Assembly: GCA_012839475.1 (NCBI GenBank)
Contig: DUNG01000016.1
Location: forward strand, 62,001 to 126,000
Reading direction: 5' to 3'
DNA length: 64,000 bases
DNA from: Petrimonas sp.
Lineage (GTDB): Bacteria; Bacteroidota; Bacteroidia; Bacteroidales; Dysgonomonadaceae
The notes under the pieces are model-generated. The model was not told the origin of the DNA, did not search any database, and saw only the letters and a list, made by a program, of their open reading frames with translations. Position numbers and translations under genes: made by a program. This document shows positions 1-64,000 of this stretch, one piece after another. The stretch's first letter is position 1, and each line of letters starts with the position of its first letter.

Positions 1-1299
1 GTCGAGGTTGAACTTCACCTCGTACCGATCGAAGTTGATGGCCCCGTTAGCGAAGCGACGCTCCCGCAACCGCTGGGCCAACTGATTCATCTGCAGCAGC
101 TTGGCTGAAAACCGACCCTTTCCGGTCTCTATCACCGTCTGCGCGTCTTCGTAGGTAAGCCGGCTATCCGACTTGATGACGGTGCGGGTAATGCGCGACT
201 GTTTGACCTCCCCGTTTTGGTTCAGCTGAAAGATAACCGAGAAACAGAGCTTCTCCTCGCGGGGGCGCAACGAACAGAGCTCGTTGCTCAACCGTTCCGG
301 CAACATCGGCACGGTACGGTCTACCAGGTAGACAGAGGTAGCTCGGTTCTCCGCCTCCACGTCCACGGGGTCGCCGGGCTTCACGTAATGGGTCACGTCG
401 GCAATATGCACACCCAGCTCCCACAGGTCGTTACCCACCGACCGGAACGAGAGGGCATCGTCAAAATCTTTCGCGTCTTTCGGGTCGATGGTAATCGTGA
501 ATACATCGCGAAAGTCCTCACGGCGGGCAAGCTCCTCTTTATCGATGGTATCCTCTATTTTAGCCGCGTACTCCTCCACCTGCTTGGGGTAGCTGTAGGG
601 CAAACCGTACTGCGCGAGTATCGCGTGCATCTCGGTGTCGTTTTGTCCCGGTTGCCCCAGCACATCCACCACCTTCCCCACCGGGTTGTTGGCCTTGCGA
701 GGCCATTCCACGATCTCGACCACCACCTTATCGCCATCTTTTGCCCCGTTGAGCTCCTCATGCGGGATGAAAATATCGTTCGCCAGGTACTTGCTATCCA
801 TCACCAGGAAAGCGAAATGGCGCTGTACCTCCAGCACCCCCACGAACCGATTTCGCGCGCGCTCCAGTATCTCGATCACGGCCCCCTCGGTATCCGACCG
901 TCTCCGTTTCGCTAGCAGCTGTACCCGTACCCGGTCGCCATTCATCGCGTGCATGCTGTTGCGCTCAGCGATATTAACGATATTCCCGTCATCGTCCGGC
1001 ACGAAAAAGTTCTTCCCGTTGCTCCTCCGCTCGAAACGACCCTCGAGGATCAACCCCCGGTCGTTAATCCGGTACCTGCCCCGGGATGACTCCAGTACCA
1101 GCTCATCGTCGCGCATCTTATCGAGCACGGCGAGCAGCAGCCTCCTGCCTTCCTCACCCTGAACGTTCAACGCCGCTGCGATCTGCTTGTAGTTAAACTG
1201 CTTCTCCTTATTGATCGTGAGAAACTCGCTGATCGCATCTATTAGCTCACTCCTTCTGATCCGGGGAGCCGGCTGAGTGGTTCTCTTTTTCTTACCCAT
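1..1299 (-). CDS. rnr: Ribonuclease R, 3' end beyond window
   Basis: Reverse-strand reading from ATG at 1299 gives MGKKKRTTQPAPRIRRSELIDAISEFLTINKEKQFNYKQIAAALN..., then OB/RNB-type sequence open to the window edge; absent from the ORF track because it is truncated. Confidence 0.9.
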   Translation of the reverse strand, partial: MGKKKRTTQPAPRIRRSELIDAISEFLTINKEKQFNYKQIAAALNVQGEEGRRLLLAVLDKMRDDELVLESSRGRYRINDRGLILEGRFERRSNGKNFFVPDDDGNIVNIAERNSMHAMNGDRVRVQLLAKRRRSDTEGAVIEILERARNRFVGVLEVQRHFAFLVMDSKYLANDIFIPHEELNGAKDGDKVVVEIVEWPRKANNPVGKVVDVLGQPGQNDTEMHAILAQYGLPYSYPKQVEEYAAKIEDTIDKEELARREDFRDVFTITIDPKDAKDFDDALSFRSVGNDLWELGVHIADVTHYVKPGDPVDVEAENRATSVYLVDRTVPMLPERLSNELCSLRPREEKLCFSVIFQLNQNGEVKQSRITRTVIKSDSRLTYEDAQTVIETGKGRFSAKLLQMNQLAQRLRERRFANGAINFDRYEVKFNLD

Positions 1300-1758
1300 A
1301 ATCTTGACTTGGTGTTAGTGTCTCAACCTTCTCTTGTTGTTTTGTTATTGCTATTTGCTTTCAAGGTGAAGGCCTTAGCTTGTTTTACGGGAACACATCC
1401 TGCGTAGTTCGCGTCAAAAAAGAAAAGCTGTTTGAACAATAGTGAGTTCTTTTCTTTTAGCGAACAAGCAGTTGATGGGTCGAAAATATTTGCGATGAGT
1501 GAGAGCAAATGCAAAGCTTGCTTTGACTTTGCCGAACGTAGCAAATATCTATCGCATGAAAACGAGCTTCAGCCAAAGCTGAAAGCAAATAATAAACATA
1601 AAGACAAAAGCTAAGTTATTACTGCAAAGTAATAAAAAATAATTGATACTGCCCCTATGTTTCACCTTTCTCACATCCGCCAAAAGGGTGCAGCCAAATT
1701 TCGCAAATAGAGCAGCAATCATTATTTTTGCAAGACGATCCTTTACAAGAAATTAGCA

Positions 1759-2772
1759 ATGAACGGGAAGAAAATTCTTATCACGGGCGCCAGCGGCTTT
1801 ATCGGGAGCACGGCGGTGGACAAGGCCCTTGAACTGGGTCTCGACACGTGGGCCGGCATTCGGAAGAGCAGCAGCCGTGCCTACCTGCAAGACGAGCGGA
1901 TTCGCTTCATCGATTTGCCGTACCACGACAAAGAAAAGCTAAGGGAGCAGCTCCGCTCGTTCGTGGATCAACATGGCCGCTTCGACTATATCCTCCACAT
2001 CGCCGGGGCCACACAAGCGCTCTGTGAAGCCAATTTTTTCCGGGTAAACTACGAATATACCCGCCATTTGGTCGACGTACTGGTCGAGGAGAAGGTACAG
2101 CCAGACGCCTTTGTATTGATGAGCACGCTCGGTGTCCTGGGCGTTGGCGATGAGGTGGGGTACACCCCTTTCCAAGCAGACCACGCTCCCAATCCCAACA
2201 CGGCCTACGGGAGGAGCAAGCTACAAGCCGAAAACTACCTAAAGGGCCTCGACAACTTTCCCTACCTGATCCTTCGCCCCACCGGCGTGTACGGCCCGCG
2301 CGACAGGGACTACCTTATCCTGATGAAAGCGGTTAAAAGCGGGTTAAACGTGGGAGCCGGGTTCAAGGAGCAGCGGCTGTCGTTCATCTTCAGCGAAGAC
2401 CTTGTAGATATCATCTTCACGCTTTTGAATAAGGGAATTACCCAAAAGGAGTTCCTGGTATCGGACGGCGATAGCTATACCGATAGTGAATTCAACGCGA
2501 TCGTGCAAGAGGCGCTGCAACGAAAACGGGTGCTGCGGGTAAAGGTCCCCTTGTGGATCGTAAAGCCCGCCGCGTTCCTCAGCGAGAAGTGGGCCTCCCT
2601 GTTCGGGAGGACCACCACCTTTAACAGCGACAAGTACAACATCATGAAGCAGCGCAATTGGGCGTGCGATATCACCCCCCTTCGTGATGCCATCGACTTC
2701 ACGCCCGCGCACAGGCTAAGGGAGGGTGTTGCCAAGACTGTCGCGTGGTACAAGGAGCATGGGTGGCTTTAA
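1759..2772 (+). CDS. NAD-dependent epimerase/dehydratase (SDR family)
   Basis: N-terminal ITGASGFIGS Rossmann motif and YGRSKLQAE catalytic YxxxK motif. Confidence 0.9.
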   Translation: MNGKKILITGASGFIGSTAVDKALELGLDTWAGIRKSSSRAYLQDERIRFIDLPYHDKEKLREQLRSFVDQHGRFDYILHIAGATQALCEANFFRVNYEYTRHLVDVLVEEKVQPDAFVLMSTLGVLGVGDEVGYTPFQADHAPNPNTAYGRSKLQAENYLKGLDNFPYLILRPTGVYGPRDRDYLILMKAVKSGLNVGAGFKEQRLSFIFSEDLVDIIFTLLNKGITQKEFLVSDGDSYTDSEFNAIVQEALQRKRVLRVKVPLWIVKPAAFLSEKWASLFGRTTTFNSDKYNIMKQRNWACDITPLRDAIDFTPAHRLREGVAKTVAWYKEHGWL

Positions 2773-2796
2773 GCACGATGTTTTTACCGTGCGCAC

Positions 2797-2827
2797 TTGG
2801 ATAAAGCTGTTTTTTCATGTACTTTTG
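2797..2827 (+). promoter_or_regulatory. Bacteroidota-type sigma-ABfr promoter upstream of dapB
   Basis: TTG at 2797-2799, 20-nt spacer, TACTTTTG (TAnnTTTG) at 2820-2827, 30 nt upstream of the dapB ATG. Confidence 0.6.
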
Positions 2828-2857
2828 CCAAGATGAAACCGACATGACAATAAGCGT

Positions 2858-3583
2858 ATGAAAATAGCAATAATCGGTTACGGCAAGATGGGGCGAGAGA
2901 TTGAAAAGGTGGCCCGCGAAAGGGGTCACGAGATTGGCGCCACCATCGATCTGAATGAAGAGGAGAAGTTCGCCTCACCCGAGTTTAAGGGGGCCGACGT
3001 GGCGATCGAGTTCACCGCGCCCACCAGCGCCGTGAGGAACTACCTGCTCGCCTTCGAGGCGGGTATACCGGTTGTGTCCGGTACTACCGGGTGGCTGGAT
3101 CAAGTTGACCGGGTGAAGGAGGCGTGCGAGCAAGCGGGTTCAGCCTTTTTCTATGCCTCCAACTTCAGCCTGGGCGTCAACCTCTTCTTCGAGCTCAACA
3201 AGGCGCTCGCCCAGATGATGAACCGGTTCGGCGAATACGATGTGCGGATGGAGGAGACCCATCACATTCACAAGCTGGATGCACCCAGCGGCACCGCGAT
3301 CACGCTCGCCAAGGGGATTTTGGAACATCTGGACCGAAAGAAGCGGTGGTCGCTAGAGGGTGATGAGCCCGATGACCCCGCTACATTGCACGTAGAGGCG
3401 TTTCGTGAAGGCGAGGTGCCCGGCATCCACAGCGTGATCTACGAATCGGAGATCGACTCTATCTGCATCACGCACGAAGCGAAAAGTCGAAAGGGGTTCG
3501 CCTTGGGTGCAGTGCTAGCGGCGGAATTTACAAAGGGGAAGAGGGGATTCCTCACCATGAGTGACCTGCTAAACTTAAAGTGA
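2858..3583 (+). CDS. dapB: 4-hydroxy-tetrahydrodipicolinate reductase
   Basis: IAIIGYGKMGREIE N-terminus, EFTAPTSA, ETHHIHKLDAPSGTA signature. Confidence 0.95.
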   Translation: MKIAIIGYGKMGREIEKVARERGHEIGATIDLNEEEKFASPEFKGADVAIEFTAPTSAVRNYLLAFEAGIPVVSGTTGWLDQVDRVKEACEQAGSAFFYASNFSLGVNLFFELNKALAQMMNRFGEYDVRMEETHHIHKLDAPSGTAITLAKGILEHLDRKKRWSLEGDEPDDPATLHVEAFREGEVPGIHSVIYESEIDSICITHEAKSRKGFALGAVLAAEFTKGKRGFLTMSDLLNLK

Positions 3584-3613
3584 AAAAATCAAGAAACAAA
3601 ATAACGACAACCT

Positions 3614-5134
3614 ATGAGCAAAAAACCGTCTACCCATCAGCAAGCCCGGCAGGGTAAAACCGCTCGTCCAACCCTACGCGAGCGATTTCAGGGTGCGAGT
3701 CGCCGCCAGTGGATCTGGTGCACCACCTGGTTGGTGCTTACCCTCCTGTTTGCAGTGTGGGCACGCTCGCTATGGGTATTAATACTCATCCCGTTCATAC
3801 TGGACATCTACATCACCAAGTTCTTGCCCTGGGGCTTCTGGAAACATTCAAAAAGCAACGCGGTCCGGAAAACCATGGAGTGGGTCGATGCTATCATATT
3901 CGCGCTGATCGCGGTCTACTTCATCAACACCTTTTTTTTCCAGAACTACCAGATTCCCACCTCCTCGTTAGAGAAGTCGCTGTTGGTGGGCGACTTCCTG
4001 GCGGTCAGCAAGCTCAGCTACGGTCCCCGCTCACCCATCACCCCGCTCTCGTTCCCATTGGCACAACACACCATGCCGGTGGTGGGGGGCAAGTCGTATT
4101 TCGAAAAACCGCAATGGAAGTACCGGCGACTAAAAGGGTTCGGAGAGGTAAAACGCAACGACATCGTGGTCTTCAACTTCCCCACGGGCGACACGGTGGC
4201 GCTAAACCGACAGGCCGAGGACTTCTACTCCCTGGCCAAGCAACATCCCGAGGGAAGCGCGGGGATACGTGCCGACAAGCGCTCGTACGGGGAGGTGGTG
4301 TACCGCCCGGTAGACCGACGGGAAAACTACGTGAAGCGCTGCATTGGGCTTCCGGGAGAGACCCTGGAGATGCGGAACGACACGGTGTACATCGATGGAC
4401 AGCACCTGCCCAACCCTCGCCTGGCCCAACATAACTACATGATCCATACCGACGGAACCCAGCTCTCAACGGAGCTATTCACGGAACTGGGTATCAACAA
4501 GGCCGACTACACGCTGGAAAGTTACGGCCAATCGATATCCCGCTCACAAGACCTCACCGGGGTGGATAGCCTAAGCATGGCACTTTTCGGGTTGTTTGCC
4601 CGCGATGGCAATAACGGCAGGCTATATTTCAGTATCCCCATGACGCAAGAGATGGTAGAGAAAGTAAAGGCCAAACCGTTTGTCTGGAACGTGATCAAAG
4701 AGAAGGAGCAACCCAGCACAGGCTACTACTACCCGCTTGATCATAACGGTGGGTGGACCCGGGACACCTACGGCCCGATATGGATACCCAAGAAAGGGGC
4801 TACCCTCACCTTCGATGGAGACGTCGACTTCAAGGTGGCGGCCTACGAGCGCTGTATCAAGAACTACGAGGGGAACGACTTCGCCTACCGCGATGGGGTG
4901 GTCTACATCAACGGTGAGGCGGCCGATTCCTATACTTTCAAGTTCGACTACTACTTCATGATGGGCGATAACCGCCACAACTCGGCCGACTCCCGCGTGT
5001 GGGGATTCGTGCCCGAAGACCATATCGTAGGGCAACCCAGGCTTATCTGGTTATCGCTGGAGAAAGACCGGGGTTGGTTTAAAGGGAGGATACGATGGAA
5101 GCGGCTGTTCCGAAACGCGAACATCCCCGCGTGA
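3614..5134 (+). CDS. lepB: Signal peptidase I (large Bacteroidota type)
   Basis: QNYQIPTSSLEKSLLVGDFL serine motif, YVKRCIGLPGE lysine motif, MMGDNRHNSADSR motif. Confidence 0.95.
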   Translation: MSKKPSTHQQARQGKTARPTLRERFQGASRRQWIWCTTWLVLTLLFAVWARSLWVLILIPFILDIYITKFLPWGFWKHSKSNAVRKTMEWVDAIIFALIAVYFINTFFFQNYQIPTSSLEKSLLVGDFLAVSKLSYGPRSPITPLSFPLAQHTMPVVGGKSYFEKPQWKYRRLKGFGEVKRNDIVVFNFPTGDTVALNRQAEDFYSLAKQHPEGSAGIRADKRSYGEVVYRPVDRRENYVKRCIGLPGETLEMRNDTVYIDGQHLPNPRLAQHNYMIHTDGTQLSTELFTELGINKADYTLESYGQSISRSQDLTGVDSLSMALFGLFARDGNNGRLYFSIPMTQEMVEKVKAKPFVWNVIKEKEQPSTGYYYPLDHNGGWTRDTYGPIWIPKKGATLTFDGDVDFKVAAYERCIKNYEGNDFAYRDGVVYINGEAADSYTFKFDYYFMMGDNRHNSADSRVWGFVPEDHIVGQPRLIWLSLEKDRGWFKGRIRWKRLFRNANIPA

Positions 5135-5919
5135 AACGGGTGCTTTTACCCTCCTTTTACCTCGCCCCCGTGGAGTACTACGCCGCGCTGTTTCATGCCC
5201 ACAGCGCCCAGGTCGAGGTACACGACCATTACCAAAAGCAGTCGTACCGCAACCGGTGCGTGATCGCGGGAGCCAACGGGCCGATGACGTTAAGCATCCC
5301 GGTAGAAAAGGCGAAAAGCGACACCGCCCCCATGAGGGATACGCGGATCTCGGATCACGGCAATTGGCGACACCTCCACTGGAACGCGATACTATCGGCT
5401 TACAACTCCACCCCCTTCTTCCCCTATTACGAGGATGAATTCAGGCCCTTTTATGAAGAGAAGATCCCGTTTCTTCACGACTTTAACGAGCGGCTACGGC
5501 AACTCGTCTGCCGACTTATCGGCATCGAGACGCCCGTTTCATACAGCTCCCGCTACATTGAGTGTCCAAACGAGAACCAACAATTGAGTGGGGAAAAAAC
5601 TTTTCAAGAAAACGGGAAACTGGAAAGAAAACGACAGACAAAAGGAAACAAACAACAGGAACAGAAAGGGCAAGCAGAACAGAATGAACAACCTGGCCAA
5701 GGCAATCAAACCGGTGAGCGCGTTATTGACCTAAGGGAAGCGATTCACCCCAAACGCCCTCCCTGCCTTGCCACGCCCCCCTACTACCAGGTTTTTAGCG
5801 AAAAGTTGGGATTCCTACCTAACCTAAGCATCATCGACCTGCTTTTCAACCTCGGAAATGAATCCAGGTTATATCTGGCTCAAATTTCACATCCTCACCA
5901 TTTTTCTCTATTTTTGTAA
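5095..5919 (+). CDS. WbqC family protein
   Basis: LPSFYLAPVEYYA...DHYQKQSYRNRCVIAGANGPMTLSIPV and C-terminal YYQVFSEKLGFLPNLSIIDLLFNLGNES; a hydrophilic low-complexity insertion lies in the middle. Confidence 0.85.
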   Translation: MEAAVPKREHPRVKRVLLPSFYLAPVEYYAALFHAHSAQVEVHDHYQKQSYRNRCVIAGANGPMTLSIPVEKAKSDTAPMRDTRISDHGNWRHLHWNAILSAYNSTPFFPYYEDEFRPFYEEKIPFLHDFNERLRQLVCRLIGIETPVSYSSRYIECPNENQQLSGEKTFQENGKLERKRQTKGNKQQEQKGQAEQNEQPGQGNQTGERVIDLREAIHPKRPPCLATPPYYQVFSEKLGFLPNLSIIDLLFNLGNESRLYLAQISHPHHFSLFL

Positions 5920-6028
5920 CAGCTATATTCAACCCCGAGGGGTTCATACAGTAAAAGCGTAAGATCATCGTTTGGAACTGACTTAATCAAAGACTTCATA
6001 CATAGAATTATAAAGATAGTATCATCGT

Positions 6029-7564
6029 ATGCAACATCAAAAAACAAGGGTTCGTTTTGCACCCAGTCCCACCGGGCCGCTGCATATTGGCGGGGTGCGT
6101 ACTGCCCTATACAACTACCTCTTCGCGAAACAACGGGGAGGGGACTTTATCCTACGGATCGAGGATACCGACTCAACCCGGTTCGTACCCGGCTCTGAGG
6201 AGTACATCCAAGAGACATTCGATTGGCTGGGGATGCCATTTGACGAGAGCCCCCGCCGGGGAGGAGACTTCGGGCCATACAAGCAGTCGCAACGTCGTGA
6301 GATCTACAAGGAGCACGTACATCGGTTGTTGGAAAAAGGAGCAGCCTACATCGCGTTCGACACCCCCCAGGAACTGGACACGAAGAGAAAAGAGGTTCCC
6401 AACTTCCAATACGACGCATCCACCCGCGGACAGATGCGCAACTCGCTCACGTTAGGAAAAGAGGAGACCAAGCGACTGATCGACCTGAAGACCCAGTACG
6501 TGGTACGGGTGAAAATTGAACCCAAAAAAGAGATAGTGGTTGACGATATGATCCGCGGCAAGGTGGTCGTCAACTCCTCGGTGCTTGATGACAAGGTGAT
6601 CTACAAGTCGGCCGACGAGCTGCCCACCTATCACTTGGCCAACGTGGTGGATGACCACCTGATGAAAATAACGCACGTGATCCGCGGCGAGGAGTGGCTT
6701 CCTTCTGCCCCGCTGCACGTGTGGCTCTATCAAAACCTGGGTTGGGAGAAAACCATGCCAAGGTTCGCCCACCTGCCATTATTGCTCAAACCGGAAGGAA
6801 ACGGGAAGCTGAGCAAGCGGGACGGCGACCGCCTGGGATTCCCCGTCTTCCCGCTGGAGTGGAAAGATCCCGCATCGGGTCAGCTCTCCATGGGCTACCG
6901 CGAGGCTGGTTACCTTCCCGAAGCGGTCATCAACTTCTTAGCCCTCCTGGGATGGAACCCCGGCACGGAGCAAGAGCTGTTCACGCTGGACGAGCTTATC
7001 CAGGCTTTCTCCTTCGAGCGGTGCAGCAAGGGCGGTGCCAAGTTCGACATCGATAAGGCGAAGTGGTACAACCACCAGTACATCATGAAGATGCCCAACC
7101 TGGTGATCGCCGAACAGTTTCACCCCATTTTGGAAGAAAAGGGAATCTCGGTATCCATTGAAAAGGTGGCCCGGATCGTGGGGCTGATCAAAGACAGGGT
7201 CCACTTCCTGAAGGAGCTGTGGGAGCAGTCACACTTCTTCTTCGAGGCACCGACGAGCTACGACGAGAAGACGGTCCGCAGGCGGTGGAAAGAGGAGACG
7301 CCCGAGCAAATGCGGCAGTTAATCGAGCTGTTCGGGTCGATGGAGAACTTCTCCGCCAATCATCAGGAAACGGTCGTGAAGCAGTGGATCAGCGACAACG
7401 GCTTCAACATGGGCGGCATCATGAACGCGTTGCGCCTCGCCATCGTGGGGGAACCCAAGGGGCCCGCCATATTCGTGATCACTGAACTGATCGGTAAGAG
7501 AGAGACCATCCGCCGAATCGAGGGGGCGATTACATCAATAAACAACAGAAGTGATGGAGATTGA
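6029..7564 (+). CDS. gltX: Glutamate--tRNA ligase
   Basis: [30 protein letters not shown] region and [13 protein letters not shown]-like motif. Confidence 0.97.
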
Positions 7565-8546
7565 TTTTGTAGTAACCTGGGTCGATATGGACGACCCGAG
7601 CTGGAAGGCCGATTTCGCCAAATACTCCGGTAAGATCGACAACACCAAGAACGAAGTATCGGAAGCCCGCTTTCGGGACCACGGGTTCTTAAAGTACTGG
7701 TTCCGGGGAGTGGAAAAGTTCGCCCCCTGGGTTAGGAAGGTTCATTTCGTCACGTGCGACCAGAAGCCGAAGTGGCTCAACGCCTCCCATCCCAAGTTGC
7801 AACTGGTGAGCCACACCGACTACATCCCGGAGAAGTTCCTGCCCGTGTTCAACTCTTCCCTCATCGAGATCTACCTCCACAAGATACCTAACTTAGCCGA
7901 CCAGTTCGTCTACTTCAACGATGACTTTTTCATCATCAACCACCTCCCCAAAGAGCGGTTTTTCCGGGATGGACTGCCCAACGACATTGCCGCTTTCCGC
8001 TATAACTCGGGGCTGGGGCTTTGGGCCAAGTGCTTAAAAAACAACATCCGCGTTATCAACGAGCGTTTCAACAAACGGGAGGTGCTCAAACGTGACCACG
8101 ACAAGTGGTTCCACCCCCCGTACGGGAAAAAATCGAGGCTCACCCGCCTGCTGAAACCGTACGGCAAGTTCGTGACCCTCATCACCCCGCACAACGCGCA
8201 ACCCTACCTGAAATCGACCTTCAAAGAGGTGTGGGAATACGCGGGCGACCGCCTCACGGCCGTCTCGGAGAACCGCTTCCGAAGCCCTGACGACTACACG
8301 CAGGAGCTGTTCCGCACGTGGCAAATCTGCCGCTCCCAGTTCAACCCATACAACACCTACCAAGACACGAAGATGTTCCCGCTGCTGTTGCGGTCAAAGC
8401 AAGCGATCAAGGCGCTCTACGACCAAAGCTACAAGCTGGTTTGCCTGAACGATAACCAGCATATTCGCGATTACGAGCGGGTGATGACAGAGATCGAGCA
8501 GGCGTTTGAAACCATCCTGCCCGAGAAGTCGACCTTTGAAATATAA
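7551..8546 (+). CDS. Stealth family protein (predicted hexose-1-phosphotransferase)
   Basis: [15 protein letters not shown] (CR1), [27 protein letters not shown] (CR2), [10 protein letters not shown] and terminal CLNDN motifs. Confidence 0.9.
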
Positions 8547-8708
8547 AACGGGTGTTACTGGTCTTCAGCGGTGAAAACCCCACGCGACCATTTTCCCTTC
8601 GAACTGTAAAACGGGTGTTCTTAGGCGCTAAAACAAACACCGTTCCCGAGTGAGAAAAATTACTTGTTGGGGCAAAGATGAGTGCCACGGGACACCCTTA
8701 CGCCACCA

Positions 8709-9653
8709 TTATTTCTCGAAAGAGGATTTCTCCGGGAAGAGCGACAGCAGGAATGGCTCCACCCGTTTTCTGTCGTCATCGGTGGCATGGTGGCTGTCGT
8801 TAAGACAAAAGAGGGAGGGATTGTACTTGTTGATAAAGTATGAAAAATCAGGTTTATGTAGCCGTATCCTACACGACTCGTTACGCCCCACGTAACGCAA
8901 CTCCCCGCGGTTAATCGCCAGCGCGTAATAGAGGTAAATAATCCGCTGAATATCCTCCTCGGTCCTGACGTGGTGGGTTAGCGTGGCCGATATCTCCTCC
9001 TTGAAATCGACCTCGGAAACCCGCCTGTAGTCCGACTTCAGGTACGCGTCGATGTTGTGGTGGGGGGTTCCCGAGTAGTACCTGCCGAACTTCTCCTCGA
9101 TCAGCAAGGCGGCGCGGTGGATGGTTTTTCGATAAATGTTGGTAGGGATAGAGAGGCGGTGCTTCACCTGATTCACCCACTTCCCCATGAACGCACGTTG
9201 CAAACGCACCACGGGATGACCTCCCGATGTAAAGAAGAAGCTTGGTGTGAGTGGTTTGTGGAAAAACATATCGTCATTCGCGTAGAGAAAGTGCTCGGAC
9301 AGGTCCGGTATCTTCCATAAGCAGTGCTCAATAACCACCGAATTGTAACAAGGCAGCGATTCAGGGGGTAGTAGCTGCCGTATATCCACCACCTCCACCC
9401 TATCATTGGTCAGGTCGAGCCAACGTGGGGTCTGCTCGTCCGTCACGATAAACACCTTGCGGATCCACGGGGCATGCTTCTCCATCGAACGCAGCGAATA
9501 CATCAGCTCCCCGTTATCGGCGTTCCGGGCTTTCGTGATGGCCTCCTCGCTAAAGTGAGTCTGTAACCCCAGGAATCGGTTCTTCTTGGTCAGCCATTCC
9601 AGGTCACTTCCATCCACCCACAGGTAAACAAGGTCAATGTCAAATGGTCGCAT
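8709..9653 (-). CDS. Stealth family protein (second copy, convergent)
   Basis: IDLVYLWVDGSDLEW, NGELMYSLRSMEKHAPWIRKVFIVTDEQTPRWL, FLYANDDMFFHKPL, FCLNDSHHATDDDR motifs. Confidence 0.9.
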   Translation of the reverse strand: MRPFDIDLVYLWVDGSDLEWLTKKNRFLGLQTHFSEEAITKARNADNGELMYSLRSMEKHAPWIRKVFIVTDEQTPRWLDLTNDRVEVVDIRQLLPPESLPCYNSVVIEHCLWKIPDLSEHFLYANDDMFFHKPLTPSFFFTSGGHPVVRLQRAFMGKWVNQVKHRLSIPTNIYRKTIHRAALLIEEKFGRYYSGTPHHNIDAYLKSDYRRVSEVDFKEEISATLTHHVRTEEDIQRIIYLYYALAINRGELRYVGRNESCRIRLHKPDFSYFINKYNPSLFCLNDSHHATDDDRKRVEPFLLSLFPEKSSFEK

Positions 9654-9824
9654 AAATCTCCTCGAATTCTTTAAAAATGTTGATTGGACGAAAACCGATT
9701 CGCGTACGCTTTCGCTTCCTCAGCCAACCGCTCGTTACCGTGAAATTCGGCAACCCGAAGTAAATCCTCTTAAGCGACGACAGTTTCGTCTTAAAACGGT
9801 ACACCACAAAAATAGTCTATTTAA

Positions 9825-10082
9825 TTGAAACTTACAGCGGGAAAGCGAGTTTTCGGGAGATTGTACGGTTTTTCAGGAGATTACGCATTTTTTCAAGCTT
9901 CGTCCCGTTTAAAGTTTCTTACCAATTACAACATCATCGCGAACAGCTCCTACAGCTGGTGGGCCGCGTGGCTCAACGGTAACGAAAACAAAACGATCAT
10001 CGCCCCTCGACAGTGGTACCAAGACCCTCGGGCACAGAGTCGTGTCGCGGAAATGATTCCCAAGGAGCGGATGACGATTTGA
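9825..10082 (+). pseudogene. C-terminal remnant of a GT11 alpha-1,2-fucosyltransferase-like gene
   Basis: NYNIIANSSYSWWAAWLNGNENKTIIAPRQWY matches the typical C-terminal GT11 motif (xNIIANSSFSWWGAWLN...K.VIAP..W); the upstream catalytic part is missing. Confidence 0.65.
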
Positions 10083-10166
10083 ATCTATGTACTATCCCAT
10101 GGTTTTTTTGTATAAAAAGGGAGATATATCGTTTTTTTTTTGTTTATTTGATAAAAAATAGACCCT

Positions 10167-12263
10167 ATGAGCACAACCCAACCAAGGAAAAAGAGAAAGT
10201 CCCGTATCCGGACCAAACTGTTTGTGCCGCTTATGTTCATCGTGGCAATCCTGCTGATTACCTATATTTTCCCCAAACAAAGCAGTTTCAGCTACTCGTT
10301 TGACGAAGGGAGGCCGTGGCAGTATGGCCTGTTAACCGCCCCGTTCGACTTCCCGATCTACAAACCTGCCGATCAGCTAAAAGCAGAACAGGACAGCATC
10401 CTGGAGTTCTATGAGCCCTACTTTACCGTTAATGATGACGTCCAAGCAGACGCGTTGGCCAACTTTGACGTGGATGTGAACATGAACGCCAGGCTCTCGG
10501 ATCTCCCTCCCAAGCTGAAGGTATATCTACGAGAAAAGCTGGTCGATATCTACAGTAATGGTATCATGCGCTCGGAAGACTACGACCGCATTCATGCCTC
10601 CCGCACTGGCGCCTTGCGCCTAAAGAGAGGAAACGTGGCAGAATCCAGGGAGATCGATGGCTTCTTCACGATTCGCTCGGCGTACGAGAAAGTACTCGCG
10701 GATGCACCGAAAGAGACCGACCTCAACACGTTAAAAGCCGCGAATATCAACGAGTACATTCGCGAAAACATCGTCTATGACGCCACCACCTCCGATAAGG
10801 CGAGGAGGGAGTTCGTGCAACAGGTAGACATTAGCCGAGGGATGGTGCAACAAGGGCAACGGATTATCGATCAGGGGGAGATCGTGGACACCCATACCTA
10901 CAACATCCTCTCGTCGCTCAAACGGGTATCCGAGGAGCGAAGCGGCGGAAGCGGCGCCAACGTCTCGAAGATCTTTGGGAACTTCCTGCTGGTGACTCTG
11001 ATTCTCGGCAGCTTTTACATGTACCTACTCTACTTTCGGCCGTTGGAATACAGGAAGCGTAAACGGGTTTTCTTCATGGTGTCGCTTATCGTATTCTTCG
11101 TGGCACTCACCGCCATCACGGTACATTTCAACCTGTTCAACGTCTATATCATCCCCTACGTGATCGTGACCATCATGGTCCGCACGTTCATCGATTCACG
11201 TACCGCCCTGTTCGCGAGCCTAACAACCATTTTGTTGAGCTCGCTCATGGTGCCTTTCCCGTTCGAGTTTATCGTTATAAAGGTGCTGGCAGCCATGACC
11301 TCCATCTTCATGCTGAAAGAGTTATCGGAGCGTTCACAATTGATAAAAAGCTCGTTCTTCATTCTTTTCACCTATATCGTGGTCTACCTGGGACTGGTAC
11401 TACATCAAGAAGGTACCGTTAAGGAGGCCGACTGGGTGATGTTGATCTACTTCCTGATCAACTTCATCCTTATCCTCTTCTCCTACTCGCTGGTCTACCT
11501 CGTGGAGCGCTCATTCGGGTTCATCTCGGGGGTAACGCTGGTCGAGCTCTCCAACATCGACCGACCGCTACTGAAAGAGTTATCAGAAAAGGCGCCCGGC
11601 ACGTTCCAACACTCGCTGCAGGTCTCCAACCTGGCTATGGCAGCGGCCAGCAAGCTGGGTGCCAACGGCTCGCTCATACGAACGGGGGCTCTCTACCACG
11701 ACATTGGGAAGATGGTAAACCCCGCCTTCTTTACCGAGAACCAGCCACCGGGCATGAACCCCCACGCGGGGCTACCCTTTGAAGAGAGCGCCCGCATCAT
11801 CATCAACCACGTGAAAGACGGGGTAAAAATCGCTCAGAAGAATAACGTGCCCAAGCAGATCATCGACTTCATCGAAACCCACCACGGCACCAGCGTGACC
11901 AAATACTTCTACACCTCGTGGAAAAACGCGAACCCCGGCAAAGAGATTAACGATGCCGACTTCAGGTATCCCGGGCCAGACCCCTTCTCGAAGGAGACCG
12001 CCATCCTGATGATGGCCGACGCGGTGGAGGCAGCTTCGCGCAGCTTGAAGGAGTATAACGAGACGTCGATTCGCGGACTGGTGGAGAAGATCATCGACAC
12101 GCAGTTAGAGGAGGGCTGCTTTAGATTGTCGCCGTTGACATTCCGCGATATCCAAACGGTCAAAGAGGTATTTGTTAACAAGCTACTTACCGTATACCAC
12201 ACCCGTATCGCGTACCCCGAACTTAGGCAGCCGGAGCAAAAGAAACAACCGGACCAATCGTAG
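10167..12263 (+). CDS. pgpH: 7TM-HD family phosphohydrolase (PgpH-like)
   Basis: Extracellular N-terminal region, multiple TM segments, HD domain: GTFQHSLQVSNLAMAAASKLGANGSLIRTGALYHDIGKM. Confidence 0.85.
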   Translation: MSTTQPRKKRKSRIRTKLFVPLMFIVAILLITYIFPKQSSFSYSFDEGRPWQYGLLTAPFDFPIYKPADQLKAEQDSILEFYEPYFTVNDDVQADALANFDVDVNMNARLSDLPPKLKVYLREKLVDIYSNGIMRSEDYDRIHASRTGALRLKRGNVAESREIDGFFTIRSAYEKVLADAPKETDLNTLKAANINEYIRENIVYDATTSDKARREFVQQVDISRGMVQQGQRIIDQGEIVDTHTYNILSSLKRVSEERSGGSGANVSKIFGNFLLVTLILGSFYMYLLYFRPLEYRKRKRVFFMVSLIVFFVALTAITVHFNLFNVYIIPYVIVTIMVRTFIDSRTALFASLTTILLSSLMVPFPFEFIVIKVLAAMTSIFMLKELSERSQLIKSSFFILFTYIVVYLGLVLHQEGTVKEADWVMLIYFLINFILILFSYSLVYLVERSFGFISGVTLVELSNIDRPLLKELSEKAPGTFQHSLQVSNLAMAAASKLGANGSLIRTGALYHDIGKMVNPAFFTENQPPGMNPHAGLPFEESARIIINHVKDGVKIAQKNNVPKQIIDFIETHHGTSVTKYFYTSWKNANPGKEINDADFRYPGPDPFSKETAILMMADAVEAASRSLKEYNETSIRGLVEKIIDTQLEEGCFRLSPLTFRDIQTVKEVFVNKLLTVYHTRIAYPELRQPEQKKQPDQS

Positions 12264-12357
12264 CCCTTGCCCCTACCCTCCCGGTTTCACTCATAAGGTG
12301 TCACTTATCCGCCGAATGTTGCGATCCCTTCCGATACACCCCCATCCACCGGCCGAC

Positions 12358-13797
12358 CTATTCCCACTCGATGGTCGCGGGCGGCTTGGAGGAGATATCG
12401 TACACCACGCGATTCACCCCCTTTACCTTGTGGATGATCTCGTTGGAGACCGTCGCCAAGAAGTCATAAGGCAGGTGAACCCAGTTGGCCGTCATGGCAT
12501 CGATAGAGCTCACGGCCCGCAAAGCGATGGTATACTCGTACGTGCGTTCATCGTCCATCACGCCCACCGACCGTACAGGCAGTAGGATGGCACCCGCCTG
12601 CCACACCCGGTCGTACAGACCCGAAGAGCGCAGGTGGGAGATAAAGATGGCATCGGCCTCCTGGGTGATACGCACCTTCTCCGGGGTGATCTCCCCCAAG
12701 ATACGGATACCCAGCCCGGGGCCGGGGAACGGGTGGCGATGAATCAGGTGAGGAGCCATCCCCAATTCAAGCCCAACCGAACGCACCTCATCCTTGAACA
12801 ACATCTTCAGCGGCTCGCACAGCTTCAGGTGCATCTTCTCGGGCAGCCCCCCCACGTTGTGGTGACTTTTTATGGTGGTACCGGTGAGGGAGATCGACTC
12901 GATGATATCGGGGTAGATGGTCCCCTGGGCAAGCCATTGGATCCCTTCCAGTTTTTTTGCCTCACTCTCGAACAGGTCGATAAACCCTTTCCCGATAATC
13001 TTCCGCTTCTTCTCCGGATCGGTCACCCCCTGTAGCTCCTTGTAAAAATGCTCCTTCGCGTTCACGCCAATCACGTTAAGTCCCAGATGCTCGTAATTCT
13101 CCAATACGGACTCGAACTCGTTCTTCCGCAACAGCCCATGGTCCACGAAGATACAGGTGAGGTTCTTCCCAATAGCCCTGTTCAACAGCACCGCGGCGAC
13201 CGATGAATCCACCCCCCCGGAGAGGGCGAGGATCACCTTGTCATTGCCCAACATCTCTTTGAGCTGCCGTACGGTGGTCGCGATAAACGACGCGGGGGTC
13301 CAATCCCTCGTCACGCCACAGGTCGAGAGGAAGTCATCCATTATTTTCAACCCCTCGTCAGCTTGGAACAGTTCCGGTGCGTGTACCTGAATATCTTCCG
13401 GGAAGTCGCCATGACAACCCTGTTGCGCAGCGGGACTAACCACCAAAACGGGGAACTTCCCACGTAATTCGTTCAGTTTTGTCACTAACGGGTCGGGTAC
13501 GTTGGACGGGAAAGGTTCACCCTTTGAGGAGGAAATGCCCACCGGCGATGAAACATCGGCTGATCTGGAAGCGCCTGCCGATGGGGCAACGCCTGATGAA
13601 GCAGAAGCAGCTGGTGAAGCAAGGCCGTTAACCGACTTAGGGCCACCCGAAAGGATCACGCCCTTAACAGAGTGATCATCAACAGGAAACTTGTGATAGG
13701 GGAAAACTTCGCAGTAACAGTTCAGCTCCCGCACGCGGCGCCCTATCAGTTGCGTGACCGATGAACCAAAATCAAGGATAACTATTTTCTCATGCAT
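12358..13797 (-). CDS. guaA: GMP synthase with degenerate glutamine amidotransferase domain
   Basis: [26 protein letters not shown]-terminus; intact ATP-PPase [14 protein letters not shown] and C-terminal [20 protein letters not shown]; canonical GATase GxCYGAQ and FHPE motifs not recognisable in normal form. Confidence 0.92.
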
Positions 13798-13922
13798 AAC
13801 GTATAAAATGAAACATGGCCAATTCGAGACAACAAAGGTATAAAAATAAATAATCCGGAGAAATATGGAACGAAAAGGAAACAAATTGCTATCTTTGAAC
13901 CGTCTAAAAACTAAATGACTCA

Positions 13923-15347
13923 ATGAAAATTCGATATATACAGGCTATTTTCTTTTTTATCCTACTGGGTGCACCGCTCCGTGCACAAACGCTGGACGAG
14001 GCGAGGGGGTGGTACCTTGAGGGGCGGTACGCCGAGGCGTTGCCCGTTTTTCAACAAGAATACCAGGAGAAGCCTGACAACGCACCCCTCAACCAATGGG
14101 TGGGCGTCTGTCTCTACGAGACAGGCAGGATATTAGAAGCGAAGGGATACCTCGAATTCGCTTCCTCCAAAAAGATTCCCGAGGGCTACCTCTACCTGGG
14201 GAAACTGCTGGTGAAGTTATACCGCTTCGAGGAGGCAGAGGCAGAGTTCGAGAAGTACCAGAAGTTTCATCGAAGGAACAACGAAGCGCTGGATCGGTTG
14301 GAGCAGGAGAGGGAGTACGCCGACAAGCTGCAACGTGCGGTGAACCGCACCGAGGACGTACAGCTTATCGATAGCGTAGTGGTACCCAAGAGTGATTTCC
14401 TCTCGGCATACAACCTAAGCCAAGCCGCCGGTTCATTGATGCCCTTGGGCCAGTTTTTCAAGGAGCCGGTTAACGCCGGGGAGACACTCCACATGAACGA
14501 ACGGCAAAACAAGGTGTTCTTCGCCCGGGGTGATAGATTAGGAGGCAGTACCAGCCTCTTCACGATGGAGAAGCTACTCGACACGTTTGGCAATGAAAAG
14601 GCCCTACCCCAAACGATTAACACCACCGGTCACCAGGCTTACCCGTTCGTGATGAGTGACGGTCTCACGCTCTATTTCGCTTCCACCGACCATCAATCCT
14701 TTGGCGGGTACGACCTGTACGTGACCCGGTACAACCTGGCAACCGACAGTTACCTGGTACCCAACCAGTTGAACATGCCGTTCAACTCCCCCTTCAACGA
14801 CTACATGATGGCCATCGACGAACAGAAGGGTATCGGGTGGTTCGCGTCAGACCGCTTTCAGCCGGAAGGGCAGGTTTGCATCTACACCTTTATCCCCAAC
14901 GAAAGGGTCACCCTGATTGAAGGGGAGGAAGAGGGCTATATGGCGCGCCGCGCCGCGATCACCTCTATCCGGGATTCATGGAAGGAGGGCACTGACTACA
15001 CTGCGTTGAGGGCATCGGCACAAGAGAAGGTAATCGTGGAACAGGATGTGACGGGCGAGTTCAACTTCGTTATCAATGACCTGGTAACCTACCATTCGCT
15101 ATCCGACTTTAAGGACAGGCAGGCACAGTCCATCTATTCCCAAGCGCGAGGACTGTCGAACCAACTATGGGAGCTGAACAACGAGCTCGCCGAGCAAAGG
15201 GAAAAATACGCAGCCGGGGGTAGTGACAGCGGCTCCCTGCGCATAGAGATCCTCCGTATGGAGAGAGAGGCATCCACGCTTTACAAAGAGATAAAACGCT
15301 TGGAGATTCAAGCGAGAAACCAAGAGATACGTAATATTTTCAATTAA
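13923..15347 (+). CDS. TPR/WD40-like (PD40) beta-propeller repeat secreted protein
   Basis: Signal peptide, TPR-like N-terminal repeats, '[22 protein letters not shown]' PD40-type blades. Confidence 0.75.
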
Positions 15348-15352
15348 ACAGT

Positions 15353-15835
15353 ATGACACTTAACCTCATCGTTGTAATCGGGCTCATAGTATTGGGGATC
15401 ATCTTCATGCTTATCGAGATATTCTTGCTCCCCGGTGTTAGCATCGCGGGGATCGCGGGCGCCCTCTTCATCATCGGGGGAATCGTTTACGCGTACATGT
15501 TCTTGGGCAGCACGGCGGGAAACATCACGCTGGCCGGCTCCGCACTGCTGTTGGGAGGGTCCTTCGTCTGGCTCATCAAATCGAACTCGCTTCGGAGAAT
15601 CGCCCTGGAGACCAATATCGAGGAAAGCGTGGATGTCAGCCACCTCAAGGAGATCGAGGTGGGCGATGTCGGTGTGGCCCTCTCCCGCCTCAACCCCATC
15701 GGCCAGGTTCTGGTGAACGATGTAGAGGTGGAGGGGAAATCGTACGACGGCGAGTTCATCGATGAGGAGACCGAGGTGGAGGTGGTGAGGGTGAAAAGCT
15801 ACAACATCCTCGTTAAAAAAAGAGTGAATAATTGA
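15353..15835 (+). CDS. NfeD-like C-terminal OB-fold membrane protein
   Basis: TM segments followed by GDVGVALSRLNPIGQVLVNDVEVEGKSYDGEFIDEETEVEVV; directly upstream of a flotillin-like gene, as is typical. Confidence 0.85.
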   Translation: MTLNLIVVIGLIVLGIIFMLIEIFLLPGVSIAGIAGALFIIGGIVYAYMFLGSTAGNITLAGSALLLGGSFVWLIKSNSLRRIALETNIEESVDVSHLKEIEVGDVGVALSRLNPIGQVLVNDVEVEGKSYDGEFIDEETEVEVVRVKSYNILVKKRVNN

Positions 15836-15998
15836 TCACACGACACAACTCTCTGATTTACTTGTCATTCACTCACCCACAAAAGTATAATTGACTCAGC
15901 AGGACATTCAGCACAATCGCTTCATTTCCTTGAGGTTAGCAAGCTAAAGACAAATATAAAAACCATTAACTATATAACAACATTTAATAAAAAGCATT

Positions 15999-16982
15999 AT
16001 GGCATTATCATTTCCTTTGATCATCACGATTGCCGTGATCATCATCTTCCTGTTGATTTTTTTCCATTACGTGCCGTTTTTCTTGTGGATCAACGCGCTC
16101 TCTGCCGGGGTACGCATCTCGCTGGTACAACTCTTCCTGATGCGTCTCCGTCGGGTACCGCCCCACACCATCGTCTACGCGATGATTGAAGCGCACAAGG
16201 CCGGGCTAAAGAACGTGACGCGCGACAACCTGGAGGCGCACTACCTCGCGGGGGGTCACGTGGAGAACGTGGTACATGCCCTGGTATCGGCATCGAAGGC
16301 GAACATAGAGCTGACCTTCCAGATGGCCACCGCGATCGACCTGGCGGGACGCGACGTGCTGGAGGCTGTGCGCATGTCGGTAAACCCGAAAGTAATCGAT
16401 ACACCCCCCGTCTCGGCGGTGGCGATCGACGGTATTCAGCTGATCGCGAAGGCGCGAGTCACGGTGCGGGCCAACATCAAACGCCTCGTGGGGGGTGCGG
16501 GAGAGGAGACCATCCTCGCCCGGGTTGGGGAAGGCATCGTGTCGTCCATCGGGTCATCCACCTCCCATAAGTCGGTACTCGAGAACCCCGACTCCATCTC
16601 GAAGGTGGTACTGCGGAAGGGGCTCGACGCGGGTACTGCGTTCGAGATCCTCTCCATCGACATCGCCGATATCGACATAGGTAAGAACATCGGTGCCGTG
16701 CTGCAGATGGACCAGGCGCAGGCCGATAAGAACATCGCGCAGGCACGGGCAGAAGAGCGACGTGCCATGGCCATCGCCCTGGAGCAAGAGATGAAGGCCA
16801 AGGCACAAGAAGCCCGCGCCAAGGTGATCGAAGCCGAGGCAGAGGTGCCCATCGCCATGGCCGAAGCGTTCCGTAAGGGTAATCTCGGGATCATGGACTA
16901 CTACCGGATGGAGAATATCCAAGCCGATACCGATATGCGGGACGCCATCGCCCGCCCGCAAGGGGGCAAGGACAAGAAGTAA
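15999..16982 (+). CDS. floA: Flotillin-like protein FloA (SPFH/UPF0365)
   Basis: [72 protein letters not shown]. Confidence 0.92.
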
Positions 16983-17009
16983 CGTCCAACCAACGAAACC
17001 ACACACACT

Positions 17010-17882
17010 ATGAGTAGACGAATCATACCCGAATCGGAGTTCATCATCAACCCCGACGGGAGTGCATTTCACCTGCACGTGAAACCGGAGAATCTGTCGC
17101 CCAAGATCGTGATGATGGGCGACCCGGACCGTGTAACGGTAGCCGCATCCCTGTTTGACGAGATCGAGGTGGATGTCCGCAGTCGCGAGTTCCACACGGT
17201 GACCGGCACCTACAAGGGAAAGCGGGTCACCGCTCTTTCCCACGGGATTGGCACCGATAACATCGATATCGTGCTGACCGAGCTCGATGCGCTGGCCAAT
17301 ATCGACTTCAATACCCGCGAGGTGAAGAAGGAGTTCACTCAACTCACCATGGTCCGCGTGGGCACGTCGGGTGGCATGCAGCCGCACTGCCCGGTCGGCT
17401 CCTACGTGGTCTCCGAGAAATCGCTCGGGTTCGATGGGTTGCTGCACTACTACGCGGGGTCCGAGAAAGTGCGCGAAGTGGCGTTCGAAGAGGCCTTCAA
17501 ACGGCACGTCAACTGGTCGCCCCTCCACTGCTCGCCCTACGTGGTAAGTTCCGACAACGAATTGGTGGAACGCGTGGGTTACGGCATGATCCGTGGGGTC
17601 ACCATCTCTGCCACCGGCTTTTACGGACCACAGGGGAGGCACGTGCGTCTCCCCCTCGCCGATCCCGAGCTGAATGCTAAGATCGAATCGTTCCGTTTCG
17701 GGGAGCACCTCATCACCAACTACGAGATGGAGAGCTCCGCGATCGCGGGGTTAGCGAAAATGATGGGCCACAAGGCGATGACGGTCTGCGCCATCATCGC
17801 GAACCGGGTTGCCCTCGACTCGAACGCCGATTACCGGGGCTCCACCGAAGAACTACTTGGCATCGTCATGGATAGGATATAG
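17010..17882 (+). CDS. udp: Nucleoside (uridine) phosphorylase
   Basis: KIVMMGDPDRVTVAA, TALSHGIGTDNIDIVLTEL, MVRVGTSGGMQ, NYEMESSAIAGLA. Confidence 0.85.
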   Translation: MSRRIIPESEFIINPDGSAFHLHVKPENLSPKIVMMGDPDRVTVAASLFDEIEVDVRSREFHTVTGTYKGKRVTALSHGIGTDNIDIVLTELDALANIDFNTREVKKEFTQLTMVRVGTSGGMQPHCPVGSYVVSEKSLGFDGLLHYYAGSEKVREVAFEEAFKRHVNWSPLHCSPYVVSSDNELVERVGYGMIRGVTISATGFYGPQGRHVRLPLADPELNAKIESFRFGEHLITNYEMESSAIAGLAKMMGHKAMTVCAIIANRVALDSNADYRGSTEELLGIVMDRI

Positions 17883-17904
17883 CTTATTTAAAAACATACT
17901 TAAT

Positions 17905-20715
17905 ATGAGAAAATTCATCACACTCCTGTTGCTCGCAACCGGACTGGTCGCCTATGCACAACAGAACGCTCCCCTGCCGGTGGACCCGAAGGTCAAGACA
18001 GGGAAACTGGACAACGGGCTCACCTACTACATCCGTCAAAATAGCATGCCCGAGAATAGAGCCGACTTCTATATCGCACAGAAAGTGGGGTCGATGCAGG
18101 AGGAGGACAACCAGGCGGGATTGGCGCACTTCTTAGAGCACATGGCGTTTAACGGGACGAAGAACTTCCCGAAAAAAACGATGCTCAACTACCTGCAAGA
18201 CAACGGCATCAAGTTTGGAACCAACATCAACGCCTACACCTCGTTTGACGAAACGGTGTACTACATCAGCGACATCCCCACCACCAACCAGAACCTAATG
18301 GATTCGGCGCTCCTCGTGCTGCACGACTGGTCATGCGCCATCGCGCTCGAAGAGGAGGAGCTGGAAAATGAACGGGGCGTGATACGAGAAGAGTGGCGTA
18401 CCCGCGGGGGAGCGCAGCAACGGCTCTGGGACCAACTGCTTCCCAAGATGTACCCCGGTAGCAAGTACGCTAACCGCATGCCCATCGGGAGCATCGACGT
18501 GATCAACAACTTCAAGCCGGAAGAGATCCGGGCATACTACCACAAGTGGTATCGCCCCGACCTGCAGGGCATCATCATCGTCGGTGATTTTGACGCCGAC
18601 GCGATGGAACAAAAGGTGGTGGAACTCTTCTCGACCATCCCCCTCGACAAGGAACGTGCGGAGCGGGTCTACTACCCGGTACCCGACAACGAGGAGCCCA
18701 TCGTGGCCCTCGCTACCGACAAGGAGGCCCGGGGCACCCAGTTGCTCCTGTTCTACAAGCACGACCCCATGCCCAACGAACTTAAGAACACTCAGTTGGG
18801 CTACCTCACCAACTACCTGCTCAACGCGGCTTCCTCTATGATGAACCTCCGTTTCGAGGAGATCATCCAAAAGCCCGATGCGCCATTCACCTCCGCCTAC
18901 GCGTATGACGATGACTACTTCGTGGCGAAAACCAAGGACGCGTGGACGGTAGTGGCCAGCAGCGCCGAAGACAAGGTCGAGCAAGCGCTGGCGGCCATGA
19001 TACGCGAGACGGAGCGGGTGAAGCGACACGGCTTTACCGCGGCGGAGTACGAGGTAGCCCGCACCAATATCATCAAAAGTTACGAGGACGCGTACAACAA
19101 TCGAGACAAGCAGCGCAACTCCGCTTACACGCAAGAGTACGTTAGGGCTTTCACCGATGGTGAGCCCTTCCCGGGCATCGAGTTCGAGTACCAGTTCATA
19201 CAGGCGATAGCACCCAACATACCGGTGGAGGTGATCAATCAAACCGTCGCACAGCTCATCGGAGAAAATAACATCGTGATCGCGATAACCGGTCCCGAGA
19301 AAGAGGAGTTGATCTACCCGAGTGAAGAGGCGTTGTTGGGAGTCTTGGCCGCAACACGGGCAGAAACGATCGAGCCCTACGCCGGTGAGGCGATCGACGA
19401 ACCACTGGTGGCGGATCCCCCCACCCCGGGACAGGTAGTGAGGAAAGAGCGGGATGAGGCGATGGATGCCTCCGTATGGACTTTGGAGAACGGTATGCAG
19501 GTAATCCTGAAGAAAACCGACTTCAAAGACGACCAGATCCTGATGTCGGCAACGAGCAGCGGTGGTTACTCGCCGTTCGTCCAAGAAAACCCGATCAACA
19601 GCCGGTTGATGGGCTCCATGATCACGCTGGGCGGTGTGGGCAACTTCAGCAGTACCGATCTGCCCAAGGTGTTGGCCGGGAAGACGGCATCGGCTCGTCC
19701 CTCGGTAAGCCTCATCACGCAGGGCTTTAGCGGCTCCTCCTCCATCAAGGACTTTGAAACGATGCTCCAGCTGGTGTACCTCTACTTTACCGCCCCCAGG
19801 AAAGACCAGGATGCCTTCCTGTCGTTCATACAACGGACTGAAACACAGCTTAGGAACCAAGACGCCGAGCCGATGGTGGCATTCAGTGACTCCGTGAACT
19901 ACGCGATTTACGGCGACAACCCGTTGGCTAACCGGGTGAAAACGGAGGATCTGAAAATGATCGATTACGACCGCGCCATGGAGATGTACCAAGAGCTCTT
20001 CAGCAACCCGGGCAGCTTCGTCTTCACCTTCGTGGGCAACATCAATGAGGAGGAGGTTCAACCGGTCATCGAGCAATACCTGGCCTCGCTGCCGGGCAGT
20101 GTAGAGAAGAGGGAGTTCGTGAAGGTACCCCTCGACCTGCGCGAGGGCAGCGAAAAGCACCTCTTTGCACGTGCCATGCAGAACCCGAAATCATCGGTCT
20201 TCAACGTGGTCTGCGGCAACATGGAGCGTACCCTGAAGAACCAGATACTCATTAGCATACTGGATCAGGTGCTGGATATCGTCTACACCGAAAAGGTAAG
20301 GGAAGAGGAGGGAGGTACCTATGGCGTTAGTACCGGTGGTTCCATCGCCCGCTACCCTGAAGGGCAAACCTTGCTACAGATTCTGTTCGATACCGACCCC
20401 GATACCGAAAGAATGGAGCAACTCAATGAAATCATTCTTAACGAGCTGAAGGGGATAGCGGCCAACGGACCGCGAGAAAGCGACTTCACGAAGGTGAAGG
20501 AGTACCTCAACAAGAGCTACAACGAGAACCTGAAGGAGAACAGCTATTGGCTAGGCATTCTGAGCACCAAGTATTTTTACGGCGAGGACAACCATAGCAG
20601 CTACATCGAAACGGTCAACGCCATCACGCCACAGGAGATCCAAGCGTTTACCGCGAAGCTGCTCGATCAGGGCAACGTGAAGACGGTGATCATGGTACCG
20701 GAAACGAAGGAATAA
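17905..20715 (+). CDS. M16 family zinc metallopeptidase (pitrilysin-like), secreted
   Basis: HFLEHMAFNGTKNFP (HxxEH) motif; signal peptide from the internal ATG at 17905; the ORF-track start at 17809 overlaps the upstream gene. Confidence 0.93.
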   Translation: MRKFITLLLLATGLVAYAQQNAPLPVDPKVKTGKLDNGLTYYIRQNSMPENRADFYIAQKVGSMQEEDNQAGLAHFLEHMAFNGTKNFPKKTMLNYLQDNGIKFGTNINAYTSFDETVYYISDIPTTNQNLMDSALLVLHDWSCAIALEEEELENERGVIREEWRTRGGAQQRLWDQLLPKMYPGSKYANRMPIGSIDVINNFKPEEIRAYYHKWYRPDLQGIIIVGDFDADAMEQKVVELFSTIPLDKERAERVYYPVPDNEEPIVALATDKEARGTQLLLFYKHDPMPNELKNTQLGYLTNYLLNAASSMMNLRFEEIIQKPDAPFTSAYAYDDDYFVAKTKDAWTVVASSAEDKVEQALAAMIRETERVKRHGFTAAEYEVARTNIIKSYEDAYNNRDKQRNSAYTQEYVRAFTDGEPFPGIEFEYQFIQAIAPNIPVEVINQTVAQLIGENNIVIAITGPEKEELIYPSEEALLGVLAATRAETIEPYAGEAIDEPLVADPPTPGQVVRKERDEAMDASVWTLENGMQVILKKTDFKDDQILMSATSSGGYSPFVQENPINSRLMGSMITLGGVGNFSSTDLPKVLAGKTASARPSVSLITQGFSGSSSIKDFETMLQLVYLYFTAPRKDQDAFLSFIQRTETQLRNQDAEPMVAFSDSVNYAIYGDNPLANRVKTEDLKMIDYDRAMEMYQELFSNPGSFVFTFVGNINEEEVQPVIEQYLASLPGSVEKREFVKVPLDLREGSEKHLFARAMQNPKSSVFNVVCGNMERTLKNQILISILDQVLDIVYTEKVREEEGGTYGVSTGGSIARYPEGQTLLQILFDTDPDTERMEQLNEIILNELKGIAANGPRESDFTKVKEYLNKSYNENLKENSYWLGILSTKYFYGEDNHSSYIETVNAITPQEIQAFTAKLLDQGNVKTVIMVPETKE

Positions 20716-20734
20716 CTTATCCAGTAGAAATTCG

Positions 20735-20856
20735 TTCGTCGCGGTATAGTTTTCCGGAGCAACACTTTGGCTCGTCGCGACATAGTTTTCCGGAGCAACA
20801 CTTTGGCTCGTCGCGACATAGTTTTCCGGAGCAACACTTTGACTCATCGTGGCATA
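20735..20856 (+). repeat. 36-nt tandem repeat, about 3.4 copies
   Basis: TTCGTCGCGGTATAGTTTTCCGGAGCAACACTTTGG repeated contiguously three times with few changes plus a partial fourth unit. Confidence 0.9.
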
Positions 20857-20966
20857 ACCCAAGCAAGCTTGGCTCTGCATTTGGCTTATTACAAAGAGTG
20901 AACCCCATAGATTTGCTTGAAAAGCAAGGGCGGCAAAATCACACAGGTGGTCTTGCCGCCTTTTTC
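20853..20966 (+). repeat. Copy 1 of ~110-nt element with terminal hairpin
   Basis: CATAACCCAAGCAAGCTTGGCTCTGCATTTGGCTTATTACAAAGAGTGAACCCCATAGATTTGCTTGAAAAGCAAGGGCGGCAA..., then ...TTGCCGCCTTTTT; matches 23232-23338. Confidence 0.85.
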
Positions 20967-21112
20967 CGTAATATTTCACCTGAAACGTTCTTGTCGCTGA
21001 TGTTCACGTCGTTCCGGAACACGATGAGATAACACAACAAAAAAATTTCACTAAAAACGTAGGAAAAAAACCGTTCCTTTGTCTAAGCTATCAAACAACC
21101 CAATGTGAGCAG

Positions 21113-21670
21113 ATGTCTGATGAGCAATTGATAGAGAAGATCCTTTCCGGGAACAGGGAAGCATTTCGCCTGTTGATGGAGAAATACCAACAGCGGGTGT
21201 TTCACGTGGCCATGGGTTTTGTCCATTCTCGGCAAGACGCGGAGGACATTACCCAGGAGGTGTTTATCCGGGTGTTTCGCTCATTGGAATCTTTCAAAGA
21301 GCAATCACTATTTTCCACGTGGCTCTATCGGATTACGCTGAATTGCTCTATCAACCATGTGAAGAAAAACAAAAGACGAAATTTATTAATGGATGCCGGT
21401 GATGGCTTGATGAATCTGTTCAACCGGGGTGACGAGGAGCGAAATGCCCACCAACAACTCGAGGCCACCGAGAAAGAACAAGCCATACGAAAAGCGATTG
21501 ATGGGCTTCCCGAGAAACAGCGTAAAGCATTTATACTAAGCAAGTACGAGGAGTTGACACAACGAGAAATCGCTGCCATCATGCAAACCACCGAAGGGGC
21601 TGTAGAGCAGCTGCTGGTGCGCGCGAAAAAACAGTTGCGAAAAAAGTTGGCTCACCTCGTAGGAAATTAG
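21113..21670 (+). CDS. RNA polymerase ECF-type sigma-70 factor
   Basis: YQQRVFHVAMGFVHSRQDAEDITQEVFIRVFRSLESF (region 2) and LTQREIAAIMQTTEGAVEQLLVRAKKQLRKKL (region 4). Confidence 0.95.
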   Translation: MSDEQLIEKILSGNREAFRLLMEKYQQRVFHVAMGFVHSRQDAEDITQEVFIRVFRSLESFKEQSLFSTWLYRITLNCSINHVKKNKRRNLLMDAGDGLMNLFNRGDEERNAHQQLEATEKEQAIRKAIDGLPEKQRKAFILSKYEELTQREIAAIMQTTEGAVEQLLVRAKKQLRKKLAHLVGN

Positions 21671-21790
21671 AAGAGTGATTGTCTAATAATATAAAAGGCA
21701 TAAGTGCCGCGAAGAGATAAGTTTTTCAAGTTATAAAACAAAAGAGAAGTTGTACAGGTAACTTTATTAACGAATCAACGCTAAAGAGAG

Positions 21791-22087
21791 ATGAAGCTGG
21801 ATGAACATATAGATAACTTTATTCGCAAGGAAAAAGAGGTACAAGTGAATCCCTACCTTGCCACGCGTGTACTGGCGAAGCTGGAGGAACAGGATGAAAC
21901 CGCGGTCTACGGGAAAAGTGTTCCGATATGGAAAAAGGCGGTAGTTGCCGCGAGCATCGTTCTAGTGATGGCGGCGGGGTATGGACTGGGAAGCATGGTG
22001 AAAGAAGAAAAGAAGTATATAACCATCAATATTAACGATGCACAACTGGAAAATCTCAACCTTTACACAGTGATCGGCTATGAGTGA
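21791..22087 (+). CDS. Small single-TM protein, candidate anti-sigma factor
   Basis: Cytoplasmic N-terminal ~50 aa, one TM helix (AVVAASIVLVMAAGYGLGSM), located directly after the ECF sigma gene. Confidence 0.5.
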   Translation: MKLDEHIDNFIRKEKEVQVNPYLATRVLAKLEEQDETAVYGKSVPIWKKAVVAASIVLVMAAGYGLGSMVKEEKKYITININDAQLENLNLYTVIGYE

Positions 22088-22640
22088 GAAGAACAAAATA
22101 CTGGTTTGGATTATCGTCTTACTAGTGATATTGAATGTGACGACCATCATTTCCATTTTTCACCATATACAGAAAGATAAGAAAGCGGCCGAAACCGTGA
22201 TTTCTATTGGTGAAGGGCAAAACCCACTAAGTGGTAGGTTTTTTATGCAAGAGATAGGATTTGACCAGGAGCAGATTGAGCGTTTCCGTCAAGTAAACCG
22301 AGAATTCAATCCAAAGACTAACCAAATCATTTGGCAAATGGATAGCCTTAAATGGGTAATTTTTGATGAGTTAAATAGACAGCAGGTAGATACGGCAAGG
22401 CTACAACAGTTAAACTCGAGGTTTGGAGAGTTGCACGCGAAACTAAAAGATGAGACATGCACCTACTACTTGAAGCTAAAAGAGATATCAAACAGTGAGC
22501 AGGTTGAAAAACTGCAAAGTGCTTTTGAGCCGCTCTTTTATCAAGAGAACAGCACTCTCCAGGGCAGAGGCTACGGCAGGGGTTATGGCAGAGGTAATGG
22601 TAAGGGCTACGGCAGAGGGTACGGGCAGGACCAAAATTGA
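22080..22640 (+). CDS. Spy/CpxP-like periplasmic stress/metal-sensor protein
   Basis: N-terminal TM anchor, FMQEIGFDQEQIERFRQVNREFNPKTNQIIWQMDSLK helical region, C-terminal GRGYGRGYGRGNGKGYGRGYG tail. Confidence 0.6.
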   Translation: MSEKNKILVWIIVLLVILNVTTIISIFHHIQKDKKAAETVISIGEGQNPLSGRFFMQEIGFDQEQIERFRQVNREFNPKTNQIIWQMDSLKWVIFDELNRQQVDTARLQQLNSRFGELHAKLKDETCTYYLKLKEISNSEQVEKLQSAFEPLFYQENSTLQGRGYGRGYGRGNGKGYGRGYGQDQN

Positions 22641-22671
22641 AAGATAAAATCAACAATAATAGATAACAATT

Positions 22672-23127
22672 ATGAAGACAATCTTACTAACCGTTGCATT
22701 GGCAATGATGACCGTGGTAGCTTTCGGTCAAGACAACCAACAGGCAAAAGCTACTGATGAGGTACAAACCGGTACACAAACTCAAGTCTGGAGAGGTCCC
22801 TTTTTCGTGGATGACAACAACAATGGAATTTGCGACAACTTTGAAAACGGAACACGCCGGGGACGTGGCCAGGGGCGAAATGCCAGGGGAAGGTACTTCG
22901 TAGACGCGGATAACGACGGCATTTGCGATAATTTCCAAAGCGGTAATCGTCTGGGAAGAGGCAGAGGTCTTGGAAACGACAGGGGAGCGGGATACGGCAG
23001 AAGACAAGGTAGATTCGGCAACTTCGTGGACAACAACAACGATGGGATATGCGACTATTACCAAAGTGGAAATCGTCAGGGAAGGGGTCAAGGCAGAGGT
23101 TCCCGTTTTTTGGACGTGACAAAATAG
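22672..23127 (+). CDS. Secreted protein with three DxDxDG-type putative Ca-binding repeats and Gly/Arg-rich linkers
   Basis: Signal peptide; FVDDNNNGICDNFENG / FVDADNDGICDNFQSG / FVDNNNDGICDYYQSG repeats. Confidence 0.7.
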   Translation: MKTILLTVALAMMTVVAFGQDNQQAKATDEVQTGTQTQVWRGPFFVDDNNNGICDNFENGTRRGRGQGRNARGRYFVDADNDGICDNFQSGNRLGRGRGLGNDRGAGYGRRQGRFGNFVDNNNDGICDYYQSGNRQGRGQGRGSRFLDVTK

Positions 23128-23230
23128 CTGTTGCCTATATATGTAATAGGTGTATTATAGGGGATAGTGCATCCCCTATTTTATTGAAGTAAAAATCACG
23201 ATTTTAAATGAATAGAAGATAAAAACTATA

Positions 23231-23345
23231 ACATAACCCAAGCAAGCTTGGCTCTGCATTTGGCTTATTACAAAGAGTGAACCCCATAGATTTGCTTGAA
23301 AAGCAAGGGCGGCAAGACCCACGTGTGGTCTTGCCGCCTCTATTT
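23231..23345 (+). repeat. Copy 2 of ~110-nt element with terminator-like hairpin
   Basis: About 83 nt essentially identical to the element at 20853, then GGCGGCAAGACC-CACGTGT-GGTCTTGCCGCC (12-bp stem) and a T-rich tract. Confidence 0.85.
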
Positions 23346-23383
23346 TGCAAGCTCATTTCAGGACTTGCCGTGATGTTCGTCGC

Positions 23384-24499
23384 TTACTTTTCCCCTTCGT
23401 ACAACTTGATAACTTGTCCCTCTTCCAGTGCGATATTATAGAGCTTTAGCTCATCTATATGCCCTACGAAGCCGTCCCATCCATTGGGAGTACGAGACCA
23501 TTCCCAATCCCATTTAGCATCTGCCTCCTGGTAGGTTGTACAGGACCCGATTAGGAGAGGCAATACGGTACCGTACTCAAAGGGTGCGGTTCCATGAAGT
23601 CCCTCTTTCGTGGTATTATCCCACTCCATCGTCATCTCCCCGTTCACGTAAAACCTCAGTTTCTTCGTTTTTAAGCTGAGGGTAACCACCAGGTGTGTCC
23701 AGCTCTTGTTCGGTGCAGAGAAATCCATTTGGTTATCAGCGTCTACCCAGCCATCTTCGTTGGTATGGATGGTGAAAAAGGGCTTGTTTTGCTCTTGCAA
23801 CTGGAATTTCCATGAATTCCAATAGTTATAAGAGATAATGTAATTCCCGGCCCGCGTTGAATCGGGGTTTACCCAAACGGAAATGGAGAGCTCGCTTCCC
23901 ATCAGATCGCTAGCGGTGTAGTCGTTAATCGCGAGATGCGAACCGTTACTGAAGTAGATAGCCTTACCCACCTTACCCTTTACAAAGCTGGGATAATTGG
24001 TCGCTTCACCAAATATAGCGTGTTCACCTTTCTTCAGTTCCGCGGTCCACCCTTTACCACCCGTTTTGAACTTGTTATCCGTAACCTTTTCATCAAAAGT
24101 CATTTCCATGATTAGCGCTTTCTCCGGGATGATACCCAGTTCGCTTCCCAGGAACACCTCTTTCGCTTGTTGAAGCTGTACTACCATGGCATCCACTTGA
24201 CTTTGAGTGGCTTCCTTGTTCTGTGCGACTAATTTAGCGACATCTACCACCTTCCTAAAGGCTTCGATAGCGTTCGCTGGAAAATTTTTTGCAACATCGG
24301 GCGCGGTCAAAAGCGTGTTGCATTCATTCAGAATAGCGTTGAGTTCAGTCTTATTGGCCTCCACGATAGGCTCATCTCCTCCTCCATTGTCCCCGCAAGA
24401 CACCAACAGACCTGTCAATAAGAAGATGCTACATAGCGCGAGCAGTACTTTTTTTAAAATCGTTGTTTTCATAATCGTAATTTTTTGTGAGTAATACAT
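23384..24499 (-). CDS. LamG/concanavalin-like surface lipoprotein of the PUL
   Basis: Lipoprotein signal LLTGLLVSCGDN; LamG-like region 'ELSISVWVNPDSTRAGNYIISYNYWNSWKFQLQEQNKPFFTIHT', 'KLRFYVNGEMTMEW'. Confidence 0.75.
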   Translation of the reverse strand: MYYSQKITIMKTTILKKVLLALCSIFLLTGLLVSCGDNGGGDEPIVEANKTELNAILNECNTLLTAPDVAKNFPANAIEAFRKVVDVAKLVAQNKEATQSQVDAMVVQLQQAKEVFLGSELGIIPEKALIMEMTFDEKVTDNKFKTGGKGWTAELKKGEHAIFGEATNYPSFVKGKVGKAIYFSNGSHLAINDYTASDLMGSELSISVWVNPDSTRAGNYIISYNYWNSWKFQLQEQNKPFFTIHTNEDGWVDADNQMDFSAPNKSWTHLVVTLSLKTKKLRFYVNGEMTMEWDNTTKEGLHGTAPFEYGTVLPLLIGSCTTYQEADAKWDWEWSRTPNGWDGFVGHIDELKLYNIALEEGQVIKLYEGEK

Positions 24500-24546
24500 C
24501 GTTGTTTAATTATTATTGTTATAGTTTGTTATTTGTTGTTTAATTG

Positions 24547-25971
24547 TTATTGTATCGCGTGATTGGTATCCTTTTCCGTCTGCGGTATTGGAAAGTAAAA
24601 ACGGGGTTCGGTCCACGTCAACTGGGGTGCGAGTGCTTTTTCTGCCTCCTCTTTACCCCATCGCATAAGGTCGAAAAAACGATGAAATTCAAAGCCCAGC
24701 TCTTTTCGACGTTCCATCCGAATGATCGCTCTCAGATTGGATTGGTTCGCGGTAATCACCGGGGGTAGATTAACTCGCTCCCTCACCTTGTTCAGTTCAT
24801 CAATCGCTTCGGGAATACGATTCGTTTCATTGAACGCTTCGGCTTTCATCAACAGTACATCCGCGTAACGAATAGCGTGGTAAGGGATTAACGATTGCGC
24901 CTTCGCCTTCCCGGGAATCATATCCTCGTTGTATTTTTTCACCAGGTACCCAGTGGCTTCCGACCATGATGCCGAAAATGTAGTGCCGTTGAACCAGGTT
25001 TTCCCATCCCTGCCTATAGATGCATCCAATCGCGGATCCTCTTCACCATCCACCGTTTCCTCGTTAAAAGCATCCACGAAACTTTGCGTGGGGGCATTGA
25101 AGTAGTAGCCTCCCTCTATTGATGGGGCGAACCAAACATTGAGGTGGTTACCCAACGATACCTGCTCATCATCCACGTAGCGAAGAGTGAAAATCACCTC
25201 CGTGCTATCTTCCGCTCCCACTTTAAAGAGGTTTTCGTAGCTTTCCAACAGCGCGTATACCCCAAGCGCCTCCAGCTCTTCAATACGGGTGATACAATCG
25301 CCGTACTCCTTCTGATACAGCGCGGTTTTAGCCAAAAGTGCCAGCGCCGCCCCTTTCGTCGCGCGTCCCCTTTCCGTGGGATAAGCAGCCGGCAGCACAT
25401 CCACCGCCTCTTCCAGGTCGCTCTCGATTTGAGCGTAAACGGTAGCCACATCACTTAACCCCACGTAAATGGTTTCCATGGTGTTTTGTGGCTCCAACTT
25501 CAAGGGGATATCGCCAAAAATATTCACCAAGTTAAAGTAGGCGTAGGCTCTCAAGAATCGCGCTTCGCCTATCAGCCTCTTTTTCAAAGCCTCGTCCATG
25601 TCTATCCCGGGGAGGTAAGCAATCACGTTATTGGCTCTGGCAACCGTTTCGTACGCGTTTTGCCAATAAGTGTTCAACACGCCGTTATCCGCGCTTGCAG
25701 TAAAATCATCGATATCATTGATATCGGCCTGATCCCCCGCGTTACCCCCCTTCACGGCATCATCGGATGCTACATCGCCGAATATCCACAGGGTGCTGCC
25801 GTATAACGAATTATAAATCCCCGTGGTGGCATAGATGGCGTTCTCTCGTGAGTTAAAAAAGCTCTCCGACGTGTATTGACCTTTCATGTCTACCTGAAGG
25901 AAATCGTCACAAGAGGCAACGATGCCGCTAATCATCGCGATCATCAATATGTAGTTTACAGTTTTCATCAT
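24547..25971 (-). CDS. SusD/RagB family nutrient-binding outer membrane lipoprotein
   Basis: SCDDFLQVDMKGQYTSESFFNSRENAIYATTGIYNSL; C-terminal IRYADVLLMKAEAFNE and RRKELGFEFHRFFDLMRWG. Confidence 0.95.
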   Translation of the reverse strand: MMKTVNYILMIAMISGIVASCDDFLQVDMKGQYTSESFFNSRENAIYATTGIYNSLYGSTLWIFGDVASDDAVKGGNAGDQADINDIDDFTASADNGVLNTYWQNAYETVARANNVIAYLPGIDMDEALKKRLIGEARFLRAYAYFNLVNIFGDIPLKLEPQNTMETIYVGLSDVATVYAQIESDLEEAVDVLPAAYPTERGRATKGAALALLAKTALYQKEYGDCITRIEELEALGVYALLESYENLFKVGAEDSTEVIFTLRYVDDEQVSLGNHLNVWFAPSIEGGYYFNAPTQSFVDAFNEETVDGEEDPRLDASIGRDGKTWFNGTTFSASWSEATGYLVKKYNEDMIPGKAKAQSLIPYHAIRYADVLLMKAEAFNETNRIPEAIDELNKVRERVNLPPVITANQSNLRAIIRMERRKELGFEFHRFFDLMRWGKEEAEKALAPQLTWTEPRFYFPIPQTEKDTNHAIQ

Positions 25972-26044
25972 TCTTACATTAAAATGGTATGGAATCCAAT
26001 TAATCATTATCGTTGAATGGGTATTACACTCATTTATCTCAACA

Positions 26045-29000
26045 CTAGAACGTTACATTCAATCCAAGCATGAAGCTTTTGGCAACCGGGTAAGTTCCCC
26101 AATCGATACCATTCGCTATATCGCCCTCGGCGGCAGAATTGGTGCTAACGGTCATCTCGGGATCAAGCCCCGGGTAGGCGGTAAAGGTCAACAAGTTAGT
26201 CCCCGAAAGGTAGACCCGAACGGATTGAACCCTTAACCACTCCTTAACGTTTGGAATAGTATAACCTACCTGCACGTTCTTTAAGCGAACGTAGGAGCCA
26301 TCCTCCAAGAATCGAGTCGATGCCCTCACGTTGTTTGCCTTACCCGCCCATGAGGCACGTGGTTGGGTATTTGAAGTTCCTTCACCCACCCAGCGCTCGT
26401 CGTAATATCGCTTGGTGACGTTAAAACCCCGGTAAAATCCCTCGATATCGTAGTTTACCTGCATGAAGATTTTTTGCCCGAATGCCCCTTGAAAGAAAAG
26501 GGAGGCATCGAACCCCTTATACATCCCCGAAAGGGTAAGTCCGGTTGTAAACTTCGGGATGGCGCTACCCACGAATACCCTATCGTTCGCATCGATGAGG
26601 TTATCGTCATTTTGATCAACGTACTTCACGTCACCGGGTTGTATGTTCCTACCCTGGTAGGGCGATGTCAGAACCTCCATCTCGTTTTGAAAGATTCCAT
26701 CCATCTCGTAAAGGAAGAAAGAGCCGATAGGGTACCCCGCCTCCGTTTTAGTAGCATAAACGCCCGTGTCGACTCTCCCCCCGAAGTAAGGCAACTCCAA
26801 GCTAAGTACCTTGTTATACAGGTAGCCGCCATTTAACGAGATATCGAACCCCCCATCGGGGAATCTCCCACGGTAGAACAGCTCCACATCCACACCACTG
26901 TTTAACAGGTTACCGGAACTGTTAAGAAAAGGGGCACCTGCCTTACCTGATGATGGCGGTAACGAGGCGGGAACCAGCATATCTCTCGTGGTTTTATAGT
27001 AATAGTCTATGGAAACACCTAAACTGTTCTTTAAAAACTCCAGATCGACGCCCGCGTTGAATTGATTGCTCGTCTCCCATTTCAACTCCTCGTTCCCTAA
27101 CAGCGACTGGGCAAAACCGCTGGAGCTCTTCCCCCCGAAAGCGTAGTAGTAACCGGGTGCGAACCGATCGAGGTAAGCGTAGAGCGGTATGTTTTGGTTA
27201 CCGATCGCACCATACCCCACCCGAAGTTTCAGCTTATCGATAGCCGTCACTCCCTGCATGAAATCCTCTTCCTCTACATTCCACCCCCCGGAAACGGAAT
27301 AAAACGTGCCCCACCTGTTCCCTTTGGAAAAACGCGAAGAGCCATCGCGACGTAACGTTCCGGAGAGGTAGTATTTCTGCCTGTAATTGTAATTAAAGTT
27401 GGCAAATAGGGAAAGCAGGGAGGAGGAAAATTCGGATTGACTATTCATCCTCTTGCTCGTGCCAAGCCCCAAATAAACGAAATCGGGATCCGAATCCGTG
27501 AATTCGCTCTCGCTCGCGTATAGGCCAGCCTCACTGCTCCGTATGGCCTCTGCTCCCATCAACCAGCTTAGATTGTGGTTATCACGTACGGAGGCCGTAT
27601 GATTCAACGCGGTGTTTACCGTCCACGTGTTTCGTTTAACGGTGGATACATTCAAACTGTTGGTGCTGTTTATCCTATTAGCCGTCCCCCATGTTTTGTT
27701 GAACTCCCTTATTTCACTATCGTTGTAATCATTACCTACCGTGCTCTTTATGAAAAAACCGGCGGGCAGCGTAATTGTGGCCGTACCTGAAACGAGGAGC
27801 GATTTAATTTTTCTAGTGCGGTCGGTGTTGACGGTCAACCCTTCGGGGCTATAGCCATCTCCAAAGAAGGAGTTATATACCGAATTGCCATAAAACTCCG
27901 AGGGAAGGTCTACGAAACCACCACTCGCATCGTAAACCGGGATAGCCGGATTGCGGAACAGGGCGTACCTGACGATGCTCCCGCCCTCGCCGGCATACCC
28001 GTCGCCTGAACTGGACACTAGCCGGTTATCCGAAAAGCCGCCGCTAACGTTCAAACTAACATTCAACCAACTCTTCACATCCGATAGCAAGTTGGAGCGC
28101 ATCGTGAACCGATCAAAATTGGTTCCTCGTATGATTCCCTCTTGCTTATAGAGGTTGCCCGATACCAGGTACCGAGTTTTGTCGCTGCCCCCGCTTATAG
28201 CGAGTTCATGAGAGTGAAGGGGTGCCGTTCTAAAAATCTCTTCCAGATGGTTCACGTTAGGGAACTCCTTCACCCAGTCGCCCGCTATCAACTCCCTCTT
28301 GACAACTGAGCTGGCGTTATCGGCGGTCGCTGCTTCGTTGTACAGTTCAATGTACTCTGCCGTGTTGGTCATCGGCGTGAGGTAACCGTGACGCTGATAG
28401 CCAACCTGCGCGTTGTAGGTGATTTGGGCATCGCCCGCCACCCCATTTTTGGTAGTTATAAGAACCACCCCGTTAGAGGCTCTCGAACCGTATATCGCTG
28501 CCGACGACGCATCTTTGAGTACCGATATGGACTCGATTTCATTGGGTGAAAGGTTGTTCAACGCCCCCTCTTGTGGAATCCCATCGATAATGTAGAGGGG
28601 TTCGTTACTGGCGTTAATCGATCCCACCCCACGAATACGTACCGAGACGGGTGAGCCGGGTGCTCCTGTCTGCGTGGACACATTAACACCCGCCACACGA
28701 CCCTGGAGTGCCTGTTGAGCCGATGCCACCGGGGTTTTAATAAGTTCGTCCGAATCCACTTTAGTGATGGAACCAAGAATGTCGCGTTTCTTCTGGACGC
28801 TATACCCAACGACGACCAGTTCGTCCATCACGTGAGTATCTTGCTCCAGGAAAATCTCCAACGTGGTAGGTTCTGTCACCTTGATCTCTTGGGTAACGTA
28901 ACCGACGTAGGAAACCTGTAACACGCTGTTTTCTGCAACCGATATCGTGAAGTATCCATCCAGATTGGTCACGGTACCCCTATCAGAGCCGACCTCCAGG

Positions 29001-29128
29001 ATCGTTACACCAATGAGGGGATCACCCATTGCCTTGTCTTTCACGAGCCCTTGTACCTCAATATGAGCCTGCGCCGAAAGAGAGATGGCCGCACAGTTCA
29101 ATATCGCGATAAGAAGTACTTTTTTCAT
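26045..29128 (-). CDS. SusC/RagA family TonB-linked outer membrane protein
   Basis: CarboxypepD_reg-like domain, plug region VRIRGVGSINASNEPLYIIDGIPQEGALNNLSPNEIESISVLKDASSAAIYGSRASNGVVLITTK. Confidence 0.97.
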   Translation of the reverse strand: MKKVLLIAILNCAAISLSAQAHIEVQGLVKDKAMGDPLIGVTILEVGSDRGTVTNLDGYFTISVAENSVLQVSYVGYVTQEIKVTEPTTLEIFLEQDTHVMDELVVVGYSVQKKRDILGSITKVDSDELIKTPVASAQQALQGRVAGVNVSTQTGAPGSPVSVRIRGVGSINASNEPLYIIDGIPQEGALNNLSPNEIESISVLKDASSAAIYGSRASNGVVLITTKNGVAGDAQITYNAQVGYQRHGYLTPMTNTAEYIELYNEAATADNASSVVKRELIAGDWVKEFPNVNHLEEIFRTAPLHSHELAISGGSDKTRYLVSGNLYKQEGIIRGTNFDRFTMRSNLLSDVKSWLNVSLNVSGGFSDNRLVSSSGDGYAGEGGSIVRYALFRNPAIPVYDASGGFVDLPSEFYGNSVYNSFFGDGYSPEGLTVNTDRTRKIKSLLVSGTATITLPAGFFIKSTVGNDYNDSEIREFNKTWGTANRINSTNSLNVSTVKRNTWTVNTALNHTASVRDNHNLSWLMGAEAIRSSEAGLYASESEFTDSDPDFVYLGLGTSKRMNSQSEFSSSLLSLFANFNYNYRQKYYLSGTLRRDGSSRFSKGNRWGTFYSVSGGWNVEEEDFMQGVTAIDKLKLRVGYGAIGNQNIPLYAYLDRFAPGYYYAFGGKSSSGFAQSLLGNEELKWETSNQFNAGVDLEFLKNSLGVSIDYYYKTTRDMLVPASLPPSSGKAGAPFLNSSGNLLNSGVDVELFYRGRFPDGGFDISLNGGYLYNKVLSLELPYFGGRVDTGVYATKTEAGYPIGSFFLYEMDGIFQNEMEVLTSPYQGRNIQPGDVKYVDQNDDNLIDANDRVFVGSAIPKFTTGLTLSGMYKGFDASLFFQGAFGQKIFMQVNYDIEGFYRGFNVTKRYYDERWVGEGTSNTQPRASWAGKANNVRASTRFLEDGSYVRLKNVQVGYTIPNVKEWLRVQSVRVYLSGTNLLTFTAYPGLDPEMTVSTNSAAEGDIANGIDWGTYPVAKSFMLGLNVTF

Positions 29129-29130
29129 TG

Positions 29131-30879
29131 TTATCGTTTTTTATAAATGCTGTTTTCATTGACCTCTTCACCAGAAGGAATCTCCACTACCAGTGACGCT
29201 TGATCGGCTGGAAGGGTTATCGTGGTAAATCCATCAACTTCTTTTTCAATATATTGTCCGGAGACAATATCGTACAGATCCGTTTTCTCGAAGGAGACTT
29301 CGTACCGCAGCTCCTTTTCCTCTTGATACGGATTATAGAGCAAATAGACAGGATAAGAGGGATAGGAGTAAAAATCTGTAGCGTTACAGTCTAATTTCAA
29401 AACTCCCGCCACTTCGGTAACCTCGACTATCGCACCCAAAACCCCTACGGGAGAGGTGCTGTAAATGCTGAACATACTCTCCGCCGGGTTATCGGGATGC
29501 CACTTTGGTCCATCACCCAGCGCTACCGGGTGAACGCCCTCGAGTTCCGGTTTCCCGTAGTCGTCGGCATACCTCAATCCTTCGTAACCGATGGCAGCGT
29601 TAGTAATATGCTTCATCTCGGGGAGCCATTGATTCTTATCGGGAATCTCATCCGGGTAAAATAGGCGACAAGCATTCACGTTATTCAGCATCCATCTCCC
29701 GATAGCTCGCGCGAAAGAGGGCGCGTATTTCACCATCGGGACCAGGGGCATCGCCATGAGCACGCTGTTCATAAAGAAGGCGTAACCGCCTCCATCGGTA
29801 ATGCTTCCTTGCAGCCCACTCACGTCATAGTCTCCCCACTTACCCACGATAACTCCCCATCCATAACGCCCTTTTGGATTCTTGTTCCCCTCAAACACCC
29901 AGTCCAGCATTTTAGCGATGTTATAATCGGTACCCTCTTCCGCGTTTAATCGTGCCGCGGTATAGATTCCGATGGGGAGGAGAATCTCGTAGAAGCAACT
30001 CTCCCGCTGATTGTTCAGTACGGCGATAGCCGATTTAGCCCGCTCTAAATAACGGGGGTCGCCATATTTCATGTAGGCAGCGTAGAGCACGTATCCATGT
30101 CCACCCGCCGCATCCTGCTGCAATGGAATATGGGTGACTTCCCCTTGCATCCGCGCGTAATCAAAATAGGAGTAGTTGTAGTTTCCATTTAGCGCCAGAT
30201 CGGCCTTTAAAAACTGCTCGGCAACAGTACGTTGAATGGCGTCGCTATTTTCAACGTCGGGGAAGATGTCGCACACGTTGTAATAAAGGACGTTAGGAAA
30301 CACATCATACCACCAGTCCCGTCCATACCCTCCTCCCAGCATTGCCACATCGGGGTTGGTGTTGTTCATAACGATGTTCCAACCCGTATCGCTGTTAAAG
30401 TAGTTCTGAACCATCTTCACGTAGTTATACCCCCCTTGATTGGTTTTATCGATACCAACCAGTCCGGCCCCAAGAATGGCTGAGAGGGAGGTGAGGCTTT
30501 CATGAAACTCCCCGTCATTTTTATCCGCTCCTTGTCGTGCATCGTTAACTGCCGTATAAAGCCCGAACGTGAACTGCGGTATGTTCCGCTGGTTATCATC
30601 CAACCATATCACGGGCCCCGTGAAGGTACCCGGGTTGAAATCAAACACGTAGTTATCAAACTCGATCGCTTTCCGCTTCCAATCGATAATCTTGTAAGGT
30701 TGAGGCATCGAGGGCATACTCTCCACACGGTCGATAACCACCTGTTCTACCGGTCCTTCCCGATTAGGGATTTGCCCGCTCTCCTGATGCCCTTGCCACG
30801 AGCAACAGTATCCCCCGCAGATTATCAGTAAGCCGATTAAAAGCGGCAGTTGTCTCCTTATTTTACCATGCTTTTCCAT
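29131..30879 (-). CDS. Uncharacterised secreted protein, possible (alpha/alpha)-barrel glycosidase of the PUL
   Basis: N-terminal hydrophobic export signal; repeated helical-barrel-like Trp/Tyr/Gly-rich segments; encoded within the susCD/GH130 cluster. No family signature recognised. Confidence 0.5.
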   Translation of the reverse strand: MEKHGKIRRQLPLLIGLLIICGGYCCSWQGHQESGQIPNREGPVEQVVIDRVESMPSMPQPYKIIDWKRKAIEFDNYVFDFNPGTFTGPVIWLDDNQRNIPQFTFGLYTAVNDARQGADKNDGEFHESLTSLSAILGAGLVGIDKTNQGGYNYVKMVQNYFNSDTGWNIVMNNTNPDVAMLGGGYGRDWWYDVFPNVLYYNVCDIFPDVENSDAIQRTVAEQFLKADLALNGNYNYSYFDYARMQGEVTHIPLQQDAAGGHGYVLYAAYMKYGDPRYLERAKSAIAVLNNQRESCFYEILLPIGIYTAARLNAEEGTDYNIAKMLDWVFEGNKNPKGRYGWGVIVGKWGDYDVSGLQGSITDGGGYAFFMNSVLMAMPLVPMVKYAPSFARAIGRWMLNNVNACRLFYPDEIPDKNQWLPEMKHITNAAIGYEGLRYADDYGKPELEGVHPVALGDGPKWHPDNPAESMFSIYSTSPVGVLGAIVEVTEVAGVLKLDCNATDFYSYPSYPVYLLYNPYQEEKELRYEVSFEKTDLYDIVSGQYIEKEVDGFTTITLPADQASLVVEIPSGEEVNENSIYKKR

Positions 30880-30925
30880 GTTTTTCTTTTTTCCATCTAC
30901 TATCTGTTCATTTATCTGTTCATTT

Positions 30926-32185
30926 TTAGGCATCCGCGTATTTCGTGTCAATCTCCTTAACGATATGTTTGGCCAGTGGCAGCGAAAGGAGTTGAATCGT
31001 TCCGACGATTACCAGGGCATACTTGAGGGCAAATATTTCCGATACCAAGAAAGAGAGCGCTATAAAAAGCAACATACCGAACGCGCGACCAATAAAAAGT
31101 CCCACCTCATGGCTCATGATATACGCGTATTCACTCCGCTTCTCTATCTCCTTCACCTTGTCGATGGTCTTCATCATGGTAGGGAAGTAGGCCAGGTCAT
31201 GGATTGGCTGAAACATCACTTTACAAAAAATGAAAATGATCACCCCGGTGGCAGAAAACAGTATCGCGTTAAACAGGGTGCCTATAAAGAAAATCAGCAG
31301 CCCGAAACCAAATATGGGCATCCGGTGTTTCGGTTTTGAAACCCTCCCCAACACGTAAACGAGAATGGCGGTCAACATTCCCGCGACTCCCTGAATCAAA
31401 CCCAGTTCCCCCTCTTCTCCAACGAGTCTCATCACCAATATAGCGGGGGTTGTTACCAGGAACCCCTGCACCATGCCCTTTAATCCTGCCAACGTGAGCA
31501 TCTTGCGCCACAGCAGGTGAAATTTCGCGAAAAGGAATTTATTCTTAACCGGGTTTTCAAACTTCCCTTTCGAGAGGACGATGCACGCGATAATGCCAAT
31601 CACTATCGCTACAATGGTAACCACCTGGTACCCGTTGTTTACCGTGAGGGGTCTGCCGAAAGCCCATTTTCCACGGATGTAAACCAGAAAGCCTCCCACG
31701 ACCAAGGGTATCAAGATGCTCCATACCGTGAAAAAGAACGATTCAAGTCCAAAGAAATAGTTTCTGTTACCGTCGTTGGTGGCATTCAAGGTGAGCAGGT
31801 ACCGGTTGGTCCAAAAGAATCCGGTAGAAAAGCCAAGTACCAACCCGGAGACTCCAATCACGGTTACGCCGATAGACTTTATAAACATCATAATAGCCAT
31901 GACCACGGTAGAAAGGATAATACCGAAAGCGTACAGGTGACTGGATTTAAACCTTACCAATAGAAACCCGTTTAGCAGGGACGAGAGTAGTACGCCAACA
32001 TACATGCAAAGCTGGTAAATTGCCACGTAAGCCGGGGCGTTGGTGTTTCGCATAATATACGCGCCTACAAATATTTCAATAACGGGAAGAATCATCGCGT
32101 ACAACATGTTCGTTATAAGCAACGTCTTCACGTTCAAGGAGTGAGACTTGAAATAGGCTATTTCATTAAAAATTTTCTTTGCCAT
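30926..32185 (-). CDS. MFS transporter (YQGE-like)
   Basis: About 12 hydrophobic segments; FFWTNRYLLTLNATNDGNRNYFFGLESFFF; encoded next to the GH130 gene. Confidence 0.75.
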   Translation of the reverse strand: MAKKIFNEIAYFKSHSLNVKTLLITNMLYAMILPVIEIFVGAYIMRNTNAPAYVAIYQLCMYVGVLLSSLLNGFLLVRFKSSHLYAFGIILSTVVMAIMMFIKSIGVTVIGVSGLVLGFSTGFFWTNRYLLTLNATNDGNRNYFFGLESFFFTVWSILIPLVVGGFLVYIRGKWAFGRPLTVNNGYQVVTIVAIVIGIIACIVLSKGKFENPVKNKFLFAKFHLLWRKMLTLAGLKGMVQGFLVTTPAILVMRLVGEEGELGLIQGVAGMLTAILVYVLGRVSKPKHRMPIFGFGLLIFFIGTLFNAILFSATGVIIFIFCKVMFQPIHDLAYFPTMMKTIDKVKEIEKRSEYAYIMSHEVGLFIGRAFGMLLFIALSFLVSEIFALKYALVIVGTIQLLSLPLAKHIVKEIDTKYADA

Positions 32186-32252
32186 ATTCCCGGTTATTTT
32201 CAATATCGGCGAGAGGCTGCGCGTTTGGTTTTCCCGAGCCCTCTTCCCCGTT

Positions 32253-33296
32253 TTACTTCAACGAATTAAACAGCTCGTTCAAAGAGACCGAAGCGCTGCA
32301 AACAACCTCATCACTGGCCCCATAATACAGATGCACGACCTCACCTTTCACGATATGGCCGTTCGTGAAAACGACGTTCCCGAAAAAACCGGTCTGCTCA
32401 TATTCAGCTATTGGCTCCATAATGGGTTCTTTGCTGCGAGCAAGCACTTTCGAGGGGTCATTCAGGTCAAGCAAGAGCACGCCCAAGCAATACCGGTTCT
32501 CGGCGGTCGCACCGTGGTAAATCTCGAGCCACCCCTCCGGCGTCTTGATGGGAGCAGCCCCCGCTCCTACCCTGGCTGAATCCCAACTCTTCTCGCGGGT
32601 AACCGCGATGCATTTATGGTTGCCCCAGTGCAGGCGATCAGGTGATTCGGCGAGCCAAATGTAATTACCGCCTAACTCGGGACTACTGGGTCGGTGCAAC
32701 GCGTAATAGCGTCCATTTACCTTTTCCTCGAACAGGGCACAATCCTTGTTGTGCGGGGGAAAAATCATTCCCTTATGATCATACTGCATGAAGTCTTTCG
32801 TGATGGTAAGTCCAACCCCCACGGCCACCGGGGAAACTTGGGTATAGGTCATGTAATAACCGTCTTCCATGGTCGATACCCGACAATCCTCGATACCAAA
32901 TGACTGCAGGTAGCCTTTGCCAAAAATAGGGGGGTAAGCGGGATCTTCATAAAAACGCGTCCCATCGTCGCTACAAACAAGTCGAAAATAGGAGAGGGTT
33001 GTAAGGTAGTCTTGCCCATCGTAGCGGATGACACGCGGATCGGAAGCGTCAAGCAGCGGGTCCTCCCTATCAAGGTGCTTTACCACGATTTCCCCTTTTT
33101 CATCGTAATAGGGAAAACTAATTTTTCCCTCCAGTTGAACCGGTCGTTCTGCAACGCGAATGATTAACCACACCTTCCCGTTCATTTCAAATACCCCGGG
33201 GTTAAGGAGACAGGCTATTTCCATCCCCTGGATACCGGGGCATAAATCAGATGGGCGGATGAGCGGATTTTTATCGTTTCTACTTACAATATCCAT
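32253..33296 (-). CDS. GH130 family glycoside phosphorylase (beta-mannoside type)
   Basis: NPLIRPSDL..., LNPGVFEMNGKVWLIIRVAER, EDCRVSTMEDGYYMTYT, RVGAGAAPIKTPEGWLEIYHGA motifs. Confidence 0.9.
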   Translation of the reverse strand: MDIVSRNDKNPLIRPSDLCPGIQGMEIACLLNPGVFEMNGKVWLIIRVAERPVQLEGKISFPYYDEKGEIVVKHLDREDPLLDASDPRVIRYDGQDYLTTLSYFRLVCSDDGTRFYEDPAYPPIFGKGYLQSFGIEDCRVSTMEDGYYMTYTQVSPVAVGVGLTITKDFMQYDHKGMIFPPHNKDCALFEEKVNGRYYALHRPSSPELGGNYIWLAESPDRLHWGNHKCIAVTREKSWDSARVGAGAAPIKTPEGWLEIYHGATAENRYCLGVLLLDLNDPSKVLARSKEPIMEPIAEYEQTGFFGNVVFTNGHIVKGEVVHLYYGASDEVVCSASVSLNELFNSLK

Positions 33297-33448
33297 AACG
33301 TACACCTTTTAATGATTATTCACTCAAAGGTAAATAATATAAAACGCAAAAAGGTATCTTGTTCTTTCAAATGAGTATACTTTTCTAAATCAATTACATT
33401 ATATTGTATGTTTTTAATAGATACTTTTTGTAAATTTGTCCTAACGGT

Positions 33449-36400
33449 TTGTCCATGATTTACATGAATCCTAAAATGAAGCGTATCCTTACCATATTCT
33501 TCGTCATTCTACCTTTTACCGCGCATGGCATTGAATTTGACATTAAAATGCTGACGAACAAAGAGGGTCTGTCAAACAGTTCCGTCAACGTTATTTTTCA
33601 GGATTCCAATCAATTGATGTGGTTCGGGACATGGGATGGGCTCAACTTGTATAATAGCCGGGAGTTTCAAGTGTTTAAACCGGTGCCGGGAAATCCCCTC
33701 AGCATCAGCAACAACATCATTAGAGAGATAATCGAAGAAAAAAATGGCATCCTGTGGATTGCTACGGATATCGGGATTAACCGATTCAACGTTAGGGAGA
33801 AGGTTTTTGAGCGTTTCTTCGTCGATTCTCTTAGCCGTGAAATAACGGACGAGCGCTCATATTTGATCGCGAGTGATTCAAAAGGGAATATTATCGCCTC
33901 GGTACGTCAACAGGGGCTGTTTTACTTCGACTCTGAAAAGAGTCAGTTCATGACGTTAGCAACTGACAGCAAATTAAATGTCAAACAACTTTTTTTCGAT
34001 ACGAATGACACCTTATGGGTGTTGACGCGAGAAAAAGCCGTTTACACCCTTGATTTAAAGGAGGTTGAGGGCAGTTTGCGGGTGAGCGAAATGAATCTCT
34101 TCCCGTTAGATGGGGTCGAAAACATCTTTCACCCCCAATCAAACAAGCTATACCTTCAAACTTCCGACTGCACTACCTACCTGTTTGACCGTGTTCAAAA
34201 CAGGCTCGAAGGGCTCCCTTTTGGTTCAGCGGTGGGGCTGATAAACCAAATCGCGTTGAACAAGGGATCCACCTATATAGCCACGGGGCAAGGCTTATAC
34301 CTTTATGGGATGAATAACGAACTTACGCCCATCATCGAAAACACTTCCGTGCTCAGCCTATTTTACAACCAAAGCCAGAACATCCTTTGGGTCGGCACCG
34401 ATATGAAAGGGATCTACAGGGTTATCCCCCATAACGAAAAATTCAAAACCTATTCATCCGCTAATGTACCCGATTTTGGTAGTGTTGCCGTACGAACCTT
34501 TTATGAAGACGAAGACAAAACCCTATGGGTGGGGACAAAAGGAGCGGGCATCTACACGTTCAAAAGGGACGCGGAAAATGGTGAATGGCGACCGTACAAC
34601 CGGTACAACACCGAGGATGGTTTGATGAGTAACTCGGTTTTTGTCATTGCAAAGGGATTCACAAACGAGCATTGGATTGGGACGGACGGGAACGGGATAA
34701 ATTACTTTGATAGGGAATCCAACGCTATACGTGAACTTGTTATCCCGGAAGAATTGATCCTCTCCTCCATCTACGCCATCCTGCCAGATCAAAACCACAC
34801 GTTGTGGATAGGAACCAGCGGTTACGGAATGTATAAATTAACAATCGATGTATCCACAAACCCTTATCGTGTAACGGATTACAAGCAATTCGTGTTTGAT
34901 GAAAGAAGCGAGGAGCCAACATTAACCAACAACATCGTCTACTCTATCGTGAGAGACAACGACACCCACTTATGGATAGGGACAAGGGGAGGTGGGGTTA
35001 ACCGGTTTGACATCCTCAACGAATCTTTCACGGCCATTAAGTTTTCCGAAAACAATTTTAGCAGCAACGATGTCCTCTGCCTGCACCTGGATTATAAAGG
35101 CAACCTGTGGGTAGGTACCAGCATGGGGTTGAAGAGACTGACATGGAACGGTAATGATGAACTAGACATATTGGAATTTAACGAAAAAAAGGGGATTCCG
35201 AACAACACCATTCATGGAATTTTAGAAGACGCGAACCACAACCTGTGGATCAGTACCAATTACGGGCTAACCAAACTTGGTTTAGATGAGCTTGACGAGG
35301 ATGCCTATCACATCAGCTCCTATTTCGTGAACGATGGCTTACAAGATAACGAGTTCTCCGATGGAGCCTATTACTCCAGCCCCTCTTCTCTTTTCTACTT
35401 CGGGGGGATTAGCGGATTCAATGAATTTGACCCTTTGGAGATCCTTCACGAGAGCTATATGCCGGAACTTTGGTTGGATGCCTTTTACGTGAACAATATC
35501 GCGACCGATCTTTCGGACCATGTAACCCTCACGAAAAGAGGCGCAACGCTCACGCTGTCATACAATTGCAAATCGTTCAGCTTCCGCTTTATACCCATCG
35601 ATTACTTAGCTTCGTCAAGGTGTGAAATTGCCTACCTGATGGAGGGATTTCAAGATGCTTGGGTTAACTTAGGAACCTCGAACACCATCGTTTTCACGAA
35701 TATACCGAAAGGTAATTACACGCTTAAAGTGAAAGCGAGCAACGCGAACTTGGTGTGGAGTGAACCCCTTTTCAGTTTACCCGTGGTGATCACGCCCCCA
35801 TGGTGGAAAAGCAACGTGGCCTATATAGCTTACGTGATCGCGTTGCTTTTTTTGGCAGCTACCGTTCGAAAAATGGTGTTATACCGCATGAAGCTAAATA
35901 ACGACCTGAAGATGAAGGAGCTTGAAAAACAGAAGGTGGAAGAAATTCATCAAGCGAAACTCAGTTTTTTCACTAACATAGCGCACGAATTCTCCAACTC
36001 CCTCACGCTCATCTACGGCCCTTGTGACAAACTGATAAAGGAGAATGAGGCGGACAACAAAACCAAACGGTACTTGCAGGTCATCAAGTCGAATTCAGAA
36101 AGGATGCAGAACCTGATTGAACAATTGGTTGAATTCAGGAAAGCAGAAACCGGGCATCTGAAGCTAAACGTTGATCTCATTGATATCCCTGAACTGATCA
36201 AATACGTGATGGACAACTTCGTTGAGGTGATAGAACAGAAGAAAATCGATTATTCCGTCACTTTCAATCCCGATGAGAATATCACCTGGAAAACCGACAG
36301 GGATAACCTCGAAAAAATTATTTTCAACCTGTTTTCAAACGCGGTGAAATATACCCCGGAAAAAGAACGGATTGAAGTAAACGTCAATGTGCTCGGAGAC

Positions 36401-37564
36401 AAGACGTTAAACATATCGGTAAAAAACACGGGGATTGGGATAAAATCGGAATACTTTAGCACGTTATTCGATCGGTTTGAAGTATTAAACCAGATCGAAA
36501 AGCAAGCATCCACGGGCAATTACCCTCGGCATGGAATAGGATTGGCATTGTGCAAGAGTATAGCAAATATTCTACAGGGTGACATTCAATTAAGAAGCGA
36601 CGGGACAACGTTTACCCTTTTCGAGGTTTCACTCCCGAATTTGGAATTAACAGCTTCCGGAACCGTACCCGAAGATCATCAGGACGACTTTACTCATCCG
36701 CCAGGCCCGGTGATGCCCACGCCCGCGGAAGCTACACCCGGTATTGAGGCTAAAACCAAGGAGACCATCCCCAACATCCCTGATAATCCGTTCATATTAG
36801 TGGTTGAAGACGACGCGGAGATCCGCTTCATGATTAAGGACCTCTTAAGCTCTGACTACCAAATTGTTGAGGCATCTAATGGGAAAGAGGCGTTACAGGT
36901 TGTTAACCAAAAACATCCCCTATTGATTATCAGTGATATTATTATGCCTGAAATGGACGGTGTTGAGTTTGTGAAGGTAATGAAAGCTGATGAATTCACC
37001 AGCCATATACCGATTATACTTTTGTCTTCGAAAAGTTCCATTGATAATCAAATTGAAGGCTTTGAATCGGGTGCGGACGCGTACATCAATAAACCATTCA
37101 ACTTTAGGCACTTGGAGGTAATGATAAAAAATCTGCTTCACAAAAAAGAGATCTTGAAAGAATACGGTACCTCTCCCTACTCCGCGCTTGAACAATACGA
37201 GGGCTCCCTTATACACAAAGAGGATAAAGACTTAATCCTTCACATCACGCAAATTATTCACGACAACATTGATAGCGAGGAGCTAACCATTGATTTTATA
37301 GCGAATGAAACCGCTGTCAGCAAGATACAACTTTACCGAAAGATTAAAGAGATCACGAAAAAAACCCCCACCGAGTTCATCCGTGCCATCCGCCTTAAAC
37401 ACGCCAGCAAGCTTTTGAAAACAACGAACAAAACCGTGCAAGAGGTCTTGTACGACTCCGGCTTTAACAACAAGGCTTACTTTTACAGGGAGTTTTTCAA
37501 ACAGTACAACATGACTCCCAAGGAGTACAGGGAGTCCGTTGATTTATCTCTGCCGCGTGATTGA
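33449..37564 (+). CDS. Hybrid two-component system regulator (HTCS): periplasmic propeller / histidine kinase / receiver / AraC
   Basis: Repeated beta-propeller WIGT motifs, Y_Y_Y-like domain, TM, HisKA/HATPase, receiver VVEDDAEIRFMI...SDIIMPEMDG, C-terminal AraC HTH. Confidence 0.95.
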   Translation: MSMIYMNPKMKRILTIFFVILPFTAHGIEFDIKMLTNKEGLSNSSVNVIFQDSNQLMWFGTWDGLNLYNSREFQVFKPVPGNPLSISNNIIREIIEEKNGILWIATDIGINRFNVREKVFERFFVDSLSREITDERSYLIASDSKGNIIASVRQQGLFYFDSEKSQFMTLATDSKLNVKQLFFDTNDTLWVLTREKAVYTLDLKEVEGSLRVSEMNLFPLDGVENIFHPQSNKLYLQTSDCTTYLFDRVQNRLEGLPFGSAVGLINQIALNKGSTYIATGQGLYLYGMNNELTPIIENTSVLSLFYNQSQNILWVGTDMKGIYRVIPHNEKFKTYSSANVPDFGSVAVRTFYEDEDKTLWVGTKGAGIYTFKRDAENGEWRPYNRYNTEDGLMSNSVFVIAKGFTNEHWIGTDGNGINYFDRESNAIRELVIPEELILSSIYAILPDQNHTLWIGTSGYGMYKLTIDVSTNPYRVTDYKQFVFDERSEEPTLTNNIVYSIVRDNDTHLWIGTRGGGVNRFDILNESFTAIKFSENNFSSNDVLCLHLDYKGNLWVGTSMGLKRLTWNGNDELDILEFNEKKGIPNNTIHGILEDANHNLWISTNYGLTKLGLDELDEDAYHISSYFVNDGLQDNEFSDGAYYSSPSSLFYFGGISGFNEFDPLEILHESYMPELWLDAFYVNNIATDLSDHVTLTKRGATLTLSYNCKSFSFRFIPIDYLASSRCEIAYLMEGFQDAWVNLGTSNTIVFTNIPKGNYTLKVKASNANLVWSEPLFSLPVVITPPWWKSNVAYIAYVIALLFLAATVRKMVLYRMKLNNDLKMKELEKQKVEEIHQAKLSFFTNIAHEFSNSLTLIYGPCDKLIKENEADNKTKRYLQVIKSNSERMQNLIEQLVEFRKAETGHLKLNVDLIDIPELIKYVMDNFVEVIEQKKIDYSVTFNPDENITWKTDRDNLEKIIFNLFSNAVKYTPEKERIEVNVNVLGDKTLNISVKNTGIGIKSEYFSTLFDRFEVLNQIEKQASTGNYPRHGIGLALCKSIANILQGDIQLRSDGTTFTLFEVSLPNLELTASGTVPEDHQDDFTHPPGPVMPTPAEATPGIEAKTKETIPNIPDNPFILVVEDDAEIRFMIKDLLSSDYQIVEASNGKEALQVVNQKHPLLIISDIIMPEMDGVEFVKVMKADEFTSHIPIILLSSKSSIDNQIEGFESGADAYINKPFNFRHLEVMIKNLLHKKEILKEYGTSPYSALEQYEGSLIHKEDKDLILHITQIIHDNIDSEELTIDFIANETAVSKIQLYRKIKEITKKTPTEFIRAIRLKHASKLLKTTNKTVQEVLYDSGFNNKAYFYREFFKQYNMTPKEYRESVDLSLPRD

Positions 37565-37586
37565 AAAACAGGTGATCGCGCCACCG

Positions 37587-38870
37587 CTACCCCTTCTCCG
37601 GCACATGCTTGTACCGGAAGAGGATCGCGAATAGAATAGTCACCAGCAGTGCGTAACCCGCGAAGATGAACCATACCGACTGCCAGTCGCCTATCATAAG
37701 CGACTTGGGTTGGCCATTCACCATCACCTCTTGCCACCGCGTGAACTGGTTCACCACCCACTGCGCGCCCAGCGTCCCTAGGGTGGCGCCGATACCGTTG
37801 GTCATCAGCATGAAGAGCCCCTGCGCGCTGGAGCGGAGGTGGTGGGGTGCCTCCTTATCCACGAAGAGGGAACCCGAGACGTTGAAAAAGTCGAAGGCCA
37901 CGCCGTAGACCAGCATGGAGAGGATCAGCAGCCAGAGTCCACTACCGGGGTTGCCCAGGCCAAAGAGGCCGAACCGCAGCACCCAGGCGGTCATCGCGAT
38001 AAGGATCACCCTCTTGATGCCGTATCGTTTCAGGAAGAACGGGATGAGTAGGATACAGAGTGCCTCGGAGATCTGCGACAGGGAGATAAGGATATTGGAG
38101 TGTTGCACCCCGAACGTGTTGGCGTACTGTGGATCCGCCTCGAAGCTGGCTATAAACGGGTTGGCAAAACCGTTGGTGATCTGTAGGGAGACTCCCAGCA
38201 ACATGGAGAAGATGAAGAAGAGGGCCATCGTGCGCTCCTTGAACAGCTTGAACGCGTCCAGGCCCAGGGCTTGCGACAAGCTCTTGCTTTCGCCACGGGA
38301 ACTGACGGGGCAGTTGGGCAGCGTGAACGCGTATAGCCCCAAAGCGATACCGATGGATGCGCTGACGATGAACTGCATCGCGGAGGTCTGGAAACCGAGA
38401 ATATCAACGACCCACATGGTGCAGATAAAGCCCACCGTCCCGAACACGCGAATGGGCGGGAAGGCTTTTACCGTGTCCATGCCACCCCGCTCGAGGATGC
38501 TGTACGCGACCGAGTTGGAGAGAGCCAACGTGGGCATGTAGAAAGCCACCGAGAAGGTGTAGAGGGTGAAGAAGATGGAGAACGAAACATCCCCCGTCGC
38601 GTTCAACCCGTACAGCCCGGCCGTCATCATGAACGCGGCGGCAATGAGGTGACAGATGCCCAATAGCCTTTGGGCGGGAATCCAGCGGTCGGCGATGATC
38701 CCGATCAACGCGGGCATAAAGATCGAAACGATCCCCTGAACGGAGTAGAAGATGCCGATATGCGCCCCCAAGCCGGCAGGTCCCAGGAAGCGGGACATGG
38801 AGGTGAGGTACGCCCCCCAGACGGCGAACTGGAGGAAATTCATCACGATAAGGCGAAGCTTTATGGACAT
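37587..38870 (-). CDS. Nucleoside:H+ symporter-like MFS transporter
   Basis: MSIKLRLIVMNFLQFAVWGAYLTSMSRFL, GIFYSVQGIVSIFMPALIGIIADRWIPAQRLL; start assigned to ATG at 38870 rather than the longer track ORF. Confidence 0.8.
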   Translation of the reverse strand: MSIKLRLIVMNFLQFAVWGAYLTSMSRFLGPAGLGAHIGIFYSVQGIVSIFMPALIGIIADRWIPAQRLLGICHLIAAAFMMTAGLYGLNATGDVSFSIFFTLYTFSVAFYMPTLALSNSVAYSILERGGMDTVKAFPPIRVFGTVGFICTMWVVDILGFQTSAMQFIVSASIGIALGLYAFTLPNCPVSSRGESKSLSQALGLDAFKLFKERTMALFFIFSMLLGVSLQITNGFANPFIASFEADPQYANTFGVQHSNILISLSQISEALCILLIPFFLKRYGIKRVILIAMTAWVLRFGLFGLGNPGSGLWLLILSMLVYGVAFDFFNVSGSLFVDKEAPHHLRSSAQGLFMLMTNGIGATLGTLGAQWVVNQFTRWQEVMVNGQPKSLMIGDWQSVWFIFAGYALLVTILFAILFRYKHVPEKG

Positions 38871-38989
38871 GATTATATTGGGTTTTACGTTTTTTTGATT
38901 ATTGAACGATAGATTTCCTGACTTATTGACTTGTTGTTTTCTTGACCTGTTAGTCTCTAACTTAACTTTCGCATGTAACCTTTTCAATT

Positions 38990-39395
38990 TATTGCCTTTT
39001 CTGTCGTCTCTCGGCAAAACTCAAGCAAGCTTGGTTCTGCTCTCGCTTCTAAGAAAATTCATCGCTTTCAGGCTCGACTGGCGCAAATTTCGTGACCCAT
39101 CTGCTGCTTGATAGCTAAAAGAAAAGAACTCTGCTTCGCAGCACTTTTGCTCGCAACAGCATAACATGAACAAGTTCATTTCTGCACGTATTGCTTAACG
39201 CAAAAGTTCAGCTTCGCTTCAAACAGCTTTTCTTTCTTAACGCCATCTTCGCGGGATGTGTCCCCACGAAATTTCACGCAGTAGATATTTGCTCGCCTCA
39301 GCATAGTTCAAGCAAGCTTGACTCTGCGTTCGGCCAATCGCAAATATTCACGAGGTCTTCGCCCTGAAAGCTCATACAGTAAATAACATACGACT
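38990..39395 (+). repeat. Dispersed intergenic palindromic repeat cluster (several units)
   Basis: Units CTCAAGCAAGCTTGGTTCTGC, CATGAACAAGTTCATTTCTGC, TTCAAGCAAGCTTGACTCTGC with a similar flank GCTTANCGCAAA; extended similarity to the reverse complement of 1323-1600. Confidence 0.75.
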
Positions 39396-39407
39396 TACCC
39401 CTGCAGG

Positions 39408-40706
39408 CTACCGTTGCAGCCAGGGTGCCGGGTCGAGCTTGGTCGTCTTTTGCCACAACTGGAAGTGCATGGAGGCGATTCCCGTATCGGGGTCGCTGTA
39501 AATGCTTCCCAGCGACTGTCCCGTTTTCACCTTATCCCCCTGCTTCACGAACAGGTCGTAGATGTTGGCGTAAAAGGTGTAGTAGTCGCCATGCCGCACG
39601 ATCACGCAGGTGTTGGAACCGGGGAAGGAGAACACCTTCGAGACCTCCCCTTCGAACACCGAGCGGATACTGGCCCCCTGATGCGCCTGAATATCCACCC
39701 CGTTGCTATTGGTGGTGATATTCCACTCGTCGTGCCGCTTGACCCCGAAGTTCCCCACGATGGTCGCGGTTCCGGTAACCGGCATGGGCAGTCGCCCCTT
39801 ATTCGCCGCGAAGTTCTTGGAGAGGTTGAACGACTCATCCGATGTAGTGCTGGCACCCGCCTCGATCCGTGGACCGGGTTCGGCTCGATCGGTGGCCGCC
39901 TCCTCCTTCGCACGGGTTTCCGCCTCCGCGAGCTCCTCACCCTTCTCGGCACGGCGTCGAGCCTCGGCCTCCCGCTCCTGGCGGGCCACCTCCTCGGCGA
40001 TCAACCGCTCGATCTGCCTGTTAAGCTGGCTGGCTTGCTGCTGCTTCTCCCGCAACGTCCGTTGCAGTTGCCGCTCTTGCCCCCGCGCCTCTTGCACCTC
40101 TGACTGGCGTGCTTTCTCCTCGCCCTGCAGCTTGGACTGTTCCGTTTGCAGCGAGGCCAGCGCTTTCTCTTTATCCAGCTTGGCTTGAATCAGCGCCTCC
40201 CTCTTCTTGGTGATCTCCTCGTTTTGCCGCTTGATCTCCGCGGCCTGTTCCTTCTGCCATTTCGAGTACTCCCGCAGGTACTGCATCCTCCGGAGCGATT
40301 CGCCGATCGACTGGCCGGACAAGATAAACAGCAATTTATTTTGGTTGAACTTCTGGTTCAGCATGCCTCTGATCGCGTTGACATAGTTATCCTGCTTCTG
40401 CTTCAGCTCCCGGTTCAAACGGTCAATCTCCCCTTCGAGTCGACGCTCCTCTTGACGCAGCGCCTCGATCTCTCTCCTCTGCACGTTAATCAACTCCTTA
40501 CGCGAAGCAATCTGTTTATTGATCAGGTTAATGCGGTCGAGGATGGTGGTGGTATGCTTTTTCACGTCAAGGTAGAGCCGATTGGTATTGCTAATATCCT
40601 CCTGCAGGGCTTGCCGTTGCTTCTGCAGCGCCTCGATTTCGGCGGTCTGAGCAACGGCATGCAGCGCGATTACCGCGAAGAGCAATATGGAGGCCACCCG
40701 CTTCAT
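39408..40706 (-). CDS. envC: Murein hydrolase activator EnvC-like / M23 peptidase family
   Basis: Long coiled coil plus C-terminal LytM-like domain (GNFGVKRHDEWNITTNSNGVDIQAHQGASIRSVFEGEVSKVFSFPGSNTCVIVRHGDYYTFYANI). Confidence 0.85.
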   Translation of the reverse strand: MKRVASILLFAVIALHAVAQTAEIEALQKQRQALQEDISNTNRLYLDVKKHTTTILDRINLINKQIASRKELINVQRREIEALRQEERRLEGEIDRLNRELKQKQDNYVNAIRGMLNQKFNQNKLLFILSGQSIGESLRRMQYLREYSKWQKEQAAEIKRQNEEITKKREALIQAKLDKEKALASLQTEQSKLQGEEKARQSEVQEARGQERQLQRTLREKQQQASQLNRQIERLIAEEVARQEREAEARRRAEKGEELAEAETRAKEEAATDRAEPGPRIEAGASTTSDESFNLSKNFAANKGRLPMPVTGTATIVGNFGVKRHDEWNITTNSNGVDIQAHQGASIRSVFEGEVSKVFSFPGSNTCVIVRHGDYYTFYANIYDLFVKQGDKVKTGQSLGSIYSDPDTGIASMHFQLWQKTTKLDPAPWLQR

Positions 40707-41542
40707 CGGCTATCCGCGATTATTTTCAAGATATTGTCCAGGGAAGTCCTCGTGTACGAAGCGGGTATCTGCAGGGAGAGCCGCGTACCATCGTTGGTCA
40801 CGACATCCGAAAAGAGGAACTCCGTGTTGATTACCTGATCGCCCGAGGTGATGGATGCCCGCATCGTGTGCGGGAAGGCACTTTCGTTTAGGGCGATGAA
40901 GTGGCTGTAACTCCACTGCAGGAAGTTGTTCTCTTCCCCCGATTGCTGCAAGTGGGTGTAGGTCACGCGGTTGTCTCCGTTTACCGTGAAGGAGTACCTG
41001 ATCATCGATTCCGGATCTTCAGAAGTGAGGTAGTAGTTGCTGTCGGGGGTACGGGTATAAGAAAAGCGCCGGAAGTCGGTCGGCGTCACCCCCGTCTTGT
41101 TGGCCACGAACAACGTGTTGGTGAAGAGCGACTGCAAGGTATAGAAATCGAACCCTACCGGGTAGTGCTCCTTGAGCGTGGTGATCGCTTCCTTGACGTA
41201 GCGTTTCTCCATCCGGTCGAGCAGCGCGATCGTGTCAGGATCGACGTACAGGCGAAACAGTTCCACACCGAAGAGCGGCTGCACGGAGATTTGCATCGCG
41301 TTATCTTTCACGATGCGGATCTGGGCTTTTGAGCTGCGCGAACGGGTACCGTTCGTCAGCTTCAGGTCCAGCCGTGCGGACAGCGTCTCGTAGGGAAAAC
41401 TCTCCGCGAGGATATCCCTGAAGAGCGCGTCGTCACTCTTCTCCGCCACGGGCGTCGTGAAGTCGACCACCCGTCTCTTCGCCTTGCACCCCGTCAGGGT
41501 CAGTACTATCAAAAGAAATATAATATAATTCCTGTAGGTCAT
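40703..41542 (-). CDS. DUF4292-type lipoprotein
   Basis: Lipoprotein signal LTGCKAKR; position between TPR and EnvC genes and overall pattern match Bacteroidota DUF4292. Confidence 0.75.
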   Translation of the reverse strand: MTYRNYIIFLLIVLTLTGCKAKRRVVDFTTPVAEKSDDALFRDILAESFPYETLSARLDLKLTNGTRSRSSKAQIRIVKDNAMQISVQPLFGVELFRLYVDPDTIALLDRMEKRYVKEAITTLKEHYPVGFDFYTLQSLFTNTLFVANKTGVTPTDFRRFSYTRTPDSNYYLTSEDPESMIRYSFTVNGDNRVTYTHLQQSGEENNFLQWSYSHFIALNESAFPHTMRASITSGDQVINTEFLFSDVVTNDGTRLSLQIPASYTRTSLDNILKIIADSR

Positions 41543-43458
41543 AGTTCTCCTGTCTTGATTTTCCTGTTCAACGCCTCCGAGTCACCCCCCAGCTCTTTCG
41601 CTTTTAACCACTCCCTGGCTGCCCCTTCTGGGTCACCCGACTTGTACAGCACGTCGCCGTAATGCTCATGTATTTCGGCCGAGGGCTCCTCTTTACTATA
41701 CTCGATCGCCTTCTCGATATAAATTTTGGCCATCACGTAGGCCCCCTGCTCGAACAGCACCCAGCCGTAGGTATCCAGGTAGGTGGGATTCATCGGTTCC
41801 AGCTTGACGGTAATCCCACTCATCTGTTCCGCTTTATCGAGATCCCGTTTCTGCAGGGATAGAAAATAACTGTAGTTGTTGAGCACGTGCAGGTTTTGGG
41901 GATCAAGCTTCAACGCCTTCTCGTAACTCTCGAACGCCGTGATGGTGTCCCCCAGGAAGTGATGCAAGTCGCCAATCTGCCCGTGGAAATTCGACTCCAC
42001 GATGGGGCTTGGGAAGTTGGCCTTCTCCAGTCCCTCCTCGAAAACCTGCAGCGCCTCCTTATGCTTCTCCTGTTGGTAATACGCCCCACCCAGGTAAAAA
42101 TAGAACTGCGGTTCCCCGGGTAGGTGTTTCAACGCCTCGGTGGCGATCTCCACCACCTTGTCTAAGTTCTCCTCAGGAATGGCAATACGCAACATCTGTT
42201 CATATCCCGCGGGGTCATCGGGGTTCTCACGGGCGAATATCTCGAACTGCTCCATAGCCCCTTCCGGGTTCTCCTGTAGCATAAGGACACTCCCGTATAT
42301 CAAATTCAGTCGGGTTGCATTCGGGTGTTGTTCAAAAAGCGATTCAAAAAGTGGATTGGCCTGGGTGAGCTCTTGCTCCGTTTGCTGCAGGATGGCCAGG
42401 TAGCGGGTGAGCAGTTGAAGCTTGATATCTACCTCCATCGAGGGGGCGGTTATGGCCCTCGTCAGCACGGCTTGTGCCGCGATCCGGTTGTTGGTTCGCT
42501 CGTAATAATTGACCAGGGCGATGGTCAGCGGGGGGAAGTCGGGGTCGATCTCCCGTGCCTGGTCAAGGTAACGGATGGCATCGTCATCCCGGTTATCCTC
42601 CATGCAGAGCTCGGCCATCAGCACCAGGTACCTGGGGTCGGTCGGGTTCTTATCGATGATCTGCTGAATCTCAGCAAAGGCCTCCTCCTTCTTATCCATC
42701 ATGGTATATAGTCGAAACTTATTCAGGGTCAACACCTCCGTGATGCCCGTCTGTGCCTCCAGCTCGTTCAACGAGGCCACCGCCTTCTCCAGCTCCCCGT
42801 TATCCGCGTACGCGTTGGCCATCTCGAAGTGGAGCTCCTGCTTATCGGGGTAGAGCGCCAACATCCGCTCGTGGATATCCACCACCTCCTGCTTTAACCC
42901 CAGCTCCTTGCTCAGGCCGGCCAGCATCATGTTGTAATAGTAGTTGGTCTCATCGTACTGAACCGCCTTCTTGAAAAAATGGAGTGCCCTGTTTTTCTCC
43001 TGCAAGACGCTATAGAACGTGCCCAACTCAACGAGGACATTCGCGTTGGTCGAATCCAGCGCGTGGCAATGCAACAGGATATCCAGCGCCTCATCGTACT
43101 TGCCCAACGTCTTGGCGTTCAGTGCCGCGTAGAAGTAGTAATCGAACTTCCGCTGCTCGTTGCTTTGAATGATATCTTCTGGGGGAGTGTCTTGTTGTGC
43201 CCCAACCACCGTCTCCGAAGGTAAAACCGGTTCCGGATATATCATCACCGTCACAACCTCGGTTGAAACCGAGGTGTACCGTTCAGTAACCGCATTTGAA
43301 ACCGGACCCGGGTGTTCCACGACCGTTACAGTCCCAGTTGACAACGAACTTTGCCAACCCTTCGCCAATGTTGGGAACAGTCCCAACATGGCAAACAAGA
43401 TGGCGAGCCAAAAGCTCCTCCATATGGTTTTCACGTAACGCATCAATAACGTCTCCAT
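41539..43458 (-). CDS. TPR repeat protein
   Basis: Multiple TPR motifs (ALDILLHCHALDSTNANVLVELGTFY, AFESYEKALKLDPQNLHVLNNYSYFLS). Confidence 0.88.
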   Translation of the reverse strand: METLLMRYVKTIWRSFWLAILFAMLGLFPTLAKGWQSSLSTGTVTVVEHPGPVSNAVTERYTSVSTEVVTVMIYPEPVLPSETVVGAQQDTPPEDIIQSNEQRKFDYYFYAALNAKTLGKYDEALDILLHCHALDSTNANVLVELGTFYSVLQEKNRALHFFKKAVQYDETNYYYNMMLAGLSKELGLKQEVVDIHERMLALYPDKQELHFEMANAYADNGELEKAVASLNELEAQTGITEVLTLNKFRLYTMMDKKEEAFAEIQQIIDKNPTDPRYLVLMAELCMEDNRDDDAIRYLDQAREIDPDFPPLTIALVNYYERTNNRIAAQAVLTRAITAPSMEVDIKLQLLTRYLAILQQTEQELTQANPLFESLFEQHPNATRLNLIYGSVLMLQENPEGAMEQFEIFARENPDDPAGYEQMLRIAIPEENLDKVVEIATEALKHLPGEPQFYFYLGGAYYQQEKHKEALQVFEEGLEKANFPSPIVESNFHGQIGDLHHFLGDTITAFESYEKALKLDPQNLHVLNNYSYFLSLQKRDLDKAEQMSGITVKLEPMNPTYLDTYGWVLFEQGAYVMAKIYIEKAIEYSKEEPSAEIHEHYGDVLYKSGDPEGAAREWLKAKELGGDSEALNRKIKTGEL

Positions 43459-43893
43459 TTACTGCTTCCCGGTATGGCCAAAGCCGCCGGCGCCCCGCTC
43501 GGTTTCATCCAGGGCGTCCACTGGTTCCCACTCTACCCGCGCGTGTTGGGCGATCACCATTTGGCAGATACGTTCACCGTCGTGAACGGTGAAATCTTGG
43601 TTCGACAGGTTCACCAGGATCACCCCTATCTCACCGCGGTAGTCGGCATCGATCGTCCCCGGGGCATTCACAATGCTGATCCCATGCTTGATGGCCAACC
43701 CGCTGCGGGGCCGTATTTGGGCCTCGTACCCTTCAGGTAACTGAATATAGAGGCCGGTCGGCACGAGCGACCGCTCCAACGGCTTCAACGTGATGGGCTG
43801 CTCAAGGTTGGCCCGCAGGTCCATACCCGCGGCGAACAACGTCGCGTACTCGGGCAGGGGGTGCCGGGATCGGTTTACTATTTTGATTTTCAT
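43459..43893 (-). CDS. dut: dUTP diphosphatase
   Basis: [37 protein letters not shown] and [11 protein letters not shown] motifs; likely start at MKIKIVNRS. Confidence 0.97.
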
Positions 43894-44313
43894 TTTAAGT
43901 CTCTCCTCTTTACTCAACTTACTCAACTTTGACATTTCGGCTTAAGGATCGTTTAGCGAATAATTGCTCCATTCGACATAGTCAGGGTAAATCTTGTCCT
44001 TGCTTTCGCTTATCGCAAACCTCACGACCTTCACATTCCATTAAAAACGAGTGGAACTCGCGTTGATCAGGAGTCTACTTTCGTGCGCTCACCTTTCACG
44101 TTCGCTTTAAGCATTCTCGCCTTCGCACGTTGGCCTTTGCGCACGAAACCGCCCATAACACCCAAGTTCCAACCCTTTAATCGTGCGAATGTATACATTT
44201 TCGGGGAATTAACGGTCGAATTCAGGAAAATTAAGTCGCCAGCGCCCCGCCAACGGCAGTTAATTCACGGGGAGCGGTTTCATTTGAACGGGAAAAATCT
44301 TATCTTCGCGTAT

Positions 44314-45039
44314 ATGGGTGGACAAGATGATTTGTTGGCGAAACTGCGGGAAACGTTGGAACAACAGGGAATTGACTCGTTCCATATCCTGGAGGATCTC
44401 GTTCCGGTCGAGGTCCAGATGGAGTACTTCCGTTACTTCGAACGGCTGCGCCGGGAGAACGAGCCTTTCATGCGCGACGAGGAGGTCTCCCTGCTCTTCT
44501 CCCCCGATGCGAGCGTGGAGCGCAAAAAGCGGAGCCTCACCCTGTTGGCCTCCATCCCCGACGTGAGCGCATACCGCTCCATCGAAACGTACCACAGCAG
44601 CCCGCTTGAACCCGAGCTTGCCCACTGGTCGTCCATGGCCTTGGTGAGCAGCCGCATCATCTTAAGCTCCTACCTTTCTGGGCAGCAACAGGTCTACATT
44701 TCGTCCGGCTTGGGCGGTCATGGCAAGAAGCTCCGCTTCTTCGCCGTATTAACCACGACTGAACGGCAACCCTTCACTGACCTACAGCGAGAGATTGTAA
44801 ACCGGGAGTTTACCTTTCAATTGGAACAAGCCGACGTGGTCATCGAGAAGTTCGAAACCAAGGAGAACTACTTTACCATACAGATGCTTTTCGCCTTCGA
44901 CAAAGACGCTAAATCGATCCTCGATGCCGCCGTGAACGAATGCAACCAGTACGGGAACTTCCTGGACACCAAGTACCTCTTCACCAACGTGAAAGTATTG
45001 AACGATAGGGAAATTGAAAGTTTACTGGCCAAGCGGTAA
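44314..45039 (+). CDS. Conserved Bacteroidota hypothetical protein
   Basis: Long ORF in a conserved neighbourhood; ATG at 44314 preferred over the track start because the upstream part looks like intergenic repeat. Confidence 0.65.
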   Translation: MGGQDDLLAKLRETLEQQGIDSFHILEDLVPVEVQMEYFRYFERLRRENEPFMRDEEVSLLFSPDASVERKKRSLTLLASIPDVSAYRSIETYHSSPLEPELAHWSSMALVSSRIILSSYLSGQQQVYISSGLGGHGKKLRFFAVLTTTERQPFTDLQREIVNREFTFQLEQADVVIEKFETKENYFTIQMLFAFDKDAKSILDAAVNECNQYGNFLDTKYLFTNVKVLNDREIESLLAKR

Positions 45040-45168
45040 CAAACCGGGTAATGATAAATAGAGGAACCATCCAGCCCCGTTATCTTATTTTATAGCCCCC
45101 GATGCACCAAGAAACCAAAACTTTGTGTAACTTTGGGGGATTTTTACAGATATATTAGATAAATTTTT

Positions 45169-47367
45169 ATGACACATCCAATTAGCAAGCGGATCGAGCT
45201 GCCAGACGGGCGCGTGATCACGCTGGAAACGGGGAAATTGGCGAAACAGGCCGACGGGGCAGTGACAGTCGTAATGGGCGACACCATGCTGCTGGCAACC
45301 GTTTGCGCCGCGAAAGAGGCCACCCCGGGTACCGACTTCATGCCGTTACAAGTAGAATACAGGGAAAAATTTGCCTCGTCCGGGAGATTCCCGGGTGGGT
45401 TCATGAAACGCGAAGGGAGACCGGGTGACACCGAAATACTGACCAGCCGCCTCGTGGACCGCGCGCTGAGACCGCTCTTCCCGGACGATTACCACGCCGA
45501 CGTGTTCGTGAACGTGATACTCTTCTCCTCCAACGGGGAGGATATGCCCGACGCGCTGGCGGGACTGGCCGCCTCGGCCGCGCTGGCGGTCTCCGACGTC
45601 CCGTTTAACGGGCCGGTATCGGAAGTACGCGTGGCACGCGTCAACGGGAAACTGGTCCTGAACCCCACCTTCAAGGAGCTGGAGGAAGCCGATATGGATA
45701 TCATGGTGGGTGCCACCATCGATAACATCATGATGGTGGAAGGCGAGATGAACGAGGTACAGGAAGCCGAGCTGCTGGAGGCGATACAGTTCGCACACGA
45801 GGCGATCAAGGTACAATGCCAGGCACAACTGGAACTGGCCGAGATGGCTGGCAAAACGGTGAAGCGCGAATATTGTCACGAGGAGAACGACGAGGAGCTG
45901 AAGAAACGGGTGTGGAAAGAGTGTTACCAGCGCGCCTACGACGTGGTCACGGCATGCAACAGCAACAAGAAGGAGCGCGGAGAGGCATTCGAAGCGATCA
46001 AGACCGACTTCCTGGAGACAATCCCCGAAGAGGAGCGCGAAGAGAAAGAGGCGATGGTGGTACGCTACTACCACGAGGTAGAGAAAGAGGCGATGCGCCG
46101 TTGCATCCTGGATGAGGGAAAACGACTGGATGGCCGAAAAACCACCGAGATACGGCCCATATGGAGCGAAGTGGACTTCATCCCGGGACCGCACGGGGCG
46201 GCACTATTCACCCGCGGTGAAACACAATCGCTCACCACGGTCACGCTGGGCACCAAGCTCGACGAGAAGATCGTGGACGATGCGCTGGTACATGGGTACG
46301 ACCGCTTCCTGTTGCACTATAACTTTCCACCTTTCTCCACGGGAGAGGCCCGGCCGCAAAGGGGAACCAGCCGACGGGAAATCGGCCACGGGAACCTGGC
46401 ACACAGGGCGCTCAAGCGGATGCTGCCCGAAGATTACCCCTACGTGGTGCGGGTGGTGTCGGACATCCTGGAGTCAAACGGATCATCGTCCATGGCCACT
46501 GTCTGCGCGGGAACGCTCGCGCTGATGGACGCCGGGGTAACCATCAAAAAGCCGGTGAGCGGCATCGCGATGGGTCTCATCTCGGAAAACAAGGGACAAA
46601 ACTACGCGGTCCTGTCAGATATCCTGGGCGACGAGGATCACCTGGGCGACATGGACTTCAAGGTGTGCGGCACCCGCGACGGGATCACCGCCGTACAAAT
46701 GGATATCAAGGTGGATGGTCTCTCGTACGAGATACTGCAGAAAGCCCTGGCACAAGCCAAAGAGGGTCGCGAGCATATCATGGATAAGATGATGGAGACA
46801 ATATCTGAACCGAGGGCCGACCTCAAGCCGCACGCGCCGCGCATCGAGGTGATCGAGATACCGAAGGATTACATCGGCGCCGTGATCGGGCCGGGAGGCA
46901 AGATCATCCAGAGTATTCAGGAGGAGACCGGTACGGTCATCGCCATCGACGAGATCGACAACGTGGGACGGGTGGAGATATCCTCCGCCGACAAGGCTTC
47001 CATCGAAGCGGCCCTGATAAAAATCCGGGGTATCGTGGCCGTCCCCGAGGTGGGCGAGGTGTACGAGGCAACGGTCCGGTCGGTCATGCCGTACGGGCTC
47101 TTCTGCGAGTTCCTACCCGGGAAAGATGGGCTGCTGCACATCTCCGAGATCGAATGGAAGCGACTGGAGCAGATAGAGGACGCGGGCATCGAGGAGGGCG
47201 ACAAGATCGAGGTGAAACTGATCGATATCGACCCCAGGAGCGGCAAGTTCAAGCTCTCTCGGAAGGTGCTGCTCCCAAAACCAGAAAGGCCAAAAGAGGA
47301 ATCTTCAAAGCCTGAAAGACCCGAAAGACCAAGGGGACCAAGGGGACCAAGGGGCGGTCGCCGCTAA
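45169..47367 (+). CDS. pnp: Polyribonucleotide nucleotidyltransferase
   Basis: RNase PH domains, KH ([20 protein letters not shown]), S1 ([20 protein letters not shown]), [11 protein letters not shown] tail. Confidence 0.97.
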
Positions 47368-47463
47368 ACCCTGAACAAAACATGCAACCACGGGAAACCG
47401 TCGGGAAAAGCTCCGCGTTAGGGAAAGACCAACGTGACGAGCAACTGGTAACAAAACTGACTC

Positions 47464-47505
47464 GCAACCCGTTAACCTGAAAAGCTTAACGGGTTGCTCG
47501 TTTTA
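47464..47505 (+). terminator. Intrinsic terminator-like hairpin after pnp
   Basis: GCAACCCGTTAA-cctgaaaagc-TTAACGGGTTGC perfect 12-bp stem followed by TCGTTTTA. Confidence 0.75.
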
Positions 47506-47585
47506 GGTGTAAAGGATTGGCATAGTGTGCCACCTTAAAGCAATCTGTTTCATATAACAAGCAAGGGCATACAAAAATAAAAAAC

Positions 47586-49190
47586 GTGCAATTGACAAAA
47601 CTATTGCTGGGTGCCGAAGCCATCGCGCAAGGGGCGTTAGACGCCGGGATTTCAGGGGTGTACGCGTACCCCGGAACCCCCTCCACCGAGATTACCGAGT
47701 TTATACAACGGGCCCAACGAGACCCGGGAAAAACGGTGCGCTCAGCCTGGAGCACCAACGAGAAGACCGCCCTGGAGGCGGCGCTGGGCATGTCGTACGC
47801 GGGGAAACGGAGCCTGGTCTGCATGAAGCACGTGGGGCTCAACGTGGCGGCGGACCCCTTCATGAACGCGTCGATCACGGGCGTGCACGGGGGCCTCACC
47901 ATCGTGGTGGCAGACGACCCCTCCATGCACTCGTCGCAGAACGAACAAGATAGCCGCGTGTACGGGAAGTTCGCGATGATCCCGGTACTGGAGCCAGCCA
48001 ACCAGCAGGAGGCGTACGAGATGACGCGGTACGCGTTCGAGCTCTCGGAAAAGAGCCGACTCCCGGTGATGCTGCGCGTACCCACGCGGCTCTCGCACTC
48101 CCGCTCCACCGTCCAACGCGGTGAACCCAGGGGGCAGAACCCGCTCAACCCCTCCACGGAGAAGGGGCAGTGGATCCTGCTGCCGGCCAACGCGCGGGGG
48201 AACTATCAACGGCTACTGGATAAGCAGGAGGAGCTCGTTGCCCTCTCCGAATCGTCCCCCTTTAACTGGGTCAAACGGTGGAGTAACGAGGAAACAAACA
48301 ATATTACGGGCGTGATCGCGTTCGGCATCGCCTACAATTACGCGATGGAGGTGATTCGTGCCTACCACCTGCCGGTAGAGGTGCTCAAGATAAGCACCTA
48401 CCCGCTCCCAAAGAACCTGGTGAACCGCTTCATCGAGAAGCACAACACCCTGTTGATTGCCGAGGAGGGATACCCGGTCTGCGAAGAACTACTGAAAGGG
48501 TACCGCGGCGATAACGCCCTCAGGGGGCGACTGGATGGGACGCTGCCGCGCACGGGCGAACTCTCCCCGGGCCTGCTGGCGAAAGCACTGGGCGTAGAGA
48601 CGTCTGAACCGAATGCCGTGCCGGCTATCGTGAAGGGGCGACCGCCCATGCTTTGCCAGGGGTGCGGCCATAGGGACCTGTTCCACGCGCTTAACGAGGT
48701 GATGGCGGCCTACCCGAACTACCGGGTATTTGGTGACATCGGCTGCTACACGCTGGGAGCCCTGCCGCCCTTCAACGCGATCCACACCTGCGTAGATATG
48801 GGCGCGGCGATCACCATGGCGAAAGGGGCAGCCGACGCGGGTATGCGCCCCGCGGTGTGCGTGATCGGCGACTCCACCTTCACCCACTCGGGGATCACGG
48901 GGCTGCTCGACGCGGTGAACGACCGCTCGCCACTTACCGTGATCATCTCTGACAACGAGACCACGGCGATGACGGGAGGGCAGGATTCGGCGGGAACCGG
49001 GCGCTTCCACGATATCTGCCGGGGAATAGGCGTGGCGGAGAAGCATATCCGCACGCTGGTGCCGCTGAAGCGCAACCACGAGGAGAACGTGAAGGTGTTG
49101 CGGGAGGAGCTGGAATATGAAGGGGTCTCGGTCATCATCGCGCAACGGGAGTGCGTGCAGACGGCGAAAAGGAAAAGAAAAAAAGCGTGA
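47586..49190 (+). CDS. iorA: Indolepyruvate ferredoxin oxidoreductase alpha subunit (GTG start)
   Basis: GVYAYPGTPSTEITEF, RPPMLCQGCGHRDLFHAL, GDIGCYTLGALPPF TPP-binding motifs. Confidence 0.93.
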   Translation: MQLTKLLLGAEAIAQGALDAGISGVYAYPGTPSTEITEFIQRAQRDPGKTVRSAWSTNEKTALEAALGMSYAGKRSLVCMKHVGLNVAADPFMNASITGVHGGLTIVVADDPSMHSSQNEQDSRVYGKFAMIPVLEPANQQEAYEMTRYAFELSEKSRLPVMLRVPTRLSHSRSTVQRGEPRGQNPLNPSTEKGQWILLPANARGNYQRLLDKQEELVALSESSPFNWVKRWSNEETNNITGVIAFGIAYNYAMEVIRAYHLPVEVLKISTYPLPKNLVNRFIEKHNTLLIAEEGYPVCEELLKGYRGDNALRGRLDGTLPRTGELSPGLLAKALGVETSEPNAVPAIVKGRPPMLCQGCGHRDLFHALNEVMAAYPNYRVFGDIGCYTLGALPPFNAIHTCVDMGAAITMAKGAADAGMRPAVCVIGDSTFTHSGITGLLDAVNDRSPLTVIISDNETTAMTGGQDSAGTGRFHDICRGIGVAEKHIRTLVPLKRNHEENVKVLREELEYEGVSVIIAQRECVQTAKRKRKKA

Positions 49191-49204
49191 TAGTAAAGAA
49201 AGTT

Positions 49205-49288
49205 CACACGGAAATAAATACGCGGAAGTAAATACGCGGAAGTAAATACACGGAAGTAAATACACGGAAGTAAATACACGGAAGTTAT
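49205..49288 (+). repeat. 14-nt tandem repeat x6
   Basis: TACRCGGAAGTAAA units repeated contiguously between iorA and iorB. Confidence 0.9.
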
Positions 49289-49328
49289 TGAAAAGGAAAG
49301 CAAGAAAGTAGAAACCGGTAACTGAGAA

Positions 49329-49922
49329 ATGAACAAGAATATCATTATAGCGGGCGTAGGGGGGCAAGGTATCCTGACCATCGCGGCGATCATCGACCTC
49401 GCGGCGATGAAGCTGGGGCTGCACGTGAAGCAGGCGGAGGTACACGGCATGAGCCAACGGGGCGGGGCGGTGGAGTCGCACCTGCGCCTCTCGTCAGAGG
49501 AGATCTTCTCCGACCTGATCCCGCTGGGCAAGGCGGACCTGATCCTCTCCATCGAGCCGATGGAGGCGCTCCGCTACCTCCCCTTCCTGGCACCGGACGG
49601 GGTGATCGTGGCAGCGACCGAGCCGATCGAGAATATCGGGAACTACCCGGACAGGGAGAAGGTGCTGGAAACCATCCGTCAATCGGCCCAACACCTGCTC
49701 GTGGAGGCGGAGCCGCTGGCACGCGAAGCGGGAAGCGCACGGGCAGGCAACGTGGTGATGCTGGGAGCAGCGTCACCTTACCTGGGGATTAGCGCGGGGC
49801 AGATGGAAGGGGCCATCGCTCGGTTCTTCGGGCGTAAAGGCGATGAGGTGGTAGAGATGAATATTAACGCGTTCAGGCTGGGAAGAGCGCAGGCAATAAA
49901 AAAAGATGAAACGAACCAATAA
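49329..49922 (+). CDS. iorB: Indolepyruvate oxidoreductase beta subunit
   Basis: [51 protein letters not shown]. Confidence 0.93.
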
Positions 49923-51213
49923 GATATGGAACCCCGAAAGGGAGTGTGCCGACAGAGAGGAGATGCGGCGGCTGCAAAGCAAGCAGCTCGCCGCGATGAT
50001 GGAACGGCTGTATCACAACGTGCCGTTCTACAGGAACAAGCTGAAGGAGATGGGGATCGAGCCGGGAGACATCCGCGACGTGGATCAACTGAAGGCACTC
50101 CCCTTCACCACCAAGGATGACCTGCGGGAGAACTACCCGTTCGGACTGTTCGCCGTGCCGCAAACCGACGTGGTGCGGATACATGCATCGAGCGGGACCA
50201 CGGGGAAACCGACCGTGGTGGGGTACACCCCGCGGGATATTGAGACCTGGGCGGAGGTGGTGGCCCGGGGCCTGGTGATGGCAGGGGTCAACGAAGATGA
50301 CACGATACAGGTGTCATACGGCTATGGCCCCTTCACGGGGGGACTGGGGATACACTACGGCGCGGAGAAGGTGGGGGCGACCGTCATCCCCATATCTAGC
50401 GGCAACACCAGGAAGCAGCTACAGTTCATGACCGATTTTAACGCGACGGCGCTGGCCTGCACCCCCTCGTACGCGGCGCACCTGGGCGAGAGCATCCTGA
50501 AGGAAGGGATCCCGCCCGAAAAGGTGAAGCTACGGACGGGCGTCTTCGGGGCGGAACCGTGGAGCAACGAGCTGCGCCGCGAGATCGAGAAACTGCTACA
50601 TATCACCGCCTACGACATCTACGGGCTGAGCGAGGTGATGGGACCGGGGGTATCGATGGAGTGCGAATGCCAACGGGGGAACCATATCTTCGAGGACCAT
50701 TTCATCCCCGAGGTGGTCGACCCCGAAACGCTCGAGGTACTCCCCGACGGTGAGATCGGCGAGCTGGTGTTTACCACGGTGACCAAGGAGGCGATGCCAT
50801 TGCTGAGGTACCGCACGCGCGACCTCACGAGGCTCTGCCGGGAGAAGTGCGACTGCGGACGAACGTTAACGCGGATGGAGAAATGCTTAGGACGGACGGA
50901 CGATATGCTGATTATCCGCGGCGTGAACGTCTTCCCATCGCAAGTGGAAGCGGTGCTGATGAGCATGTCAGGAACCTCGCCGCACTACCAGCTGGTGATC
51001 CGCCGGGAGAAGAACCTCGATACGCTGGAGGTGAAGGTGGAGATCGACGAGAAAAACTGGTCGGACAGCATCCGAGTACTGGAGGGAATCCGGAAACAAA
51101 TCGAGGCGAACATCAAGAGCATGCTGGGGATCACCGCAATCATCAAGCTGGTGGAACCCAACAGCATCCAACGTTCGGAGGGGAAGGCGCAACGGATTAT
51201 CGACCTGCGTTGA
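49906..51213 (+). CDS. paaK: Phenylacetate--CoA ligase
   Basis: [73 protein letters not shown]. Confidence 0.95.
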
Positions 51214-51283
51214 AGTGAGTAAGGAGGGGCAAACGTGAGCGAAGTGAAGACAGGCTAAAAGCACGTTACTAGGGAAAGTAAGC

Positions 51284-51308
51284 GGGAACAAGGCTTATCC
51301 TTGTTCCC
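51284..51308 (+). other. Stem-loop in paaK-ACT intergenic region
   Basis: GGGAACAAGG-CTTAT-CCTTGTTCCC, 10-bp perfect stem, no U-tract. Confidence 0.6.
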
Positions 51309-51348
51309 AGGTGAAGAGAAACAACGGAATTTTTAAAAACCAAATGAA

Positions 51349-51774
51349 ATGCACATACAACAACTATCCGTTTTCCTGGAAGACCGGTCGGGACGACTTA
51401 CCGAACTGACGCGGATACTGGCGGAGAACGATATCAATATCATCGCGCTGAACGTGGCGGAAACGACCGACTACGGGATCGTGCGCATGGTGGTGGGAAG
51501 GCCGCAACTGGCCAAGGAGACGCTGGAGAAGGAGGGATTCTCGATCGGCCTGACGGACGTGGCCTGCGTGAACATGGCCGACGAGCCGGGATCGCTCTAC
51601 AAGATACTGAAGATACTGGCGGAGAAAGAGGTGAACGTCGATTACATGTACGCCTTCTCCAACGATGACGTCGCACTGGGCGTGATCCGAACCGAGAATA
51701 TCCCGGAGGTAACAAAGCTCTTGGAGGAGAGGGGAATAACGCTGCTATCGCAACACGACATCTACCAATTATAG
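51349..51774 (+). CDS. Tandem ACT-domain protein
   Basis: QLSVFLEDRSGRLTELTRILAENDINIIALNVAETTDYGIVRMVV and a second ACT: VACVNMADEPGSLYKILKILAEKEVNVDYMYAF. Confidence 0.9.
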   Translation: MHIQQLSVFLEDRSGRLTELTRILAENDINIIALNVAETTDYGIVRMVVGRPQLAKETLEKEGFSIGLTDVACVNMADEPGSLYKILKILAEKEVNVDYMYAFSNDDVALGVIRTENIPEVTKLLEERGITLLSQHDIYQL

Positions 51775-51866
51775 GCGATTGCTAATTGTTCATTCGCTGA
51801 CGCGCCTTTTCTGTCATCGCTCGGCAAAGCTTAAGCAAGCTCAGCTCTGCCCTCGCTCCTAAAAAA

Positions 51867-51971
51867 ATTGCTCATTGCTAATTGCTAACTACTCATTGCT
51901 AATTGCTAATTGCTAATTGCTCATTGCTAATTGTTCATTGCTAATTGTTCATTACTAATTGCTCATTGAAA
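51867..51971 (+). repeat. 7-nt tandem array (ATTGCTA/ATTGCTC), 15 units, abutting the downstream start codon
   Basis: Every unit is 7 nt, consensus ATTGCT(A/C), last degenerate unit ATTGAAA immediately followed by ATG at 51972. Confidence 0.92.
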
Positions 51972-53174
51972 ATGATACGTTTCGCACGTAGCGTCGCCAA
52001 CCTCCGCTCATCGGAGATACGCGACCTGATGAGCCTGGCAACGGCTCCCGATATGATCTCCTTCGCCGGCGGCATGCCGGGGAACGACCTGTTCCCGCTG
52101 GAGACGATCGACCAGATTTATCATTCGCTGACCGACAGGGAGAAGCAGGTGGCGCTCCAGTACGGGCCCACCGCGGGACTCCCCTCGCTCATGAAGTCGC
52201 TGGCCGACTACCTGGAGAAGAAGGGGTTGCCCGTGAAAAATAACCGGCTGATGATCACCACCGGCTCGCTGCAGGCGATCCATATCCTGGCCAAGGCGTT
52301 CACCGACCCGGGAGACCCGGTGCTGGTGGAAGCACCCAGCTTTATCGGGGCGCTCTCGGCCTTCCGCGCTTGCCAGGCGGAACTGGTCTCGGTGCCCCTA
52401 AAGGGCGATGGCATGGACGTGGCTAAGCTGGAAGAGCGACTCGAATCCACGCGGCCAACCCCGAAATTCCTTTACTACACGCCCAACTTCCACAACCCGG
52501 CGGGCATCATCTACTCGCGCAAGGTAAAGCAGCAGATGATGGAACTGCTCAAGGGGAAGAACATACCGGTTATCGAGGATGACGTCTACAGCGACCTCTA
52601 CTTCCATGAGGAGGATCTCCCGGAGATGACGCTGATGAAAGCAGTCGACCCGGAAGGGATCGATATCTGCTACACCGGCTCCTTCTCCAAGATACTGGGG
52701 CCGGGACTGCGGTTAGGGTGGATGCTGGTGCCGGAAGAGATCTACAAGCGGTGCGAGTTGATCAAGCAGTCACTCGACGCCTGCTCCCCCAGCCTGTCGC
52801 AGGTGATCGCGGACAAGTTCATCCGGGGTGGTTATATCTACAACTACACCGCCGAGATGAGAAAGGCGTACCGGGAACGGGGCGAAGCGATGATCAAGGC
52901 GCTGGAAACGTACCTGCCGCCCAGCGTGACGTTCGAGCGACCCAGGGGCGGCTTCTACACCTGGTTGCAACTGCCGGAAGGAACCGACGCGACCGCCATC
53001 CTGAAAAAGGCGATCGAAAAGGGTACCGTCTTCGTCACCGGTAAGACCTTCGACCCGGATGGGGTGAAGAACGACTTCATGCGGGTCTCGTTTTGCAATA
53101 CCGACGCGGAAGCGATCCGAAAAGGGATCCCGCTTATCGCGCAAGCCATTGAAGAGGTTCTGGGGAGCCGTTGA
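51972..53174 (+). CDS. PLP-dependent aminotransferase class I/II (LysN/2-aminoadipate type)
   Basis: ISFAGGMPGNDLFP, QYGPTAGLPSLMKSLADYL, YYTPNFHNPAGI, YTGSFSKILGPGLRLGW. Confidence 0.92.
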   Translation: MIRFARSVANLRSSEIRDLMSLATAPDMISFAGGMPGNDLFPLETIDQIYHSLTDREKQVALQYGPTAGLPSLMKSLADYLEKKGLPVKNNRLMITTGSLQAIHILAKAFTDPGDPVLVEAPSFIGALSAFRACQAELVSVPLKGDGMDVAKLEERLESTRPTPKFLYYTPNFHNPAGIIYSRKVKQQMMELLKGKNIPVIEDDVYSDLYFHEEDLPEMTLMKAVDPEGIDICYTGSFSKILGPGLRLGWMLVPEEIYKRCELIKQSLDACSPSLSQVIADKFIRGGYIYNYTAEMRKAYRERGEAMIKALETYLPPSVTFERPRGGFYTWLQLPEGTDATAILKKAIEKGTVFVTGKTFDPDGVKNDFMRVSFCNTDAEAIRKGIPLIAQAIEEVLGSR

Positions 53175-53191
53175 AAGTGGGAACGAGCGAA

Positions 53192-55999
53192 TTACCGTTC
53201 GTCCTTGGTCTGGTTGATCCTTAACAACTTCATCAACTCTACCACCACGATAGGAACAAGCGAGAGACCCGCCACGTAGATCCAGTGGAGCCAATCCATG
53301 GAGACGACATCGAACACCTCCATCACGCCAGGCGGTAGCAGTACAACGAACATCAGCAACGAGGAGGCCAGGATAGCCACGAGCAGGGCCTTGTTGGCCA
53401 GCAGCCCGGTTCGGAACGAGGAGCGCCTGTTGGAGTGCAGGTTGCGCACGTGAAAGAGCTGCGAGAACCCCAACACGGCAAACGCCATGGTTTGCCCCAA
53501 CGGCTGACCGCCATCGGCGTAACCTATCATGTACGCGGCAAGCGATATCAGCCCGATGGTGGTGCCCTGATAAAAAATGCGCCACTGCATCCCCCTGGTG
53601 AAGAAGCCCTGCTTCGGGTCGCGAGGCGCACGGGTCATAATGTCCTCCTCAGCGGGATCAAGGCTTAGGGCAAGCGCGGGAAGGCTGTCGGTCACCAGGT
53701 TGATCCAGAGGATAAGTATCGGGGATAACGGGTTACCAATATTGAACAGGGAGGCGATAAAGATCAACAGCACCTCACCCACGTTGGCCGACAACAAGAA
53801 CTGGATCACCTTTAGGATATTGTCGTAAATGCGGCGTCCCTCCTCCACCGCGTTCACAATGGTAGCAAAGTTGTCATCGGTAAGGATCACGTCGGAGGCA
53901 TCTTTAGCCACCTCGGTTCCCGTGATGCCCATCGATACCCCTATATCGGCCTGCTTGAGCGCGGGGGCATCGTTCACCCCGTCGCCGGTCATCGCCACGA
54001 TCTGCCCGTGCGACTGCCATGCGCGGACGATGCGCACCTTGTGCTCGGGCGCCACCCGGGCGTAAACGGGCAAATTTTCCACTTCCCGGTAAAGCGTTTC
54101 ATCGTCCATCTCGGCCAAGTCGGTGCCCGTGATCGCCCGATCGCCCTCACGGTAGATACCGATCCCGCTCGCGATGGCTATAGCCGTCGCCTTATGGTCG
54201 CCCGTGATCATCACCGGACGGATGCCGGCCGTCCGGCACTTCTCGACCGCCTCGATCGCCTCGGGGCGTGGAGGGTCTATCATGCCCAACAGCCCGACGA
54301 AGGTGAGCCCCCGCTCCACGCTGTCAACCTCCATGCTCTCCGGAAGGGTGTCGATATCGCTGTAGGCAACCGCCAACACGCGGAGGGCCGACTCCGCCAT
54401 GCGGAGGTTGGCAGCCTCGATAGCCGCCCGGTCGCCCGGGGTGATGGCGTGTGCCTCACCCCCTTGCAGTACGCGGGTGGTGACGGCAAGCACCTCATCC
54501 AGCCCCCCTTTCACATGCACGCGATAGCGGCCGTTATCCAGCCGGTTGATGGTGGACATCCGCTTTCGCTCCGAATCGAAGGGCACCTCCCCCACGCGGG
54601 GATACTGCCGCTCCTGCTCATTCTTGTCAATGCCCCACTTCAACGCGACTTCCACGATAGCGGTCTCGGTGGGGTCTCCCGTGAACTCGGGCATTCCATC
54701 GGCCAACCGCTTCAGGTGCGCGTCACTGCATAGCAGTGCACTGTTTACCAGGAGGAGCCCGGCATCCCTGTTCACCTCACCAACCGGCAAGCCGGCCTGG
54801 ATACCAAGCGAGGCACCGGGTAATGCGCTAAGTGATGTGCCGAGCGAGGTATCGAAAAATGTGCCGTTTGAAGCGCCCAACGGAGTACCGTAAGGAGCAC
54901 CCATCGAGCGATCCGGGCGACCCTCCACCGCGAAGTCGATTTCGCCATCGGGCACCCACCCTTTCACCACGGTCATCTTGTTCTGGGTAAGGGTTCCCGT
55001 CTTATCGGAGCAGATCACGGTAGTACTTCCCAGCGTCTCGACGGAGGGGAGGGTACGCACGATGGCGTTTTGCTTCACGAGCCGCTGTACCCCCATTGCC
55101 AATACGATGGTCGACACGATCTGCAACCCCTCGGGGATGGCCGCCACGGCCAGGCTCACGGCCATCATGAACATCTCCAGCCAGTCGTTACCGTACAGTA
55201 TCCCCACGATAAAGATAAACGCGCAGATCCCGAGGGCCACGTTGCCCAGCACCTTACCCAGTTGTTCCAGACGCTTGCCCATGGGGGTTTCCACGGCCTC
55301 GGTGCGTTGCAGCATGTGCGCGATCTTACCCACCTCCGTCAACATACCGGTACCTACCACCACCCCTTTGCCGCGGCCGTAGGTGACCACGCTGGTGGAG
55401 AAGGCCATGTTGTGTCGGTCGCCCAAGGGGATCTCCTCGTCCGGCAAGACCTCCTGTGACTTCTCCACCGGCACCGATTCGCCGGTGAGGGCCGACTCCT
55501 GCACCTTGAGGTTATGGGTTTCAAACAGGCGGGTATCGGCCGGGACAATATCGCCGGTCTCAAGTATGAGGATGTCGCCGGGTACCACCTCCACCGAGTC
55601 GATCTCGTGCACCTGCCCCTCTCGCAACACCTTGGCGTGGGGGGAGCTCATCCTGTTTAACGCGTCTAAGGAAGATTGCGCCCGCTTCTCCTGCACCGTC
55701 CCGATAACCGCGTTAACGACCAGGATGGCAAGGATCACGAACGTCTCGATCATCCCCTCCCCCTCCATCATCCCGATCACGCCGGAGACGATGGCGGCAA
55801 TCAGGAGGATGACTACCATGCTGCTCTTGAACTGGTCGAAGAACATCGCGGCGATTGATTTGCGCTTGCGAGCGGCGAGCCGGTTGAAGCCGTACTCTTC
55901 GATTCGCTTGGATACCTCGTTATGGGTCAACCCGGTTTGGTGGGAGACGTTAAATCTTTGCAACACCTCGTCGGAGGGCGAACTGTAAAAATTATCCAT
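53192..55999 (-). CDS. Cation-transporting P-type ATPase (P2/Ca2+ type)
   Basis: VICSDKTGTLTQNKMTVV phosphorylation motif, TGES, MTGDGVNDAPALKQADIGVSMGITGTEVAKDASD; long periodic insertion in the N-domain. Confidence 0.95.
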   Translation of the reverse strand: MDNFYSSPSDEVLQRFNVSHQTGLTHNEVSKRIEEYGFNRLAARKRKSIAAMFFDQFKSSMVVILLIAAIVSGVIGMMEGEGMIETFVILAILVVNAVIGTVQEKRAQSSLDALNRMSSPHAKVLREGQVHEIDSVEVVPGDILILETGDIVPADTRLFETHNLKVQESALTGESVPVEKSQEVLPDEEIPLGDRHNMAFSTSVVTYGRGKGVVVGTGMLTEVGKIAHMLQRTEAVETPMGKRLEQLGKVLGNVALGICAFIFIVGILYGNDWLEMFMMAVSLAVAAIPEGLQIVSTIVLAMGVQRLVKQNAIVRTLPSVETLGSTTVICSDKTGTLTQNKMTVVKGWVPDGEIDFAVEGRPDRSMGAPYGTPLGASNGTFFDTSLGTSLSALPGASLGIQAGLPVGEVNRDAGLLLVNSALLCSDAHLKRLADGMPEFTGDPTETAIVEVALKWGIDKNEQERQYPRVGEVPFDSERKRMSTINRLDNGRYRVHVKGGLDEVLAVTTRVLQGGEAHAITPGDRAAIEAANLRMAESALRVLAVAYSDIDTLPESMEVDSVERGLTFVGLLGMIDPPRPEAIEAVEKCRTAGIRPVMITGDHKATAIAIASGIGIYREGDRAITGTDLAEMDDETLYREVENLPVYARVAPEHKVRIVRAWQSHGQIVAMTGDGVNDAPALKQADIGVSMGITGTEVAKDASDVILTDDNFATIVNAVEEGRRIYDNILKVIQFLLSANVGEVLLIFIASLFNIGNPLSPILILWINLVTDSLPALALSLDPAEEDIMTRAPRDPKQGFFTRGMQWRIFYQGTTIGLISLAAYMIGYADGGQPLGQTMAFAVLGFSQLFHVRNLHSNRRSSFRTGLLANKALLVAILASSLLMFVVLLPPGVMEVFDVVSMDWLHWIYVAGLSLVPIVVVELMKLLRINQTKDER

Positions 56000-56221
56000 C
56001 TATTCTATTCTATATGTTAGTAGGCTGTCAATCAGCCAAACCCTTGCACTTTAAAAGTGATTCCACCGAAAAAGCGATCGATCACCCCGAAGGGTCTGAC
56101 AAATGTAGCAAAAATGTGGTTTTCATAGTAAACTTCATAGTAAACAATAAAGCACCTTTAAAAGTTCTTTATGTTATATAACATAACTCCAACGTTTTTT
56201 ATGTCACCCATTTTTTATAAA

Positions 56222-56252
56222 TTGCATCGCGTTTGAAAAAAGGATAACTTTG
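56222..56252 (+). promoter_or_regulatory. Bacteroidota-type promoter upstream of the EF-G paralog
   Basis: TTG at 56222-56224, 20-nt spacer, TAACTTTG at 56245-56252. Confidence 0.6.
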
Positions 56253-56414
56253 CAGGCGTTACCCAACCACTGCAAAGTTTTTTCTTTACCCGGCAGCACG
56301 TTGGGGGGCTGATTTGTGCGACATGGCAAATTAATGAGAGTCAAAACGAATAACGGCAATCTGGTGCAACCGTGCAATTGGAAAATTAATCACATTTAAA
56401 ATATCGTTTTAATC

Positions 56415-58571
56415 ATGAAAGTGTATAAAACAGACGAAATCAAGAACATTGCAATTATTGGCAATGCCGGAACAGGTAAGACCACCCTCGCAGAAGCGAT
56501 GCTTTTCGAGAGTGGTCTTATAAAACGACGCGGCACCGTTGAGGGGAATAACACCGTGTGCGACTACTTCCCCGTGGAGAAGGAGTACGGCTACTCGGTA
56601 TTTTCCACCGTCTTCTCGTACGAGTGGAAAGGTAAACTGATGACCTTTATCGATTGCCCGGGAGCGGACGACTTCGTGGGCAACGTGGTGACCGCCCTCA
56701 ACGTGACCGACACGGCGCTGATGCTGATTGACGCGTCTAGTGGGGTGGAAGTAGGTACTGTAAACCAGTTCCGCTACGTGGACGACCTGCAAAAACCGAT
56801 GGTGCTACTGGTTAACCGGATGGACCATGAAAAAGCCGATTACGAAAACACCCTCACCAGCCTGAAAGAGTTCTACGGCAACAAGGTGGTTCCGGTGCAA
56901 TACCCGGTGGGTAGTGGCACCTCGTTCGAGGGGATCGTAGACGTGCTCAAGCAAAAACTGTACAAGTGGGCACCGGGTGCCACCGCTCCCGAAGTGCTCG
57001 ATATCCCGGATAGCGAGAAGGCGAAGGCCGACGGGTATTACGAAGCGTTGTTAGAGGCGGCTGCCGAGAACGACGAGGAGTTGATGGAGAAGTACTTTGA
57101 TCAAGGCACGCTGACCGAAGAGGAGATGAGCCTGGGGATTCACAAGGGGATGATCAGCCACAGCCTTTTCCCGCTCTTCTGTGCCTCGGCCGAGAAGAAC
57201 ATGGCCGTGCACCGCGTGATGAACTTCTTAAGCCTGGTAGCACCTTCACCGAGCGACATGCCCGCCCCTAAAAACTCGGAGGGCGTGGAGGTAAAGCCCG
57301 ATGCAGAAGCACCCACCAGCCTCTACTTCTTCAAGACAACCGTGGAGCCGCATATCGGGGAGGTATCCTACTTCAAGGTGATGTCGGGAACGATAACTGA
57401 AGGTGACGATCTCACCAACGTGAACCGAAGGTCCAGGGAGCGCCTCGCGCAACTCTTCACCGTTGCCGGGCAAATGCGGACCAAGGCCACGGAGCTGCAA
57501 GCGGGCAGCATTGGTGCCGCGGTGAAACTGAAGGATGTACGGACAGGCAACACGCTGAACGCCAGGGGCGCCGAGCATCTCTTCGACTTCATCAAGTACC
57601 CCGAACCGCGCTACCGCAGGGCCATCCGCGCGGTAAGCGAATCGAACTCAGAGAAGCTGAACGAATCGCTCACCCGCATGAGGGAGGAAGATCCCACGTG
57701 GCTGGTAGAGATATCAAAAGAGCTGAAGCAAACCATCGTTTCGGGCCAGGGTGAGTTCCACCTGAAAACCTTAAGGTGGCGACTGGAGAACAACGACAAG
57801 ATAGAGATCGAGTTCATGGAGCCCAAGATCCCGTACCGCGAAACCATCACCAAGGCTGCACGTGCCGACTACAGGCATAGGAAACAGTCGGGGGGTGCCG
57901 GTCAGTTCGGAGAGGTACACATGATCGTGGAACCCTACACCGAGGGAATGGAGCTGCCCGAAATCTACCGCTTCAACGGGCAGGAGTACAAGATTCAGAA
58001 CCGCGACACCCAAGAGATAGAACTGGATTGGGGAGGTAAGCTGGTGTTCGTGAATAGCATCGTGGGGGGTGCCATCGACGCGCGCTTCTTGCCGGCCATC
58101 CTGAAAGGGATCATGGAACGGATGGAGCAAGGGCCGCTCACCGGCTCGTACGCCCGCGACGTTCGCGTGATCGTCTACGACGGCAAGATGCACCAGGTTG
58201 ACTCCAACGAGATCTCCTTTATGCTCGCCGGGCGTAACGCGTTTAGCATGGCTTTCCGTAACGCGGGACCAAAGATCCTGGAACCGATCTACGACGTGGT
58301 AGTTTCCATACCGGGCGAATACATGGGCGACGTGATGAGCGACCTGCAGGGACGCCGCGCCATGATCATGGGAATGGAGAGCGAGAAGCGCTTCGAAAAG
58401 CTAAAGGCGAAAGTTCCATTGAAAGAGATGAGCAACTACTCCACCTCGTTGAGCTCAATCACCGGTGGAAGGGGTTCATTTACCATGAAGTTCTCGAACT
58501 ACGAGTTAGTACCGAGCGACATACAAGATAGGCTACTCAAGGAGTACGAGGAGCAGGAGAAGGAGGATTAA
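56415..58571 (+). CDS. Elongation factor G paralog (EF-G2 type)
   Basis: IAIIGNAGTGKTTLAEAML P-loop, LLVNRMDHEKAD NKxD-type motif, domain IV/V 'GGRGSFTMKFSNYELVP'; divergent G3 motif DCPGADDF. Confidence 0.92.
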   Translation: MKVYKTDEIKNIAIIGNAGTGKTTLAEAMLFESGLIKRRGTVEGNNTVCDYFPVEKEYGYSVFSTVFSYEWKGKLMTFIDCPGADDFVGNVVTALNVTDTALMLIDASSGVEVGTVNQFRYVDDLQKPMVLLVNRMDHEKADYENTLTSLKEFYGNKVVPVQYPVGSGTSFEGIVDVLKQKLYKWAPGATAPEVLDIPDSEKAKADGYYEALLEAAAENDEELMEKYFDQGTLTEEEMSLGIHKGMISHSLFPLFCASAEKNMAVHRVMNFLSLVAPSPSDMPAPKNSEGVEVKPDAEAPTSLYFFKTTVEPHIGEVSYFKVMSGTITEGDDLTNVNRRSRERLAQLFTVAGQMRTKATELQAGSIGAAVKLKDVRTGNTLNARGAEHLFDFIKYPEPRYRRAIRAVSESNSEKLNESLTRMREEDPTWLVEISKELKQTIVSGQGEFHLKTLRWRLENNDKIEIEFMEPKIPYRETITKAARADYRHRKQSGGAGQFGEVHMIVEPYTEGMELPEIYRFNGQEYKIQNRDTQEIELDWGGKLVFVNSIVGGAIDARFLPAILKGIMERMEQGPLTGSYARDVRVIVYDGKMHQVDSNEISFMLAGRNAFSMAFRNAGPKILEPIYDVVVSIPGEYMGDVMSDLQGRRAMIMGMESEKRFEKLKAKVPLKEMSNYSTSLSSITGGRGSFTMKFSNYELVPSDIQDRLLKEYEEQEKED

Positions 58572-58637
58572 ACCATTCCTGTTATCGGGTGTCTTAATGA
58601 TAAACAACCGAAGTTTCACCCCCTAAAGACTACAGGT

Positions 58638-59927
58638 ATGAAAGCATTAAGACACCCCCTCGTTTTCGCGATCATCGCGCTGACTTTGTTCGCCTGCGGT
58701 TCCCAACGTGACTACGCCTACGCGCAAGTTTACGATGAGTATGGGTACTACGATGATAGGTACTACGATGCCGGGTATTACGGAGACGGGTACTACAACC
58801 GCGGCGGTGGCATCAGCTTCAACGTGTTTTACAACGAGTTGAGGCCTTACGGAAGGTGGATTAACAGCCACTCGTACGGACGTGTCTGGATACCCAACGT
58901 GGGCAGGGATTTCCATCCCTACGCCACGAATGGTTACTGGGTGATGACCGACCACGGCAACATGTGGGTTTCCAACTACTCCTGGGGATGGGCACCGTTC
59001 CATTACGGGAGATGGTACTGGGACAACTATTATGGCTGGGCCTGGGTTCCCGGTTACGAGTGGGCACCTGCATGGGTAACGTGGAGAAGTGGCGGTGGCT
59101 ACTACGGCTGGGCGCCGTTAGGGCCAAGGGTGAGCATCCACGTTCACGTGAACTTACCCGGGCACTACTGGACTTTCCTGCCCACGCGCCACATGTACAA
59201 CCGCAGTATGTACAAGTACTACAGGCGCCACAGCACCACCATCTATAACAACACCACCATTATCAACAACACCTACGTGTATAACAATAACCGCTACTAT
59301 AGCGGTCCAACCCCCTCCGAGTACCAAAGAACCACCGGCAGGAACGCTATCGTTCACCGGGTAGAGAGCAGCAACGTCCGAACGAGCTCGGGAAGAACTA
59401 CCGTGGTAGACAACAACGCGGTAAGGGTGTACCGACCGGAAGCAACCGCCAGCCGAAGCAGTAGCGGCGGCAACCGCGGCGCGGTGAGCACCGCCCGAAC
59501 CAGTAGCAGCAACCGAAGCACAACCAGCGGCAATGTGAGCCGTGGTACCACTAGCAGCTCCTCGAATCGAAGCGCGGTAAACAACAGCCGAACCAGCTCC
59601 TCTTCTAACCGGAGCAGCGGCAACAGCACCGTAAGGTCCAGCTCTTCAAGCAGCCGAAGCTCTACCAGCGGCAGCGTGAATCGAAGCAGCTCCAGTAATA
59701 GCAACCGGAGCAGCGGCAACAGCACCGTAAGGTCCAGCTCTTCAAGCAACCGAAGCTCTACCAGTGGCAGCGTGAGTCGAAGCAGCTCCAGTAATAGCAA
59801 CCGGAGCAGCGGCAACAGCACCGTGAGGTCGAGCTCCTCTTCTAACCGAAGCAACAACAACGCGACGACCCGGTCGGGCTCCTCTGAACGGAGCAGCTCC
59901 GGCAGGAGCTCCGGGGGACGCAGATAA
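58638..59927 (+). CDS. DUF6600-like secreted protein with Ser/Arg/Asn-rich repetitive tail
   Basis: Lipoprotein-like signal FACGSQ; ELRPYGRWINSHSYGRVWIPNV...GWAWVPGYEWAPAWVTWRSGGGYYGWAPLGP; repetitive tail. Confidence 0.75.
   Translation: MKALRHPLVFAIIALTLFACGSQRDYAYAQVYDEYGYYDDRYYDAGYYGDGYYNRGGGISFNVFYNELRPYGRWINSHSYGRVWIPNVGRDFHPYATNGYWVMTDHGNMWVSNYSWGWAPFHYGRWYWDNYYGWAWVPGYEWAPAWVTWRSGGGYYGWAPLGPRVSIHVHVNLPGHYWTFLPTRHMYNRSMYKYYRRHSTTIYNNTTIINNTYVYNNNRYYSGPTPSEYQRTTGRNAIVHRVESSNVRTSSGRTTVVDNNAVRVYRPEATASRSSSGGNRGAVSTARTSSSNRSTTSGNVSRGTTSSSSNRSAVNNSRTSSSSNRSSGNSTVRSSSSSSRSSTSGSVNRSSSSNSNRSSGNSTVRSSSSSNRSSTSGSVSRSSSSNSNRSSGNSTVRSSSSSNRSNNNATTRSGSSERSSSGRSSGGRR
59607..59850 (+). repeat. 96-nt coding tandem repeat, about 2.5 copies
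   Basis: AACCGGAGCAGCGGCAACAGCACCGTAAGGTCCAGC... begins at 59607, 59703 and 59799. Confidence 0.92.
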
Positions 59928-60141
59928 CGGACAAGGCGAAAGGGACACCTACACTAATTCTGCCGCTTGACCAATAGAGAGTTTTAAATGGTATCGTCAC
60001 TCAAGAAAGCGCGAACTTCCTTACCCAAATCGGGTGAACAAAGATAATAAAAACAGATCTCTTATCTCTGTGAAAAAATAATCGTATGAAGGAAACTGGA
60101 GGCCACGGGCAACATAAAGTGACGTACACCGAACAGACCGA

Positions 60142-61014
60142 TCAATCTATCCAGCGCTTGGTGAGATCGCCGTAAGCATCGATGCGTCGGTCACGGAAAA
60201 AGGGCCACCAGCGACGTACCTGTTCAGTACGATCCAGGTCGACCTCCACCACCCGTGCATCCTCTCCTTCCGGGGCCTGGTACAGGAACTCCCCTTGCGG
60301 ACCGCAGACGAAGCTACTCCCCCAGAACTGGATGCCGTTGGTTTGTCCCGACGGGTCGGGCTCATACCCGGCGCGGTTCACTGCGACCAGGGGCAGCCCA
60401 TTGGCGATGGCGTGTCCCCGCTGCACGGTGATCCACGCGTCTCGCTGCCGCTGTTTCTCGTCGTCGCTATCGCTGGACTCCCATCCGATGGCCGTGGGGT
60501 AGATCAGTAGCTCCGCCCCGGCGAGCGCCATCAGCCGTGCCGCCTCGGGGTACCACTGGTCCCAGCAGACCAGGAGGCCCAGCCGCCCCACCGAGGTGTC
60601 AATAGGCTCGAAGCCGAGATCACCCGGCGTGAAGTAGAACTTCTCGTAGTAGGCCGGGTCGTCCGGTATATGCATCTTCCGGTAGATACCGGCGATAGTG
60701 CCGTCCTTCTCGATCACCACGGCGCTGTTGTGATAAAGGCCGGGGGCTCGCCGCTCGAATAGCGACAGCACGATGACCACCCCAAACTCTTTCGCCAGGG
60801 CACCAAAGGCATAGGTGGAGGGACCCGGTATCGCCTCCGCCAGGTCGAACCGCTCCACCTCTTCGGTTTGGCAGAAGTAGAGGTTGTTATGCAGCTCCTG
60901 CAGCACGATCAACTGGGCCCCGCCCTTGGCGAGCGCCCCTATTTTCTCTTCCAGGCGGGCCACGTTCGTCGCGGCATCCGCGCCGTTGGCCTGTTGTATG
61001 ATTCCTATCTTCAT
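60142..61014 (-). CDS. aguB: N-carbamoylputrescine amidase
   Basis: MKIGIIQQANGADAATNVARLEEKI, LQELHNNLYFCQTEEVERFDLAEAIPGPST, LLVCWDQWYPEAARLMAL nitrilase motifs; neighbours aguA. Confidence 0.93.
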   Translation of the reverse strand: MKIGIIQQANGADAATNVARLEEKIGALAKGGAQLIVLQELHNNLYFCQTEEVERFDLAEAIPGPSTYAFGALAKEFGVVIVLSLFERRAPGLYHNSAVVIEKDGTIAGIYRKMHIPDDPAYYEKFYFTPGDLGFEPIDTSVGRLGLLVCWDQWYPEAARLMALAGAELLIYPTAIGWESSDSDDEKQRQRDAWITVQRGHAIANGLPLVAVNRAGYEPDPSGQTNGIQFWGSSFVCGPQGEFLYQAPEGEDARVVEVDLDRTEQVRRWWPFFRDRRIDAYGDLTKRWID

Positions 61015-61091
61015 AGTTTTTCGTTTACGCGTATTGTGTTGTTGTATTGTCTTCGCTTTGAAAGCAAAAGAATATTGATTCGAATAAACAA

Positions 61092-62117
61092 TTACAAAAA
61101 ACCGGCGGGGAGCTGCATCGTGACGCAGTGCAGCGAACCCGACTGCTTGATAAGCGGCTGGCAATCGATGCCGATCACCTCCCTATCGGGGAAAGCGGTC
61201 TGTAGCTGCCTCTTCGCGACGTCGTCCTTCGGGGAGCCGTAGCAAGGCATCAAGACCGCCCCGTTGATGATCAGGAAGTTGGCGTACGTGGCGGGCAGGC
61301 GCCTCCCCTCGTGATACAAGGCATCCGCCATGGGCAGCGGCAGCAGCCGGTAAGGTTCGCCACCAGGGGTAACGAAAGCCCTCAGTTCCCGCTCCATCTC
61401 CTTAAGCTCCCCGTGGTGGATATCCTCCTCGTCGTCACAAGCCACGTAAGCGATGGTCTTCTCGTCGCAAAAGCGAGCCAGGGTATCGATATGGCTATCG
61501 GTGTCGTCTCCTTCCAGGAAGCCGTGGTTCAACCACAACACCCGCTTAACCCCGAGCGTCAGTTTCAGCTGCTCCTCCACCTGCTCCCGGTTGAGTGCCC
61601 CGTTCCTGTTGGGCGAAAGCAGGCAGCGGGAGGTGGTCAGGAGCGTTCCTGTCCCGTCCGTCTCGATAGAGCCCCCCTCCAGGATAAAGTCCAAGCGGTT
61701 CAGGTAGCGCACGTCCGGCAGATAAGCCGATCGGTCGTATAGATGGCGGGTGATCCGGTTGTCGAGGTTCGCGGCGAATTTCAACCCCCAGCCGTTAAAG
61801 CCAAAGTCGATCAGCAGGGGTCGCCCCCCGTCGAGCAGACCCACGCCCCCGTGGTCGCGTGTCCAGGAGTCGTTACTCGGGACCTCGTGCAGAAGCAGGT
61901 TCGCCCGCTCTCCCGCGGTAAAGTAAGCCGCCACCTCCCGGGCATCCTGGCACGCCACCAGCAGCTTCTCCCGCTTGAGGATCTCTTTCGAGAGGGCGAT
62001 GTAGCAGCCGGTCACCTCCTCCAGGTTATCCTTCCAGTCGGTTTCTCGATGCGGCCAGGTCAGTTGAACCCCGCTCTGCGGGTACCACTCGGCCGGGAAA
62101 AAAAGTCCATCCTTCAT
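61092..62117 (-). CDS. aguA: Agmatine deiminase
   Basis: FFPAEWYPQSGVQLTWPHRETDW, SNDSWTRDHGGVGL, LEGGSIETDGTGTLLTT, DDTDSHIDTLARF, MPCYGSPKDD motifs. Confidence 0.93.
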   Translation of the reverse strand: MKDGLFFPAEWYPQSGVQLTWPHRETDWKDNLEEVTGCYIALSKEILKREKLLVACQDAREVAAYFTAGERANLLLHEVPSNDSWTRDHGGVGLLDGGRPLLIDFGFNGWGLKFAANLDNRITRHLYDRSAYLPDVRYLNRLDFILEGGSIETDGTGTLLTTSRCLLSPNRNGALNREQVEEQLKLTLGVKRVLWLNHGFLEGDDTDSHIDTLARFCDEKTIAYVACDDEEDIHHGELKEMERELRAFVTPGGEPYRLLPLPMADALYHEGRRLPATYANFLIINGAVLMPCYGSPKDDVAKRQLQTAFPDREVIGIDCQPLIKQSGSLHCVTMQLPAGFL

Positions 62118-62219
62118 GGTTACCCCTTCCTTGGTTGCTTTTACGGGAATATCCCTTGGTTGCCTTCTCGTGGGTTCCCAAAAGCTATCCCCGCTCAAGG
62201 TTCATTCCCAGACCCTCTA

Positions 62220-63008
62220 TCACCCATCCATGCTCCCCCTAACGATGCCTCGCCCGGAGGAGCGAATAAAGGCCAATACGTAGTCGCGCTCTTCCGATTC
62301 CGGCAGCTCCTTCTCGATACGCTCCGTGGCTTGGGTAACGTTAAGGCCCGACATGTAGAGGTAGCGGTATATCTCCTGGATGGAGTTGATCCGCTCGCTG
62401 GTGAAGCCCCGTCTGCGCAATCCCACGATATTGAGTCCCACGTAAACGATGGGATCCCGTCCCACCATCACGTAAGGGGGTATATCCTTCGGGATTTTTG
62501 ATCCCCCCTGGATCATCACGTGCGCGCCAATCCGGCAGAACTGGTGTACCAGGGTACCCCCGCTCAAGATGGCGTAGTCGTCAATCTCCACTTCACCCGC
62601 CAACTGCGTCGTGTTTCCCAGGATCACGTGGTCCTTAAGGATACAGTCGTGTGCCACGTGGCTGTAAGCCATGATCAGGCAGTCGTTACCCACCTTGGTG
62701 AACCCTTTCGAGGCGGTGCCCCGGTTCACCGTGGCGCACTCCCGGATGGTGGTATTATCGCCGATGATGGCGGTAGTCTCCTCTCCCCTGAACTTGAGGT
62801 CTTGCGGGATGGCCGACACGATGGCGTGGGGAAAAATCACACAGTTTTTACCGATTCGGGCGCCCTGCAGGATGGTGGCTTGCGCCATCACGCGGGTTCC
62901 TTCGCCAATCACGGTATCACGGTCAACGTAGGCAAAAGGCCCCACCACCACGTTATCGCCAAGGATCGCTTCGGGATGCACGAACGCTAAAGATGATACA
63001 GTCGTCAT
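62220..63008 (-). CDS. lpxA: Acyl-ACP--UDP-N-acetylglucosamine O-acyltransferase
   Basis: Left-handed beta-helix hexapeptide repeats; IRECATVNRGTASKGFTKVGNDCLIMAYSHVAHDCILKDHVILGN. Confidence 0.96.
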   Translation of the reverse strand: MTTVSSLAFVHPEAILGDNVVVGPFAYVDRDTVIGEGTRVMAQATILQGARIGKNCVIFPHAIVSAIPQDLKFRGEETTAIIGDNTTIRECATVNRGTASKGFTKVGNDCLIMAYSHVAHDCILKDHVILGNTTQLAGEVEIDDYAILSGGTLVHQFCRIGAHVMIQGGSKIPKDIPPYVMVGRDPIVYVGLNIVGLRRRGFTSERINSIQEIYRYLYMSGLNVTQATERIEKELPESEERDYVLAFIRSSGRGIVRGSMDG

Positions 63009-63041
63009 AGCTTCGATTCATGTTATCTATTCCAAGTTCAC

Positions 63042-64000
63042 TTACTTGTTCTTGATGATTTGCGCCGTGAAGTCGGCCTCCGAGACCACCTTGTCACCGA
63101 TGAACGCCAGTCCCCGCATGGTCGCGATGCCCCGGCGAATTTCACTGGTGAGTTCCACCCTGAAGATAAGGGTATCACCGGGGACCACCTTGTGGCGGAA
63201 CTTCACGTTATCGATCTTCAGGAAGTAGGTGGAGTAGCGCTCCGGCTCGTCCAGCCTCGACAACACGAAGAGGCCACCCACCTGCGCCATCGCCTCCACT
63301 TGCAGCACGCCCGGCATAACCGGCTCTTGCGGGAAGTGCCCCACGAAGAAGGGCTCGTTGGTCGTGGTGTTCTTCACGCCCACGATGAAGGTATCGGTCA
63401 TCTGGATCACCTTATCGACCATCAGGAACGGGTATCGGTGCGGGAGCAGCTCGCGGATGCGGATGTTGTCCATCACCGGCTCGGTATACACGTCGTAGAT
63501 GGGGGGCTGCACCTCGTTGAGCTTAATATCGCGGCGAATAAGCCTCGCCAGCTGGTTGTTGATCTTATGCCCGGGGCGAACGGCGATGACGCGTCCCTTG
63601 ATGGGCTTCCCCACCAGGGCCATATCGCCGATGATATCGAGCAGCTTGTGGCGTGCCGGCTCGTTGGGGAACTCCAGCTCGCGGTTGTTGAGGTAGCCCA
63701 GCTCGTTGGCATCGTGCCGCGGCACGTTCACCGCGTCGGCTATCTCGTCCAACTCCTCCTGCGGCAGCCGTCTCTCGTAGATCACGATCGCGTTGTCCAG
63801 GTTACCCCCCTTGATCAGTCCCGCCTTCCTGAGCTGCTGGATTTCGCGGACGAAGACGAAGGTGCGCGCGGGCGCGATCTCCGTCTCGTAGTCGGTCACC
63901 GAGTCCATGGTAGCCGACTGGTTGGGTATGATACGGGAATCAAACTCGATAAAGGAGTTGATGCAGAAGTCGGTATCGGGCAGCAGCGTCAGCTTCGACC
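63042..64000 (-). CDS. lpxC-fabZ: Bifunctional LpxC/FabZ, 5' end beyond window
   Basis: LpxC C-terminal half (TFVFVREIQQLRKAGLIKGGNLDNAIVIYE, HKLLDIIGDMALVGKPIKGRVIAVRPGHKINNQLA) fused to FabZ (LLPHRYPFLMVDKV, GHFPQEPVMPGVLQVEAMAQ); frame continues to 64000. Confidence 0.95.
   Translation of the reverse strand, partial: SKLTLLPDTDFCINSFIEFDSRIIPNQSATMDSVTDYETEIAPARTFVFVREIQQLRKAGLIKGGNLDNAIVIYERRLPQEELDEIADAVNVPRHDANELGYLNNRELEFPNEPARHKLLDIIGDMALVGKPIKGRVIAVRPGHKINNQLARLIRRDIKLNEVQPPIYDVYTEPVMDNIRIRELLPHRYPFLMVDKVIQMTDTFIVGVKNTTTNEPFFVGHFPQEPVMPGVLQVEAMAQVGGLFVLSRLDEPERYSTYFLKIDNVKFRHKVVPGDTLIFRVELTSEIRRGIATMRGLAFIGDKVVSEADFTAQIIKNK

Follow-up and report, generated by a model that had tools for sequence, protein, structure and literature searches.

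The window, by which we mean the whole 64,000-nt stretch of Petrimonas sp. DNA analysed here, contains at 38965-39393 a composite block in which three short hairpins are nested in a larger inverted-repeat element, called the shell in what follows. Further copies of the hairpin, a second copy of the shell and an array of heptamers lie elsewhere in the window. The features are listed below, with the scores given by R1, a covariance model of the inner hairpin.

38965-39393, plus strand: composite of a shell MITE (inverted-repeat arms, imperfect palindrome) with three nested hairpins
38965-38984, plus strand: left terminal repeat of the shell, ACTTTCGCATGTAACCTTTT
38999-39058, plus strand: hairpin of type A in the shell's left arm, with arms TTTTCT/AGAAAA (core 39012-39042, R1 49.5 bits; nhmmer)
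39060-39139, plus strand: left inner part of the shell, CTTTCAGG ... GCTAAAAGAAAAGAACT (a BLAST piece that occurs alone at many loci)
39143-39207, plus strand: hairpin of type C in the shell's loop, with arms ACTTTTGC/GCAAAAGT (core 39157-39187, R1 38.6 bits)
39208-39271, plus strand: right inner part of the shell, CTTTTCTTTCTTAACGC ... GGGATGTGTCCCCACGAAA (BLAST piece)
39285-39347, plus strand: hairpin of type E, arms ATATTTGC/GCAAATAT (core 39299-39329, R1 41.8 bits)
39348-39393, plus strand: right arm of the shell, GAGGTCTTCGCCCTGAAAGC ... CATACGACTT (BLAST piece)
1323-1600, minus strand: second shell copy, with the hairpin to the left of the inner part of the shell (from the sequence and permuted BLAST pieces)
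1486-1547, minus strand: hairpin of type E', inner stem CAAAG/CTTTG (core 1503-1534, R1 36.7 bits)
20836-20896, plus strand: hairpin, arms CTTTG/CAAAG (core 20850-20880, R1 40.6 bits)
23231-23274, plus strand: hairpin copy with a diverged left arm (core 23229-23259, R1 28.4 bits)
43962-44019, plus strand: possible copy, degraded (nhmmer 1.4e-6; without an R1 match)
51810-51868, plus strand: hairpin of type A inside a 7-nt tandem array (core 51822-51852, R1 43.5 bits)
51866-51968, plus strand: degenerate ATTGCTM heptamer array adjoining the hairpin (from the sequence)

The modular make-up of the block was apparent from a BLAST search of 38985-39400 against the genome, which returned 86 pieces at about 40 places with the same module borders recurring. 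Types A, C and E of the hairpin were found in either orientation, at several positions in the shell or outside it. When empty, the shell is about 210 bp long and has the features of a MITE, namely terminal inverted repeats, with termini like AACTTTCGCATGTAACTGTTT, and no coding capacity; the fold of the composite indicates that the shell is itself an imperfect palindrome. The sequence ACTTTCGCATGTAACTGTTT is found at shell ends, and 13, 21 and 30 termini were present in three genomes. Direct repeats of 9 bp (TAAATTAAC, GTAGATAAC and GTCAYTAAT) lie outside the termini at the best shell copies, and a relative has an empty site at one locus (see below), the automated test for target duplication being weakened by the A/T-rich flanks, because mixed-pair controls often reached 6-7 of 9 positions. 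Among three draft genomes, whose contigs break at these repeats, we found no pair of shell termini at a distance suitable for an autonomous insertion sequence. A preliminary description of this DNA had the blocks at 1323-1600 and 39010-39390 similar over more than 200 nt; in fact they are not collinear, and the pieces that they have in common, of 48, 51 and 77 nt, are arranged differently in each, because the hairpins occupy different places in a common shell.

R1 was scanned over the window and over the whole genome (3.39 Mb in 61 contigs). Seven matches were obtained in the window, all with E<1e-4, the next best having E=0.8, and the genome contained at least 76 matches at E<0.01 and at least 90 up to E=1, counts that are lower bounds, 150 of the 1092 candidates having been scored; the scores of copies from this genome are high by construction, because R1 was trained partly on them. 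The scan thus found the strong excess of copies that the preliminary description had led us to look for. Each of the six palindromes that it named was present where it had placed them, and the sequences bear out a shared layout, of GCA(W)A, palindrome and TCTGC. Of the two copies that it called less perfect, that near 43975 is indeed weak and partial, but that near 51830 is a good copy. The repeat family is therefore real, but larger and organized otherwise than had been supposed. Two of the window copies belong to a 109-bp duplication found by BLAST (20853-20961 and 23232-23339, 95% identical and 2.4 kb apart), the duplicated unit comprising the hairpin and a downstream GC-rich, terminator-like stem-loop. 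Immediately upstream of the hairpin at 20850 is a 72-nt tandem repeat of the GGAGCAACACTTTGGCTCGTCGCGACATAGTTTTCC type (20736-20856). The window also has a 96-bp direct repeat, 93% identical, at 59586-59852, which lies within a long ORF (58638-59927) and is probably a repeated protein segment.

The repeated unit is an imperfect hairpin of about 65 nt, with an outer stem, a middle stem and an inner stem in which one mismatch is conserved and a T is usually bulged out. Its parts follow in the order outer arm, linker, GCA-W-A-R-Y-T, inner arm, CAAG-like centre, inner arm, R-Y-TCTGC, linker and outer arm. The outer stem, usually of 7 bp, is lineage-specific in sequence yet self-complementary; the linkers mark subfamilies that are common to different bacterial families, and the middle stem, which is short, was seen by eye in these linkers and lies outside the pairing counts given here.

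Pairing in the inner stem was studied with patterns in which the arms were free to vary. In 1.4 Mb of gathered loci, where the commonest arm is over-represented because a fixed-arm pattern was used in part of the gathering, the free-arm pattern occurred 154 times and the reversed pattern once. The variants are therefore what counts; the search, in which the centre too was free, yielded 41 distinct 27-mers, one of them a chance match in the shell, and 37 of the 40 distinct cores found with free arms had four Watson-Crick arm pairs. The set used to measure covariation consisted of 52 distinct cores and 10 pairs (520 cells), of which 12 cores came from a survey of the order whose limit of three mismatches biases against double changes. 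In this set 97.1% of cells were paired, compared with 86.6% after shuffling; when the partners were displaced by one to three columns, only 24-36% of cells paired. Changes on both sides of a pair were seen in 65 cells, compared with 16.9 in shuffles, and in seven of the 10 pairs, so that the covariation proposed in the preliminary description is beyond chance. Columns 13 and 16 also covary (C-G in 47 cores, T-A in four; paired in 51 of 52), and the true loop is therefore of two bases. It follows that CAAG is not the invariant centre that it had been taken for, since its C and G pair and covary and seven other centres (TAAA, CGAG, CATG, CATA, CACG, CTTG and TGAA) occur genome-wide.

Two departures from pairing also recur. 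The bases at columns 4 and 24 do not pair in 47 of the 52 cores, and 32 of 41 cores have a T at column 8, a position without a partner in the structure as counted; the mismatch and the usual bulged T fall on one and the same side across copies, which is easier to reconcile with a single strand that folds than with a symmetric site in duplex DNA. Among 107 copies from across the order, 58 had outer arms with 6 nt or more of complementarity at fixed distances, against 3.7% of mixed-flank pairings, and the commonest complementarity was exactly 7 nt; a freer test of 7-nt complementarity gave 53% against 8%. Where the preliminary description had left a choice between a hairpin and a two-fold protein-binding site, the hairpin stands, as both inner and outer stems covary, and the symmetric protein site is made less likely by the mismatch and bulge on one side. 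That the family is maintained in hairpin form is strongly supported by these comparisons of sequence. One explanation for the variety of arms, that they are copied from each target, was rejected because recent copies at separate loci, and the units of tandem arrays, have identical arms.

Among the matches listed from a species-level genome collection, upwards of 120 contig stretches contained the exact 27-nt core, nearly all of them from Bacteroidales, the carriers listed being Proteiniphilum, Prevotella, Bacteroides, Parabacteroides, Paludibacteraceae, Rikenellaceae and Muribaculaceae, and also Prolixibacteraceae. A sample of 392 genomes of the order included 26, representing 22 genera, that had the core with up to three mismatches, and one that matched the reversed control. 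The mosaic of the composite block was itself found again in the MAG Bacteroidales bacterium AS08sgBPME_260 (loci L127 and L212). Three core stretches come from MAGs labelled Delongbacteria and Desulfobacteraceae, but all belong to the MAG series GH, which also contains a positive Prolixibacteraceae MAG, and mis-binning is therefore likely. No core was found in plasmids or phages, and viral contigs gave one match.

Copies are often close together: same-strand neighbours within 200 nt are mostly spaced at 79 nt, and the arrays have a period of 72-81 nt. The flanks of order-wide copies also show an excess of 7-nt periodicity, in 9.6% of right and 5.3% of left flanks against 1% of controls. Degenerate 7-nt arrays that host hairpins consist of ATTGCTM here and of CCAAYAG in a congener (L218), and arrays of a similar kind adjoin copies in other genera. 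Such arrays, with their constant period, are suggestive of replication errors, and we considered whether the arms might be kept complementary by a mutational process, template switching in quasi-palindromes, with spread by replication slippage and recombination only. This would explain the double-sided changes without selection and would need no enzyme, none having been found, but the mismatch at columns 4 and 24 and the usual bulge at column 8 have been kept, where correction would be expected to remove them, the linkers are conserved across bacterial families, and new unlinked sites require a transfer step, so that we regard template switching as an improbable account of the family.

The sequences beyond the outer arms were complementary in eight of 58 copies, against 3% expected, and in another genus a hairpin is centred in a palindrome of another kind, CGTTCGGATTT...TGTAATCCGAACG. 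A preference for palindromic targets may be inferred from these few clear cases.

By a simple ORF rule, nearly all copies are intergenic: of the roughly 85 whose position was determined, three overlap an ORF. When copies were counted relative to gene ends, a check suggested by the preliminary description, six of 60 independent clusters lay between convergent genes, and those in codirectional gaps were mostly antisense, with 23 antisense and 10 sense clusters in this genome (p=0.035) and 31 and 21 elsewhere (combined p=0.017), which is a weak bias among clusters that are perhaps not fully independent. These positions bear on the possibility that the hairpins act as RNA, in the form of terminators, attenuators or mRNA-stabilizing 3' structures, as has been proposed for some REPs. 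The intergenic position would suit such a role, one type C copy folds stably (z=-3.2), and a terminator-like stem-loop follows the hairpin in 20853-20961; however, few clusters are between convergent genes, and the codirectional copies lean to the antisense strand. Moreover, G-T pairs occupy nine of the 520 cells, against the 65 with double-sided changes, a rarity that fits DNA better than RNA, and Rfam gave nothing at gathering score in the window, the best lax match (E=4.2) being far under its cut-off. An RNA role is very unlikely. A promoter-box reading was also discarded, the right arm resembling the Bacteroidetes TAnnTTTG box in only a few loci.

We compared this genome (G000) with two congeners, G031 and G020, that are about 90% identical. 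At C16:15651, where the filled site is flanked by GTCATTAAT/GTCACTAAT, the shell and its hairpins are absent from G031, which has one 9-bp site left, and only a remnant is present in G020. At C16:59001, G020 has no shell and G031 has the shell with one extra hairpin. The same shell is found in G000 and G031 at C16:48260, with a type A hairpin in its arm in G000 only and a type C hairpin in its loop in G031 only, and these reciprocal hairpins mean that both lineages have changed. Near 51.8 kb in the window, G020 has the heptamer array only, G000 has one hairpin and G031 has two, and a block that contains four type C-like units with 79-nt spacing at C16:45226 is missing from G031. The site orthologous to 38965-39393 spans about 68 nt in a congener against 513 here, but the alignment is poor and there is no clean empty site in G031. 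Filled and empty pairs show a target duplication for the hairpin of at most 1-4 A/T bases, which is ambiguous, and left flanks of GAACT, AAATT and ACTGT, with no fixed target tetranucleotide by the left end of the kind used by IS200/IS605-like elements. In most cases a hairpin difference may be either a gain or a loss. Indels c, d, e and g of the comparison are unrelated to hairpins, as is a 79-nt tract at C16:56292 (L226, L227) that is present in the two congeners and cleanly absent here.

Because shells and hairpins are present or absent separately at orthologous sites, they are to be seen as mobile non-autonomous palindromic elements and not as terminators. The same differences between close relatives tell against fixed functional sites, such as those for nucleoid organization, replication or the binding of a regulator, acting as two-fold or cruciform DNA in which selection for protein binding would account for the complementary changes. 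A core that is near-identical across an order, a mostly intergenic position with three of about 85 copies overlapping an ORF, and strictly self-complementary arms would all be expected of such sites; nesting, tandem arrays and a patchy presence in 26 of 392 genomes would not, nor would a conserved mismatch and usual bulge in a symmetric duplex site, and we think fixed sites as improbable as template switching.

Given its copy number, its spread and covariation, its nesting and tandem arrays, and its polymorphism between congeners, the family probably consists of short, mobile, non-autonomous DNA elements in which an imperfect hairpin of about 65 nt is what has been conserved, with an enzyme acting in trans that recognizes the fold and with nesting in a MITE. 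Recognition of the single strand and the trans-acting enzyme belong to the inferred part of this account, as does the preference for palindromic targets. On the lagging strand or in a cruciform, the single strand would fold into three stacked stems with the fixed mismatch and, usually, the bulged T; an enzyme encoded elsewhere would read this fold, rather than the sequence of the arms, and would copy or move the unit to A/T-rich sites, often within other palindromes, duplicating little or nothing of the target. Tandem amplification of units would occur as well, mostly with a period of 79 nt. At 38965-39393, the inverted-repeat MITE would have arrived first, followed by hairpins of three subfamilies into its arms and loop. 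A stronger version of the same proposal, in which an order-wide family of hairpins, recognized by fold and with freely varying arms, is moved by an enzyme that is specific for single strands and favours the loops of other palindromes as targets, so that hairpins build up within hairpins, is one that we offer tentatively and as less than an even prospect.

As to the mobilizing enzyme, the connection to REP-associated tyrosine transposases (TnpA-REP) raised in the preliminary description was a fair lead, but no association with Y1 genes was found. The only Y1 gene found in the genome is a decayed IS200-like gene with an internal TGA (L060:4771-5043, which is G000:C9:9770-10042); Y1_Tnp is present in 19 of the 26 core-bearing genomes and in about 69% of the others in the 392-genome sample; and the core was beside none of the Y1 genes at the 30 best-scoring loci and 20 further ones, most of the 20 being without a RAYT motif. 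Y1/TnpA-REP was therefore rejected as the agent, as was an adjoining gene, because ORF clustering of 120 core loci gave no recurrent neighbour, all that came out being host genes of various kinds, outer-membrane receptors among them. Two core loci, L132 and L216, do hold a RAYT-like gene of the subclass 2.6 type (NHLH ... YIHMNP or YIHQNP) at 0.6-3 kb, and neither of these genes is directly flanked by the core. Around the gene of L132 (NHLH ... YIHMNP) there are many palindromes of the CGTTCGGATTTGTAATCCGAACG type (L132:150-400 and 2540-3990), which are likely to be the REP family of this RAYT, and one of them has our hairpin at its centre. The arrangement agrees with the atypical structures on record next to RAYT genes of Bacteroidetes subclass 2.6 (PMC6006769), and it suggests that the hairpin uses CGTTCGGATTTGTAATCCGAACG-type palindromes as targets and is not the RAYT's own repeat.

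These loci also bear on a narrower form of the preferred explanation, that the hairpins are the REPs of a known Bacteroidetes RAYT (TnpA-REP) subclass, 2.6 (PMC6006769). Their size, intergenic position, arrays and imperfect hairpin are REP-like, RAYT-like genes lie within 3 kb of the core in L132 and L216, and PMC6006769 records atypical structures adjoining the genes of this subclass. Against this, the L132 gene is flanked by palindromes of another kind, one of which carries our hairpin as an insert, this genome is without an intact Y1 gene, and no core was near the 50 Y1 loci, where, as most have no RAYT motif, subclass 2.6 is covered by L132 and L216 only. We consider the subclass 2.6 assignment unlikely, although less so than the fixed-site, template-switching and RNA readings.

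No published description of the hairpin family was found in the open-access papers searched or in Rfam, an account in a subscription journal being possible. Palindromic elements of Rickettsia and Wolbachia also have variable arms, and their mobilizing agent is not known. Ours are alike in this variability, but are intergenic, mutually nested and found in Bacteroidales. REP, BIME and REPIN sequences, which are associated with TnpA-REP (RAYT), are likewise short, intergenic, imperfect hairpins in many copies, single or arrayed and some of them bulged (PMC3116915, PMC6006769), and the present elements resemble them in these respects and in probably being moved in trans. They differ in having no GTAG (or GT[AG]G) foot, the feet varying between copies, in their length of about 65 nt, three stems and variable self-complementary outer stem, in the absence of a linked RAYT gene and in their order-wide core. 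Since the two hallmarks that we looked for, the GTAG foot and the linked RAYT, were absent, we have not filed the hairpins as REP/RAYT, although by its fold the hairpin may work like that of a REP or of an IS200-type element, recognized through its structure.

CGTC-tagged palindromic repeats, described also from Bacteroidetes in a paper that mentions the Rickettsia palindromic elements (RPE), have no dedicated transposase and carry CGTC unpaired at one end (PMC3733652). Our family is similarly palindromic and without a dedicated transposase, but CGTC occurs only inside subfamily A, is absent from C, E and most order-wide copies, and the stems differ. The shell is like MITEs, including BrickBuilt of Porphyromonas gingivalis, which has a 23-nt tandem repeat and GAGACCTTTGCA termini (PMC4596501), in its inverted termini, target duplications, lack of genes and intergenic position. 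It is distinguished from BrickBuilt by its termini (AACTTTCGCATG as against GAGACCTTTGCA) and by the period of the hairpin arrays (72-81 nt as against 23), and the nested hairpins, unlike MITEs, show no clear target duplication. Heptamer direct repeats are known from Beggiatoaceae, Cyanobacteria and some Bacteroidetes; they form 7-nt tandem arrays like those beside our hairpins, but with another heptamer, TAACTGA, and with no hairpin association reported in the available part of that account (PMC4679880). The Prevotella repeat PINSR (PMC4755523) was ruled out, being without terminal inverted repeats.

The small palindromic repeats of Proteobacteria have been studied in depth, and for the Bacteroidales, which are dominant in guts and rumens, we found little described. 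In practical terms, assemblies seem to be broken by the repeats, with several contigs ending inside copies. Their intergenic copies could affect the expression of neighbouring genes, and a family with an exact core in many genera, covarying stems, nesting and polymorphism between congeners offers a test case for how hairpins spread, and a probe for the enzyme that would move them.
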